Part shown: positions 1 through 64,000 of the stretch, piece by piece
Numbering within the stretch: the first letter of the stretch is position 1
How the letters are laid out: every line of letters begins with the position of its first letter
Assembly (NCBI GenBank): GCA_907163375.1
Contig: CAJQUW010011508.1
Span: 372,001-436,000 of the forward strand
DNA: 64,000 bases
Direction of reading: 5' to 3'
Source: Prostheceraeus crozeri
Taxonomy: Eukaryota; Platyhelminthes; Polycladida; Euryleptidae
Made by a program: the position numbers and the translations under genes
Notes under the pieces: generated by a model
Database searches by the model: none
The model's input: the letters and a program-made list of their open reading frames with translations, nothing else
What the model was told of the DNA's origin: nothing

Positions 1-1273
1 TTATGTGTGCTTTGACACAGTCCGCAAAAATACATTTGTGATTAACGTAGATATTAGTGCAAGAAAAACAGTGTTAATTTTTATACGATCATTTGAAATA
101 GATGATGACGATTTCCAAGAATAAAGAATTTTGAAAATTGGATCTTCCAATCAAAAGTTATATAACATGTAAGGTCTGAAACTTTAAATGCCTCTACTGA
201 AAATCTTAAATTTTGCTGATACGTTGTTTTTGCTGCCGACGGTAGTCTAAGGACACTATCCGCTGCGAAACTTTTCTAGAATAAAGTCATTTTTCTTATG
301 TTTAAGACACTACTCACAAGATTAAGTCAAGTTCGAAATATATTTTGTTATTCATTAACATACACAATATTTCATTTCCATAGAAGAGTAAACTTCGTTC
401 AACCATCCCTTCTGATAAGGTTTACATTGACATGACATTGTAATATGGTAGCTGAACGTTGTTTTCCCTTCGATTTCAGTCGTGTTAATTCCTCCTATCC
501 ATCTTGTCTATAAAGGTCTCAAATCGAAGAAATGGACGTTGGTTTTAAGAAAAATGTTTCCGACTTTAATTTAAGTTCTTTCTCGTGATTTGTATGTATT
601 TTGGAAACATCACCATGGTTTTATATAGTCAGCATGGTGTCATATGAATATCCTCATCTTGTTTTTTTTTAATACCAAAAACAGTTACCTTTAAATGTCT
701 TAATCAATTAAATTTGCGTCGTTAGCACCAGAAAAATTGATGAATTCATGATAGATTCCCTTTATGGACAAGATCATCAACACATACTCTCCTCAAATCT
801 ACTGTCGTTGCGTCTATGATGATGTACCTTAGCATGAAGTCATATCAGTTAGCAAATAAGTTAAGCCAAGATCTCGGAACACTTTTTTAACAGCACTTTT
901 GATTTGGGACATGTGTGTCATATTATCCCAGCAGTTCTAGATGCAGGCACCGGAGGTGGTTAGCTAGGGTAAACTGATTTTGCGTATCGTTTGATTGACC
1001 ACCAGACTCGTCATATAAATGGTACCAAATTATTTGAAGAATCAGTGAATGAAGTTCAGACCTATATGGAAGGAATGCGTTGGTTTGCTTTGAAAGGCAT
1101 TTGCTCGTGTTTTCTGTTCCCCTGAAGAGCCAATTTGGATGTATTAAAGTTTCTTGCATCGTGAAACATCATGACTGAGTTTCGTGCAAATTGCAAATTA
1201 ATTAGATGTATTTTTTATTCTCTTGACACAACAGATGTCTACCTGAATTTCAACAAAGTCAAATTGATTATGC
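1..1273. other. Left flank without a recognised gene
   Basis: AT-rich sequence up to the left edge of the gypsy element. Only short open frames occur, and none shows a recognisable domain or splice-supported exon. The last four bases (ATGC, 1270-1273) are the left target-site duplication of the LTR element. Confidence 0.5.
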
Positions 1274-1509
1274 TGTAAGTAATCTAGTTAATTCGTTCAA
1301 CTTTTAATACATGAGCGAACGGAAGACAAAACAGGAATCAGCGTCAATCGGTAGGGTGTAATCAATCGTTAATTCGAATCGTTAATCAATTCGCACAGAA
1401 CTTCGACAACATGGACATGTATACTCGAAACTACTTGTTTCGACCTTAAACCGCTTCCGGCCTTGCCAGATTTAAACAAAAAAACATAGAAATTTCGTTA
1501 TTCATCACA
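1274..1509 (-). repeat. 3' LTR of the gypsy element
   Basis: A 236-bp terminal repeat with TG...CA ends. It is almost identical to 7155-7392; the visible differences are a few substitutions and a short indel in an A-run near 1485. In the element's orientation this is the downstream LTR, next to the polypurine tract. Confidence 0.93.
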
Positions 1510-1517
1510 CTCCCCCG
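1510..1517 (-). promoter_or_regulatory. Polypurine tract of the gypsy element
   Basis: The minus strand reads CGGGGGAG directly against the 3' LTR. This is the expected position and composition for the primer of plus-strand DNA synthesis. Confidence 0.6.
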
Positions 1518-1682
1518 ACACTACAAAAAATGGGGGTATACCAGCATGAAAAGCAGTGATACACAGCAACAGAAACACAATACAAAAGAGATTTTTATCT
1601 TCCTTTCCACTGACAATGTATAAGAAACCAGAATGACGAAAAATGTCATTATACTGTTGGTTAACAAAAGTATTTACTGTAT

Positions 1683-2141
1683 TTACAAAGGCATTGACAC
1701 TGTCGGGTTTACGGTATTTACAAATGTTGAAGTCATGCCAAATGCATTCGAGAACTGTCCTTCCATGGGTTCCGTTGAGTCACTTGGAATATCACAGGGA
1801 TCGGTGTCCGAATCACTGAAGGTAGTGAGGTCGGACGATACAACGTGGTTAATGTCATTTTCAGGGGTGCGCTGCAACGCGTTCTCCGAATCAACACAGG
1901 GATCGGTGTCCGAATCACTGAAGGTAGTGAGGTCGGATGATACAACGTGGTTAATGTCATTTTCAGGGGTGCGCTGCAACGCGTTCTCCGAATCACTTAA
2001 GGCATTGAAGTCCGATCGTACTTCCTGATTGTTTCGAATTTCACGGGTCCACCGTAACGCATTCTCCAAGTCCGAGGGTGGAGCTTCGCCCAGCTCCCAT
2101 TCATGACTGCCCTCGTCGGACAGATGGTCGGTATCCGCCAC
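1683..2141 (-). pseudogene. Acidic C-terminal tail frame of the gypsy polyprotein, with tandem repeat
   Basis: This open frame lies between integrase and the polypurine tract and is rich in Asp, Glu and Ser. It holds two near-identical 34-residue repeats (each with NALQRTPENDINHVVSSD) and parts of a third. It has no recognised domain. Its frame probably joins the integrase C-terminus through a frame change near 2150; a separate small ORF is the alternative. Confidence 0.5.
1795..2000. repeat. 102-bp tandem repeat in the gypsy 3' region
   Basis: Two adjacent units, starting at about 1799 and 1901, are nearly identical; a partial third continues past 1980. The period is 102 bp, a multiple of three, so the frame is kept on the minus strand. 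It lies just upstream, in element orientation, of the polypurine tract. Confidence 0.85.
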
Positions 2142-2148
2142 TCGTAGA

Positions 2149-3713
2149 TCAGGAACTTGGACACTCGCGTCGCCACAGTTTCACGACCTTGACACGGAAA
2201 TCACACACACAACGCTCATGCTGCCCTTGTCGTAACCGGGCAAACTCAGGAACTTGAACTGTTCGCAGATTATTGAAGTGAATCCGCCTTTTTCTGAGAC
2301 GCAATGTCGAGTTCACCAAATCTCCTTCTTCGTTTCTCGCAGGTTCGATAGTATAGAGTGATCCTGGAAGTCGTTCTATGATACGGTAGGGACCTATGTA
2401 CTGTGAGGGATCTAGTGTGTGTTTCGGTTGACCTTTGACGAACACCCAGTCACCTACTCGAAACTTATCGCCGTACACCTTAGCATCAAAGTATCTTTTC
2501 TGTTGACGCTGAGCTTGCGAATAGGAAAGCCTTGCCTTGGAATGGACGACTTGCAACTGATTGCGAAGCTGAGCCAGGAACTCATAAGGTACTAAAGGAT
2601 CATTGGAAGATGGGTCGAACTCTGACTCGTAGGGTAAGAGAAGTTCCCTTCCTAAGGTCAACATCGCTGGGTAAAGCCAGAGCTAGCACTTTCAATGGTC
2701 CTCAAATTCAAAAGGACGGGTCCTAGATAGTCTTCCCAATCACCATTTTTCTCCGCCAAGAACACTCGTAGGCCTGCCTTCAACTGTTGGATAGCGCGTT
2801 CTACCTTCCCATCAGCTTGAGGGTGCCGGGGGGAAGTGCGAATCTTTTCAATTCCTAACTCCGCGCAAATAGAATTCATCAAATTACCGGAAACTTCTTG
2901 ACCCTGGTCACTGTATAATTGCTCGGGAATGCCAAAACGACAAACCCAGTGACGGACGAAGGCTGAAGCAACAGTACGAGCCGTCTAATCGGGGATAGGG
3001 ATAGCCTCGATCCATGAGGTAAATCTGTCAATCATTACACATAAGTAGATATTACCTGTCGAAGATGCTGTTAATGGTCCCGCCGAATCTATGTGAACAG
3101 CTTGGTTGACGTACCCCTTTAGTAAGGGCTGCAAGGATGCCACTCGGTGACGACCGGTTCTCTTGGTTTGAGCACAAATGAGACAACATCTAACATAATC
3201 CTCTATCTCCTGCGTACTATCTGGCCACCAAAACTTCCTGTGAATCCTACTTCGGGTTTGCCATAACCCACCATGTCCTGATTGTTTATGTGCACCGACT
3301 AAGATGGCTGAGTGTAACTTCCAGGGGGTGGTAATTTGGCATAGATTCTTAGACTTTCGAATAAGAATACCGTCACGTAATTCAAGCTTATCGAATTGAC
3401 TGAATAGAATCCTGGTAATTCTACCATATGACAAGAGAGCTGGTTTAGGGGGTCTGGTCTGACCTTGTCGAAGGTAGTCAATGACAGGGCTGATCTCGGA
3501 ATCCTCTTCCTGAGCCGCTCTTAAATCGATTTCAGGGGACAGAATAGGAGCTTCGGGAACTTCAGGACCGTCGGAACTTTCACTATCGGCATCGTGAGGG
3601 CTAGAAAAGGAATTCATCTCCGATATTACCATGATAGGGGGGCGAGTAACAGAAGCCACCACCCTTTCGGGTTGTTCTGGCCTTTCACGATTTGGAGATT
3701 CTCGACATTCCAC
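2149..3713 (-). pseudogene. Gypsy integrase, interrupted
   Basis: The zinc-binding HHCC region is in frame 3713-2985 (GAHKQSGHGG through CCLICAQTKRTGRH), followed by the start of the catalytic core (VHIDSAGP, first Asp). An in-frame TAG at about 2985 stops it. The core resumes with SDQG (second Asp) and KVERAIQQL (Glu) in the frame ending at 2658. The C-terminal domain in 2664-2149 has the GPY motif (YIGPYRIIERLPGSLY). All three catalytic acidic residues are therefore still encoded, but stop and frame changes separate them. Integrase inserts the cDNA into the genome. Confidence 0.88.
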
Positions 3714-3766
3714 AATGGAAGATAGGATCCGATTGGTTTCGTAAGGGAGATACTGATTGGTCAGAG

Positions 3767-5212
3767 CTACGTGGGGTTACAGGACGGGCATTCATCATGA
3801 CCTGCCTTTCTGAAAGGCCTTCGGCTCAAGCTATCGGCATTGCCATGGTATTTACCAGGGCGGTACAATACCTCAAAGTTGTACTCTTGAAGACGCCCTA
3901 AAATGTCACCATCAACGTCAAAATTGAAACCGTCAAGAATGGTGTTCCACCGTATCAGCATATCGTTACGCGATGATCGTGCTCTTTTTAACCATCTCAA
4001 AGCGCTATGGTCGGTACGCACGATGAATGGTCGGGGAATGAGGTACTCATGGTAGTATTCTAAGAAGAAGACGAGTGAAAGCATTTCCTTCTGCGTAGGA
4101 CAATATGATCGCTGCTCTTTGGACAAAGACTTACTACCAAACCCTAGAACTCGCATATGACCGTCTTGTGTCTGGGAAAGTACGGCGCCAATACCCGAAT
4201 CACTGGCGTCACAATCTAAAATGAACGGAGAAGAATCAGAGTTGAAGTCAGGGAAACCTAGAATGAGTGCCGCGGTCAAAAGTTCCTTTATCTTGTGGAA
4301 TGCAATGTCATGATCCGTAGTCCAATTCCAAACCTTAGAAATTTCCAAATTACGCAAAGGTGAAGCGATCTGGGACAAATTGAGCACAAATTTCTGGTAA
4401 TAGTTCACTAATCCTAAGAAGGACTTAATCTCTTTCCCATTCAAGGTGGTGGGGCATAACCTGATTGTTTCAACCTTACTAGGATCGGTGTGAATTCCAC
4501 TGGGAGAGATGGTGTGACCAAGGAAAATGATCTCAGATTTGAAGAGGTGACATTTGACGGGTTTGACCTTAATACCCGCTCGCGCTAACCGCTCTAGAAC
4601 GTCATCTAAATGTAGGAGCGTGTCTTCAAAAGTGGACCCGTAGACAACTATGTCATTGAGGTAGGCGATAGCTGACTTGAAAAGCAAATCTTTCAGTAAG
4701 TAATTCATAAGACGCTGACATGTCGATGGTGCACCGTTGAGACCGAAAGGCATCCGTAAAAACTGATATTGAGCATCCCGAGTTACGAATGCTGTTTTTG
4801 GGGCATCTTTGGGGTCAATTTTTACTTGGTAATACGCTTGGTTGAGGTCGAGTGTGCAGAAGAATTTGCTACCACCGAGAGATTCGAAAATGTCTTCAAT
4901 TCTGGGCATTGGATAACTGATGGATTCGGTAACTTCATTAACGGCCCTGTAATCGATACACAACCTCCAGGTTCCATCTGACTTCTTCACAAGAATCACT
5001 AGGCTTGACCATGGAGACTTGGATGGCTCAATTACTTCTAACTTCAACAATTTTTCTATTTCTTGATTAATAGCTTCCTTTTTAATGGGATTAGCACGAT
5101 ATGGAGGACGATTTACCGGAGCATGAGAACCAGTGTTTACATCATGCATTATGACGTCAGTATTGCCTAAATCCTCCGGGTTCTTAGATATGGCTGCTTG
5201 ACGTTTCATCAA
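3767..5212 (-). pseudogene. Gypsy reverse transcriptase and RNase H
   Basis: A single 481-residue open frame. The reverse transcriptase fingers and palm are recognised from the LDLNQAYYQV motif (catalytic Asp 122), FLRMPFGLNGAP and FLGHTIS. The second catalytic box reads YLNDIVVYG (residues 184-192) where active enzymes have Y-x-D-D, so one catalytic Asp is Asn (codon AAT at 4655-4657, minus). RNase H follows with DCDASDSGIGAVL, the QKEML glutamate and RTDHSALRWL. The end has the connection motif YRPGKYHGNADSLSRRP typical of gypsy elements. The frame is open but the active-site change should inactivate polymerisation. Confidence 0.93.
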
Positions 5213-5233
5213 AACTACCTCTATGGCTTCTTT

Positions 5234-6257
5234 CTATTGTTCGGAAAGGTGTTCACCGAAATCAAATTGATTTATCCATTCAGGAGAAGGGCGGCCTATC
5301 GACGCGACTTTCACCGTGTCAGAGGAGGGTAAAACCAACGGTACATTGTTAACAGCCTCAATCAACTCAGTAGTCTCGATAGATTCAACGTGGCCAATAA
5401 CACCAGCCATTTTCAATTTGACTTCATTTGATTTGGTGTTAACTAAACGCATTGGGATGCGTCCAAACTTATCGATGTGCACTAGCGACTCGTATGACAA
5501 TATTCCATCGGGCAAGTTCACGGGTTGGATAAACAGCGGACAGGTACTGGAAGGGGCTACAAGGTTCGTGACACGACAAGAGAAGACAGTTTCAGAGAAC
5601 GGTGGGAGTGAAACAGGATGGTGTGGGAGAACTTCTTGGGGAGACTCTGGGCCACTCAGTGGAACACGCCATGCCGCTCTCGAAATGTCAAAAGTATCAT
5701 CGGCGTAATTGATACAGCAGAGATACGCCTTACAGAAGTCAGAGCCGAAAATCAGCCGGAGCCGGAGGAATTTCTGATGACATGGAGCTGTCAATTAAGG
5801 TAGCCTCGCAGCCACTATCGATAAGCCCAAACATCGTCCTGGAAAGTATACGAGTGGAAACTGAGGGGTACTGAGGAACAGACAGGTCACTGACACATAA
5901 ATTTACTTTTAGATCTGGTTTACTGGGGACTTGGGATTGTTTCTGCACTTCCGCAGCCAAACAATGCTTGGGCGGCCTCAATTCGGACGTTATCGGATGA
6001 ACTCTACATTTATCAGGCATGGTGCAAGGATCAGAGGGGACTGATGGAATAACTGGAGGCACTGGCGAAGAGTCCGTATAACTGCGAGAATGGTGGGCTA
6101 TATCTTCAATAGAGGAGGGCTCGCCACCACCAACCCTCCCTACGCGTTTCCCTGAGAGGGAACTGAAGAACCTCCGTTCCTGTTCGGTCTTTGGGAACAA
6201 TCGCGGGCCATGTGGCCTACAACTTTGCAGTGGAAGCACTTCCTTGGTTTCTGGCAA
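5234..6257 (-). pseudogene. Gypsy aspartic protease region
   Basis: Minus frames 6257-5739 and 5794-5234 cover the protease between gag and reverse transcriptase. The retropepsin-type active site is visible as FGLIDSGCEATLID, with DSG as the catalytic triad. The first frame overlaps the gag frame by about 120 bases, and a further frame change lies near 5770, just after the DSG motif. Retropepsins act as dimers and cut the polyprotein. The break right after the active site suggests loss of function. Confidence 0.75.
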
Positions 6258-6947
6258 TTCTGGAAAATATGACCCGGCTCATTGCAGTTTCGACATTTCG
6301 AGGGAGGTCTATAACTACTGTTTGCAAGGAAAGTTGTGCTAGTTGGAAAATTCACATTCATCAATGGTTCCGCGTGTGACTGTTCCTGTGAGGAGACGGC
6401 ACGAACATGATGACGTCTGTGTCTCACAATGTCTTCGAGATACTGGGCCCTGCGCAAAATATCTTTAGGGTTGGACAGCTCGTATATGACGTCATCTTCA
6501 AAAATCTTATCTAGCAAGGCCGGGCTACGGATTCCTTCAAGAAAGACTTCCCGTACCCTTTCCTGATGGAACACGACTGGCACGTTTGTCTCTCTTGCCA
6601 AATAAAACAAGTTGGTCATGTATGTAGAAAGGGATTCGTTTTTTCTTTGTTTTCGTGAACTAAGAGGCACACGTGCACCTAATCTTTCTGTGATGGTCGA
6701 CACGAGCTCCATAAACAAGCTCTGAACTTCCGCAATATCTCGAGACTTAACCAACCTCTGGTTCAAACGTTTCTATCTCTCTCCTAATTTCTGAGGACAA
6801 GTTCAAAAGAAACATGTACGACTTCATTTCCTCGGGTAACCTGGATATCTTGGTCCAAAAATTAAAATCCGAAAGAAACGCGTTTATCTTGTCCTTTCTC
6901 AAAGACGCGGGGTTTCGCGCTCTTAATGTATGTGCTCCACTGGCCAT
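6140..6947 (-). pseudogene. Gypsy gag-like capsid/nucleocapsid region
   Basis: Two overlapping minus frames (6947-6747, then 6766-6140) make up a gag-like protein, so there is a frameshift near 6750. The first begins MASGAHTLRARNP. The second carries two CCHC zinc knuckles close to its C-terminus, CRNCNEPGHIFQNC and CFHCKVVGHMARDC, followed by a basic tail. Zinc knuckles bind the element's RNA during packaging. The frame break could be decay or a programmed shift, but other breaks in the element favour decay. Confidence 0.85.
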
Positions 6948-7137
6948 TTGATGGGTTCTTATCCTCCTGGTGGGTCACCTCGGGATCTAAAGGAAAGTCC
7001 AGTTCGTCTTCCCATCTTAAAGCCATCTTAGTTCTAATCTTGTATAACGAGTAAACAGACAGAAGAAATTGCGGTCGCTGGGCGTAGACTACCTAGGCTT
7101 TAATGTTGGACGTAATGGATAAATATTAGTAAAAACT

Positions 7138-7151
7138 ACGCTCTGCTACCA
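7138..7151 (-). promoter_or_regulatory. Primer binding site of the gypsy element
   Basis: Three bases inside the 5' LTR, the minus strand reads TGGTAGCAGAGCGT. A TGG start directly after the LTR is what is expected for pairing with the CCA 3' end of a tRNA primer. The particular tRNA was not identified. Confidence 0.6.
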
Positions 7152-7154
7152 AAT

Positions 7155-7392
7155 TGTAAGTAATCTAGTTAATTCGTTCAACTTTTAATACATGAGCGAA
7201 CGGAAGACAAAACAGGAATCAGCGTCAATCGGTAAGGTGTAATCAATCGTTAATTCGAATCGTTAATCAATTCGCACAGAACTTCGACAGCATGGACATG
7301 TACACTCGAAACTACTTGTTTCGACCTTAAACCGCTTCCGGCCTTGCCAGATTTAAACAAAAAAGAACATAGAAATTTCGTTATTCATCACA
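7155..7392 (-). repeat. 5' LTR of the gypsy element
   Basis: A 238-bp terminal repeat matching 1274-1509. In the element's orientation it is upstream and should contain the promoter. It is followed on the minus strand by the primer binding site. Confidence 0.93.
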
Positions 7393-7396
7393 ATGC

Positions 7397-8583
7397 AACC
7401 CAACACATTTTGAATTTCAGCAGCATGTGGAAGTATTGACTGGATCATAAAGCTATCGCGGAAAATTCGCTTCATCTTCATTAAACAAAAAATTAAGTAC
7501 GGCTGTTGTCGACTCATCTCAACATGCCTGTGCTCGATAAATAAACAGATTGATAAATATATGGCGGTGGTATACGTCACTGTATAAGAGTGAAAAAGTG
7601 TCCTATCAGTTTATGATCCACGTGCAAATCGCTTTTATGATTTCAGTGATTGCAGCTGTTTATATAAGATCACAGTGCTCCAAAAAGAAGTCTGGCGATG
7701 TCAGTCCTTTCCGAGCTCCCAATATGGAGGAGTAGTGACATTAAACTTTCAGAGTGCAAACCGCTGGATGTGAAAATCATATAGCCTATAGCCTATGCGA
7801 CATGACAGATTGCCCTATACAGATTGCACTCCATTAATTTCATCGTGTACAGCAGTTTTTCCTTAGTGATGTCCTGTACTACCTGTATTTTAATATCTAA
7901 ATCATTGTCGAGTTGGCGAATATGAGATGATTGCAAGGAACAAGCAAACCATGCGTGAAAATTTCACACCAAGTTAAGAGACTATGGATTATTTCTTTGA
8001 TCTTTCTTTATTATATCACTGTAAACGGTTACAGAAAGATGTCGGACGTTTTCGGTTAGCGTCTACCAGCCATGGTTACGACAAATTAACGAAGACGGTT
8101 TGTAAGAACACTTGGAGTTGGAATCAATTATACCACAGCAGTGGTCTAGCAAGGGAATAATAGGCAAACTGGAATAATGCGATTCTGGGTGAACTGACGT
8201 ATGATGACCGGAAGTTAATATGCAGCATGGCCAAGAACTACTGCGCGGTACTATTGAACAACTTAGAGAAGCGATTCCCCGAACCAGAACTTCTCTCTGC
8301 GCTTTATATTTTTGATTCATCTTGAATGCTGAAGTAGAGAGCTGACTGGGAGAAGTAGGGGGAGGGTTAACTCACCTTCGGATTTTCTCATGGAGAAGTT
8401 CGGTCGCATGATCGATGATGAATCCCGAAACGCAGTTCTCGGTTATGTGCTTCCAAAGGAGCGCATGGTGAGATTCGTGGACACTGCAATGACGCTGAAC
8501 AGGTATGTAATTTGTTATCTCGGCAAGAATTCTACAAGAAGGTATACTCTGAACATCCACAGTAGGCAACGATTGTACTTACC
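7397..8583. other. Unassigned region with a hairpin-element remnant
   Basis: No gene recognised. At about 8045-8090 the sequence (GTCTACCAGCCATGGTTACG and flanks) resembles the inner part of the hairpin element at 37088-37350, so it is probably a decayed relative. The open frame 8390-8629 has no recognisable domain. Confidence 0.4.
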
Positions 8584-8937
8584 ATGCCGTTTTCGACAGG
8601 TGATGCCGTGCGTGGTTTATCAGGCTTAAAACGAATCAAAACTCGACAGAGAAACATGCTGCTGGACTCTACCATTTCGGCATTGCTGAATATTTCAATT
8701 AATGGTCCGCCAACACTTAGCCATCAGGATGCAGCAGCCATAGCAGATAAATGGTTGGGATCCAAAATACGACGTGCTGTCACAGATGGAGTGGTGAAGA
8801 AGAAGAAGGAGAAGTCTCTTGAAAAGATGGAAGAACCAAATGCAAGTAAAATCATATCACAGACAGTTAATCAGGAAGAAAATTGTGAGGAACTGGACAT
8901 GGTCGACTTGTTGAACGACCCAAGTGATAATACTTGA
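8584..8937 (+). pseudogene. C-terminal remnant of a hAT-type transposase (ZNF862-like), tentative
   Basis: An open frame of 117 residues ending at a stop. It contains LKRIKTRQRNMLLDSTISAL and NISINGPPTLSHQDAAAIAD, with a following KWL..KIRRAV segment. The pattern of Leu-Lys-Arg-Ile-Lys-Thr-Arg followed by a short Leu-rich helix and a N/E-G-P turn is what I recall at the C-terminal dimerisation region of hAT-derived, ZNF862-like transposases. No catalytic domain is visible upstream, so it is a fragment or a last exon. A host gene exon is the alternative. Confidence 0.45.
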
Positions 8938-8939
8938 AC

Positions 8940-10653
8940 TTACCGGCATGTTTGAAGATGTAGCGAATTACATAGCTTTCCTCAAATGTCTTCAAAGTTT
9001 TTGGTTTACCATAATTATACTGATATCAATAGGGCATAAAGAACGCAAGAGTGGACATAGTGGAAAGCAGACCCATTATACATGTAGACGAATATAAAAA
9101 ATATACAATTCACATATTATTGAAATATTTGTCATCCTATATGGAATCCAGCTTTTCGCAATATACAACAGTCCCGGACTTTCAAAAGTACGCTGCGTAC
9201 GTGTATGTCCCATGAAGTAAGTGCACTTCATAAAAGGTCATAGGATGCTGCTTTTGTAGTACTCGTTTACACGCACTTTTTTCTGAGAAACAACCATGTG
9301 ATCATGATCTCTGATGAAAATTTGGCCGTGAAAATTAAATCACTTCGAAATAATGAAAATTAAATTTTTGTGTTTTCATGTATATTGTATCGTTGCGTAT
9401 TTTTGAGATTTTACATCTAAATGATAGCACATTTTACTGTAGTGACTTACTTAAACGGCTCTAAACATGAAATGCTACTTATATATTACTATCATGGCAC
9501 GCATAGATAGCACTAGCGGGTTTACACTTGACACGTGTAATTTTACTGATGGGGCACCTGTCCCATATCTCCTGAATGGTTCAGACTTGATAGCTTCATT
9601 CAACATCACAACTCATTCCCCGACCAGCTTACAGTGCTCCGGGACTCGCACAAACCACAGGCGTTTCCCACATCACCCCTACATTTCCCCATCTCGCTGT
9701 CTCCAGCAAGCCCCTCATCCAACCCAGGGTTGTTCGAGGTGTGGCTCGCGGGCCGTATGCAGCCTACGTCCTCTTCCAGAAAATTTCTAAAATCATTTCA
9801 CTTTACACATCTGCAGAGTCATATAAAAAAATGAATGTGTGCTTTCCTAAACTAAATAATTCAAGTTTGAACTGTAAATTTAGATTTCATGTTGATGATT
9901 TCTATTACTTTGTTGAAGCCCTTGATACCCTGATTGAAGACCTCGGCAAGCGATTCCAAGATTTCCAGCGCATCGAGAAAAGTTCCAATGCATTAAATGC
10001 TCCGCTAACGGTAATTATATCAGAAGCAGCTGATGCTTTATTGCTTGAATTATGTGACTGACAAAGTGATCAGTTTTTTCTAGCCAAAGCTACTCCGCCA
10101 ATAAATCAATTTCAGCCTCTTCTTTCTGAAAATCAGTACCCAAATTTGCTCCGCTTTGGATTGCGCATTCTCTCTTATGTTTGGAAGTGCACACTTTACC
10201 GTGTGAGTCGGTCGCTTAGCTCTAACCTCATTTGACATCGACACGAAGAATCTGGCCTCCGAAATGCAGGCACATCCATCCCATTCATTTGTAAGTAACC
10301 TGTGGCGCTTTTATGAAGCATGTTTCTATGAGTGAATTTGAGAGAATTCTTGTCTCAAATGTTTTCAAGCTTTCGTCATATGCTTTCATAATGAATATCA
10401 AGATAATTGAACATATACTTCTTTTACGATGCATCTAATAGCGGAGGATAGTGAAAAAGTTGAATAATGTGAACAGCTGCCCGCGGTTTTATTTCCTTGC
10501 CAAATGCGGCTCGCGCCTGTATAAATTTTGAACAACTACCAGTCCCGTGAAGAGCCGTCAGCGCCGATTGGCTGTCAAAACCCACCCGCTTGGTGGTGCT
10601 CCCACAACCACTTTAAACCCAAGACCAGCGCCTGCACCTCAGTTAGCTTGAAA
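8940..10653. other. Unassigned region
   Basis: Short open frames (9467-9790, 9741-10061) show no domain I recognise. The part 9640-9800 and 10480-10650 is more GC-rich than its surroundings. The six bases TTGAAA at 10648-10653 are the apparent left target duplication of the next element. Confidence 0.4.
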
Positions 10654-11514
10654 CAGGGTGGCCGCGTTTGCACGAGCATACAGGTTGTTTATACACGAAT
10701 TTGATAATAGGTACACGAATATTCACGCAATTTTTTTATGATGAAGGAAATTCAAAGGCGGTGGGTAGTTTGAAGAAGTATAAACTGTAGCTTGAAGATT
10801 TTAAGTATGCCAGTATATTTTCTAATTTCATAAAAAGGTGGAATGTGCTATGGTAAATTCTAAGCACCTTAAATATGGCCTACTTTTCAGGTTAGTGGCT
10901 ATTGCATTCTTTTTTAGGACGAATATTTCAAAGTTTCTTTCAAGTATCCTAAAACAGAGTGCAGTTTGAAAACAATTGTCCTCAAATAAGAAATAGAAGG
11001 AAATGTACAGTGCAACTTGATGCAATTCAAATTCAAATACAGCGACTTTAATCGGGAAGGTAATAAACTTTAACTTTAGAAGGACAGTAGGACACCGAAT
11101 ATTCTACTCGAATCAAATTATAGGGAGTAATAAAACATAATGCATGCAATTTATGTTGTAGGATGTCATCTGAATACGTACTTTCCCTTTACACAATTAA
11201 GCTCCTTTTACCTTGCGTTAGCTGCATTTTGTAGTGTTGACAGGAAACTCACGCGATAATCGTTTTTGGTATTCTGAAACAGTGAAATTTAAAAATATAA
11301 CCAAAGGAAATTACACAAAAAATAAATTTACGCATCTTATTGATCAATGTACGTGTGTCCTATGACAATAAAAAGACAATAAATAATGCGTGCCATCAAA
11401 CTGTATACAGAAGGTGGAAAAAGAAGAGAAGAGACATAGAAATTTCTCTGGAAAAGACAACGATTATATTTTGTTATTTTTGTTCAATCTTTTATTCTAC
11501 TTGACCATCAAGAT

Positions 11515-13014
11515 GATTAACTGCCTGAGGTTCACGCTTGGTTGAAGAGGAACCGCTCCCTGCCTAACGCCGCCAAGACGGAAATGTTACGGTTTACATT
11601 CAAACGACGTCGTCACCTTACCTCAAGTTCTCCAATAATCTTTGGAGACGACACCATCAGTCTGCCCGACAAGATTTGCAACTTTGGAGTGTTCCTCGAT
11701 ACATCCCTCTCATTGCAACCACATATTTCTGACAGGGATGCGGAGTCCTATCATTTTGATAGGACTCCGACTCCGACTCCTGGTGGCAAGCATATATAGC
11801 CTAGTTTTTTTTGAAAAAACTGGTAACCTACAGCATAGATCATTATAGGCTTACCTGAACCTCTTTTTAGTGATCATTGCTGCACCAGTTATCAATCATT
11901 TTCAATGAAAGTTTATCAAATGTCGCTTGAAGTTGGATGCATGCGACTCGGTTCCTCCCATCTTTTTGATGTGCGCTTCACACGGTTTTTTCTAGTCTCT
12001 ACCAGACAGGAAAATACCCTTTCTTCAAAAATATGACTACACTTTCGATTTCAATATGCGCTTTGGAGGAGTCATCACACACTATTAACGTGAGGGTAAG
12101 AGGTAATGCTCTCAAACAGACTAATATTTCATTTTTGTCTCTGATGTGACCTTTGGTGCGTAGGTGTGATCGAGACTAGGAAGGCTTGTCTTCTCTACTA
12201 AATCACCGAGTGAAAAGACAATCTTTTTTCACTATTACTGTTCATTCCCTCAACTATTACAAGCTTTGCATGCAGCAGTGTCTCTGTACTTTTGTTTGAT
12301 GGAGAATGTTGACAGTGAGAACAGATAATTTGTTTGTATTTTACTTCGGGTCTAGTTATAGGCCGGAGTCCGGAGTCCTATCATTTGATAGGACTCCGAC
12401 TCCAGCAAAAATGATAGGACTTCGGGACTCCGACTCCGCACCCCTGATTTCTGAGACTACTTTTACGGGTTTTAGCGCCCTGCGCAAACTCCGTTCCATT
12501 CGACAATTCCTCCTTCACTCAGTGCTGAAAACTCCCATGGCTCTCTCATCCATTACCGCCTTGATTATTACTCCATTCTTCTTCATGGTCTTCCTGACAG
12601 TAACTTATCAAAACTCCAATCAGTTCTCTGCACCAGTGTCCTACTCTTATTCAGCGCCCATCCTCGTGACCATGTAACTCCCTACTTCAGTCCCTACAGT
12701 GATTACCCATACGAGACCGTATAATATTTCGTCTAGCAGTCCTTGCCTACAAATGTCTTTGGGGTGGTGCCCCTAGTTATCTCAAGCCTGTATCTTCCAA
12801 CCCTTCCTGCTACCATCTCCGATCTGCCTACAATGACCAACTTCTTATTCCGACTGCCCGACTGAAGACAGTTGGTGCTAGAGCTTTCCCTATTGCTGCA
12901 GGTCGCACCTGGAATAACCTTTCAAAAAGATTGAAAGCTTCTCCGTCAGTGGTCACCTTCAAGAGTGACCTTAAGGCTGAAATGCTACGAAGATTCTATC
13001 CTGAACATTTGTGA
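11515..13014 (+). pseudogene. LINE (CR1/L2-type) reverse transcriptase C-terminal fragment, split by a hAT element
   Basis: The + strand encodes the end of a non-LTR reverse transcriptase in two pieces. The first, 11515-11732, has WLKRNRSLPNAAKTEML and FGDDTISLPDKI..FGVFLDTSLSLQPHIS. The second, 12455-13014, has ALRKLRSIR, a region with frame breaks, LAYKCLWGGAPSYL, LKTVGARAFPIAAGRTWNNL and LKASPSVVTFKSDLK, then a stop. This order is that of the thumb and C-terminal region of CR1/L2-type LINEs from invertebrates. The insertion between the pieces is the hAT element with its target duplication. The 5' part of the LINE is absent, as usual for truncated copies. Confidence 0.85.
11733..12446. mobile_element. 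Non-autonomous hAT element, 714 bp
   Basis: Ends are CAGGGATGCGGAGTC on the left and the complement of CAGGGGTGCGGAGTC on the right. Both ends continue into repeated GGAGTC / GACTCC motifs around small inverted segments (TCCTATCATTTTGATAGGA). The 8-bp direct repeat ATTTCTGA flanks it at 11725-11732 and 12447-12454. An 8-bp duplication with CAGGG termini is diagnostic of hAT. Removing the element and one copy of the repeat restores the interrupted LINE. It has no transposase gene. Confidence 0.88.
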
Positions 13015-13322
13015 CATCTGCATTGTAGATAGGTTTAGTCAATACTAATGTCTTTATAAAACTGAACTTGTGAAGACAAGATCGAACAATAATGTCACAT
13101 GAATATGTCTCGTTCAATAAATAAGCAGTTTTTATAAATGAAAATTAATCAAAAACTCTATGCTTTTTTCTCTCTAGCGAATTATGTAACGGAAGTCAAC
13201 TTAATGCTGCTATTATGCAATTATATTAATATTACACACCTGTTGAAATGCGGGGATTCACAAAATTTAATGAAATGCATGCACGAATGTACACGATTTA
13301 TTTCATGAATTTTAAGCGGCCA

Positions 13323-13374
13323 CCCTGTTGAAAGCAGAACCGCAACAACCCTGTTGAAAGCAGAACCGCAACAG
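13323..13374. repeat. 26-bp direct repeat, two units
   Basis: CCCTGTTGAAAGCAGAACCG plus six further bases occurs twice in tandem (13323-13348 and 13349-13374). The first unit includes the last five bases of the 10654-13327 element, so the duplication straddles that element's boundary. Confidence 0.8.
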
Positions 13375-14000
13375 CCCAGCATCACATGCCCTGATGTCCA
13401 CCTTATCAGACGAAGCCGGGGCCCACAGGCAAACACCGCCGCTGTAGCCATTCAACTGTAATCAGCGCTTCCCGAGGTCTGGGGAATCAATGCTGTTGTC
13501 GTTGCCGTTGTTGGCTCAGGCTGGGCTCGCCCGCCTCAACCATTGCCAAATGCTGCAGAGCCTTCTGGTGTCTACAGCACAAAACTGATAAGCCTTGAGA
13601 AGAAATCTATATCTCATCACGCTTCCATGACAACCTCGGCGCACTCCTCACCATGCCTCCAATCACTATCGCAGCCTCCTACTGCACCCTCTCAATCATG
13701 CCCACTGTCTTGGACAACTACGGGCGCCTCAGACGTATCATGCGCCAAAATGCTCCTCACAAACGCAATATGCGTCATCCTCAGCAGCTCCTTACTCCAT
13801 CTCCAATCCTTCTTAGGTCCATCTCCATGCTCATCAAAAAGCGCCGTTCTCAGCCTTCTTCATCACCTTCTCCACCTGTTGCCGGAATGCCAAGGTGATA
13901 TAGAGTTTTCATTCCTCAAGCAACACGATCTACCGGTCTTTGACGTCATCATTAGAAAGCAGTGTAAAGGAGCACTCAACTACAGACACCTTCATGACGC
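13375..14000. other. GC-richer unassigned segment
   Basis: The open frame 13543-14004 has a low-complexity Ser/Pro/Leu-rich product without recognised domains. Composition differs from the AT-rich flanks and suggests another old insertion. I cannot assign it. Confidence 0.3.
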
Positions 14001-14004
14001 ATAA

Positions 14005-16445
14005 GTAAAAATGATGATATCACATGTCCGGCCAAATCTACATGGACAGCCTTGTGGGTGGGGTTCCAATGGTGCCCTCCGTTGACGAGTGACGACCTCA
14101 TCCTTTAGTTCGAGCACATGCGAGACTACATAACACTCACTTAGTCATCGTCTTCTTGCGAACTGAGCATCAAAACTTTTCATGGATTCTAAGACGTGTT
14201 TGACGGAGGCTACCGTCAACAGACTGGTTATGAGCACCGAGTAGCACGTCCGAGCGCAACTTCCATTGGGTGAAAAGTTGGCGTGCTTTTCTTGCTTTCC
14301 TTACAAGAGTCCCATTTTGGCTAAAGCGAATCTTGGTGATCCTACAAGAACACAGGAGGACCGTTTTTCGGTGGGGGGGGGGCACCTGATTACCTCTATG
14401 AAGCTCAGGTATGCACAGGCCTTTTTCACAGTAACACTTCCTTGGGCCGTTCTAATGTCGACATTGCATCGGAGATTTTAGGCTGACTATAGGAGCTCAT
14501 TATCGACATTGTCAGCACTATAGTCTTTATTCACTCAAGATGTGAACACTATAAGTGCCACCGGTTTTCGAATAACCGGGGCTGCACTTCGAGGAAGCCT
14601 GTGTTTTCCAAATTACTGACAGGATTCTATCATTTTCGCTGGGGAGATACTGATCATGTATCGCAACTTCTGACTACACGAAAGGCAATCCTCATGTCCA
14701 GCTTTCCCGAATGGACTGCGACTCAAACTGTCGGCGCTGCCATGGTATCTACCCCGGGCAGTGCAAAGCTTCTAGATTCGATTCGATTCGAATTTTTGAT
14801 TCGAGAAAAAGTCGAATCGGTTCGCCTCGGCTGACCAAAAATTTCTCCTCTTGTTTTCTTTTTATTTATAGCCTCTTTTCGTTCGACACAACTTAAACGT
14901 GAAGTTTTAATGAGCTTGTGATGTTGGATTCTCACTGATAGCGTTTGGAGACTTCGCTTGCTAAATAAGAGTTAGTCGAAACAGCCACTTGCTACACAGT
15001 GCGTGCTTCGTGTTGTTCAGATGTTGCAAGCTCGGGTCCTGACATCTTTTTGACTCAAGCAAGATCAAGAAACCGACCTTCCATAATTTTTGCTTCCTTA
15101 ATTTACAATTTCCAGCCCGAGCTGGTCCAGGCTTATATAGGAGTTAGTCCACATTACAGTGCTCAAAGTCCTCTTTAATGCTTTATAGTTGCGCAAGTAT
15201 GTATGACTGCATGTGACGACCTTGGAAGTCGAAGTGTTTTGGCCTACTAAATATTGTTGCGAATTTAACCTGAATAAATTATTTAAGGATAACAGCAAGA
15301 ATCATGGAAAGTTCAAAGCATTTTTTTGGAACGATAATTCAGCGACATAATATTTTAAGGATTTGTTCCAAAAATTCCGTTGTTGCGTTCTGAAAATTAG
15401 GATCGAAACGATAAAATCCACTGATTTTCAGCTAATGAAGATTTGCGCTTCCCCGGGCTCAGGATGCAGGCTGTGGAGAACTTCTAGAAGCCTGAGGTTA
15501 AAAGCCTACTCTCCATCCTCAAGCTGCCTTACTGGCGAAACAGGTTCAATGTGATGTCTCATGCCAAATTGACATCAACTTTGTAGCTCATAATTTACCG
15601 TCAATATGTCATTCGAAGCAGGTTGAGTTTCAAACTGTCGTAGACTGTGATTGCATCTCAGACAAATGAAGTGCGCTTGACTGCTTATTTCATTGAGTAC
15701 CGTGGTATCAATGTATCCAAAACCGTTTTTGGTATATTTTGCATATAGGCCTATTGGGTAACTGCATAATGACTTCCTTTGGCCCATATTCCACGAGAGC
15801 GTGAGGATAATACATTGCCACTGACCAGATTTCTCCATTAACATCGATATTTTGTTGATTGCATGACATTAAGTGATGATGGATTGTACTCTTGATCTCG
15901 TATTCACAAATTATAGTTTTTGTATGCCTATGGGCTATTAGCTCATATACCGTCCACTATTCTGGGCGTTACAAAGTTTTGTATCGTACTTTTTCTCACA
16001 AGAAACCGGAATATTTCATGAGACTTCATTTAATATTAATTAACAGATGTGTATCAGTGCTTTCAATTTGAAAACTTTCTCGTTGCTTATGCTAAGAATC
16101 CACGAGATATTCTTCGGCTTAGCAAACCGCAAATCAAAAGGCTAAATAAGGCATGTGCAAATTTTCAATGATTTGATTCGACTCGCAAATCACGACCCGA
16201 TTCGATTCAACTCAAAATTTGCCAATTCGCAGGTCCCTACTTGGAACTAAAATCCTGAAGTCGCCCAAGAATGTCACCGTCAATGTCGATCATGTAATTG
16301 TCAAGAATTGTGCTCCATTGCAGGTTTGGCATGTCATTTCATGATGATGTGGATCCTTTAAAACACCGTAGAGTTTTGTGGTTCGTGCAAATGACATGAC
16401 CATGAGATTGAGGAATGAGATGCTATCACTAATATTCAACATACT
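14005..16445 (-). pseudogene. Older gypsy relic, split by a DNA element
   Basis: Two blocks align with the intact gypsy element and keep its order and strand. Block 14005-14772 matches the integrase HHCC region (minus frame: KLRSDVLLGAHNQSVDGSLR) and the RT-integrase junction around 3700-3880. Block 16240-16445 continues with the RNase H end around 3880-4060. Many substitutions and indels show it is much older than 1274-7392. The 1.47-kb gap is another insertion. No LTR was found for it. Confidence 0.75.
14773..16239. mobile_element. Insertion with GATTCGATTCG-rich ends, probably hAT-like
   Basis: It interrupts the gypsy relic at the position equivalent to about 3877. The left end reads TAGATTCGATTCGATTCGAA; the right end, on the minus strand, reads TAGGGACCTGCGAATTGG and then AATCGAATCGGG. 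The two ends share the GAATCG theme but not a clean inverted repeat. No clear target duplication survives and no transposase is recognised. The class is an inference from the TA(G) ends and composition. Confidence 0.45.
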
Positions 16446-19400
16446 CTAAATCCCTCCTTGTTGTCGGTTGAGCCCCATGTTTTAGGATGCGACATTTGGG
16501 CTACGTCGTTTCTCTATTGCACAAGTGCGCCTTCTCTTTACTGTCCGGTCTTCACCCTCCTCGGCCGCTTGCAGGTAGGGATTAATTGGAGTTGACCAAA
16601 CCACCTTAAACGATCTTGCCGCAACTCGGCGTCCAGATTGTTCAGCCGAAGAATCCTTCGTAGATAACTCATCGAGCGTGCCCACGAAGTTTGACCGCAC
16701 ATTTTCATTATACCATGGACTCCTGGTCAGGAGTGCGAGATCTCTCTGCTTTGATGGGCCATTACTCTAAAGATTGCAACAGTTGTTCTAAACAGTTATG
16801 CGGTATTTACTGCCCCACCACATCCTCCGAGTCTCCCAGGCACATCATCCAATTAAAAAGAGGTCCTCTGCAACCTCATACAAGTCATTACCAATTGCCA
16901 TCTGAGCGCCCTGTGACTGTGATATGGGGAACTCTCCTTTGCACTTCAAACTAGAATCATCAGGTATCTTCGGTAGTAAGGTCCTTCTGTAATGATCAGG
17001 GACTCTTTTTGGAGATGCCTTGACTTCCCGTAGTTAGGGATGGGGGGGGGTGGAAGGCTTATAGTCACCCTCCGTTTGCCAGATCGGCTAATTGCAATCA
17101 TAAGATGGCACATACAGTCGGTACCAGTAAAGAATTGATATTTTCAACAATAAAGGTTTCGAATTAAAAAAGCAAAGGTTTAGCATTTAGTCACAGCAAT
17201 TTGCAGAACCTTACTACAGGACTACATGTTATTTAGTAAGGTTCTGCAAATTACATGACTAATTTGTTGCACTACGATAATTTTTCTAATTGTGGTTAAT
17301 CTGGATTGCTTAGTCTAATAATTAAACTAAGTCATTAAAGTGAAGTTGTTAAAGTAATCTAGAAAAATGTGTTTGAACATGGCAATCGCTCTTTTGGCCT
17401 CATCCTGCCTATGATATTTGCATTTGGTATTTGTTGCCATGATCTTAATCGAAACTCTTGCTCACTATTCATGTTAACCACCAGGTCCGTCGCTGTACTT
17501 GACGTAGGATCTACATTAGGGAAGCACCTGATTTCAAATCCGACCGGAATATTTGCATTTTTCTAAATCCGGTCGGAGCCGTATTTTTTCCTAATCGGGC
17601 AAAAATGCGGTCAGGGTTATATAGGTGTCTATAGACATTTTGAGATACCATTCTGCATTGCTCTTCTATTAAGCATGGTCATGTTGTAACAAGCAAGATT
17701 ATTTCATCAACGATTTAGTATAAATTTCACCGTTCCACTTTTTTAGCAGCATGCTTGCCATGTGGTTGGAGTAAATGTTGGATTAGATTTATCTTCATAT
17801 TTTTGCCACAGCGCGATGTTCCTTCAATAAATCTCTGATTGACCCTTTGGATAAGTTGTTGATCGTTAATGTGAAATAAGTGAAGATTTTTTGTCTCATG
17901 AAATTGGCAACATTAGCGTCACTGGTTCGTCAATAGTTTCAAGCACAAAATGTTTTGGTGTTTGTAGCATAAGTACCTTCACAAGAGGATAAATAATGAT
18001 CATTAGGTTTGATGTCTACAGGCTCTGTGGACGGATTTATATATATTTTAATGCAAATAGAGCCCAGAAATTTCACATGTATTCGCAAGAATTTGGTACA
18101 TTATTCATAATGTGGCATATTGTAAATGAAAGTGACGTTTCATTAAGGAACTAAGTTATCTCGAGCGGCTTGTTTGTGATATTCATCGGTAAAATCATCC
18201 ACGGTTAAACTGCATGAACCGAAATTTTCATCCAGCAAGTTCTCTTCCGGCGGGTCCACTTTCGACTGGTTCTACAATGTAAAGAGAATTTCCGGCCGGA
18301 TTAAGATAAATCCATTCATATATTTATGATCACAAAAGTACCTCTTTATAATCAATGGGTATTATTGTTTTTCCGTGTCCAGTTCTTGTATGGTGCAGTA
18401 GGAAAATGTACCTATCAAAGGATGAATGTTCGCCGGTAGAAGCTATCTTCAGAATATTTCCCACTCACTGCAGGTTGTTGTCTTAAAACTACTTATTCAT
18501 CAAAGCTAAAGTAGAAAAAACTCCCCGAAGGTTTGTTCGAAAAGCTTTTTTAAATTAAAGTCAAATCAATCGTACCTTTATCGCCCAGCGCCTTCAAACG
18601 ATCGATGCAAAAATTTCACGACATAGAACAATATAGTTCACAAGGTTTGAAAGAATAAGTAAAAGGATGAATTGCACAGTAATTTAGTAACAAATTGTTC
18701 GGCAAGTTAAACTACTAAAAGCGCTGAAAGTAAAGTCCAAAATATTGGTCTCGTCTTACAAGTTCTAAAGTTCAGTCTCAAATTTTGAGATGCTGACCGC
18801 AATGCGAAAAAATGATCCTCTCCTTTCAGACAGAAGTGATTTGTCTCGAACATTTGACTGAAGGCGGCGATATTGGACGTTTGGGAGACCATTAACACGG
18901 TGTATGCGGTCAGATAAATGCATAAAAATGGTCAGATATTTCCCCCTGTATTTAGGAGCAATGAATTTACTTTCTTTGAATTACTTTAAAAAATTCTAAT
19001 TTCCGAAGGAGCTTCAAACTGATAAAAACCGATGTTACCTCACTTGCACAGCGCACTGAAGACCAAAACAGTCATTCGATAAACCTTATCAAAAGACAAC
19101 TCATCTGAACATTCACTTCAGTTCGTAAGGGACTTCGAAGTCGAGTGTAGACAGTCGTTATTCAGCATGATGAAAAGTTGATGACACGCGCTCCTCTCAG
19201 CAACACTTTCATTCCAGGTGTTGTAGCTCTTGATCCGTCGTGGAAGAACTGATTGATTTGTTGTCACAAGCCTTGCTAGTCCTCGTACAGCTACAAGTGG
19301 AAGAAGGCAGAAAAAGTTGCTGAGCTTGAGGAAAGGCAATGGCATGCTTAGTTGGAGCTGTACATGAAATACAGTTGTCACAGAAATGATTTAGAAAATT

Positions 19401-20340
19401 GCGGATAGTATCAGATAAAAGCGCACCCCGAACAACTTTAGATTAGCATATTGGCCCTACTAACAGCAAACTTGACTGAAAGGTTAACAAGGTTTACTGC
19501 AAGAGACCCTTAACTAACTAGCTTGTCTGGGAACCGTTGGTCAACAATTTTTATGAGAAGGACCCTCTTCGGCAATAAGATCGATGAGACGGCCCCTTCG
19601 GTTGTGAGATCGATGATAAACTGATAACTTGATGGGAAGCCCTTTGTCAAAAACCTTGATGACTAAGGCCCCTTGATAAACAACGAGACCGTACTAAAAG
19701 GCCGAAAGGCAAATGCTTTTACAATACATTGGGAATTTATTAAAGTGCTTAGTTATTTAAGAGTTACACAGATAGAACATACGTAAATAGAGCTTTATCG
19801 AAGCGATATATTTTTGGCACTTTCAGACTCGGAGATGTTGAAAAATATGGCGCCATCTGAGAGAGAGGTTTGAAAAATGGACCGACATAGCACTCGATTA
19901 CAGGTTTTATGACATATGTTTCTTTCCTGTATGAACGAACGAGCTACGATGATTTTCAGGACTGTTTCTCAATAATCTGTTGTCATCATTGTTTCATCAA
20001 CTTTTCATATCAGCATAACGCCTGCTTGTCAGCGATGTTAATGTTTTTGGTATAAATCTTGTCATGGATGCATCTTCTAAGAAAGTAATGCTTCTAATAT
20101 CCGAAGTTAATAAAATCATTGCATTGCTAAACAGTACAAGTAGCTTCGTTGCTTCTGCAGTTCATGGAATTTGAAAATCTGCCTGATTCGTTGCTGCTTC
20201 GCTCAGTGTTCTAAAAATAGATCAGCTTTCACATAAATGTGAAACACAGCTCTTAAATAGTAGAACTGGATTCTCCTTTCGCTATTTGTTGTCTCGTTCT
20301 GCATTCTGCAAACAACTGCAACTTAGTAATTTTATTTCAG
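16446..20340. other. Long unassigned region upstream of ATP7 exon 1
   Basis: No exon, RNA gene or transposon protein recognised. It contains one perfect hairpin (17198-17252), a 10-base inverted pair TCCGACCGGA/TCCGGTCGGA near 17535-17575, and degenerate short repeats around 19555-19690 (AAGATCGATGA, GGCCCCTT). Any ATP7 5' non-coding exons and promoter would lie here or further left, but I see no reliable promoter signal. Confidence 0.4.
17198..17252. repeat. Perfect 19-bp inverted repeat
   Basis: AATTTGCAGAACCTTACTA (17198-17216) is matched by its exact complement at 17234-17252, with a 17-base loop. Weaker complementarity (ATTTAGTCA / TGACTAAT) extends the stem outward, which suggests a tiny MITE. 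It is not followed by a T-run that would suggest a terminator. Confidence 0.75.
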
Positions 20341-20371
20341 TTTTGACGGCTGAAAAGTCAGAAAGTCAAAG

Positions 20372-20479
20372 ATGGAGGAAGGAGTCGCAGTCATTCGGGT
20401 TGATGGCATGACCTGTAATTCTTGTGTGAACAACATCGAATCTAATCTGAGGAAGCATCACAAAATCTTATTCATTCGG
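20372..20479 (+). CDS. ATP7: ATP7 copper-transporting ATPase, coding exon 1 (first half of HMA domain 1)
   Basis: This exon encodes the first 36 residues of a copper-transporting P-type ATPase, the pump that moves Cu(I) into the secretory pathway or out of cells. The exon begins after a TTATTTCAG acceptor at 20340. The first ATG, at 20372, has A at -3 and G at +4, and an in-frame TGA lies at 20351-20353, so the start is well fixed and 31 bases of the exon are 5' UTR. The product begins MEEGVAVIRVDGMTCNSC; Cys15 and Cys18 are the copper-binding pair. The exon ends at CGG|GTGAGT in phase 0. The second half of the domain is 7.3 kb downstream. At least one upstream non-coding exon is implied by the acceptor. 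Confidence 0.9.
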
Positions 20480-23067
20480 GTGAGTTACAACAGATTACTT
20501 TTCACTTCTTCGAAAATTGATTGAAATGTACGAAATTAAAAATGTATTAGAGTTTTCAGTTAAATTTTGACTTTCTTAATAATTAGAACCTTAAGTAGTA
20601 AGAAATTTTGTCCAGAATTGTAGACTGACGCGGACTTTATGAAGTCCGTCATTTATTCTTTCCACTTTTTCAGGAAACCGTGCTGTTATCGTTCAAATGT
20701 ACCAGTTACAGTTGCTTCGAATCATGTTATTTTAGATGTTTCATGCGCAATTACTAATAATTTTTAGTTTTGTTATCATGAAAGAAATAACAAAGGCGGT
20801 ATCTCGATTTCTCAAAAATACGTAATAGCCCTGAAGTTCCCAAAAGTTTAGACATTGATTTTTGAAAATGCACATGATGTCAGTTTTTAATTATACAAAT
20901 ATGGAGTGTTGAAGATGATAGCTCTTTAAGATGAATATATTCATCGTAAATATTCTTTGTAAAAATAATTGCAATATTCGATCATCTGCCTTTTGCACTG
21001 CTGTTGATTATGTCATCAATTTCGAAGTCTTGCCAGATCATCTTAACTGAACTGTACGAAAATCTGTTGTAGTGCAGACGCCTGACTTATTCATATGCAT
21101 ATTTTTCTTCCATTTCTGTATTGTAATGTGCTCACCGATTTTACAGATACGAGACGAAATAAAGAATTTTTGTCATTAAAAAAATTGACTATGTAAGTTA
21201 TTCCTATTGATACGCGTCCATGAGAGCAGTTTATGGTCAAGCAATTATGTGCATCAGTGGTTTAAAGAGGAGATCTATGAAGGTAAATAGTTCAAATCTA
21301 GCCTCGAACAAAAGTTATAATGGGCGGATGATTTGGAGCTCCACTACATATGCATAGCAGTCCCTTAGATATGAGTATAGGATTCTCCTTCGACTAAGAA
21401 GAAGAATGGGGTATGAGATAATAAAAGGTGACCAAACCATTTAACTTTCAACATTGTGCACTAGAAGCATAAAGAATAAATTGATACAGTCAAGTCAAAT
21501 AAAGGGATCTATTGAAAGGAGATTGGAGCTTTCGATGAGAGCTTTTAAGTTTTAGAAATTAAACGGTTGGCTTGAAAATATATGGTAGAAGCCTACATGG
21601 TTTACCATTCTTGGTAAAATAAACATTGACTATATGGTGCAATCAAGTCAATATATATGCGAGAATAATGGCTGGCGTCAGGCTTCGAACAGAGTGATAT
21701 AGTGTGATCACGGTGCACTAATTGCTCAATTTACAAGTACTCCTGGTCTTGTCTCTAGGCAAGACAGTGTGCTTTGTGACATTTCAACCGCCCAAAAATT
21801 TACTTGTGAAATGGCATTTTGCGCCAGAATTTTTTTCATAATTTAAGAACCTGAAAAGAATGCACGATTCATTTATCCATTTTGACACTCTATTTGCCGT
21901 TGCGCTATCATGTGATTGTTTACTCACAAGTGAATAGTAGCTCGTGGTGGCGAATTGTGTTAACTTCTTGACCTGCGAAGTTTGTCGGGTAGATTTACAG
22001 GGATTCACACGAAACACTGAAATTGCATGCTTTCTCCACAAAAATTGCTTTTATATTCAATTCTGTTGATCAGGGTCATGCAACATATCATCAAATGGTC
22101 CAATCATGATAACTCAATTTCCTTGTTGACTGTTCCGAGATAGACCGCTTGTTGCATTTGTATATGAAGGTTTTATGCCTGTTATCATTATGATAATCAA
22201 CACAATGCAGGGCATTACAAAGCTGAATGCTAAAACTTCGAAAGTCAAAAGTTATCAAAATGGAGAGCAGCTCCAGTTGCTGAAAGAGTTGCCAAGACAC
22301 AGTTGTCTATCTGCATGGGAATTGCTAATCTTTGCCGCAAATAAAACCATGAGTTCGTTTAACCATAGTAATAATTCATTATGTGAATTCAATGAATATT
22401 AAATCAGCACATGTTCTGTCCAATATCTTTAGTTTCAGTAAACTCGACTTATTTGAGACGTCACTCGGTTACTGAATTAATATCCAGTTTAAATCGATAC
22501 GTTCTCAGCTTAGTTTTCCTGTGGGGTAAAGCATAACATATCCACAATAACAATGACTCTTTACTTAACTTAGAGACGCGATTTATTGTCAGATAGTTTC
22601 GCGACTGAATTAAACAGATAATCAGACAGATACTAGATTTATGTGCCAGTAATAGTCAGTGATGGCCTAAATTGTGGAGAAAATGTGAGCTCTGTTACAG
22701 ATGTTGAAAAATTATCGATGCAAGTAGCGTTTCAAGAAAGCTAACAAATGAACATAGAAGCATTTATAAAAGTAATTTTTTATAAGTTCATAAGCCGAAG
22801 ACGCTCGGTTGATGCTATCCTAACTTTCTAAAGACCCTGTCTTTTTCGAAAGTTGCATGATGTAGGAAATGCATTGGACTCGATATCCCATTGTATTGCA
22901 TGTGAAATAGTTCTTTTAATGTCGTCCCTTATTTGCCCAGCGACATTCTGATAAGCATGCGAATATATGGGTACAAATAGTTAATGACACTTTAGGTTCA
23001 CAATACAGATATTTTCAAAGACGAAATGACACTGGTCTGAAAGGATGGATGCTGAGATCTGAATGTA

Positions 23068-24124
23068 CAAGGTGATTCAAAAGTCGCCATACATAGGGAA
23101 AATACAAAAATATGTCGCCAAGTTCATGCGTGGTATAATCTTGAGATTATTTGTGCAGATATACGTGTATTTCCGTGAATTACGTTAGAATTCATTATTG
23201 TACACGTAATTTGACCGATTAACCACATCTTGGTTGCAGTGTGGTAGATTTGATAGGACATTGTTTGACATCCATGTGCACCGAGTCGTATGCTATCAAG
23301 AAGTCGTATGAATGGTGCTGAATTCACACATGCTTTGTTCCAAAGCTAAGGCTTCGTAGTTTGTAATCATCGACTTCGATATTGTTCTTCTGAGTCTTGA
23401 GATGTGATTAGTATTGGTAGAAATCGAAATTTTTAAAAGCAAAGTCAGAATGCGATCAGGTGAATGCAAAGTCAGGTCACTCTTGTCTTGTCTGCAATGC
23501 TTTTGTGAAAAGAAGAGCGTATCGAAATTGTTCTCCTATCTGGAACGGGAAGCTGTCGCAAGGTTGCTGCAGAATTCAACGTACGGCACAGCGGCGGTTC
23601 ACAGGTCACTCACGATGCTGTCGCAAAACTCATCGCCAAGTTCAAGGAAACTGGGAGCGTGGAAGATAGAAAAAGAAGTGGCCGTCCACGTACATCAACT
23701 GATGAGGACACCGCTACGAATGTTATGACCGCTTTCGCCAACAGTCCAACCAAAAGTACACGTCGGTTGTCTTCAGAAATCGGAGTCAGTCAGTCCAGTA
23801 TCGTCTGCATTACGAAGAAGAACAAGTGGCATCCGTTTAAGATCCAAATGATGCAGCACCTTACCGAGGAAGACCCGGACCGTCGCATGGAGTTTTGCGA
23901 GTCGGCCATTTCCGAGATAGACAAGGACTCTGACTTCTCCAGTGGAATCCATTTTTTTCGGACGAGGCCAACTTTTATGTCAATGGAGAAGTTAACCGGC
24001 AAAACATTCGAGCACTTGATTTAGTTCACTCCATGCTTTACTTTCTTGTTTTGTTGCTCTAATAAATGTATTTTTGGATAAAAAGAGGTTTTTCCCTATG
24101 TATGGCGACTTTTGAATCACCCTG
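23068..24124 (+). mobile_element. Tc1/mariner-superfamily element, internally deleted
   Basis: Inverted repeats start CAAGGTGATTCAAAAGTCGC on the left and CAGGGTGATTCAAAAGTCGC on the right; identity continues through CATACATAGGGAAAA. TA dinucleotides flank it (23066-23067, 24125-24126), the hallmark target of this superfamily. Inside is a transposase fragment on the + strand. The element is about 1.06 kb, shorter than an intact one. Confidence 0.88.
23659..24024 (+). pseudogene. Transposase fragment of the Tc1/mariner-superfamily element
   Basis: The open frame starts MEDRKRSGRPRTSTDED, the GRPR motif that links the DNA-binding helices of this superfamily, then STRRLSSEIGVSQSSI and KKNKWHPFKIQ as the second helix-turn-helix. 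Next come LTEEDPDRRMEFCE and, after a frame change near 23960, FSDEANFYVNGEVNR carrying the first catalytic Asp. The remaining catalytic domain is missing; the open frame itself reaches a stop at 24024. Upstream homology reaches back into 23460-23660. It cannot be functional. The exact family (DD34E, DD37D and so on) cannot be decided because the second and third catalytic residues are gone. Confidence 0.82.
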
Positions 24125-24167
24125 TATATTGGTTGAGGTGAATGTTGATAACTTTTTGATAAATGTC

Positions 24168-24635
24168 TAGTCACCTGCGAGTAGAGCATTTCTCTGTGCC
24201 CGTACTTTACCGTTCGCGTGACTAGTTTCCGCCTACGTACACGTACTCGCCCGTGCCCGCACACACGTACCCTTCTGTAGTCTATCCGTACCCGCCTGTA
24301 CCAGTACATCACAAGTCATAGTACGATTACTCACTCACTCTCGTTTCACGTTCATTGAGCCCGTCCGACGCAGTTAGACGATTGTTTCCGAATTGCGCGT
24401 CTCCATTTAACTCGATCGTTGGCGGGCGAAGGGTTGGGGTTCAGGATCTTCATGTCCTCCGACACTTTGCGACCACGTTTTTCGGGGGTCAACGTGATCT
24501 CTTATTCCACTCGCAGCAGTCCGTCTCATGCATACTGAAAAATATCTTCACCTGTCCGTACCCGTGACGAAGTTCTCTCTACCCGCACCCGCTCGTACCC
24601 GCGGTTACGGATATACCCGCATGCGCAGGTCACTA
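24168..24635. mobile_element. Small hAT-like element, 468 bp
   Basis: The left end is TAGTCACCTGCG and the right end, read on the minus strand, is TAGTGACCTGCG. Flanking octamers TAAATGTC and TAACTGAC match at six of eight positions, compatible with a decayed 8-bp target duplication. Subterminal regions are full of CCCGTAC / GTACCCG motifs. No transposase. It inserted only 44 bases from the previous element. Confidence 0.6.
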
Positions 24636-24898
24636 TAACTGACACAGCATGCATCGTACTGACTTTTTATTTAAGTTGGAGGCTTTAGATTTTTACCTTC
24701 GGCCTTTTGACAAGAGATCTAATAGGAGCTCTGACATGTCCAGCCCATCAGTGTTAGTTCTTCCGGTACTCTTCAATGACGTTCTTGACTCCGCTTCTTT
24801 TCCTGATCTCTTCGTTCCTGATATGTTGGAGTAGTGATATTCCTAACATGGTTATCTCCATGGCTCTTTGCGCTTTAGACATATAACCTTTCGCTCGC

Positions 24899-25125
24899 TT
24901 ATAACATTGCAGACAAGATGGTGATGTTGAATAGGTCGGCGCGGATATTTGTGTCGATGTTGGATTTCAGTACATCCTTTATCGAGTTGAATGCTCTCCA
25001 TCCCGCTCTTGCTCGCCGATTGATCTCATTTTCTAGATCTCGTTCCATGTTCATTTCCTGTCCCAAGTAGATGTAGTTCTTCACTTTTATTTCCTCTCCT
25101 TCTATCGTGATTCGTCCGGGTGCTC
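24899..25125 (-). pseudogene. LINE reverse transcriptase fragment (RTE-like)
   Basis: Minus-strand reading gives GRITIEGEEIKVKNYIYLGQ, then LENEINRRARAGWRAFNSIK and IRADLFNITILSAML, followed by a stop. This is the segment just before the YGSETW motif in many invertebrate non-LTR retrotransposon polymerases. Only this short piece is present. Confidence 0.8.
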
Positions 25126-25740
25126 GTTCCTGAAATCACGTGTAGCTAGAAAGAGTTGCCGTGTGAAATCTCTATGGAAGCTCTCCACATAGCATAGGCC
25201 ACGTACACTATTTATACGAATCATAGGCCTACATGTTGTCAGGGCAGTTAAGCATAGGAGGTCCCTATGATATTACATCTCCGCATTGAAATCATATAAG
25301 TACATTGATAACAATGTGTATTAATGTCTGATTTACATTTAACAAGCACACTATGAACATAACCCTGTAACAAATGCACTTGCAGATTCGCTAATTATCA
25401 GGATAGTAGAGTTCCAGTTCGCCTGGGCATAGAATAAAAAACCTTGAGACTTGAGCCTTGTAAGTGCAAAAATTCAATGGTACCAGTAGACGCTGCGCTC
25501 TTCCTCATGCAAGGATTCCTCAGTGCGGTTCGTAATTGCCCAAAGTAGCTCTAAATATCTGGAATGGCTGAGCAAGGGACTATACAACGGTGTTCTGTGT
25601 TTATATATCCTGGCTATGACGTGCGGCTGATAATCATAAAGATTTTAGAGTACGAATTCTATATATTTTAAGCTAGTCTGGGCCCTTCCGAGCCATACTG
25701 ACGAACCTAAAGTTGTAATGACTGTTAAGTAAAGAAAATA

Positions 25741-26817
25741 AAGAAAATGAACTCATAATATAATGTGTTATCTTTAGCGCTTTCGATGACTCTAATCATG
25801 AGATAACGTCACATACAAAGGATTCAAAATAATATTGCACTGAAAGTATAAAACAGCTTGTTGTGTTGCCTCAGACAATGAAGATCGCTTGCCGTTCTTT
25901 GAAAGATCCAAATTCCTCTCGTTGTCCGGTCAAACGGCTGCTACAATTTCAAAAGCGACTGCGGATGCAGCTGTATTGGTCGGACAACGATATGTCTTGG
26001 TATCCGAATCAAAGAGCAACATCCCAACTGGGTAGCAACAAGATTGAGAGGCCCAAAAGATCAAAGCAGCTCCATATCCAAGCAACTCTGTGATTGCAAT
26101 CTCTCCGGACACAAGTTGAAGTCCTGTTTCTCTGTCGCTGTATGCTGTAGAAATATACATGTTAAGATCACTGAGGTCCTTTTATTACTACGATTCAAGC
26201 CGTCATTATGTATCATGAAAGACTTTGTTGCTAGTAACTTGCTCCTGCCTCTTTGATTCGGATACCAAGACTTATCGTTGTCCGACCAATACAGCTGCAT
26301 CCGCAGTCGCTTTTGACATTGTAGCAACCGTTTGACCGGACAACGAGAGGAATTTGGATCTTTCAAAGAACGGCAAGCGATCTTCATTGTCTGAGGCAAC
26401 ACAACAAGCTGTGCTACATAATACGTTCTTGAAATTGATTTACTTAGTTTTTTCTAGACTAATAAATGAAATCTGTCTCCCAGAAATGGTCTTCTAAGAT
26501 ACACGTTCCTTTTTGACGGACCGAGAACTGGTTTTTCTTCTTTCTTCATTTTATGTTGTTCAATAAATTGGTCCGGACTTAGTACCTTTCTTGCTTTCAT
26601 CTCATCTATGTCAAATTTCTATAGTCCAATGTCTCGATTTTAGCATGTCTGCATATACTTTACTTACTTACTTAATCTCTTTTCATAGCTGTGTTATTTG
26701 AATGTCTATAACTTTCAGTGCAATATTATTTTGAATCCTTTGTATGTGACGTTATCTCATGATTAGAGTCATCGAAAGCGCTAAAGATAACACATTATAT
26801 TATGAGTTCATTTTCTT
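25741..26817. repeat. Long palindrome with arms of about 276 bp and about 98% identity
   Basis: Left arm 25741-26016 is matched in inverse by 26249-26817. The first bases AAGAAAATGAACTCATAATA pair with the last bases of the right arm. Where I compared the inner arm base by base only about three substitutions appear. The right arm carries an extra segment of about 300 bp (about 26413-26710), or the left has lost it. The spacer is about 232 bp. A minus frame across spacer and left arm (26160-25930) reads through YGAALIFWASQSCCYPVG and DSDTKTYRCPTNTAASAVAF, which I do not recognise. No target duplication was found. Confidence 0.85.
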
Positions 26818-27794
26818 AACTTAAAGTCATTGGAAGAAAAGGCTACTTTAAATTTTTGAACCTTTGTAAGGCGGAACGCAGTGTCTATGTCTGTCACAAT
26901 TTTTGGGCTTAAAATTGTTCAAGTCTGAGAGCAATTCTCTATTAGATTTGCCAATGTTTTGCAAACGTTATAAGTCTAATACCGGTAGTCTGATTTAATA
27001 GATGTATAATTATGCTTTTCTCAGGGCTGATAGAAGAAACGGCAAATACCCGACACTCCTACAGCTATGTTCGATAAAGTATGATTGATAAAGACCAAAA
27101 GAATCAAAACTGGCACATGATGTAGTATTTGCAGTACTTGTATGATGGTAGATTTGAAGGAGAATCACATAAATAGATTATCAAGACCTTTCATGCCTTG
27201 TTTGCGACTTTTTGTGTTCTGATTTATTATACTGTTTTCCCAAACATCTACAAGTAGAGCATCGCATTAATTAGAAGGGTAGTTTATTTCAGTCTAAATG
27301 GACTATGAGTGTCACATGCTCTCAATTTTAATGGAAATAATCGAACCTTTAATGAAAAATGATCAAGAAATTAAAAATAAAGGTAGATCAACTGTAAACT
27401 TCTAGTCACTGAATCTCAAAATTTTCATAATCGCGCGAATATTGAATCGCGCCCGCCACTGCCTCAGTGCGTTATTGTCTAGATACATGTAGAATGACAT
27501 GCTCTCTCAATTTTCGACGTTTTATCATGCAGGAGTACATTATAAATCACCGAATTATTCTCGTTCTTCATAATAAATTTAGTAATATTAATGGTCATTT
27601 ATCATCCACTTTTAAATCACGGCTCGAAGGGTTTGTGCTCTTTTCACATGTGTGCTTTTATAGGCGCAGACAATAAGCCATTGCTCCTTAACGTCTCTTC
27701 ATTATCACAAAATACACGTTAAGTCTCATGTATATAGTTGTATTCATATATTAGCGAACGTTTTTTTCCCAGCGCTATATTTTGTCGTTTCCAG

Positions 27795-28559
27795 GTTTCG
27801 CTTGAAGACGCAATTGCAATCGTCATATTCCGTCAAGAAAACTTCACAGCTTCCCACGTGGCGGAATTGATTGACGATGTGGGATTTGAACCAACACAGT
27901 TGCCTTCCGAAGAGGTGACAAGACGAGTTCACAGCCTTGTTCTTCCATCGGACACCCTAGTGGAATCATCAGAGATAGCCGGTCACATTTACTACAAAGA
28001 GGTAAAAGTAACAGACACAAAAGTCTGGTATGACCCTCGGCATGTGTCTGAAGATGTGTTACGTGGACGAGAAGGCAACCTGATCGAAGTGGACGATGAC
28101 GGGGAGGAATCTAGTCTTATTTCTGTCCAGGGAATGACTTGTCAGTCTTGCGTCGACACGATAGAATCCACTATAAGAAAGAGGAATGGTGTTGTGTCAA
28201 TATCCGTGTCACTCGAGGATGCTCAGGCTGTAGTCCGCTACAGACCCAGTGCGATATCTGCGGATGATATAAGGGAGGCAATAGAGGACATGGGATTCGA
28301 TGCCGAGCTCCTGACCTCCAACGACAGGAAGAGACGACAAACAAACAGCAGTTGCGCTGGATTTGATGAGTTGGCCCGTCGAGATGAAGTGGAGAATACT
28401 GAAGAAACTGTGATCAGAATCGAAGGAATGACATGCAATTCTTGTGTTCGGAATATAGAGGGAGTCGTTGGCGGAATGGAAGGCGTCACCGCGGTGAAAG
28501 TCAGTCTGGAAAGGAAAGAAGGGTGTGTGAAATACTTTCCCAGCAAAATATCAGCTCAG
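27795..28559 (+). CDS. ATP7: ATP7 copper-transporting ATPase, coding exon 2 (HMA domains 1-3)
   Basis: 765 bases, 255 codons, phase 0 at both ends (TTTCCAG acceptor, CAG|GTGAGA donor). The first residues, VSLEDAIAIVIFRQENF through ELIDDVGFE, complete HMA domain 1 begun in exon 1. HMA 2 follows with VQGMTCQSCVDTIES (Cys pair at protein residues 152 and 155) and ends EAIEDMGFDAELL. HMA 3 begins IRIEGMTCNSCVRNIEG (Cys 250 and 253) and runs into the next exon. Between HMA 1 and HMA 2 is a linker of about 75 residues whose part KEVKVTDTKVWYDPRHVSED resembles the second half of an HMA fold without a CxxC. The HMAs receive copper from the ATOX1 chaperone and regulate the pump. No membrane helices are encoded here, as expected. 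Confidence 0.95.
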
Positions 28560-30878
28560 GTGAGATAAAAGACATTCCCATATGTATAACGCGTTATCAT
28601 ACGGTAATATTTACGTGTTGTTGTGCGTTCCCTTGAATCTTGGCCCTTCAGATCTCTCAAACCGAGTTGATATGGTCGTGTAGATTTCAAGCCTGTCTAT
28701 TTGAGTCGGAGACGCAATTTACTCAACGAATTAGTTGGGAAAGCTGACTTCCTGATGTTTGATGACATGTAGTCATCTGGGCAGGGGTATGCTAACGTCG
28801 CAAAATATACGGGTTAGAAATGGACTGTCGTAAGTTTACTTTAGCCGAAATCGGAACGTAGCTTTCTCGATGCTTTAACCGCATCATATTTGCGAAGCGA
28901 ACATCATGATCGACAAAACAAAAATGAAAATATTTTTCACGTCCGTTTATTTCATAGTGAAAACCAGATATTTACAAATAAAGTAAAATAAAATTGTCGA
29001 CTTTTCGGCGGTCACATATATCAAGATATGTTGCTGATTAATTTGTTATTAGACAGTAATATGCTGATCGACAACTTGCGGATGACACTTAAAAGGATTG
29101 CCGTTAAAATGCTACGATAGAAGCACGATAACAAGTTGGCAGATTCAAGATTCGATAAAAGTTCTAGATACAAAGTCCAGTAAGTCACACTATGCTATTT
29201 GGAGAGCATTTGAAAGCATAAAAATGTGTCTTCCTTCAGCTGTGACTTGTAACTAATAGTTATTTTCTTACCATTCGCAGTTGTTTTTTGATTTTTCATT
29301 AACGTATTGTTCACACATTTTCCAGAGGGTCACTTTCAAAGCCAATATTTTCCAAAAGTTAGCAATATATACTTTCCTCGAAATCAAATTGCTTCTCAAT
29401 GCGCAATTTTTTATCAATGATCAGTTGTAAATGGCAAAATTATAACTCTCCCTTTTCGAATCCTCAGTTGTTTGCACTTAGCAATCACATGCTTATGACA
29501 CAGGACCGAAAGTCCGAAGGAATTAGATGCGATGTGCAAGGTCAAAAGGCATTGCATTTCCTAAACATGGCATCCCGTGGCGAAGATGTTTGGTGAAGAA
29601 GCTTGACAGTTGAATGACGTGACGATGCATCATCTTGCATTAATGTCACAGGCATTTTCTAAGTTGAATATGCAGTGGAATAACTTGATAAAAATACATT
29701 TGTAGGTAACTTTCATGCAAAACAAAGTTTGTGAAGAACTTTATGCACTGGTGAATCCACCATGTTCTACCACACACAAACATTTTATCAGCTTCATCGG
29801 GAACTTGATTGGTTTTCATGAAGTCTACGTGCTACATGCTGATATCTCAACCGAGTGAAAATTCGTCTCGTCTATTTCAGAAGATTGATTTGGGCTACAA
29901 TTAGTCAACAACCATTCTAAAAATTGATCACTTCTTGAAGCATCTTCAGATCCTGGAGCAGAAATGGAAGCGGATCACGGATCTGTAGACCGATACGGAT
30001 GACCCTTGTTGTTTTGAATACGGGTCTTAATAGTTTACGGTGCATTTATCCACTGGGCACTTCATACTTACGTGTAGTTGAAAGCGTGTTATTACTAAAT
30101 CTTAAAAGTACACATTTAGTGTATAGTACACGCTTGAAAAGTGTTGGCCTATATACATAGAAACCCGAAGTGTCTTAGAAATCAAGTTTCAATAAGACTA
30201 TTCACTTCCATTTTGCATAAAAATATCTGACTGCAAACAAAATGTTTTACTGAAACTCGTGCGTTACACAGATTCACAAATGCTCTATTCCCAGCAAATA
30301 ATACGAGGGGTGATTGATAAGTTCGCGGCCTGACATAGAAAGCTTAAAGCCAGGCCATTATGCACATGTGGATTGATACAATGGAATGTGCTGACGGCGC
30401 ATGACGAGTGATCAGTCGATCCGGTGAACTGTTGGTGAACCACAGCTACTTAACTTCAGTTACTAACTTATCAGTCAGTTAGTCAGATAAGTGTTGCGCA
30501 AGATGGATCACGTTTCAAATCGAGCTGTCATTCGTTATCTCGGCTTGAAAGGACTCACACCAAAGGAGATTCAGGTGACTTCCAATTCAGCTGGTTCCCA
30601 TTCAGCTGGTTCCAACTGAGATGGATCTCATTCAGCTGGTTCCCAATCAGCTGGTTGTCTGTTCAGAGTCTCATTCAGCTGGGAATTTTTGGCTCTCTTC
30701 CCTGCTGTGACACCCGTAGATTCTCGCAGTCTGAGTTAAGAATGAGATAAACAAATATGTCATGATTAATTTATATCTTAGTTTTTGTATTAACACTTAC
30801 ACAATTATGAAAACAGAAGACTCAATAATCAAAACTCATATCAATATTTATGATACAATAAACCATCTGAACAGTGAG

Positions 30879-31127
30879 CTAAGATATAACTTTACTTTGT
30901 GAAAGAGATACAACACTACACTTGCTGCAGTAGTCCCAAGCGTCAATATCACTTTCCTGTAGATTTTGCTTCAATCGCTGCAATCTTGAAGTAGCTTTGG
31001 CATACTTTCGCCGCTGCTTGGGGGGTGATGCTCCAGCTTTCAGCAAGCGAATAGTCGTCTCCTCGGCATCCTGTACTTCTCTCAGACATTCAATGAACTT
31101 GGAGATATTCGGGTGGCGATTAAAGAT
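30879..31127 (-). CDS. MULE transposase, exon 2
   Basis: An acceptor TTTTCAG precedes 31127, and the frame follows exon 1 in phase 0, adding 82 residues that start IFNRHPNISKFIECLREVQD and end at TAG (30879-30881). The segment is helical and rich in Lys, Arg and Gln (SPPKQRRKYAKATSRLQRL), like the C-terminal part of MULE transposases after the catalytic Glu. With exon 1 the product is 464 residues. The intron is 441 bp (31128-31568) and very AT-rich. This exon is inferred from splice sites, phase and open length, not from homology search. Confidence 0.75.
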   Translation of the reverse strand: MFNRHPNISKFIECLREVQDAEETTIRLLKAGASPPKQRRKYAKATSRLQRLKQNLQESDIDAWDYCSKCSVVSLSQSKVIS

Positions 31128-31568
31128 CTGAAAAGAAATAGAGGAAATACTCGTGTTTTGTAATTTTTAGTAAAGATCATAGAGTAGAAATATAAAGTAA
31201 GGGAACAGTGTCAACTTCAACAAAATGTAGCAAGCACTTTATATTTTTACATCAAAATAATCAGTTTTTTACGGAGAATACAATTCTGAAGTCCAAAAAA
31301 ATATTTGATGCAATTTTTATCATCAGTTAGTTTTATCAACAGATTTCATGTTATGTATTATACTTATATTTAATTACTACATATTACTATCATATTATTT
31401 TATCATTTTCTATTACATTATTTTCTATTTGTCAATAATTAAGAAAACTATTAGAAAACAATATCATCAATAATAGAATTTAAAATCCATGATAGGCCTA
31501 AGTACTAATATACCATAATACCGCTACATGATATGTGTCATTCAACCGAGATAGGTGAAGAAGCTTAC

Positions 31569-32714
31569 CTTGCGAAATTTTGCATTTCTGCTCTCCAATG
31601 CATTATTGGTCCTGATTCCACTACTGTTGTCGTAATGACACCAAATCTCTCTTGAAAAGATGGCATCCAAATCATCCACATATGTCTTAGTGACGTAGTC
31701 CACAAATTCTTGACATTCCTCAGGACACTCACCTATCACCCGTACCCATACTTCATCAATCTTGTCCTTTGGAAGAAAAGGCAAACCGAGGGCTTTTCTC
31801 ACTATGCGTCCAACTTCTTCATTTTCTCGATATGGAATTGTCAATCCAAGTCGCTGGACTCCACGCCAAATCGATTGGGTGTAGTGAAAATGACATCCAC
31901 GAATTGAAGTGCTTGGAAATGAATGTTGTACCGCGTTTATGGCCGCTTTCTCGAAATCCAATTGAACGGTATCGGGTTCAATTTTCAAGTTGAATTGAGC
32001 TGCTTTCAATTTCAATAAATCTAATAAGCGCTTGTATGTATGTTCTGTCTTGTTCGGTAAAAGTGCATGGCATACTGGAACCAACGTATTGCAAAATGAT
32101 GCATATATCATGTACAGCTGATGGAATAGCCGTGCAGCAACATGGAACGTGCTATCCATGTAAAGACACTTGGAGGATGCCAAAATACGGAGACATGGGA
32201 TTGTGAAGAGGGCGAGAATTCGATCATCACTCCCATCGTCTATCTGAAGAAAGTCCTGTCCAGATTGTGTTTTTGTCCATTCACCTTCGATCATAAGCTC
32301 AGAAAGAGTCTGAGGCTGATTCGGTAAGCGTGTACTACGTGCCCGATACATTGAGGACTTGAGAGACTTGAATGCAGGTTGAAGTACGTCCTCTTCGTCA
32401 TCGGACTTTGAAGAAAACGCCGTAGAATATAGTCGCTTCATCGACGTTGTCGGTTGTTGGAGGGCATTATTGACAGCTTTTTTCTTCTTCCGTATCACGC
32501 CTACGGCAGCATTTTCTGGTAAATGTTCGTGACTGGATACTTTGGAGGTAATGATGAAAGAATCCTCCTTAACAATTCCTCGAACGTTGCAGTTTTGGAG
32601 ACGACAGGCGTACGATATGGTTCCATTCTTATTAAGTCTTTCTTTTTTAAACAAGTAATTTTGGTAAAAAATGAGATTCGCACCCTTTCTGCTTTCGATA
32701 TATTCGTAATTCAT
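31569..32714 (-). CDS. MULE transposase, exon 1 (FLYWCH zinc finger and catalytic core)
   Basis: 382 codons from ATG at 32714 to an AAG|GTAAGC donor. Residues 1-65 form a FLYWCH-type zinc finger (FYQNYLFKKER, Cys37, Cys42, His62, His64) that is expected to bind DNA. A basic, low-complexity linker follows (RKKKKAVNN). The MULE catalytic core is residues 180-382: first Asp in LYMDSTFHV (D187), second in VQLDFEKAAIN (D253), the conserved GCHFHYTQ (C274, H275, H277), and the Glu in RTNNALESRN (E374). All three catalytic acids are present. Without splicing the frame would stop eight codons later. FLYWCH plus MULE is a known combination in animal Mutator-like elements and domesticated proteins. Confidence 0.92.
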
Positions 32715-34089
32715 GTTGCCGATTAGAGTGAGGCTTCTATGACTGAGCAGTTAATATATAAGAATTTCATGTAATTCTATGACATCAATTTAATTTAAAT
32801 CTCTCAATATGTTAGCAATTTCGTATCGTCTTTCCACAACAAATCTTTCACATGTCAATATTATAATATTCTGACAAACTGTTTTCTTATGTTAAGAATT
32901 TAGAGGTATCAATTTTCAACTTATCAAATTATCGTGATGATATAATTGACAGTTATTTTGACAGTATGTGATTGAACCAATTTCATGCTGTTTCTTGAAA
33001 ATTCCCAGCTCGTTGAGACTGCATGACCAGCCGGTTGGGAACTCGAATCGTTAGCTTAGTCATCTTTTGATGATGTAATGAACACAAAGACCCATCTGAA
33101 TGGGAACCAGCTGAATGGGATGCAGCCGAGATTCATGATGATATGGTTGGAACACATGGTGAGAAACCTCCGTCCTACACCACATTCAAGAAGTGGGCTT
33201 CAGAATTCAAGCAAGGAAGAGAGAGCTTGGAAGATGATCCCGTTGTGGAAGACCAGTGACAGTGAGCACAGAAGATGTGATCGATCATGTTCAAAAGATT
33301 ATTCTTGATGATCGCCGTACAACCGAGCGAAAGATTGCCTTCGAACTGAAGATTTCACAAGAGCGTGTCCATAGCATCATCCATCATGAACTTGGCATGA
33401 ACAAAGTTTCCGCTCGATGGGTGCCACGACTGCTCACACCAGAGAACAAGCGAGCCCGCTTTCTCATCTCAAGGGACAACCTGGCGCTGTTCGTAAGAGA
33501 TCCTGAAAATTTCATGGACCGGTTCATTACGATGGATGAGACTTGGGTTCACCACTATCAGCCAGAGTCGAAAGAACAATCGAAACAATGGAAGCACCCA
33601 GGATCACCAACTCCGCGGAAAGCCAAGGTCACCAGGTCCGCGGGAAAGGTCATGGCCTCCATTTTTTGGGATTCGAAGGGAGTTTTGTTGTCGGACTCAC
33701 CGGATCGACTGATCACTCGTCATGCGCCGTCAGCACATTCCATTGTATCAATCCACATGTGCATAATGGCCTGGCTTTAAGCTTTCTATGTCAGGCCGCG
33801 AACTTATCAATCACCCCTCGTACTTGCCTCGTCCCATCTCATGTAACAGATGACTGAAATAATTGCCATTATTGCTATTTTTGTCATTTTTACATAGAAA
33901 TCTTTGAATGGAATTGAATTCTCTTAATAAGACAAGTCTTCGTTGGCGAAGTCATTTTCTAGGATGCTTCAGGTACGCTGATATCAAATTCGAAGATTTA
34001 TTAATTGCAAGGATGCAATTCTCAACAGCTGTCATTTCGTCACACTACTGTTCACCTAACACAAAGATTGCACAGATAGAATAATAAAT

Positions 34090-34515
34090 AGACATGATTT
34101 ATCAATTCTTCCCTTCGAAAAGTGAGGGGAGGGAATTCTCTCTTCCATAGCGTACCTACTAACGTCTTCCACTTGAGGGCTGGACGATATGAGACTTCTC
34201 TGACGGACACGGTCCACTTTGTCTTATTTGGTGGCCTAAAAAGCCATGTATTTTTTAGGCCTACTACGAAGATGGGAGCCTCAGACTGCCTTGTCTGGTA
34301 CTTTCTTATTAACTCTTCCTCATATCTATGCACATGACCGAACCATCTTAGCTCTGATGAATTCCTCGAATGATATAAGGCCACACCTGCTCACAACGGC
34401 AGCGCTGTCGATCCGATCAGACAGACTGTTCTGTCGCTTGAACGCAGCTGATGAAACACATGTTGAGTGAGGCTCCATGTTTCAGCGCCGTAGAGAAATG
34501 CAGGCCTTTTGCAAA
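34090..34515 (-). pseudogene. LINE reverse transcriptase C-terminal fragment (RTE-like)
   Basis: Minus-strand reading gives RPAFLYGAETWSLT, LRSSDRTVCLIG and, after a frame interruption, SSELRWFGHVHRYEEELIRK. The YGAETW and LRWFGHV motifs are the signature order near the C-terminus of this class of LINE polymerases. The fragment is decayed. Confidence 0.8.
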
Positions 34516-34699
34516 CATACTTGTAGTAAACATTACTCAGGCACCCGACTGGAAGTGTCGGTCCATTTTGCGGCAGACTGACACGTGTTCGCCTATAGCT
34601 GTTTTGGTCATCAATTCCCTGCAGCTACACTGTACTTATCAAATACCAGCTTATGTATTCGTGCGATTATTTGGCAAAATGCACTTATTTGGAAAGGTT

Positions 34700-34770
34700 A
34701 GTCTCGACCAGGACCAGAACCCCTGTCTTCGTGAGGCAAGCTCTTAACCATAAGGCTAGTGTCCTGTTAG
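34700..34770 (-). repeat. tRNA-like SINE head
   Basis: On the minus strand TAGCCTTATGGTTAAGAG (A-box-like) is followed, about 25 bases on, by GGGGTTCTGGTCC (B-box-like). This spacing fits the internal pol III promoter of a tRNA-derived SINE. The cloverleaf is incomplete, so it is not a functional tRNA gene. Confidence 0.5.
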
Positions 34771-37087
34771 AATGATCGTAACTAGTGAGCTAAATTACTA
34801 TGATAAGCACGCTGTTGATGGACAGGCAGGTCAGCATTCAATTATATGTTCTTGTTTTAATGACTAGACTTGTTTACCTGAAAGAATTTGACAGTGGTGT
34901 TTGTTAATTACTCACTTTCGTGATTCACTCACCCAGTATCAGACCGTTTCACAAATAATTGTACAAAAAACAGCACATCTTTAAATGTAATTTTCATGTT
35001 GAAATGCTGTTTCAATTTTAATGACATCGTTTTTCAATTTCATGTGCCATAGATTGTTTTAGCATGTAGTTTGCTTTCACAAGTGGTCAGTTGTAGTCAG
35101 TAGGCCTTAGGAAAAAAATGAGTCTTTTTCTTTGGTGCAGGATTTTGACCTGAAGACGATAGAGTTTTGCTAATAAAAATTGACTGACAAGCAGCTTTTT
35201 CATGATGTAAAATTTTATGATTCGTTGATTGCCCAAAAAGATGCAGTACTAATACGTTTTACCAAAAAATTGTTGCTAAAAATGTCTGACAATTTTTTAT
35301 TCAAGATGCTCAAATTCAATTAACTTTACACCATGCTATGTATGTGTTTAGTACTTTATATTGGCGGAGCGTGACGCTTTACCTACCACGGTGACTTTAC
35401 ATAGCCATTGATCACGGGATGTTTTATCTATTCGTGACAGCTGCGTTGTACCATAGATAAAAGGGTTAAAACTTATTTCGTGAATTATGCAATGTGCGCT
35501 CGTATGTAATTCCAAACTATAGATGAGATGTTTTACAACAAACTGGAATTGGTATTAGAAGAAGATTCCTTCACTTGATAAAGTGCACAACGTTTTTGAG
35601 TATCTCAAGCAGGAAATGTGATTTACGTATTGAACAAGTGTATTCTTTAGTCATGCAAAAAGCATAAAGACAACAGAGAAAACGGTGGATACGAAAGAGA
35701 ACTTTGTTAGTTGGATTCTTGAGCTTGATATTGTTCTTCTAGCTTCTTCACGCTAGGAGTCCATTTCGTCAGTGCCCTTCGAATATCTCCACGATCTGTG
35801 ATATTGATCCGATTCCATGATTTAGTAAACAGCTTGTTCACAGAAGAGGCCTATACTCGGGAAGATGGGATATAGGGAAAGTCAGCAGCAGAAATTCTAC
35901 CATTGACCGAAGGTACGGTTGTGATGCTGCAATAGAAGGACGCGTCCACATGACATTGAAACCTTCGTGTTTGAATTTGACATAGGCCTCTCAGTCGTTG
36001 CGGAGCTCCAGGAAGTTGTCCTGCTGATCAGGCTCAGCTGCAGATACATGTACATCAAAATCAAATTGATTAATGATCCAATCTGGGACAGACATCGTGA
36101 AGATGTCGTGGCACAGGGATTTCAGTTATTTTGCATTCAAATTCATAGCCATTTGTCGCTCAAAAGGCAGATCACCGACCATCCATCGCCCATCGACTTC
36201 GCGCCACCCTTCTGAGACGCACAATCGTCCATCGTGTATACAGTATTACGTTCAATATTCGATGTATCAGTCATTTTTCAGTTCTGACTTGCTGCTAAGT
36301 CCCGTCTGTCAATCGTTCTATTATTGACAACTAGAAGAATGTTATTTTTTGGAAAAGAAGCTAAGTCATGCTGTTGCATGTGCGGACCTAAATGTCAAAT
36401 TATAAATGTTAGCAAAAATCACAGTGAAGCATTGTGTCGGACTTTATTGAGCGGTTGCATCGTCGATTGCTAGCCTCGCCAGCGGCACATGTCGCACAGA
36501 GTGGGCTTTCTTCCAAATAGTTAAAGAAGAATGTAGATACCTGCTTTGTTTCCATATTGCAATGAGATGGCTGAAATGGCTGCAGTGACACTATTGTTAT
36601 TAGCTTAATAACATCTTCACAATTCGCAACGTGTAAATCCATTTTCTTCATAATATTACGGATCCTTCAAATGAAGAGTCATTGTTAAGCAATCGGATGT
36701 AATCATCACGTGAGTCATCGATCATTGCGGGCAGTCATTCACACTTTTCCAAAATGTCTTATTTTCACTGCGAATGGGTTGAAAGCAAGCTTCTGACATG
36801 TCGCTGGCATTGTGTTGAGAGGAGATGCATTTTCAAGATGTGAAAATGCTCATTTAATATACCCTTCATATATCCTATACTATGCAACACATCGGCGTCA
36901 AGTGAATTACAAACTTTTTGCTTTTTTGATCCTTTTCTGAAACGTGTTACTGCTCTATAAAATACAGCAACTGATCAAAGCTTTTCAAAATATGGCGTCT
37001 CATATGCCTTCTCTTTAATTTTGTATTTCTCAGTTGGCATAATTCCTAACAGAGACTGAGTCATATGTGATTAGTTTTGACTATCGG

Positions 37088-37350
37088 AAGGACCCAGGTG
37101 CAAGAGATCTTTCGTTTTTTATTTTTCAAAATAATGCTATTCGACATATACATATATATATATATCGACCTATATAACACTATATATGTCGACATTGTTT
37201 GGCCAGCATCCACCAGCCATGATCACGATAAATTAGCAAATACCTAATCTTTTTTTTGTCGTGATCATGGTTGATGGACGCTAGCCAAAAACGTCAGACA
37301 GTATCATTTTGAAAAATTTAAAACGAAATATCTCTTGCACCTGGGTCCTT
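37088..37350. mobile_element. Hairpin MITE, copy in A1
   Basis: Ends AAGGACCCAGGTGCAAGAGA and its complement form nearly full-length inverted arms; the left arm is lengthened by a TA-rich tract (37143-37190). Inner arms include CCAGCCATGATCACGA and its near complement. No clear target duplication. A decayed relative is seen near 8045-8090. Confidence 0.75.
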
Positions 37351-37698
37351 AAGCTTATCAAAGCTCATCAGTTGGTATAGCTTGACTGGAGGAGAAAAGT
37401 GCTATTCTTTTTTAGTAAAAGCTTGAGGGAAGATGACGAGCCCATGCAGCAAAGGTGTCCCTAGGCAGAAGATCAAAGGAGAAGATGCAGAAAATTGAGG
37501 AAGGAAAGGTGGGAATGACAAATGAATATAACTAAATAGCTAAGTAGTTGTGAAACAGCATAGTGAAAAGAGAGATACTGCATATAATTCACAGTCATGT
37601 AACTAAGTAGGCTAATGACACAAACACTGAAAATAAGGTGGTAAACAGATGCTGGGATATAAAATGTATAATAACTAAGTGAGAGCCAATAACTGTGC

Positions 37699-38085
37699 CA
37701 TGTAGGAACTGTAGGAAACGCTTGAAGAAATGAGAATACCTTTTTTCTCAAATGTTGTTGCTGTACACTCCTGATTGAGCAATTTCGGCGATGCTGGCTT
37801 ATCAGCTGCTGATGAGGAAGATATGTAGGCAGATATACCACAAATGAGCACTTCAGAAGCAGAAGGACAAATGTAATTCAAATCACAACTGTTGAACGAA
37901 TTGAACACATCGTTCCAAGGAAAGTGACCAAGAAATCTCCCTGAACGCCAAAGACGTCTCCTAGGTTTTTGAGAAGAAGTCTCAAGAGTCGTGGACGTTA
38001 AAGTAGTCAAACAGTGGTCAGAGATGCCCACAGCCACTTCGAACGATCTTGAATGGCGGATCAACCTTATGAACTGCATTAAAGG
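37699..38085 (-). pseudogene. LINE endonuclease/linker fragment
   Basis: Minus-strand frame 38079-37675 contains VAVGISDHCLTTLT, the end of an APE-type endonuclease (SDH is its catalytic motif), then FLGHFPWNDVFNSF and a PASPKLLNQEC segment like the linker before the polymerase in CR1-type LINEs. It starts exactly where the A1 homology ends, so it belongs to the spacer absent from copy 2. Confidence 0.65.
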
Positions 38086-39374
38086 CTTATCATTGACAAT
38101 GCTTCAAAGTTGATATCGAGGTCTAATACTAATAATCTTAGGTAATTTGTAAATCACGTGGTGGTTTCACATCGGCGGTACATACGCATATAAATTAGAT
38201 ACCGTTAGATCTACCAATAGCAATCCTTAACATAGCCATTACTTCAGTCATTATCACAAAGTCATGATTTAAGTTTGAATCATCATTCAATGATAACTTT
38301 AAAATCAATATGAAATGATTTTGACTATGTAGTTTCGTGATTTTCATGGCAACGATCATTATTTTAATGTCATTATGCTGAGTATGAGGATATCACTAAT
38401 TTGAAGTTTGCCAGAGAACAGATTGACTGATCGACAAAACTTACATTTTCTTTGAGCTGATACCACCATTCGTAAAAGCTTAGACTTACTCCAGCGCTAA
38501 TGTAAAGAATTATGAAGTTGTGTGCAGTTGACCGTCAGCAAGCATTGCATTACTCACAAGTAAAATCAATTAAAGTTATGAATCTAGTGATATTGCTCCA
38601 AATGCTATCGAAATTCGAGATAAATAGTAGCACCTGAAAGCTTTTTAAAAGTCGGATTCAATACTGATAATCCAAATGTCCAAAATTGAAAGAAATGACC
38701 AAAAATTTTGGATTTCTAATTTTCACCTCAACTAACCAGGCACTGGCATAATTAATGAATTAAACTTGTCGTATGTTTTCAATTGATTTTCGTTAAATCT
38801 TATTTGTGATGTTTTTTAGAAAAGTCAGCTAATTTTAATATCAACCCAATGAGGAAACTGATGGATGGATCATGCTGCCAGTCAATTTTCATTAGAAAGT
38901 TAGTCGTATTCATGTTGAAATTCAGTGTCAAAGGAAGCCTTCAAATTTCTTATGTGAATTCTACTGAGTATAACTACACTATTAAGCAAAAACTAGGTCA
39001 AAAGTATCTACTTAATATACGGTAATAATATTTCAAATATTTTCTGATATGAAAGAATGTTGCAGGGCAATATTTTATATTTTATCTTGCTCTTCTGGGT
39101 AGGCCAAGATAAACTTTCATAGGAATATTCGCATGATCAGCTATTCTATGAATCCAGGCCGGCATGAAAATCGCAGAAATTCACGTCCAGTTCGCGGACT
39201 CGGATTTTCTTTGCCTTCTGGCTTCTATTTTATGTTGAATTTTATTGAATGAATGGATCGACTTTAGTTGTTTCATCAAGATACCTTCACTGTGGCCGAG
39301 TTTCATATATCGCAGAATCATTGTAAGGTACTCAACATATAATACTTACTTAACAAGTATTGGGTTTGACCCGA

Positions 39375-39425
39375 CTTCGATTTGAACCCGTGTCAGCACA
39401 ATAAATGCTTTATGTCCAATGTATA
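39375..39425 (-). repeat. Possible SINE head
   Basis: Minus-strand GGGTTCAAATC is a good B box; an A-box-like TGGACATAAAG lies about 25 bases upstream but is a weak match. Tentative. Confidence 0.3.
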
Positions 39426-40639
39426 CTTATTTTCCATGGGGTCTACGAAAATTCTTAAATTCGCTGTATAACTATCCCTAGATCTAAGAATCACTAAGTA
39501 TTCAAAATTCATAAAAGCTGTGGATTGATGAAATTGACTGATCTTAACATTGCAATTCATTCATGATGTCAGATCATGTAATTCTACAATTCTATCATAA
39601 CATTTAGCATAAAATATGAGCAAAATCTAATTCTATAAGTTGACAAGTGCTGCCAGAAATTCAAAATGCAGTTTGAGTACTATCGGCGCCTTTGATATAA
39701 ACGATCACTCGTACAAGCTCTAGCTACCTCCGTCTTTCCGCATTTTTTGATCTTGGATCACATATGTTTGAAGTTGTCAACTACTTTAGTTGTTCTCTTA
39801 AACCTATTATTAAAAGCTATTCTTTTTTTCTCTCTTATCCGATCCTTTCCGCAGAAATACTGGCTATTAATGTATCTGACTAGATACCGGGTATCGAAAA
39901 TTGCATCTCAACCAAAATCAAGGTTATTCAGTCATGGGGTGGAACTGTTTGACATATTTCCCACAGTGCCGTTATGGTGATATTGCTTGGACAAAGCTGC
40001 TGTCTATGCAGTCAAATTATATGTATATATGATAGCTTTTATTTAATGGTTTAGATATTTGCGTTGTAAGTGCGTAATTGCACGATCACCTGTTTTTCGC
40101 ATCTTTGTGGTTAGGGTTTCGATAATTGCTTGAAATAACAAGTCAAAATTTCTCACATGCTTCCGCCCATTTTACGTCGTTTCAAACGTATACCACAGAT
40201 TGCTCAACGGGAAACCGATGAGTGCATTGACGCCTACATGCTGAAATCCTACGTGAAATCTTATGATAAGTGTGCAAATAATAGCCAAGTATCCAGTTGG
40301 AATGTTAATAGCATCTCAAACAAAATTGATAGAGACGGGCGTATTTTAGAAATTGTGAACTTAGTGAGTTTTCAATTGAAGACATCCTGAGAACGGCAAT
40401 CATGATCAAAGAGAGAATTATTTGAAAGTACTTTGAGTGAGTGGTTAGATGGAAATATTTGTTAATGAGACTCAAGTTTCAAGTTCATCGTCATCTTGAA
40501 TTACTTAATGAATTCAGAATTTAGTTCTCTCTGTAGCTTTGTCCTCTGATATTCAGATAGGTGTGGCATTTCCAGTGTAGAACTAATCATTACTTCTTGC
40601 ATGCATAATTTCAAATTGAGGATTACAATGAGATGTAGA

Positions 40640-40700
40640 GGCTTAGTAGCTTCGCGGTACTGTTGTCTCTGTGTCTGGAAAACTGAGGTTTGAACCTAGG
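40640..40700 (+). repeat. tRNA-like SINE head
   Basis: A box TAGCTTCGCGG (40647-40657) and B box GGTTTGAACCT (40687-40697) stand 29 bases apart. Both fit pol III internal promoter consensus. The arms do not fold into a convincing tRNA. Confidence 0.5.
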
Positions 40701-41293
40701 TCCGGTCAGACAAAAGACTCAAAAATGTACAACACTGTGTCCTCACAACGCTTCTTCCTAGCGGTGAGCGCTAGATAATGCTAGTGGATGTTGAAAAGAC
40801 GACGTTATCAATGCGTTCACTAGCAAACACTGACACTGTGTGTACCGCGTTGAGCAGCTGTCTGAATCAATGGGCTTTTGATGATTGCGACCACATTCAC
40901 CGAAAGGATCTAGAACGACTTTAACGTGATTGACATACAGTCAGCAACGATAGCACATTTTATATGTTCGCCCTAAAGGAGGTGAGATATTTTCCAATAT
41001 TTAGACCTGTAGAATGCATTGTATGTATCTTGCATAGCGGCAAGTTTTGATGTCAAAGTTGTTAAGTCGGTATCTCTGAGGTACGAAACAATTCTAAAAT
41101 TCATTAAACCATGTTCTGAGCTCTAAGGAACAACCTGTAAAAATGATACTATTCAATGTAAATAATTACACTTATCGTCTAGCCAACTAAGCCAGCTTTG
41201 AATTTATTCATAACAACGTAAGAAATTCAGCACTTAAATTCATTTATACCGTACGTCCTAGTGGCATTGTGAAATTCATATTTTAATTATTCA

Positions 41294-44200
41294 TGATTTT
41301 AATATATATAGTAATATATGTAGTCATATATAGTAATTTCTTTCTTTCTACTGATTGACTTGTTTGTTCAATTTATAAAACTTCCTTGAAATAGCTGCAG
41401 AACGATTGCATTTCTACGAAAAATAGAGCTCAGCGCTTATTTGAAGCGATCAAAGATACACCGCTATCATCTCACTTCTTATCAAATTATTTTGATTATT
41501 CCTTATTCATCATATTAGGCGAGTAAAATGAATAATTCGAAAACTATGTCATTTAAACTCGTCATTTGAGAATCAAAGTCCAACGAATTTTGATCGCTTG
41601 TAACACGCTCGAATATCTGCTAGTGAAAGACACTCACTACACCCTTTGTCCTCTAAATATTGCAGAATTTGCACTATCAATTATTCTCAACGTACATGCT
41701 CCTACTCGGAAGCACATTAGTCGATATAACTCACTTCCGTTTAGCCGAACTCCTTCTATCCCACTGTCATTCCTTCAATGCAGAGTGCTTGGCAACTTAA
41801 TGTTTCAAAGTTGCATTAATTCGTCATACACGCATGAAGACTGATTTACAGAAAACTCCGACTTAATTTTCGTATTGCTTCCTGATTCACTCAGTACTAG
41901 AAAATCTGCAAGATATTTGCTTTCTCGCTTCGGCGTGGTCTTTCATAAAATTGACTGTATTCAGATTGTGTTGATATTGGAAAACCATGTGTGGAGTTGC
42001 TTTCAAATCTGCTTGATTATACTGAGCGGGTAAATAGTAATAAACTCGGCAATACCATTTCAAAAATTAGGAAAATGGATCAAATTTTTTCCCTTGCTAG
42101 AGGGATTAGCTGAATTGTAAGTTAAGCACTAAGAAATGGTCTATTTTAGTCGCAAATTGTGTCTTGTCACATTTAATCTATGGAAACTAAAAGTAAAAGG
42201 TTTGATATCTATTCCTTTACTACTTACACAACCTTTACAAAGGGTTTCAACTTCTAAATTGATTTTCAGGAATGTAAAATGTAATTGTGTGCAGCCATTC
42301 AGTTAACATAACGTCGAGTCAACAACTTGACCTAAGTTTAAAATGGAATATTCCTATCAGTCGGTCATCGCTAGCCAACATTTGCAACATAACGGGCAAT
42401 TTTCATCTCATGCAAAAACTCCGACCAAATTCCTCAATTTTATAGATTCAAATAGATATTCAGAAGAAATTAACCATGACGGCATGAATGTAATGTACAA
42501 GTATCCTATTTCGATCAATAGGATGCACAAAATTATTACTTGGAGGACGATCATGCCGGCCAGGACCTGAATATCCACAAGAAGCGTGCCCATTCTGCCA
42601 AATTCTATGTCTTCTTATACAGTTATTGATGTCTTGAATTTTCTAATTAAATTAGGTTTATCGAAGTCCCTTTCTTTGATATGACAGAAATACGGGATAT
42701 GAAAAAGTAGGGATATGAGGAATTTTTTAAATAAGCCGTAGCTATTTCCCAAAGTTTTGAAAATCAATCAATCATTCCACTCACGAATAACATGTCTCGA
42801 AACTGAATGAGAATTTTAGTTCACTTTGATAAATTCTTCAGATATTCTGACTCAAATATCAAGATAATGTATGATAAAGGAATATAATTCTGAAGACAAG
42901 TGTTTCAGTAGACAAGTGAGGTTGGATGTTTAGCAAAGGAATGTCTGTCAGGAATCTGTTGACAAAATATGATGAAATGGCAGATAAAGCATGTCGCCAA
43001 TGGGTGACCTAGGGTAACTGAAAGACATTCAGAACAGCGATGTTGCGCCTTCAGGTTTCTGCGCGGAAAGAGAGAAAATTGTTCATCTGCCGGGATTTTC
43101 TATCAGTTGAGCAATTTCATCGTTGGAGGAAGACTTATATGTAGGCCTGCGAGGAGGATAGATGATGATTTCATTTCAAAGATATTACGAAGCACTTCAT
43201 TTTCCATGTTTATCGATGACGGCTTTAACAATTTTTCAGGCGTGGTGGGTAATTGTCATTATCTACGAGTGTGCTGTAGGTAAAAAAAACATGTTCTGAA
43301 CCTTAGTACATCATGAGGTAGAAGACGCTTCTACTCAATATCAGGTCGCGTGAAACTCAACTGTCTGTGAAAGCTAAGCTGACGTAATACGAGTAATTAT
43401 TTCATTGCTGATATTGTTGAAAAAAAGTACCGAATATATTAGAGGAGATGCTGCTTGCAGCATGAATGCAATTCGGAACATCTTGCCGTTTCTGAATGTG
43501 ATCCCGGAATTGAAAATCTGTTGGGAGATGTTTTCAGCCATTAATGCGAGTTTTGAAGGCAGCATCAGCATGATTCATGAACACACAGGAGTTACATGTC
43601 ATATCATTCGTCGCTGGCTTCAAATTCATGATGCTTTACTTGTCATACGAATACATGACAATTGTGGTTGTATTCATTAATCAACTTCCTTCGAACAGAA
43701 GGAAAGAAGACAGTGCAACTCACAAGCCTACACGTATTTCAAATCTTGAAACAAAGCTATCTTTTGGCGCACATGTGCTTTCTTGCTTTTGCCTTGAAAC
43801 CATTGAAATATTTAATTTTTAAACACGACTTCAATGTACGAAGCCAGATATTTGCAAACTATTCATCGATCATCGAGTTGCTGACGAACGTCAATCGTCC
43901 TGATTAATTTCCATGAAAAAAATTTATCAAAGAAAAAATCTCGAATGATCATGGAACGAAAATTCGCATGAGAGAAAAATCAAAAAGAAAATAATTCTGA
44001 AATTTCTCCAAAAAAAGTCTGTCAAAATTGAAATCAAATGCGCATATGGAAGTCCGTGAGAACATCAAGTCCCTTTCCGTCACGGCAACTACTTATATGA
44101 TGAAGTTTCCACTCCGTAGTGATGCTTTATTGAATGCCCAAGTCGCAGATTTGCAATAACGGACTACAGTGTTGTGGTCAGGTGTCGGGTACTTTGCTAA

Positions 44201-46493
44201 CAAATTACCCAAAAGTTCGTCTAGAGATGTCCCACACGAGTCATTCCTGAAATACCAGACATCTCCAGTCAGGAGTACTCAGTGAGGGAGCTCGGATTGA
44301 AGAAGTGTGGCACTAATGGCGAATGTTTAAAGATGTAGATGATTCCTTTCTGTACAAGTAGTTAGCTACTCTCATGCTGGCAATCCTCACTATCCCACAC
44401 AGTAATGGCGATAGTGAAATACTCTTAAATGTGGTCAGGAAAAACAGAACTGACTTTCGATCTTCAATGTCAATTCCACCTTTAGAGTAATTATTAATCA
44501 AGAAGTTTGGTGGGCGTGTGTCACTTGCTTGCGACATTTTAAAGAGGTGCAAAAGTACTACTTATAAATCATCGCAAAAATAGTCTGAAAAAATAACAAA
44601 ATATCGATTTCATTAAAATCATTCATGTGATGACACCTATTGTGCGTGTATACATAATGTGCTAAAAATTCTATTTAATAGGATTCGCAGTTTTCATCTT
44701 TGGACGAAAAGGCAAGCAAGTGATCACTCCTTCTTTCTACTGACCAAAACGACGTATAATTAAATGAAATGTACAAATGCCGAACGTTTCGGGAATTCTC
44801 CCCTCCTCAGTGGCGTTAACTAAATGGTCAAAGTTCACAAAATTGCTTTGAAAAAGAAACCTGTTAATTGCAAAAACCTCCTGTTGGCGACCATCACCTA
44901 TATTTAGTAGAATAACACGGTGGCTTTTCTAAACTTAACGAGTCTAAACACTTCTTAGTGAATGAATGTTTTTTTTTCGGATTCCCGAAAATAATAATGC
45001 GATTAAATAGCAGAATATTAGTAGATTTTAGAATTTTTGTGTGTATCATTTTAATATATTTAGTTTCAACAAAGTATTCAGAATAATGTTGATTTTTAAA
45101 TATATGTGGTATAGTTTGCATACCGGATGATAATAGGTATATCCTGATTTTGTAGATGCGAATTTTGGTAGGTCCGTTACATCCACTGTATTTGCTTTCT
45201 GATACATTCGCATAGCACTTAGCACACACCTTTCGAGTCATGAGATTGTTGAACCGAACAGGCCTACTTCTAAAGATCGATACAGATAGCATGATCCGAC
45301 TCTGAATGAACTGTTAGTGATCAAATCGTTCTATGATCTCTCGAAATTTTACTAGTGTAATATAATAACGATCCAATCGGCAATCTCCTTCGACACCGTT
45401 TCTGAGACTCACGATCAGAATATCATGCTTACAAATAACTGAAGAAGCAAGACGCAGAATCACATGCATCCCTCTTGTTTCCCAACCGATAACTTCATTT
45501 TTGACAGTGACTTTTGATTTTTTTATTGTGAAATAGGCAATACCACGTCTGTTTGATAAGGGTACTACGTAAATCATTTTATTAAACTCAGCGCAGTTTG
45601 TAAAACTTTGTTCAGCAGAAGCATTTGAGCACCACCACCTGTTGTATTCTCTCTGTTATGAAGTTTGATTTTATTGATAGAATTCTTGATAGCAAGTGTG
45701 ATCGACAACTGCTAATATCTGAAGTTACACTTGTTGATCATATCCGCCGCGTAATAAGGCTAGTCAATACTTTAAGCTTTGCTAATTGGTTCATTTATGC
45801 ATATTCTGACTCTGAATCGAAACACGCCTACTAACAAGTTTATATTATGCTCATCAATACAAAAATGTTGCCTGCATGTTGGGAAATATAGTTAATAAAT
45901 CCCCTTTAAAATTTCACTCTTTGTATTTTAATCATTGATGTTATGTACATTATCACATTTAGGAAAGTAAATCACATAGTAATTGTGTCTCACTAATTTG
46001 TATAAAATCATGATATGAAAAATATTGTCATAATTTCCAACTACCAAATCTCTTTAAACGTCAGTGAAGAGTACTTACACAGGCGTGCAATATGTTGCTA
46101 ATGCCGATGTTTGTTAGTTTGCATACGTAAACCATCAAATGTTTATTTCAGCCATTGTTTGTCAGCACATTTTTGACAATGATTTGTTTTCGTCACATGC
46201 CTCAGATGGAGATTACTAATTAGATTAAATTTAGGGCTAGCCATTCCGGAGTATTTCTCTCAATGCCGGCAATTCATTACAGAGTATTGTTGAAACCAGT
46301 ATTAAAAACAAATAGCAACAAGCATGATAATTCATTCTCTAAATCTATTTGGAATGCCTACGTAGTCACTTGTCCTAAAACCCAATAGTCATTTACGTTT
46401 TGTTCAAACTCGTTGCACATAATTGGATCAGGCTTTACCACGGTAAATATAATGAGTAGGCACATACATGTAATATTCGAAAGTTCGATTAAA
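41294..46493. other. B1 segment: no recognised gene
   Basis: Open frames at 41566-41844, 42343-42570, 43405-43907, 44313-44552, 44894-45292 and 45314-45577 are all short and domain-free. The minus frame 44894-45292 differs in length from its duplicate (51952-52299) because a T-run has nine bases in one copy and eight in the other, so it is probably non-coding. The rest are equally unsupported. Confidence 0.5.
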
Positions 46494-46504
46494 GATACAT
46501 TTTA

Positions 46505-49500
46505 CAGATACATGTACATCAAAATCAAATTGATTAATGATCCAATCTGGGACAGACATCGTGAAGATGTCGTGGCACAGGGATTTCAGTTATTTTGCAT
46601 TCAAATTCATAGCCATTTGTCGCTCAAGAGGCAGATCACCGACCATCCATCGCCCATCGACTTCGCGCCACCCTTCTGAGACGCACAATCGTCCATCGTG
46701 TATACAGTATTACGTTCAATATTCGATGTATCAGTCATTTTTCAGTTCTGACTTGCTGCTAAGTCCCGTCTGTCAATCGTTCTATTATTGACAACTAGAA
46801 GAATGTTATTTTTTGGAAAAGAAGCTAAGTCATGCTGTTGCATGTGCGGACCTAAATGTCAAATTATAAATGTTAGCAAAAATCACAGTGAAGCATTGTG
46901 TCGGACTTTATTGAGCGGTTGCATCGTCGATTGCTAGCCTCGCCAGCGGCACATGTCGCACAGAGTGGGCTTTCTTCCAAATAGTTAAAGAAGAATGTAG
47001 ATACCTGCTTTGTTTCCATATTGCAATGAGATGGCTGAAATGGCTGCAGTGACACTATTGTTATTAGCTTAATAACATCTTCACAATTCGCAACGTGTAA
47101 ATCCATTTTCTTCATAATATTACGGATCCTTCAAATGAAGAGTCATTGTTAAGCAATCGGATGTAATCATCACGTGAGTCATCGATCATTGCGGGCAGTC
47201 ATTCACACTTTTCCAAAATGTCTTATTTTCACTGCGAATGGGTTGAAAGCAAGCTTCTGACATGTCGCTGGCATTGTGTTGAGAGGAGATGCATTTTCAA
47301 GATGTGAAAATGCTCATTTAATATACCCTTCGTATATCCTATACTATGCAACACATCGGCGTCAAGTGAATTACAAACTTTTTACTTTTTTGATCCTTTT
47401 CTGAAACGTGTTACTGCTCTATAAAATACAGCAACTGATCAAAGCTTTTCAAAATATGGCGTCTCATATGCCTTCTCTTTAATTTTGTATTTCTCAGTTG
47501 GCATAATTCCTAACAGAGACTGAGTCATATGTGATTAGTTTTGACTATCGGAAGGACCCAGGTGCAAGAGATCTTTCGTTTTTTATTTTTCAAAATAATG
47601 CTATTCGACATATACATATATATATATATCGACCTATATAACACTATATATGTCGACATTGTTTGGCCAGCATCCACCAGCCATGATCACGATAAATTAG
47701 CAAATACCTAATCTTTTATTTTGTCGTGATCATGGCTGATGGACGCTAGCCAAAAACGTCAGACAGTATCATTTTGAAAAATTTAAAACGAAATATCTCT
47801 TGCACCTGGGTCCTTAAGCTTATCAAAGCTCATCAGTTGGTATAGCTTGACTGGAGGAGAAAAGTGCTATTCTTTTTTAGTAAAAGCTTGAGGGAAGATG
47901 ACGAGCCCATGCACCAAAGGTGTCCCTAGGCAGAAGATCAAAGGAGAAGATGCAGAAAATTGAGGAAGGAAAGGTGGGAATGACAAATGAATATAACTAA
48001 ATAGCTAAGTAGTTGTGAAACAGCATAGTGAAAAGAGAGATACTGCATATAATTCACAGTCATGTAACTAAGTAGGCTAATGACACAAACACTGAAAATA
48101 AGGTGGTAAACAGATGCTGGGATATAAAATGTATAATAACTAAGTGAGAGCCAATAACTGTGCAGCTAGCGGCGGTGAAAATGGAGCTGCTAAAAGACAT
48201 TTGATGGAAAGAACCTTTCTGAACTCATACTGAGGATCACCTAAAAAAATAGAATCGGAGATGGGAAATGAATGCAACTGATTTCAAGGATTCGAACAAT
48301 TTGATTTTAATATATATAGTAATATATGTAGTCATATATAGTAATTTCTTTCTTTCTACTGATTGACTTGTTTGTTCAATTTATAAAACTTCCTTGAAAT
48401 AGCTGCAGAACGATTGCATTTCTACGAAAAATAGAGCTCAGCGCTTATTTGAAGCGATCAAAGATACACCGCTATCATCTCACTTCTTATCAAATTATTT
48501 TGATTATTCCTTATTCATCATATTAGGCGAGTAAAATGAATAATTCGAAAACTATGTCATTTAAACTCGTCATTTGAGAATCAAAGTCCAACGAATTTTG
48601 ATCGCTTGTAACACGCTCGAATATCTGCTAGTGAAAGACACTCACTACACCCTTTGTCCTCTAAATATTGCAGAATTTGCACTATCAATTATTCTCAACG
48701 TACATGCTCCTACTCGGAAGCACATTAGTCGATATAACTCACTTCCGTTTAGCCGAACTCCATCTATCCCACTGTCATTCCTTCAATGCAGAGTGCTTGG
48801 CAACTTAATGTTTCAAAGTTGCATTAATTCGTCATACACGCATGAAGACTGATTTACAGAAAACTCCGACTTAATTTTCGTATTGCTTCCTGATTCACTC
48901 AGTACTAGAAAATCTGCAAGATATTTGCTTTCTCGCTTCGGCGTGGTCTTTCATAAAATTGACTGTATTCAGATTGTGTTGATATTGGAAAAACATGTGT
49001 GGAGTTGCTTTCAAATCTGCTTGATTATACTGAGCGGGTAAATAGTAATAAACTCGGCAATACCATTTCAAAAATTAGGAAAATGGATCAGATTTTTTCC
49101 CTTGCTAGAGGGATTAGCTGAATTGTAAGTTAAGCACTAAGAAATGGTCTATTTTAGTCGCAAATTGTGTCTTGTCACATTTAATCTATGGAAACTAAAA
49201 GTAAAAGGTTTGATATCTATTCCTTTAATACTTACACAACCTTTACAAAGGGTTTCAACTTCTAAATTGATTTTCAGGAATGTAAAATGTAATTGTGTGC
49301 AGCCATTCAGTTAACATAACGTCGAGTCAACAACTTGACCTAAGTTTAAAATGGAATATTCCTATCAGTCGGTCATCGCTAGCCAACATTTGCAACATAA
49401 CGGGCAATTTTCATCTCATGCAAAAACTCCGACCAAATTCCTCAATTTTATAGATTCAAATAGATATTCAGAAGAAATTAACCATGACGGCATGAATGTA

Positions 49501-52500
49501 ATGTACAAGTATCCTATTTCGATCGATAGGATGCACAAAATTATTACTTGGAGGACGATCATGCCGGGCCAGGACCTGAATATCCACAAGAAGCGTGCCC
49601 ATTCTGCCAAATTCTATGTCTTCTTATACAGTTATTGATGTCTTGAATTTTCTAATTAAATTAGGTTTATCGAAGTCCCTTTCTTTGATATGACAGAAAT
49701 ACGGGATATGAAAAAGTAGGGATATGAGGAATTTTTTAAATAAGCCGTAGCTATTTCCCAAAGTTTTGAAAATCAATCAATCATTCCACTCACGAATAAC
49801 ATGTCTCGAAACTGAATGAGAATTTTAGTTCACTTTGATAAATTCTTCGGATATTCTGACTCAAATATCAAGATAATGTATGATAAAGGAATATAATTCT
49901 GAAGACAAGTGTTTCAGTAGACAAGTGAGGTTGGATGTTTAGCAAAGGAATGTCTGTCAGGAATCTGTTGACAAAATATGATGAAATGGCAGATAAAGCA
50001 TGTCGCCAATGGGTGACCTAGGGTAACCGAAAGACATTCAGAACAGCGATGTTGCGCTTTCAGGTTTCTGCGCGGAAAGAGAGAAAATTGTTCATCTGCC
50101 GGGATTTTCTATCAGTTGAGCAATTTCATCGTTGGAGGAAGACTTATATGTAGGCCTGCGAGGAGGATAGATGATGATTTCATTTCAAAGATATTACGAA
50201 GCACTTCATTTTCCATGTTTATCGATGACGGCTTTAACAATTTTTCAGGCGTGGTGGGTAATTGTCATTATCTACGTGTGTGCTGTAGGTAAAAAAAAAC
50301 ATGTTCTGAACCTTAGTACATCATGAGGTAGAAGACGCTTCTACTCAATATCAGGTCGCGTGAAACTCAACTGTCTGTGAAAGCTAAGCTGACGTAATAC
50401 GAGTAATTATTTCATTGCTGATATTGTTGAAAAAAAGTACCGAATATATTAGAGGAGATGCTGCTTGCAGCATGAATGCAATTCGGAACATCTTGCCGTT
50501 TCTGAATGTGATCCCGGAATTGAAAATCTGTTGGGAGATGTTTTCAGCCATTAATGCGAGTTTTGAAGGCAGCATCAGCATGATTCATGAACACACAGGA
50601 GTTACATGTCATATCATTCGTCGCTGGCTTCAAATTCATGATGCTTTACTTGTCATACGAATACATGACAATTGTGGTTGTATTCATTAATCAACTTCCT
50701 TCGAACAGAAGGAAAGAAGACAGTGCAACTCACAAGCCTACACGTATTTCAAATCTTGAAACAAAGCTATCTTTTGGCGCACATGTGCTTTCTTGCTTTT
50801 GCCTTGAAACCATTGAAATATTTAATTTTTAAACACGACTTCAATGTACGAAGCCAGATATTTGCAAACTATTCATCGATCATCGAGTTGCTGACGAACG
50901 TCAATCGTCCTGATTAATTCCATGAAAAAATTTATCAAAGAAAAAATCTCGAATGATCATGGAACGAAAATTCGCATGAGAGAAAAATCAAAAAGAAAAT
51001 AATTCTGAAATTTCTCCAAAAAAAGTCTGTCAAAATTGAAATCAAATGCGCATATGGAAGTCCGTGAGAACATCAAGTCCCTTTCCGTCACGGCAACTAC
51101 TTATATGATGAAGTTTCCACTCCGTAGTGATGCTTTATTGAATGCCCAAGTCGCAGATTTGCAATAACGGACTACAGTGTTGTGGTCAGGTGTCGGGTAC
51201 TTTGCTAACAAATTACCCAAAAGTTCGTCTAGAGATGTCCCACACGAGTCATTCCTGAAATACCAGACATCTCCAGTCAGGAGTACTCAGTGAGGGAGCT
51301 CGGATTGAAGAAGTGTGGCACTAATGGCGAATGTTTAAAGATGTAGATGATTCCTTTCTGTACAAGTAGTTAGCTACTCTCATGCTGGCAATCCTCACTA
51401 TCCCACACAGTAATGGCGATAGTGAAATACTCTTAAATGTGGTCAGGAAAAACAGAACTGACTTTCGATCTTCAATGTCAATTCCACCTTTAGAGTAATT
51501 ATTAATCAAGAAGTTTGGTGGGCGTGTGTCACTTGCTTGCGACATTTTAAAGAGGTGCAAAAGTACTACTTATAAATCATCGCAAAAATAGTCTGAAAAA
51601 ATAACAAAATATCGATTTCATTAAAATCATTCATGTGATGACACCTATTGTCCGTGTATACATAATGAGCTAAAAATTCTATTTAATAGGATTCACAGTT
51701 TTCATATTTGGACGAAAAGGCAAGCAAGTGATCACTCCTTCTTTCTACTGACCAAAACGACGTATAATTAAATGAAATGTACAAATGCCGAACGTTTCGG
51801 GAATTCTCCCCTCCTCAGTGGCGTTAACTAAATGGTCAAAGTTCACAAAATTGCTTTGAAAAAGAAACCTGTTAATTGCAAAAACCTCCTGTTGGCGACC
51901 ATCACCTATATTTAGTAGAATAACGCGGTGGCTTTTCTAAACTTAACGAGTCTAAACACTTCTTAGTGAATGAATGTTTTTTTTCGGATTCCCGAAAATA
52001 ATAATGCGATTAAATAGCAGAATATTAGTAGATTTTAGAATTTTTGTGTGTATCATTTTAATATATTTAGTTTCAACAAAGTATTCAGAATAATGTTGAT
52101 TTTTAAATATATGTGGTATAGTTTGCATACCGGATGATAATAGGCATATCCTGATTTTGTAGATGCGAATTTTGGCAGGTCCGTTACATCCACTGTATTT
52201 GCTTTCTGATACATTCGCATAGCACTTAGCACACACCTTTCGAGTCATGAGTTTGTTGAACCGAACAGGCCTACTTCTAAAGATCGATACAGATAACATG
52301 ATCCGACTCTGAATGAACTGTTAGTGATCAAATCGTTCTATGATCTCTCGAAATTTTACTAGTGTAATATAATAACGATCCAATCGGCAATCTCCTTCGA
52401 CACCGTTTCTGAGACTCACGATCAGAATATCATGCTTACAAATAACTGAAGAAGCAAGACGCAGAATCACATGCATCCCTCTTGTTTCCCAACCGATAAC

Positions 52501-53500
52501 TTCATTTTTGACAGTGACTTTTGATTTTTTTATTGTGAAATAGGCAATACCACGTCTGTTTGATAAGGGTACTACGTAAATCATTTTATTAAACTCAGCG
52601 CAGTTTGTAAAACTTTGTTCAGCAGAAGCATTTGAGCACCACCACCTGTTGTATTCTCTCTGTTATGAAGTTTGATTTTATTGATAGAATTCTTGATAGC
52701 AAGTGTGATCGACAACTGCTGATATCTGAAGTTACACTTGTTGATCATATCCGCCGCGCAATAAGGCTAGTCAATACTTTAAGCTTTGCTAATTGGTTCA
52801 TTTATGCATATTCTGACTCTGAATCGAAACACGCCTACTAACAAGTTTATATTATGCTCATCAATACAAAAATGTTGCCTGCATGTTGGGAAATATAGTT
52901 AATAAATCCCCTTTAAAATTTCACTCTTTGTATTTTAATCATTGATGTTATGGACATTATCACATTTAGGAAAGTAAATCACATAGTAATTGTGTCTCAC
53001 TAATTTGTATAAAATCATGATATGAAAAATATTGTCATAATTTCCAACTACCAAATCTCTTTAAACGTCAGTGAAGAGTACTTACACAGGCGTGCAATAT
53101 GTTGCTAATGCCGATGTTTGTTAGTTTGCATACGTAAACCATCAAATGTTTATTTCAGCCATTGTTTGTCAGCACATTTTTGACAATGATTTGTTTTCGT
53201 CACATGCCTCAGATGGAGATTACTAATTAGATTAAATTTAGGGCTAGCCATTCCGGAGTATTTCTCTCAATGCCGGCATTTCATTACAGAGTATTGTTGA
53301 AACCAGTATTAAAAACAAATAGCAACAAGCATGATAATTCATTCTCTAAATCTATTTGGAATGCCTACGTAGTCACTTGTCCTAAAACCCAATAGTCATT
53401 TACGTTTTGTTCAAACTCGTTGCACATAATTGGATCAAGCTTTACCACGGTAAATATAATGAGTAGGCACATACATGTAATATTCGAAAGTTCGATTAAA
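46505..53500. repeat. Tandem duplication, copy 2 (A2-B2, spacer missing)
   Basis: A2 (46505-48163) and B2 (48302-53500) match A1 and B1. Between them 138 bp of unrelated sequence (48164-48301) takes the place of the 3.6-kb spacer. Copies are joined by 11 bases (46494-46504, GATACATTTTA) that resemble the first bases of A, GATACATGTAC, like a template-switch filler. Small ORFs in B keep or lose their frames by single-base indels between the copies. Confidence 0.95.
47552..47815. mobile_element. Hairpin MITE, copy in A2
   Basis: This is the duplicate of 37088-37350, brought here by the tandem duplication and not by a new insertion, because the flanks match as well. The loop has TTTATTTTGTC where the first copy has a longer T-run. 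Confidence 0.75.
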
Positions 53501-55099
53501 TAATATACGATCGCAGCATTCGTCGACATTCATGAACATTCAACACAGACATTCATTTTTTTAAACATTCGATGTGCGATTACATAACATACATGATAAT
53601 ATACTAATACGCGAACGGGAAAAGCATGCAATGCATGAAAACATCCGATAGTGCAGTTATAGTGTAAATTTCTATCAGTTCTCGCTTTCATCAGTTTTGT
53701 ACAGCAAAGAGATATGTTTCATAGCCTGTTCGACCGCTTTTGCCTTTTCCTTTCACGCCAAAGAAAGAAATAGCATTTGTGCTGAAGATTTTAATAGTGC
53801 ATTGACGCAATTGGTTGTTACAATATTGTAAATGGAGAATATTAAAGATAGGTTTTACTGTGCAGGTCTCTCCAAATTCTTGTTCAAAAAATATCATAAT
53901 GTCGGTATTTATGATATCTCAAAAACTGGTTCAGCATTCAGAAAATTCGACTATCTGTCGGTTGCTGCGATATTGATATTGCAACCACTCATTACATTGT
54001 GAGAGAATTTTTGCACTGGTTTCACTATCAATTTAGCAACAGAGTCTTCTATTGATTTGGAATGCAATCCGTAGAAAAAAGTTTTCTAAATCAGTACCAT
54101 ATTTTTATTTTTTGATCTTATTTCTATGATATTTACTTCAGTAGCCTAATTTCATCATAAATTTAACGCCTACTGCATTTCAAATTACAGCATTTATGAC
54201 ATACATATCATTACTATTACATACAGTCAGCTGCTTTTATTATATTTTTGTGATAGAGATAGCACGAAGGCTCATGAAAATTCTGATCATATGTATTTAG
54301 TTATTATTCATTTATTTGTGCAATGTGAAGCGCAATGACTTTCATTTTTTCTTAGATTTCTATCCGTATCCTCTACAATGAGATACAATGAGCTTTTTTA
54401 TGATCTACATTTTGATGAATTTGAAGTTGAGTTGCGATAATTTGCTGCAATGAGTTTCAACACTGACAAAAACTGCATTCAAGCTGTCTTTTTTATAAGA
54501 AACTTTCGTGGTGAAGGGAAATTTTCAAAGTCATATGGATTGCTGACTCTTCGTCAATTGGCAGAAACATCTGCACCAACCCATGTGGTACTACTAAGGT
54601 TATTATTTATGTCTAATGTATGTATATATATATATATATTTCACCCTTTCTTTCCACTTATCATTACTATAATCAATATGTGATGTGAAATTCTCTGGTA
54701 ATCCCATTTTGAATGATTTTTTCAAAGTTCTGGAGAATGCAAATACAAATAATGTATGACAAACTTGTCATGTTGATTCATGATTTGATTCCAAGCGGAA
54801 AGATATTCAATGGTTTTGTGAAATCTGTCATGGAACATTACCAGAATAGATGGACACACACTCGTAAGTTAGGAACCCATAATCTAAACTGACAACTTTA
54901 CAAACGTGCAGGATACTGGCGATCAATGAATACTGAGCAGCTGTAATTTATCACCATGCGTAGGGGATTCCGTTGTTTAAAATAACAATAGACTGAGCAC
55001 ACACCCCGTGAATGTTGTATGTCATACAAACAGAGTTAAGAACTGTGACATGAACTACTTGGCTGACTGGCATAATTTATCTCCATTTCCATCTTGCAG
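53501..55099. other. Unassigned end of ATP7 intron 2
   Basis: AT-rich; includes a short TA microsatellite near 54617-54640. No recognised element. The right end has a branch/pyrimidine context leading to the CATCTTGCAG acceptor. Confidence 0.5.
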
Positions 55100-55267
55100 G
55101 CAATTGTTGATCGAATCGACGACATGGGATTCGAAGCTGAATTCGCTTCTCCGATTCGGAGTGATATTCAGGTTCCTGGGTCACAAGTGGAACACATGAT
55201 TGATATTTACGGCATGCATTGTCGATCTTGCGTGAAGAAGATAGAAGGACACTTCAAGGAGATAAAG
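55100..55267 (+). CDS. ATP7: ATP7 copper-transporting ATPase, coding exon 3 (end of HMA 3, start of HMA 4)
   Basis: 56 codons, phase 0. AIVDRIDDMGFEAEF completes HMA 3 seamlessly from exon 2. After a short linker, HMIDIYGMHCRSCVKKIEG starts HMA 4 (protein residues 329-335 GMHCRSC; His in place of the usual Thr, both Cys kept). The preferred end is AAG|GTAATT at 55267. However, reading on without splicing gives VIRHEKTLEEKIVIHY and then TAG at 55316-55318, and that peptide looks like the next strand-helix part of an HMA. The exon end is therefore uncertain. Later exons (rest of HMA 4, membrane and catalytic domains) are not found up to 64000. Confidence 0.9.
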
Positions 55268-55839
55268 GTAATTAGACATGAAAAAACGTTGGAGGAGAAG
55301 ATTGTCATTCATTATTAGGTTGTAGAAAAAAAAAGACTGAACTTATCGATGAAATAAATAAAAAAAGCAAGGGTACATTTAAAGGTGCTGAATGTGACTG
55401 TCGAGTGTCGACCTCTAGAGTTGTTGGATTCACAGTTCACAGAAAAACAGGGGTGTCCACCTATGTGTGGAATCAATCCTGAAGTTTCGGCTACGATAGA
55501 TGCCTTATTATCGTCTACATCTTCTCTTCTTATTCTGACTGCTGCTTTTTTTTACTTTAACTATTTACTGTCAATTGTCAATTTAATTCAAACTTGATGT
55601 ATTCTAAATTCATGTGATCTTAACCTGATAAGGGATAATTTTTAGACGAATTGCACTTTCATTGTAGATTCATTTTCATTGACTTTTTCGGTATAGTTGT
55701 AATGATGAGTCATAATTATATAAATAGCTAAGGTTATTCAATCACTTTGTATACAAACTGATTCGATGCGATAAAAAATCTAAAGAAGCGTGCGTCGAAT
55801 CACACAGTATATTTTTATACTATGTCAGAGGGATAAAGA

Positions 55840-56300
55840 AAGCTACAAAGCTACGTGTGGCACAAGCGTTGGTGTGACCCTTGTTAACGTTTGGATCCGA
55901 GACGTGGACTTTGACAGTGACCGACGTCAGAGCCATTCGTGCAGTCGAAGTGTGGGTCTATAGAAGAATGCTAGAAATCAATTGCCGGGACAGACGGACC
56001 AACGTCAGTGTGTTGCAAGTGCAACAAATGGGTACGCAGCTTCAGGTTTTGGAGATGGTGAAAAGAGGGAAGCTTTGGTATTCTTTAGGCATGCGTACAG
56101 ACGGAAAGAGCTGCTTAAAGATGTGATAGCAGGAATTCATCCGGGAAGACGAAGAAGAGGCAGGCCTCGCAGACAATATGATGATGACATCAAAGAATGG
56201 TCGAATACGACATTGGAAATGGCGGTGAAGAAGACGGAGAACCCTGACTTCCGCTGTTACGAGGACGGAGGACGGCTGGCTTCGCTCCAAAGATGCTGAA
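55840..56300 (+). pseudogene. LINE reverse transcriptase C-terminal fragment (RTE-like)
   Basis: The + strand reads LTFGSETWTLT, EVWVYRRMLEINCRDRRTN and VLEMVKRGKLWYS, then after a frameshift near 56100 KELLKDVIAGIHPGRRRRGR and YDDDIKEWSNTTLEMAVKK. This order is typical of the polymerase C-terminus in RTE-like LINEs. It is the same protein region family as the fragments at 24899 and 34090. Confidence 0.85.
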
Positions 56301-57089
56301 ATGGAAATGGAGTGGAACATAGTTTTGATTGATCTCTACTAAACCTATGTACAAGTAGTACAAATAACATGTAGACCTTGCGTAAAAGGTCGTGAATTAT
56401 ATTGGGGTAATCCAATCCAAAATGTCGCAACAATCCATCTTTTATATGATAACAAGTGGTGTTTTTCGAAAATATACTTACCTTGAGCAATGAACACGCT
56501 TGGTAATAGTGTGTTTAGCTATATCATTCATTCAGTGTTTTTTAGCTCAACAATCAATTTTGCCTCTCACCCGTTTCCATGATGTTCAAGATGCGATTTA
56601 TTTTTGCTTGAAAACAAGTCGAATTCTGATGTGGGAGGCCAATGAAACTCCTTAAAATAGTTAGATTTAGCATAGTTTTAGCATGTTTTCCTAAAACAAT
56701 CTACCTTTTAAGTTTTCTTAAGCATCCACATTCCTATCACTCAATGCGAACCAAACATCCTAATATTTGACAAAAAGTGTCACACAGAACAGACATCTCA
56801 CTAGGTGTTACACCTACAGAACATTACAGTGCGAGGAAATTTCGGGAAATGAAATCATTCGAAACAAATTGTCATAATCAATGAAATCAGTCTAGCCACA
56901 TTGTTCTGTACACCTAGCTTCATTCCAGCACTTTTGAAGAAAGGCTCAATAGTTGAACTCCGACTCTTCCCGACTGTTCAAGTATCTATTTGCCATTATA
57001 TGGTTTATATTGAAGCTGGGACATTCTCATAACGACGTCTAAATGTTTCATAATTTTAATAAACTTATATTTAATAAGACTTAAGGTTT
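56301..57089. other. Unassigned AT-rich region
   Basis: No recognised gene or repeat. If ATP7 continues, this belongs to its next intron. Confidence 0.4.
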
Positions 57090-57480
57090 GCCCTTAAGAG
57101 GACAGGTGGTGCGTTCCCACCGGCAGACATTAAACGTTCAAGGCGCGTCAAACTTTTGACTATCCTAGGACTACATTTTAGAGCCAAACTTGACGAGATC
57201 GGTGTGGAGGACCTTCCCACTAGTCCATTTTTCAATCAGCGCTTCTAAAGCGGGGCTGGACCTTACCCCTAATGGTCCTTTGACTTGTGATCCTCGACAA
57301 ATGCATGAATGCATGAAAGTCTTTAAGCACAAAGACTTGACGGATCTGATTGCGTGCCGGGCGGACCTTCCCGGGGGACCATAACATAGCGCTATACGGG
57401 CTGGACTTCACCCTTCAGTGTACGAGATCGTACAAGGCCGCTTAACAAGTGATCTCCTTGGTCAAAGTTTCAGGCTCGAT
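57090..57480. repeat. GC-richer tract with recurrent GGACCTT...GGTCC stem motifs
   Basis: Three short self-complementary motifs recur: GGACCTTCCCACTAGTCC (57209), GGACCTTACCCCTAATGGTCC-type (57258-57278) and GGACCTTCCCGGGGGACC (57363), with a weaker GGACTTCACCC at 57403. The tract is clearly richer in G and C than its flanks. No coding potential recognised. Confidence 0.5.
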
Positions 57481-58079
57481 TGATTAGGAACCTTATATAT
57501 AAATAGACACTTAGTAATCACCATGTCAACCCCATGGAGACCAGTAACTGACACAGTCCATTCATCACACTAGGGCAGTTAGCGATAAAAAAAACATAAC
57601 GTTAAAACAAATAAAACAATAGCTAGTCGTCAGCAGGTACGCGCCTGGTCGCGTTTCGGCCCCTTTACCTGAACGATCAAGCCCAGGCGGGCGGGGCCCC
57701 GCATAAACTTATATGCGGCTGGCATTCTAAAATCAATACAGTAATGATATGTGTAATAATAAGTAATACTGATAGTAATAGTAAAAACAAAAATAAAACA
57801 ACCACAAAAGACGGATACAACCAAAACAAACTAAAATATATGTGTGAAATACTGAAATGGTATAACCAATAAATATATATATATCTATATCTATATATAT
57901 GACATTTATGTGCTGAGATTCCATATCCTGACTTGAATAAATTAAATCAAAGTATCTTTCGTAATATAAGCTGAAACTCTAGCATCAGCACTTCTCTGTG
58001 GCATCTTGGATGATACTGAAATAGTCAGACTACATGTGGAACGGTGTGATGCTTAAAGTCCGTATGTCCCACTTCCATT
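57481..58079. other. Unassigned region with a TA microsatellite
   Basis: A TA-rich microsatellite lies at about 57868-57900 (ATATATATATATCTATATCT and similar). Otherwise nothing recognised. Confidence 0.45.
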
Positions 58080-58155
58080 GACACCTTAGGGATTCGACCG
58101 TGCGATCAAAATATCACTAGACCAAGCATTTATCCATAGGGCCACGGCGACTACG
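58080..58155 (-). repeat. tRNA-derived SINE head
   Basis: On the minus strand TGGCCCTATGG (58134-58144) is an A box and GGTCGAATCCC (58089-58099) a B box, 34 bases apart, with a tRNA-like spacing and a paired T-arm (CGCACGGTCGAATCCC context). The acceptor stem is not formed, so a SINE head is more likely than a tRNA gene. Confidence 0.6.
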
Positions 58156-61100
58156 CAGCATTTAATGTAAAGTAAGTGTCCTGAACTTTTTCTGACATTT
58201 AAACACTTATTTACCAAGGGGATTCGTGGGACATGAGCGATTAATAGGTAAATCATGGCAAGCTGAAGAATGCATCTAAGTCAAAGCGGCGCTCCACTTT
58301 ACTCGACGTTGATATCATTTCATTAAAAATGCTGTGAACTTGAATAATGTAAAATCCACAGCAGTAGGCAGAGAAAGTTAGTTTAGCTTTGAACCATCCC
58401 AATTTGAAGGCCCGAATTACTTCCTCTCCTTGTGCAGTTTTTACTTAATTCATTCAACTACGGGTGGTAGTACCTAAACATTACACAGCAAGAAACAATG
58501 ACATCTTTCAGTCCAAAGTGCAATCAACTGAGTCTCAACCATATCCATGTGCGAGTTATGATCAAAGCAGGATTTTCATGATTGAGGTTTGGTGGTTTAT
58601 TTCATTATGTACGTACATGTGCGGGTAATCTGTACATTTCTGTTTCCATTTTTCAACTGCGGATGCAAATCAATATTTAATTATTCTATTTACATTATGT
58701 TTACAAATAAAACGGCATTTATTAATTATTTCATGCGCACTAACTTAGGCGATTTGCCAGTAGTGTGTTTAAGGTGATATTCAATGAATGGCCGTCGAAA
58801 TTTCACTAACTTGCTAATTTCAAATCTCATGTACGAGCAAGTATTCAGATCCTCAGACATGATAAAATTCGGTTATGTTTATTATCATAGCAGTTAATTC
58901 AATTTCTGCGCAGAATGTGATCACGAGATATCATTTGAAATTCGGAAATTTTAATCTTCGTACATTAAGAGGAGAATTGGAATTCGTTTTATTGATGAAG
59001 ATGGTCATAGCGTCTTCAAAAAGTGAAAGCGTTCAAAGACGAATAAATACACAACAGCGATCCCGAGCATGCTGATGCATGAAATTTGTGAGGCTCGAGA
59101 TTCCGTCAAAAAGGTTTCATTTGAAAGGTATCAAAAATAGATAAATCTGAATTATACTCGAAAGCACATAAGGAGAGCCACATTTTTCTGTATGTCCCGT
59201 CCATGCTTTTGCTTTCCTTATTCTCATTCTTTTGTACTAATTGTTTAGCAAGAAAACAGTGTGCAGAACTGTGCGCTCAGAGCAAGCATTGGAGCAAAGG
59301 CTACTTCACCGGTGTGTCGGTGAGCTACCATGGACATCTCATATACGGTATCTCTCTCAAAATTTCGAAAAACTGAAGCATTGCAAGCGCTTGTTGGAAA
59401 ACAGAAGCTAGGAGGGAGGAGGAAGCTGTTACAGGAGAGCCCGTATGCATTAACCTAACAATTGCTAGATGAAAGCAGATGAGAGATATTTTTAGTACTT
59501 GTGCAATTATTACGTGATCGTCGACCTTAGGAAAGATCTGTGCAGAATTTTCTGAATTTCTCTATCAAATGTATCATATTCTCTATCAAATGATCATTTG
59601 AAAATGTATCTCCCACCACTTGCTAGTTTATATATCTAGCCCAGTACTGGGGTGGCACATACAAGCATGAAAGGAAGCGCTATGCTCGGTTTAATACGTT
59701 ATCTTCAGAAGTGGCAGGATAAATTGACATCGTATTTCAACAAAGTTGTCATTGAATTGACTTTTTTGTCGATAGTGTATGTTGCATGTGGTACTTATAA
59801 TGATGATTATCTTATCTGTTAGCATTATACGTGAGAGTGCAATGTGTCAGAAAATGAATGCAGTTTTGCTGAGACTCACTACTCTTTGAATATGAACGGC
59901 CGTTTATGTATCTCTGTCACCTCCTCTCTGAACCTTATTGTAATCTTCTATTGTTCTTCAAATTAAATTAAAATAAAGTCTTATTTGCAAATAATAATTG
60001 AAACATAATGACTCTCATGACATGAACTAATGACTTTCTTGTCTCTGTTCGTGTAGCGCTGTGAGGAATCTATTTTCTATTGCTGCTGCTGTCTTTTTAG
60101 GACCGTTGTTCCTGCGTGCAAGAGCAGGCTTTTCGTAGGTATGTTTTCAACTTCGTTCGGTCGTTGGGATCGTAATTGGTTTTTCTTTTGATTTCGTTCT
60201 CCACTGTTTTCATCCACAATTTGAACAGGCGTCTCTTATTTCGTTTTTCACAAAGCTCCAATTTCATTGCTTTCTTGGAAGCATTGCATTCTGGTCTTTT
60301 ATTGATGACCGGGTCTTCTATTGATTATCCTAGTCTTACTGGCAAATATCTGAGAGATTAGCACGGTATCTTTGATGTCTGGAGATCTCATCGATGTCGT
60401 CTGTTCTAAATGCTATACTCGAATAATACGTTTGGTAGAATACATTTTAAATTAGTTGATTTTGTGATGTTTTACCAATGGCACCTAAATAATTCACACC
60501 TCACACATTAATGCGAATAGCTATTTATATTTTATTTGTTCTAACAGGTTTATTTGTTATGTTTTGAAGGGAACCCATGATTTATTCAGTGTCTTGAATA
60601 ATCAGACTAGATTACATCGATCAAATCCCAAATCAAAATAAAATATCGGAGTAAGCAATCAAAATATGAATTCTGCTTCTCACCCTCTTTAGGTTTAAAA
60701 AGTGTTTAACTGTGTGCATATTTGTAATAAGCTATATGTATGTCATTGCAAGTGCAAGCGCAACAGTGTTTCATTTCCTTATGGCTGCTACAAAATTTGT
60801 GAATTTTTCTTCAAGCACGGATTCTTCAGGCATTTCGAAGTTTTCATCCGTGTTTCTTGCTTCTCTAATGGGTTTCATCTCTCTTCGTTCAATAATCTTA
60901 TCTATATTTTCCAGACTCAACAATTTCTTTCCACGTTATCTAATAGCAACTTATTATAGATTATCAATAAAGCGTTGTTCTCTCTTGGTAGAAATATCGA
61001 GCACTTTGAACCATAAACAGGTTCTTTCGGAGTGTTGAGATTTTGCGCAACATCTGAATGACGTGCAAAAGTGTATGCTCTTTCGAGAGGCGTGGTTCCT

Positions 61101-62749
61101 TACAGTTACTACATGAACATATAAATGCCTATTTTCTGCTGAAACTGTGTTCCTTCCAGAAGTCCTCTTTCGAATCCTGAGCAGTCCTTATGTATACAAA
61201 AGAAAGTTTTGATTACATATTTGCAAAAGTTGACATTCTTTCTAATTGCTAGATGTTTTTGACATGGATATCTTCAGAGATAATCCAGACCATCCATTAA
61301 CTCACCTTCACTTGAAAGCATGAGATTCTGATCCTTGAAATTGAAATTTCTTATTCTCCTTTTGAGGTGCAGATTACACTGTTGTGATATATCGTGAGCT
61401 CTCATATCGCATTTTTCAAGTTATCCCCGAATATCGTTGAATTTAACTCACTGAATGGTCATCATCACTTATGAAACAGCACAATTTTTCACCGCCATGA
61501 ATTTCTCTAAGGCATATTTTTCCCTTTATAATTTTCCTCAAGGAAGCTGTTAAAAAAGCATTCATCCTCAATATGAATCAAGCAATATTAATCAATATTC
61601 TGAGAAACAAGGATTAGAGAAAATATACACAAAGAGAACTCGTGTCTAGGCGGGAAGGATCGTGCAAAGAGAAAAGTCTTAAAGGGCATTTCTCACGTGA
61701 AAAAGTCTTTAAGCAATTTATGATCTTATCCAACTTGTCGACAATTAGTGATTTCTACACCAGGGAGGGTAATGAAAAGTCAGTATTCTATCAAAAATCA
61801 AAAGTAAAGATATGCTTGCACTTGGCCAATTTATTAATCCAAAAAAGCTAAGTCCGAGAGTTCGCTGATGCCAGACTGAAATATTCCAGAGCTATCTGGT
61901 GATCTGATGATTTTGGCTTTCTTTTGACGATTATTTTGTATTAAATGGTTATTTGTGTCGGATGCTTTGTAAATGAAGGATCATATTCCTTTCTAATAAA
62001 GAGCATCTTACTTTCTTCTTTACATAAAAATCATTATCAACTCTTGAATTGGCAACAAAAACAAATTCTCTGTAGAAAATTATTCCTGTCTAGTTACTAT
62101 TCTCAACTCAACAGTACTATGACTGTAACCTAAGAATAGCTATTGGGCAATAATTGTTTTCGTTTAATTGACATGTTGAAGTTTGAAGATTGTCATCATC
62201 TAATACGAATTTTTGTTGTGTGGATTTCTGATCAATTGCTGATAATTAGATTCAGCAACTACCACTCAGATGAAAGTAGTATTTATGTAGATTGGTAAAG
62301 ATATTTGATGATTTCTTTTTATTATTGTGGAACACACAAATAATTCTAGATCTTCTTGAGAGTCTATATGTACATGGCCGAAAGTATTTGATGCATTATA
62401 ATTATAAATTATACACAATAATTATATTAGCAATTATTAACAGTGTCTATACTTTAGATGAAAGCTAATTAAATGTTACATAATATTAAAAGACTTTCAA
62501 ATACTTGATTTTTACTAGCAGTTATGAATTCATAAAATTAAAGCATATTTCAAGCGAAAATTATGTGTTCTAAGGATCGGGGCATAAACTTTGAAGCGGA
62601 AGTGTTTCACAGATGGTCAAATGAACAAACTCCCTCAATGATGAGCGCTTTATCGTGGTGACAGAAACCACTCTCGCAGCCTTGGTTTATGGAGACCGAA
62701 ATAGAGTATTATATAAGAGCCAGTTTTCAGATACAGGATGCAGGATAAT
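58156..62749. other. Unassigned AT-rich region
   Basis: Open frames are short and without domains. I searched by eye for a further GMxCxxC-type exon or P-type ATPase motifs (CPC, DKTGT, SEHPL) and saw none. Confidence 0.4.
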
Positions 62750-62769
62750 ATCGCGCAAGAAGGTTTAGG

Positions 62770-63168
62770 TCCGACATACTTGTGCGGGGGATGAGGACAT
62801 CTCAGACTCCAGCACTGTTTGACGTCCAGGCATTAAACCCTGACGCTGAGTCTCGGCATGGTCACTCTCCAATACAAAACGAAGTAAAGTATAGAGAGGC
62901 ATGTGAATTTCGCAGGTGCGACTTCAACCCACTGATATTCTCATGTGATAGAGTTTCTGGACCTGAAGCTAGATCATTCCTCAGACTACTATCGCACAAT
63001 CTCGAAGGCAAGTGGAACTCCTCTCATCAAGGAATAAGATCCTTCATCCACACAAAATTGATGCTTGCTCTCATTAGAGCCTCCAGTCATTTCATACGAA
63101 GCTCTCCTATAAAAACACATTATTCGTGCAAAAAATCTATTCATGGAGAATGTTGGCGGTATCCGTAG
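62770..63168 (+). pseudogene. Retroelement polymerase C-terminal-like fragment, tentative
   Basis: An open frame with MRGMRTSQTPALFDVQALNP, a SRHGHSP segment, RRCDFNPLIFSCDRVSGPEA, a KWNSSHQGIRSF segment and LALIRASSHFIRSS. The order (FDV..LNPDA, then F.PL..S.DG..GPEA, then a C-terminal LA.LRA.S) resembles a domain seen at the C-terminus of reverse transcriptase-containing proteins of some invertebrate retroelements. I cannot name the clade. No polymerase core is present. Confidence 0.4.
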
Positions 63169-64000
63169 CTTCCTTTATCCGGAGAATTTGTAATTTATCA
63201 CTTTCTCCTCACTTTGCAATAAGGCTTTATAAGTAACTGTTATGTTTTATTTAGAATTTTTGTCATCGCTTTTGTATTTTTCACTTTTGAATATAGTTCA
63301 TTTTGTCCTCAATGAAGATATCGGACATGTACATCTAAGGATAATTGGATTTCCTCATGGACTTTCAAATAGGAGTCCATGGATTTCCTATGGATAATTT
63401 TGCACCGATCATTGATGTCAAGTTTCTAAATATCTATCACTGTCTTTAATGCCGCGGCAGGCAAAATGCGGGCCGATTTGAACTTCAGGCCGAACGCGAT
63501 TGGTTCTCATATATTGTGATATATCACATATGTTGTGAAATTCTATTTGACAATTTACAAATGTTTTGATTTTTAGCTCACATTATAAATCAAAGATTCA
63601 ATGGACACCATTTATTCCCAAATTTGGTACCTAGCTAGACTAATTGAACTGAAAGACAAACTTAACCCATATCATTGATCTTCCTTTCGTATAATCGAGA
63701 TAGCACCGCGTACTTCTTCTAAATATCCCGTTCTTTTATTGTGACCGTTCGAAGTCAGTTTTTCCATGTAGCAGTGTTGTATAGACATTCAGTTTCGTGA
63801 TATTTTTATAGAAAAAAATCAAATTGATAAAAATGACAATGTGAAAAATATGGTAATCTGAAGTTGATTTACATTTATCAAAACGTTAGTCCATCGCAAG
63901 TTTCTACTTGTCTTAAAACTTATTTAGATTTTATTAAAAAGACCGTGTCTCTATGTTATTCCCGCACAATTTATAAGTAGCATGACTTTGATGGAAATCC
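63169..64000. other. Right edge, unassigned
   Basis: No recognised feature; AT-rich sequence to the end of the window. Confidence 0.4.

Follow-up and report, generated by a model that had tools for sequence, protein, structure and literature searches.

A structurally complete Mutator-like element (MULE) of 2,554 bp occupies positions 30574–33127 of the 64,000-nucleotide stretch of Prostheceraeus crozeri DNA analyzed here (the window). With a probability of about 0.88, this element (the window copy) is one member of a dispersed MULE family of Muta/Phantom type that spread in a burst, the window copy itself stemming from a later wave and encoding an enzyme of doubtful competence. The data support recent mobility of the family.

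Results

Structure of the Element and Its Transposase Gene

Three features define the MULE superfamily—a DDE domain with D, D, and E; a target duplication of 8–11 bp; and terminal inverted repeats—and all three are present in the window copy (Table 1). Both ends and the exact 8-bp duplication named in the original prediction were recovered at identical coordinates; a chance 8-bp match at preset ends has a probability of ~2e-5. The ends are composite, built of 15-bp units that form a genuine tandem array (TRF score 98), as the prediction of repeated end units had anticipated, and the number of units differs from copy to copy. Terminal inverted repeats match at 83–91% across 32–42 bp, with a second, inner inverted pair of 23 bp (87%). 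By analogy with related elements, the 15-bp units may serve as transposase binding sites.

Table 1. Features of the window copy and its surroundings (window coordinates)
Feature	Position	Strand	Description
ATP7-like copper-ATPase exon(s), open frame	27738..28568	+	Two HMA domains
Host mariner	30304..33820	+	Rearranged; MULE inserted in mariner transposase N-terminus
Target site duplication, left copy	30566..30573	.	GAGATTCA, exact match to 33128-33135
Left terminal region	30574..30690	+	GGTGACTTCC at the terminus; inward, 15-bp units around ATTCAGCTGGTTCCC
Exon 2	30879..31127 (read 31127-30879)	-	Open frame; C-terminal 82 aa (IFNRHPNISKFIE...) + stop
Intron	31128..31568	-	441 bp, phase 0, GTAAGC...TTTTCAG
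Exon 1	31569..32714 (read 32714-31569)	-	FLYWCH finger aa 5-64; MULE DDE domain aa 184-280
Right terminal region	32998..33127	+	Inverted relative of left end with two 15-bp units; GGATGCAGCC at the terminus
Target site duplication, right copy	33128..33135	.	GAGATTCA

Two exons encode a 464-aa transposase with FLYWCH and MULE domains. The MULE domain (PF10551) matches with E = 2e-12 and 47.8 bits against a curated cut-off of 27.6, and the predicted FLYWCH finger is borne out by a match to PF04500 that spans profile positions 1–62 of 62 (E = 5e-6; 27.0 bits, cut-off 23.6). Exon 1 carries D187, D253, C274/H277, W358, and E374, so that the catalytic residues proposed from the sequence stand in the spliced frame, spaced 65 (D–D) and 120 (D–E) residues apart. 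The motif previously read as CxH is in fact CxxH (C274-H275-F276-H277).

The same genome contains a second, intronless FLYWCH-MULE family of 2,063 bp (family B; L068–L090), whose protein is 40% identical to the window transposase over 451 columns. Because this intronless homologue aligns over the exon junction, with a one-residue gap nearby, it supports the proposed stop-free, splice-compatible exon 2; a homologue could instead have contradicted that exon, and the idea of a wrong exon 2 model was rejected on the same alignment. Across the 38 copies of the window family that were read, the donor GTAAGC is kept in 37 and the acceptor CTTTTCAG in 36, the remaining two ending before the acceptor.

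Insertion into a Rearranged Mariner

The window copy lies within a mariner whose right end carries an inverted copy of the mariner's first 124 bp, giving arms of 126 bp (TA included) that are 100% identical. We read 11 other mariner copies, of 40 scored from 710 candidates; none carries this rearrangement, and 10 of them have an empty MULE site with a single GAGATTCA copy, the eleventh differing by one base. Further HMA pieces occur near positions 20405 and 55211. Together with the ATP7-like exon(s), these pieces place the MULE-in-mariner composite probably in an intron of the copper-ATPase gene, antisense to it.

A Dispersed Family with a Star-like Tree

A search of the 2.05-Gb host genome gave 50 matches. 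Scored candidates (40 of 1,335) were picked by similarity, so the age and intactness figures below are biased toward copies resembling the query. Two matching pieces at C5003 and a partial one at C10299 fall outside the set of 38 copies. The terminal 16 bases of the left end recur in 36 of the 38 (≤1 mismatch), and both ends are present in 30, of which 23, including the window copy, have exact 8-bp duplications; five others show one mismatch, L034 shows two, and L037 lacks the duplication. A full spliced frame is intact in 4 of the 38 copies.

The tree covers 32 copies, L038 and L044–L048 being left out as partial or interrupted. It is star-like, with a mean pairwise difference of 1.69%. The window copy groups with L012 and L015 (support 100) in a clade that is among the youngest, one of several about equally young, and its terminal branch is 0.26%. 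Its nearest relative among scored copies is L012 (14 differing sites; 99.4% identity), and no identical copy occurs among the 40 of 1,335 candidates scored.

Relative to the majority of copies, the window copy differs at eight amino acids. G188S, which adjoins catalytic D187, is shared with L012 and L015; F391S and G441S are private. At the aligned positions family B has G188 and Y391. Substitutions were counted in 31 copies, the tree's 32 minus L030, which occupies the same site as L022. Shared variants comprise 43 nonsynonymous, 8 synonymous, and 1 stop in exon 1 and 5 nonsynonymous and 2 synonymous in exon 2; among variants shared between these 31 copies there is no sign of purifying selection.

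The original prediction of a recently active, intact, autonomous element therefore divides. Recent activity holds for the family, given the star-like tree and the short terminal branch of the window copy, whereas support for intactness and autonomy extends no further than the reading frame. The copy carries G188S, F391S, and the other changes, the shared variants bear no signature of purifying selection, and none of the scored copies is identical to it.

Interpretation of the Window Copy

What is established for Muta1 and its relatives suggests how the element would move: the FLYWCH finger would recognize the 15-bp units at the ends, D187, D253, and E374 would catalyze excision, and an 8-bp stagger on insertion would generate the target duplication. 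The family would have spread as a burst that left copies ~1.7% apart on average, followed by a few later, smaller waves, one of which would include the window copy. That copy would have landed in the rearranged mariner, probably within the ATP7-like intron, with its frame unbroken and its own enzyme of doubtful competence.

Many copies probably moved in trans, because L024 and L025, which occupy different sites and are only 0.54% apart, carry a common broken exon 1 (1,184 bp each, with codon 5 of the aligned frame a stop). Six other copies (L039–L044) share an internal exon 1 deletion in which 158 bp are replaced by ~5 bp; five have both ends, with exact duplications in four and a single mismatch in one. 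The spread of such broken forms, the changes at conserved positions of the window copy, and the shared variants free of purifying selection all fit a passenger whose frame is unbroken through youth, whose enzyme is weak or dead, and which was mobilized in trans by sister copies. We give this reading about an even chance: S188 and S391 may be tolerated, and L012 and L015, which also carry S188, are likewise among the youngest copies.

Current autonomous activity of the window copy itself is unlikely. Its intact frame, catalytic triad, ends, and duplication would suit such a role, as would its place in one of the youngest clades on a short terminal branch, and the presence of G188S in L012 and L015 implies that copies with this change have spread. 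Against this, the closest scored relative already differs at 14 sites, two changes are private, and a third abuts D187 where family B keeps glycine; 18 of the 23 family B loci read are, by contrast, identical.

A related and less probable reading takes the three-member clade as a functional branch whose catalytic neighborhood is altered. Its members have Ser for Gly after the first Asp, and the family shows E-S-R-N in place of the E-A-W-H of family B. If true, an altered transposase would have kept this clade amplifying once the main burst was over; the already small weight of this reading is slightly lowered because several clades are about equally young and two of the three members replace C274 with Tyr.

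That the copies arose through duplicated segments or redundancy in the assembly instead of by transposition is very improbable, and the idea was rejected. It could account for one case, L022 and L030, which share an insertion site and 293 of 294 left-flank bases. Of the 36 copies whose left end was located, no further pair shares at least 28 of the last 40 left-flank bases, so every other tested pair contradicts it; exact duplications also differ from site to site. The young copies with different 8-bp flanks that the original prediction called for do exist. Origin as a domesticated host gene has a negligible probability and was rejected. The intact frame and the conservation of the splice sites might hint at it, but the element is multi-copy with its own ends and target duplications, 34 of 38 copies lack an intact full spliced frame, and purifying selection leaves no trace among shared variants.

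Relation to Known MULEs

By architecture rather than by tree, the window element is a Muta/Phantom-type MULE, an ordinary, new member of a known animal kind. An N-terminal FLYWCH finger occurs in 13 of 14 Muta families, though not in all Phantom members, and short subterminal tandem repeats in 10 of 12 long-TIR Muta families; the window copy has both. Muta elements have been placed in Phantom, group 20 (PMC6446971).

Judged by description rather than sequence alignment, the closest parallels are Muta1 and Muta5 of Aedes aegypti, reported with an N-terminal FLYWCH finger, a DDE triad, and 8–9 bp duplications, as here (PMC5225508). Their transposase genes are described with two (Muta1) and three (Muta5) exons, and their subterminal tandem repeats as 12 bp, and 15 bp in Muta5 (PMC5225508); the window copy has two exons and 15-bp repeats. 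Muta1 and the window copy share a His 24 residues past the second Asp (PMC5225508, PMC6446971). They differ in size and ends, Muta1 being given as 3,198 bp and 504 aa with a TIR of 145 bp (PMC5225508), whereas the window copy has imperfect ends. Muta1 is described with seven identical copies and activity in yeast, whereas none of the scored copies is identical to the window copy. According to the Muta1 paper, no earlier report of an active MULE in insects existed (PMC5225508).

Tm1-A, a Phantom-like element of Meloidogyne, is described as similar in length (2,593 bp), in its FLYWCH + MULE transposase (496 aa), and in its composite, foldback-like ends with repeats; it differs in its 9-bp duplications, its nematode host, and its missing last FLYWCH His (PMC3169594). 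In a survey of arthropod MULEs (322 element types, 222 species), reported D–D spacing is 60–76 in all clades but one, D–E spacing is 120–135 in 8 of 12 clades, and usual length is 2.5–5 kb (PMC13359780); the window copy falls inside all three ranges.

Outside the host genome, no usable relative was found in viral contigs, phages, or prokaryote genome contigs, and ten viral loci matching a degenerate HPNIW-x-FI pattern included none (tblastn, best E = 2.0). Solved structures offered nothing close, the only one listed being the FLYWCH1 zinc finger (E = 0.95). Rfam and tRNA (bacterial code) scans of the window were empty.

An Intronless Family in the Same Genome

Family B resembles the window family in its FLYWCH-MULE transposase, 8-bp duplications, and 15-bp end units and differs in lacking an intron and in end sequences without notable similarity. 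With most of its loci read identical, it is the stronger candidate for being active at present. One genome holds, beside a two-exon family whose copies read are mostly broken, a largely uniform intronless one, and the pair is useful for studying how an animal MULE stays mobile.

Target choice was compared with random draws. For 19 family B duplications, the observed degree of palindromy was reached in 1,455 of 5,000 draws; for 22 duplications of the window family it was reached in 41 of 5,000, a hint of a weakly palindromic, GTTTAAAC-like target preference.

Structure of the Element and Its Transposase

The original observation is sound: the window holds a Mutator-like element (MULE) of ordinary kind, from a recently mobile family, and this copy is at best a putative autonomous element. 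The element spans 2,554 bp (30574–33127). Its left end starts GGTGACTTCC and its right end, read inward, starts GGCTGCATCC; 15-bp units of the ATTCAGCTGGTTCCC type follow the terminal sequence at both ends. The predicted ends and exact 8-bp target duplication were both recovered, GAGATTCA being read at either flank. The two exons (see table) splice into a 464-aa transposase with Pfam MULE (E = 2e-12) and FLYWCH (E = 5e-6) domains, both exceeding cut-offs. The catalytic acids D187, D253, and E374 lie where predicted, at spacings of 65 (D187–D253) and 120 residues (D253–E374), and the Cys-His motif previously read as CxH is instead CxxH (C274, H277).

Positions and strands of annotated features in the window
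Feature	Position	Strand	Basis or description
Transposase exon 1	32714–31569	minus	spliced frame
Transposase exon 2	31127–30879	minus	spliced frame
Transposase intron	between exons 1 and 2	minus	441 bp, phase 0, GTAAGC...TTTTCAG
Retroelement	3767–5230	minus	reverse transcriptase and RNase H domains
Copper-ATPase HMA-domain pieces	near 20.4, 28.1–28.5, and 55.2 kb	plus	sequence match

Published spacing ranges for most arthropod MULE clades include both 65 and 120 (PMC13359780). In Muta1, H307 lies 24 residues past D283, the distance that separates H277 from the second Asp here, and its replacement by Ala abolished activity; W401 precedes E419 by 18 residues, compared with 16 between W358 and E374 (PMC5225508). 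The element also resembles, by architecture, Muta1/Muta5 of Aedes aegypti (PMC5225508, PMC6446971) and the Phantom-like Tm1-A of Meloidogyne (PMC3169594). It is a further member of a known MULE kind, likened to Muta/Phantom on these architectural grounds. The end units, finger, and catalytic site would work together, by analogy with Muta1 and with what is known of MULEs in general. Searches of viral, phage, and prokaryote sequence collections returned no relative, and a literature search for the end-unit sequence returned a single 13-base match, in an unrelated paper.

The exon 2 model was corroborated by an intronless MULE family of the same genome (family B; loci L068–L090), which came from a Pfam MULE search scoring 150 of 559 candidates. 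In family B, one unbroken frame of 471 aa (counted from the first Met) encodes a FLYWCH-MULE protein. Aligned with the spliced protein of the window element it shows 181/451 identities, and the alignment continues across the exon boundary, a one-residue gap falling a few positions past it. By this alignment, the C-terminal region is conserved and the window element's intron genuinely interrupts it.

Insertion Site

The element's flanks are two parts of a single mariner, whose transposase is broken in its N-terminal region. We searched the genome with the right part, scored 40 of 710 candidates, and read 11 other copies: ten carry the unoccupied site GGAGATTCATGATG with a single GAGATTCA, and the remaining copy (L057) differs there by one base. 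Mariner copies with a single GAGATTCA show directly that the MULE inserted with an 8-bp stagger. The host mariner (30304–33820) has undergone a rearrangement of its own: its initial 124 bp appear a second time at the right end, unchanged in sequence but inverted, an arrangement found in 0 of the 11 other copies. The inverted copy cuts off the remainder of the mariner transposase, with the TA ends intact; three of the 11 (L051, L052, and L057) have an unbroken transposase frame of ~350 aa.

The Pfam HMA domain is present in all three copper-ATPase pieces, the 55-kb piece scoring under the cut-off; for the 28-kb open frame the matches are P-type copper transporters (E = 3e-83). Because these pieces stand in exon order on either side, the MULE–mariner composite is most likely intronic, within an ATP7-like gene and in antisense orientation to it.

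Family Copies in the Host Genome

When the element was used to search the Prostheceraeus crozeri assembly (2.05 Gb, 14,165 contigs), 40 of 1335 candidates were scored and 50 matches obtained, which makes the counts lower bounds; the sample comprised 38 copies, the window copy included. Both ends were found in 30, with 8-bp duplications that were exact in 23 and had one mismatch in five; one copy (L034) had two mismatches and one (L037) no duplication. Two copies (L022 and L030) represent a single insertion site on two contigs, with flanks identical at 293/294 positions on the left and 216/299 on the right (ungapped comparison). The number of 15-bp end units differs among copies. The splice donor GTAAGC is retained in 37/38 (L033 is the exception) and the acceptor CTTTTCAG in 36/38, the other two ending short of it. 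The spliced frame is intact in four of the 38 (the window copy, L012, L013, and L014). Six copies (L039–L044) share an internal exon 1 deletion (158 bp lost, ~5 bp inserted), and five of these retain both ends. Among 22 target duplications, a weak palindromic preference (GTTTAAAC-like) was reached by 41 of 5000 random draws; no such preference was seen in family B duplications (1455/5000).

Age of the Family and Competence of the Window Copy

Across 32 copies, mean pairwise difference was 1.69% and the tree was star-like. The window copy forms a clade with L012 and L015 (support 100), its own terminal branch being 0.26% long. The copy closest to it is L012, with 14 differences (0.59%); no identical copy was found among those compared. 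Other young groups are L024/L025 (0.54%) and L040/L041 (0.66%), all four copies having broken frames. Given the star-like tree and these young groups, the family spread recently, and the window copy stems from one of the later waves, which were few and in part made up of broken copies. The part of the original prediction concerning recent activity stands as mobility of the family; for the window copy, autonomy is doubtful.

At 14 sites the window copy does not have the state found in most copies, and eight of these differences alter the protein, which counts against an active enzyme. G188S, directly after D187, is common to the window copy, L012, and L015, and F391S and G441S occur in the window copy alone; at the aligned positions, family B has Gly (188) and Tyr (391). 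MULE domain scores were 47.8 bits for the window copy, 48.3 for L014, 45.0 for L013, and 39.6 for L012, so G188S by itself hardly reduces the profile score; L012 and L015 also carry C274Y.

Under a neutral expectation of 68:28:4 per cent (nonsynonymous:synonymous:stop), variant counts showed no trace of selection to keep the enzyme working: shared variants numbered 43:8:1 in exon 1 and 5 nonsynonymous and 2 synonymous in exon 2, and singletons 113:39:14 and 30:7:1, respectively. These counts, together with the broken copies among the young groups, fit mobilization in trans.

Other MULE Families and Window Features

For present activity, family B, rather than the window element's family, is the one worth testing. 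Its element is 2,063 bp (537–2599 in the oriented locus L068), with 15-bp end units unlike those of the window element. The sequence is identical at 18 of the 23 loci (17 across the full 2,063 bp; L070 across 2,061), a figure that assembly homogenization of repeats may bias; these loci were among the best domain scores, hence a nonrandom sample. Exact 8-bp duplications flank 19 of the 23 (all except L070, L072, L073, and L078) and differ among loci, so the sites are separate. Among animal MULEs, family B is a strong candidate for current activity, ahead of the window element's family. A probable further family (family C) occurs at many places in the genome, with a 452-aa open frame scoring ~56.8 bits at each.

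Elsewhere in the window, the retroelement and its adjoining frames (1683–6772; gag- and integrase-like by eye) are probably a Ty3-type LTR element. A 102-bp unit occurs twice at 99% identity (1793–1995) within the adjoining open frame 1683–2180. Two long direct repeats, 41294–46493/48302–53500 (5.2 kb, 99.5% identity) and 36041–37698/46505–48163 (1.66 kb, 99.6%), suggest that segmental duplication took place recently in the interval separating the 28-kb and 55-kb HMA pieces.
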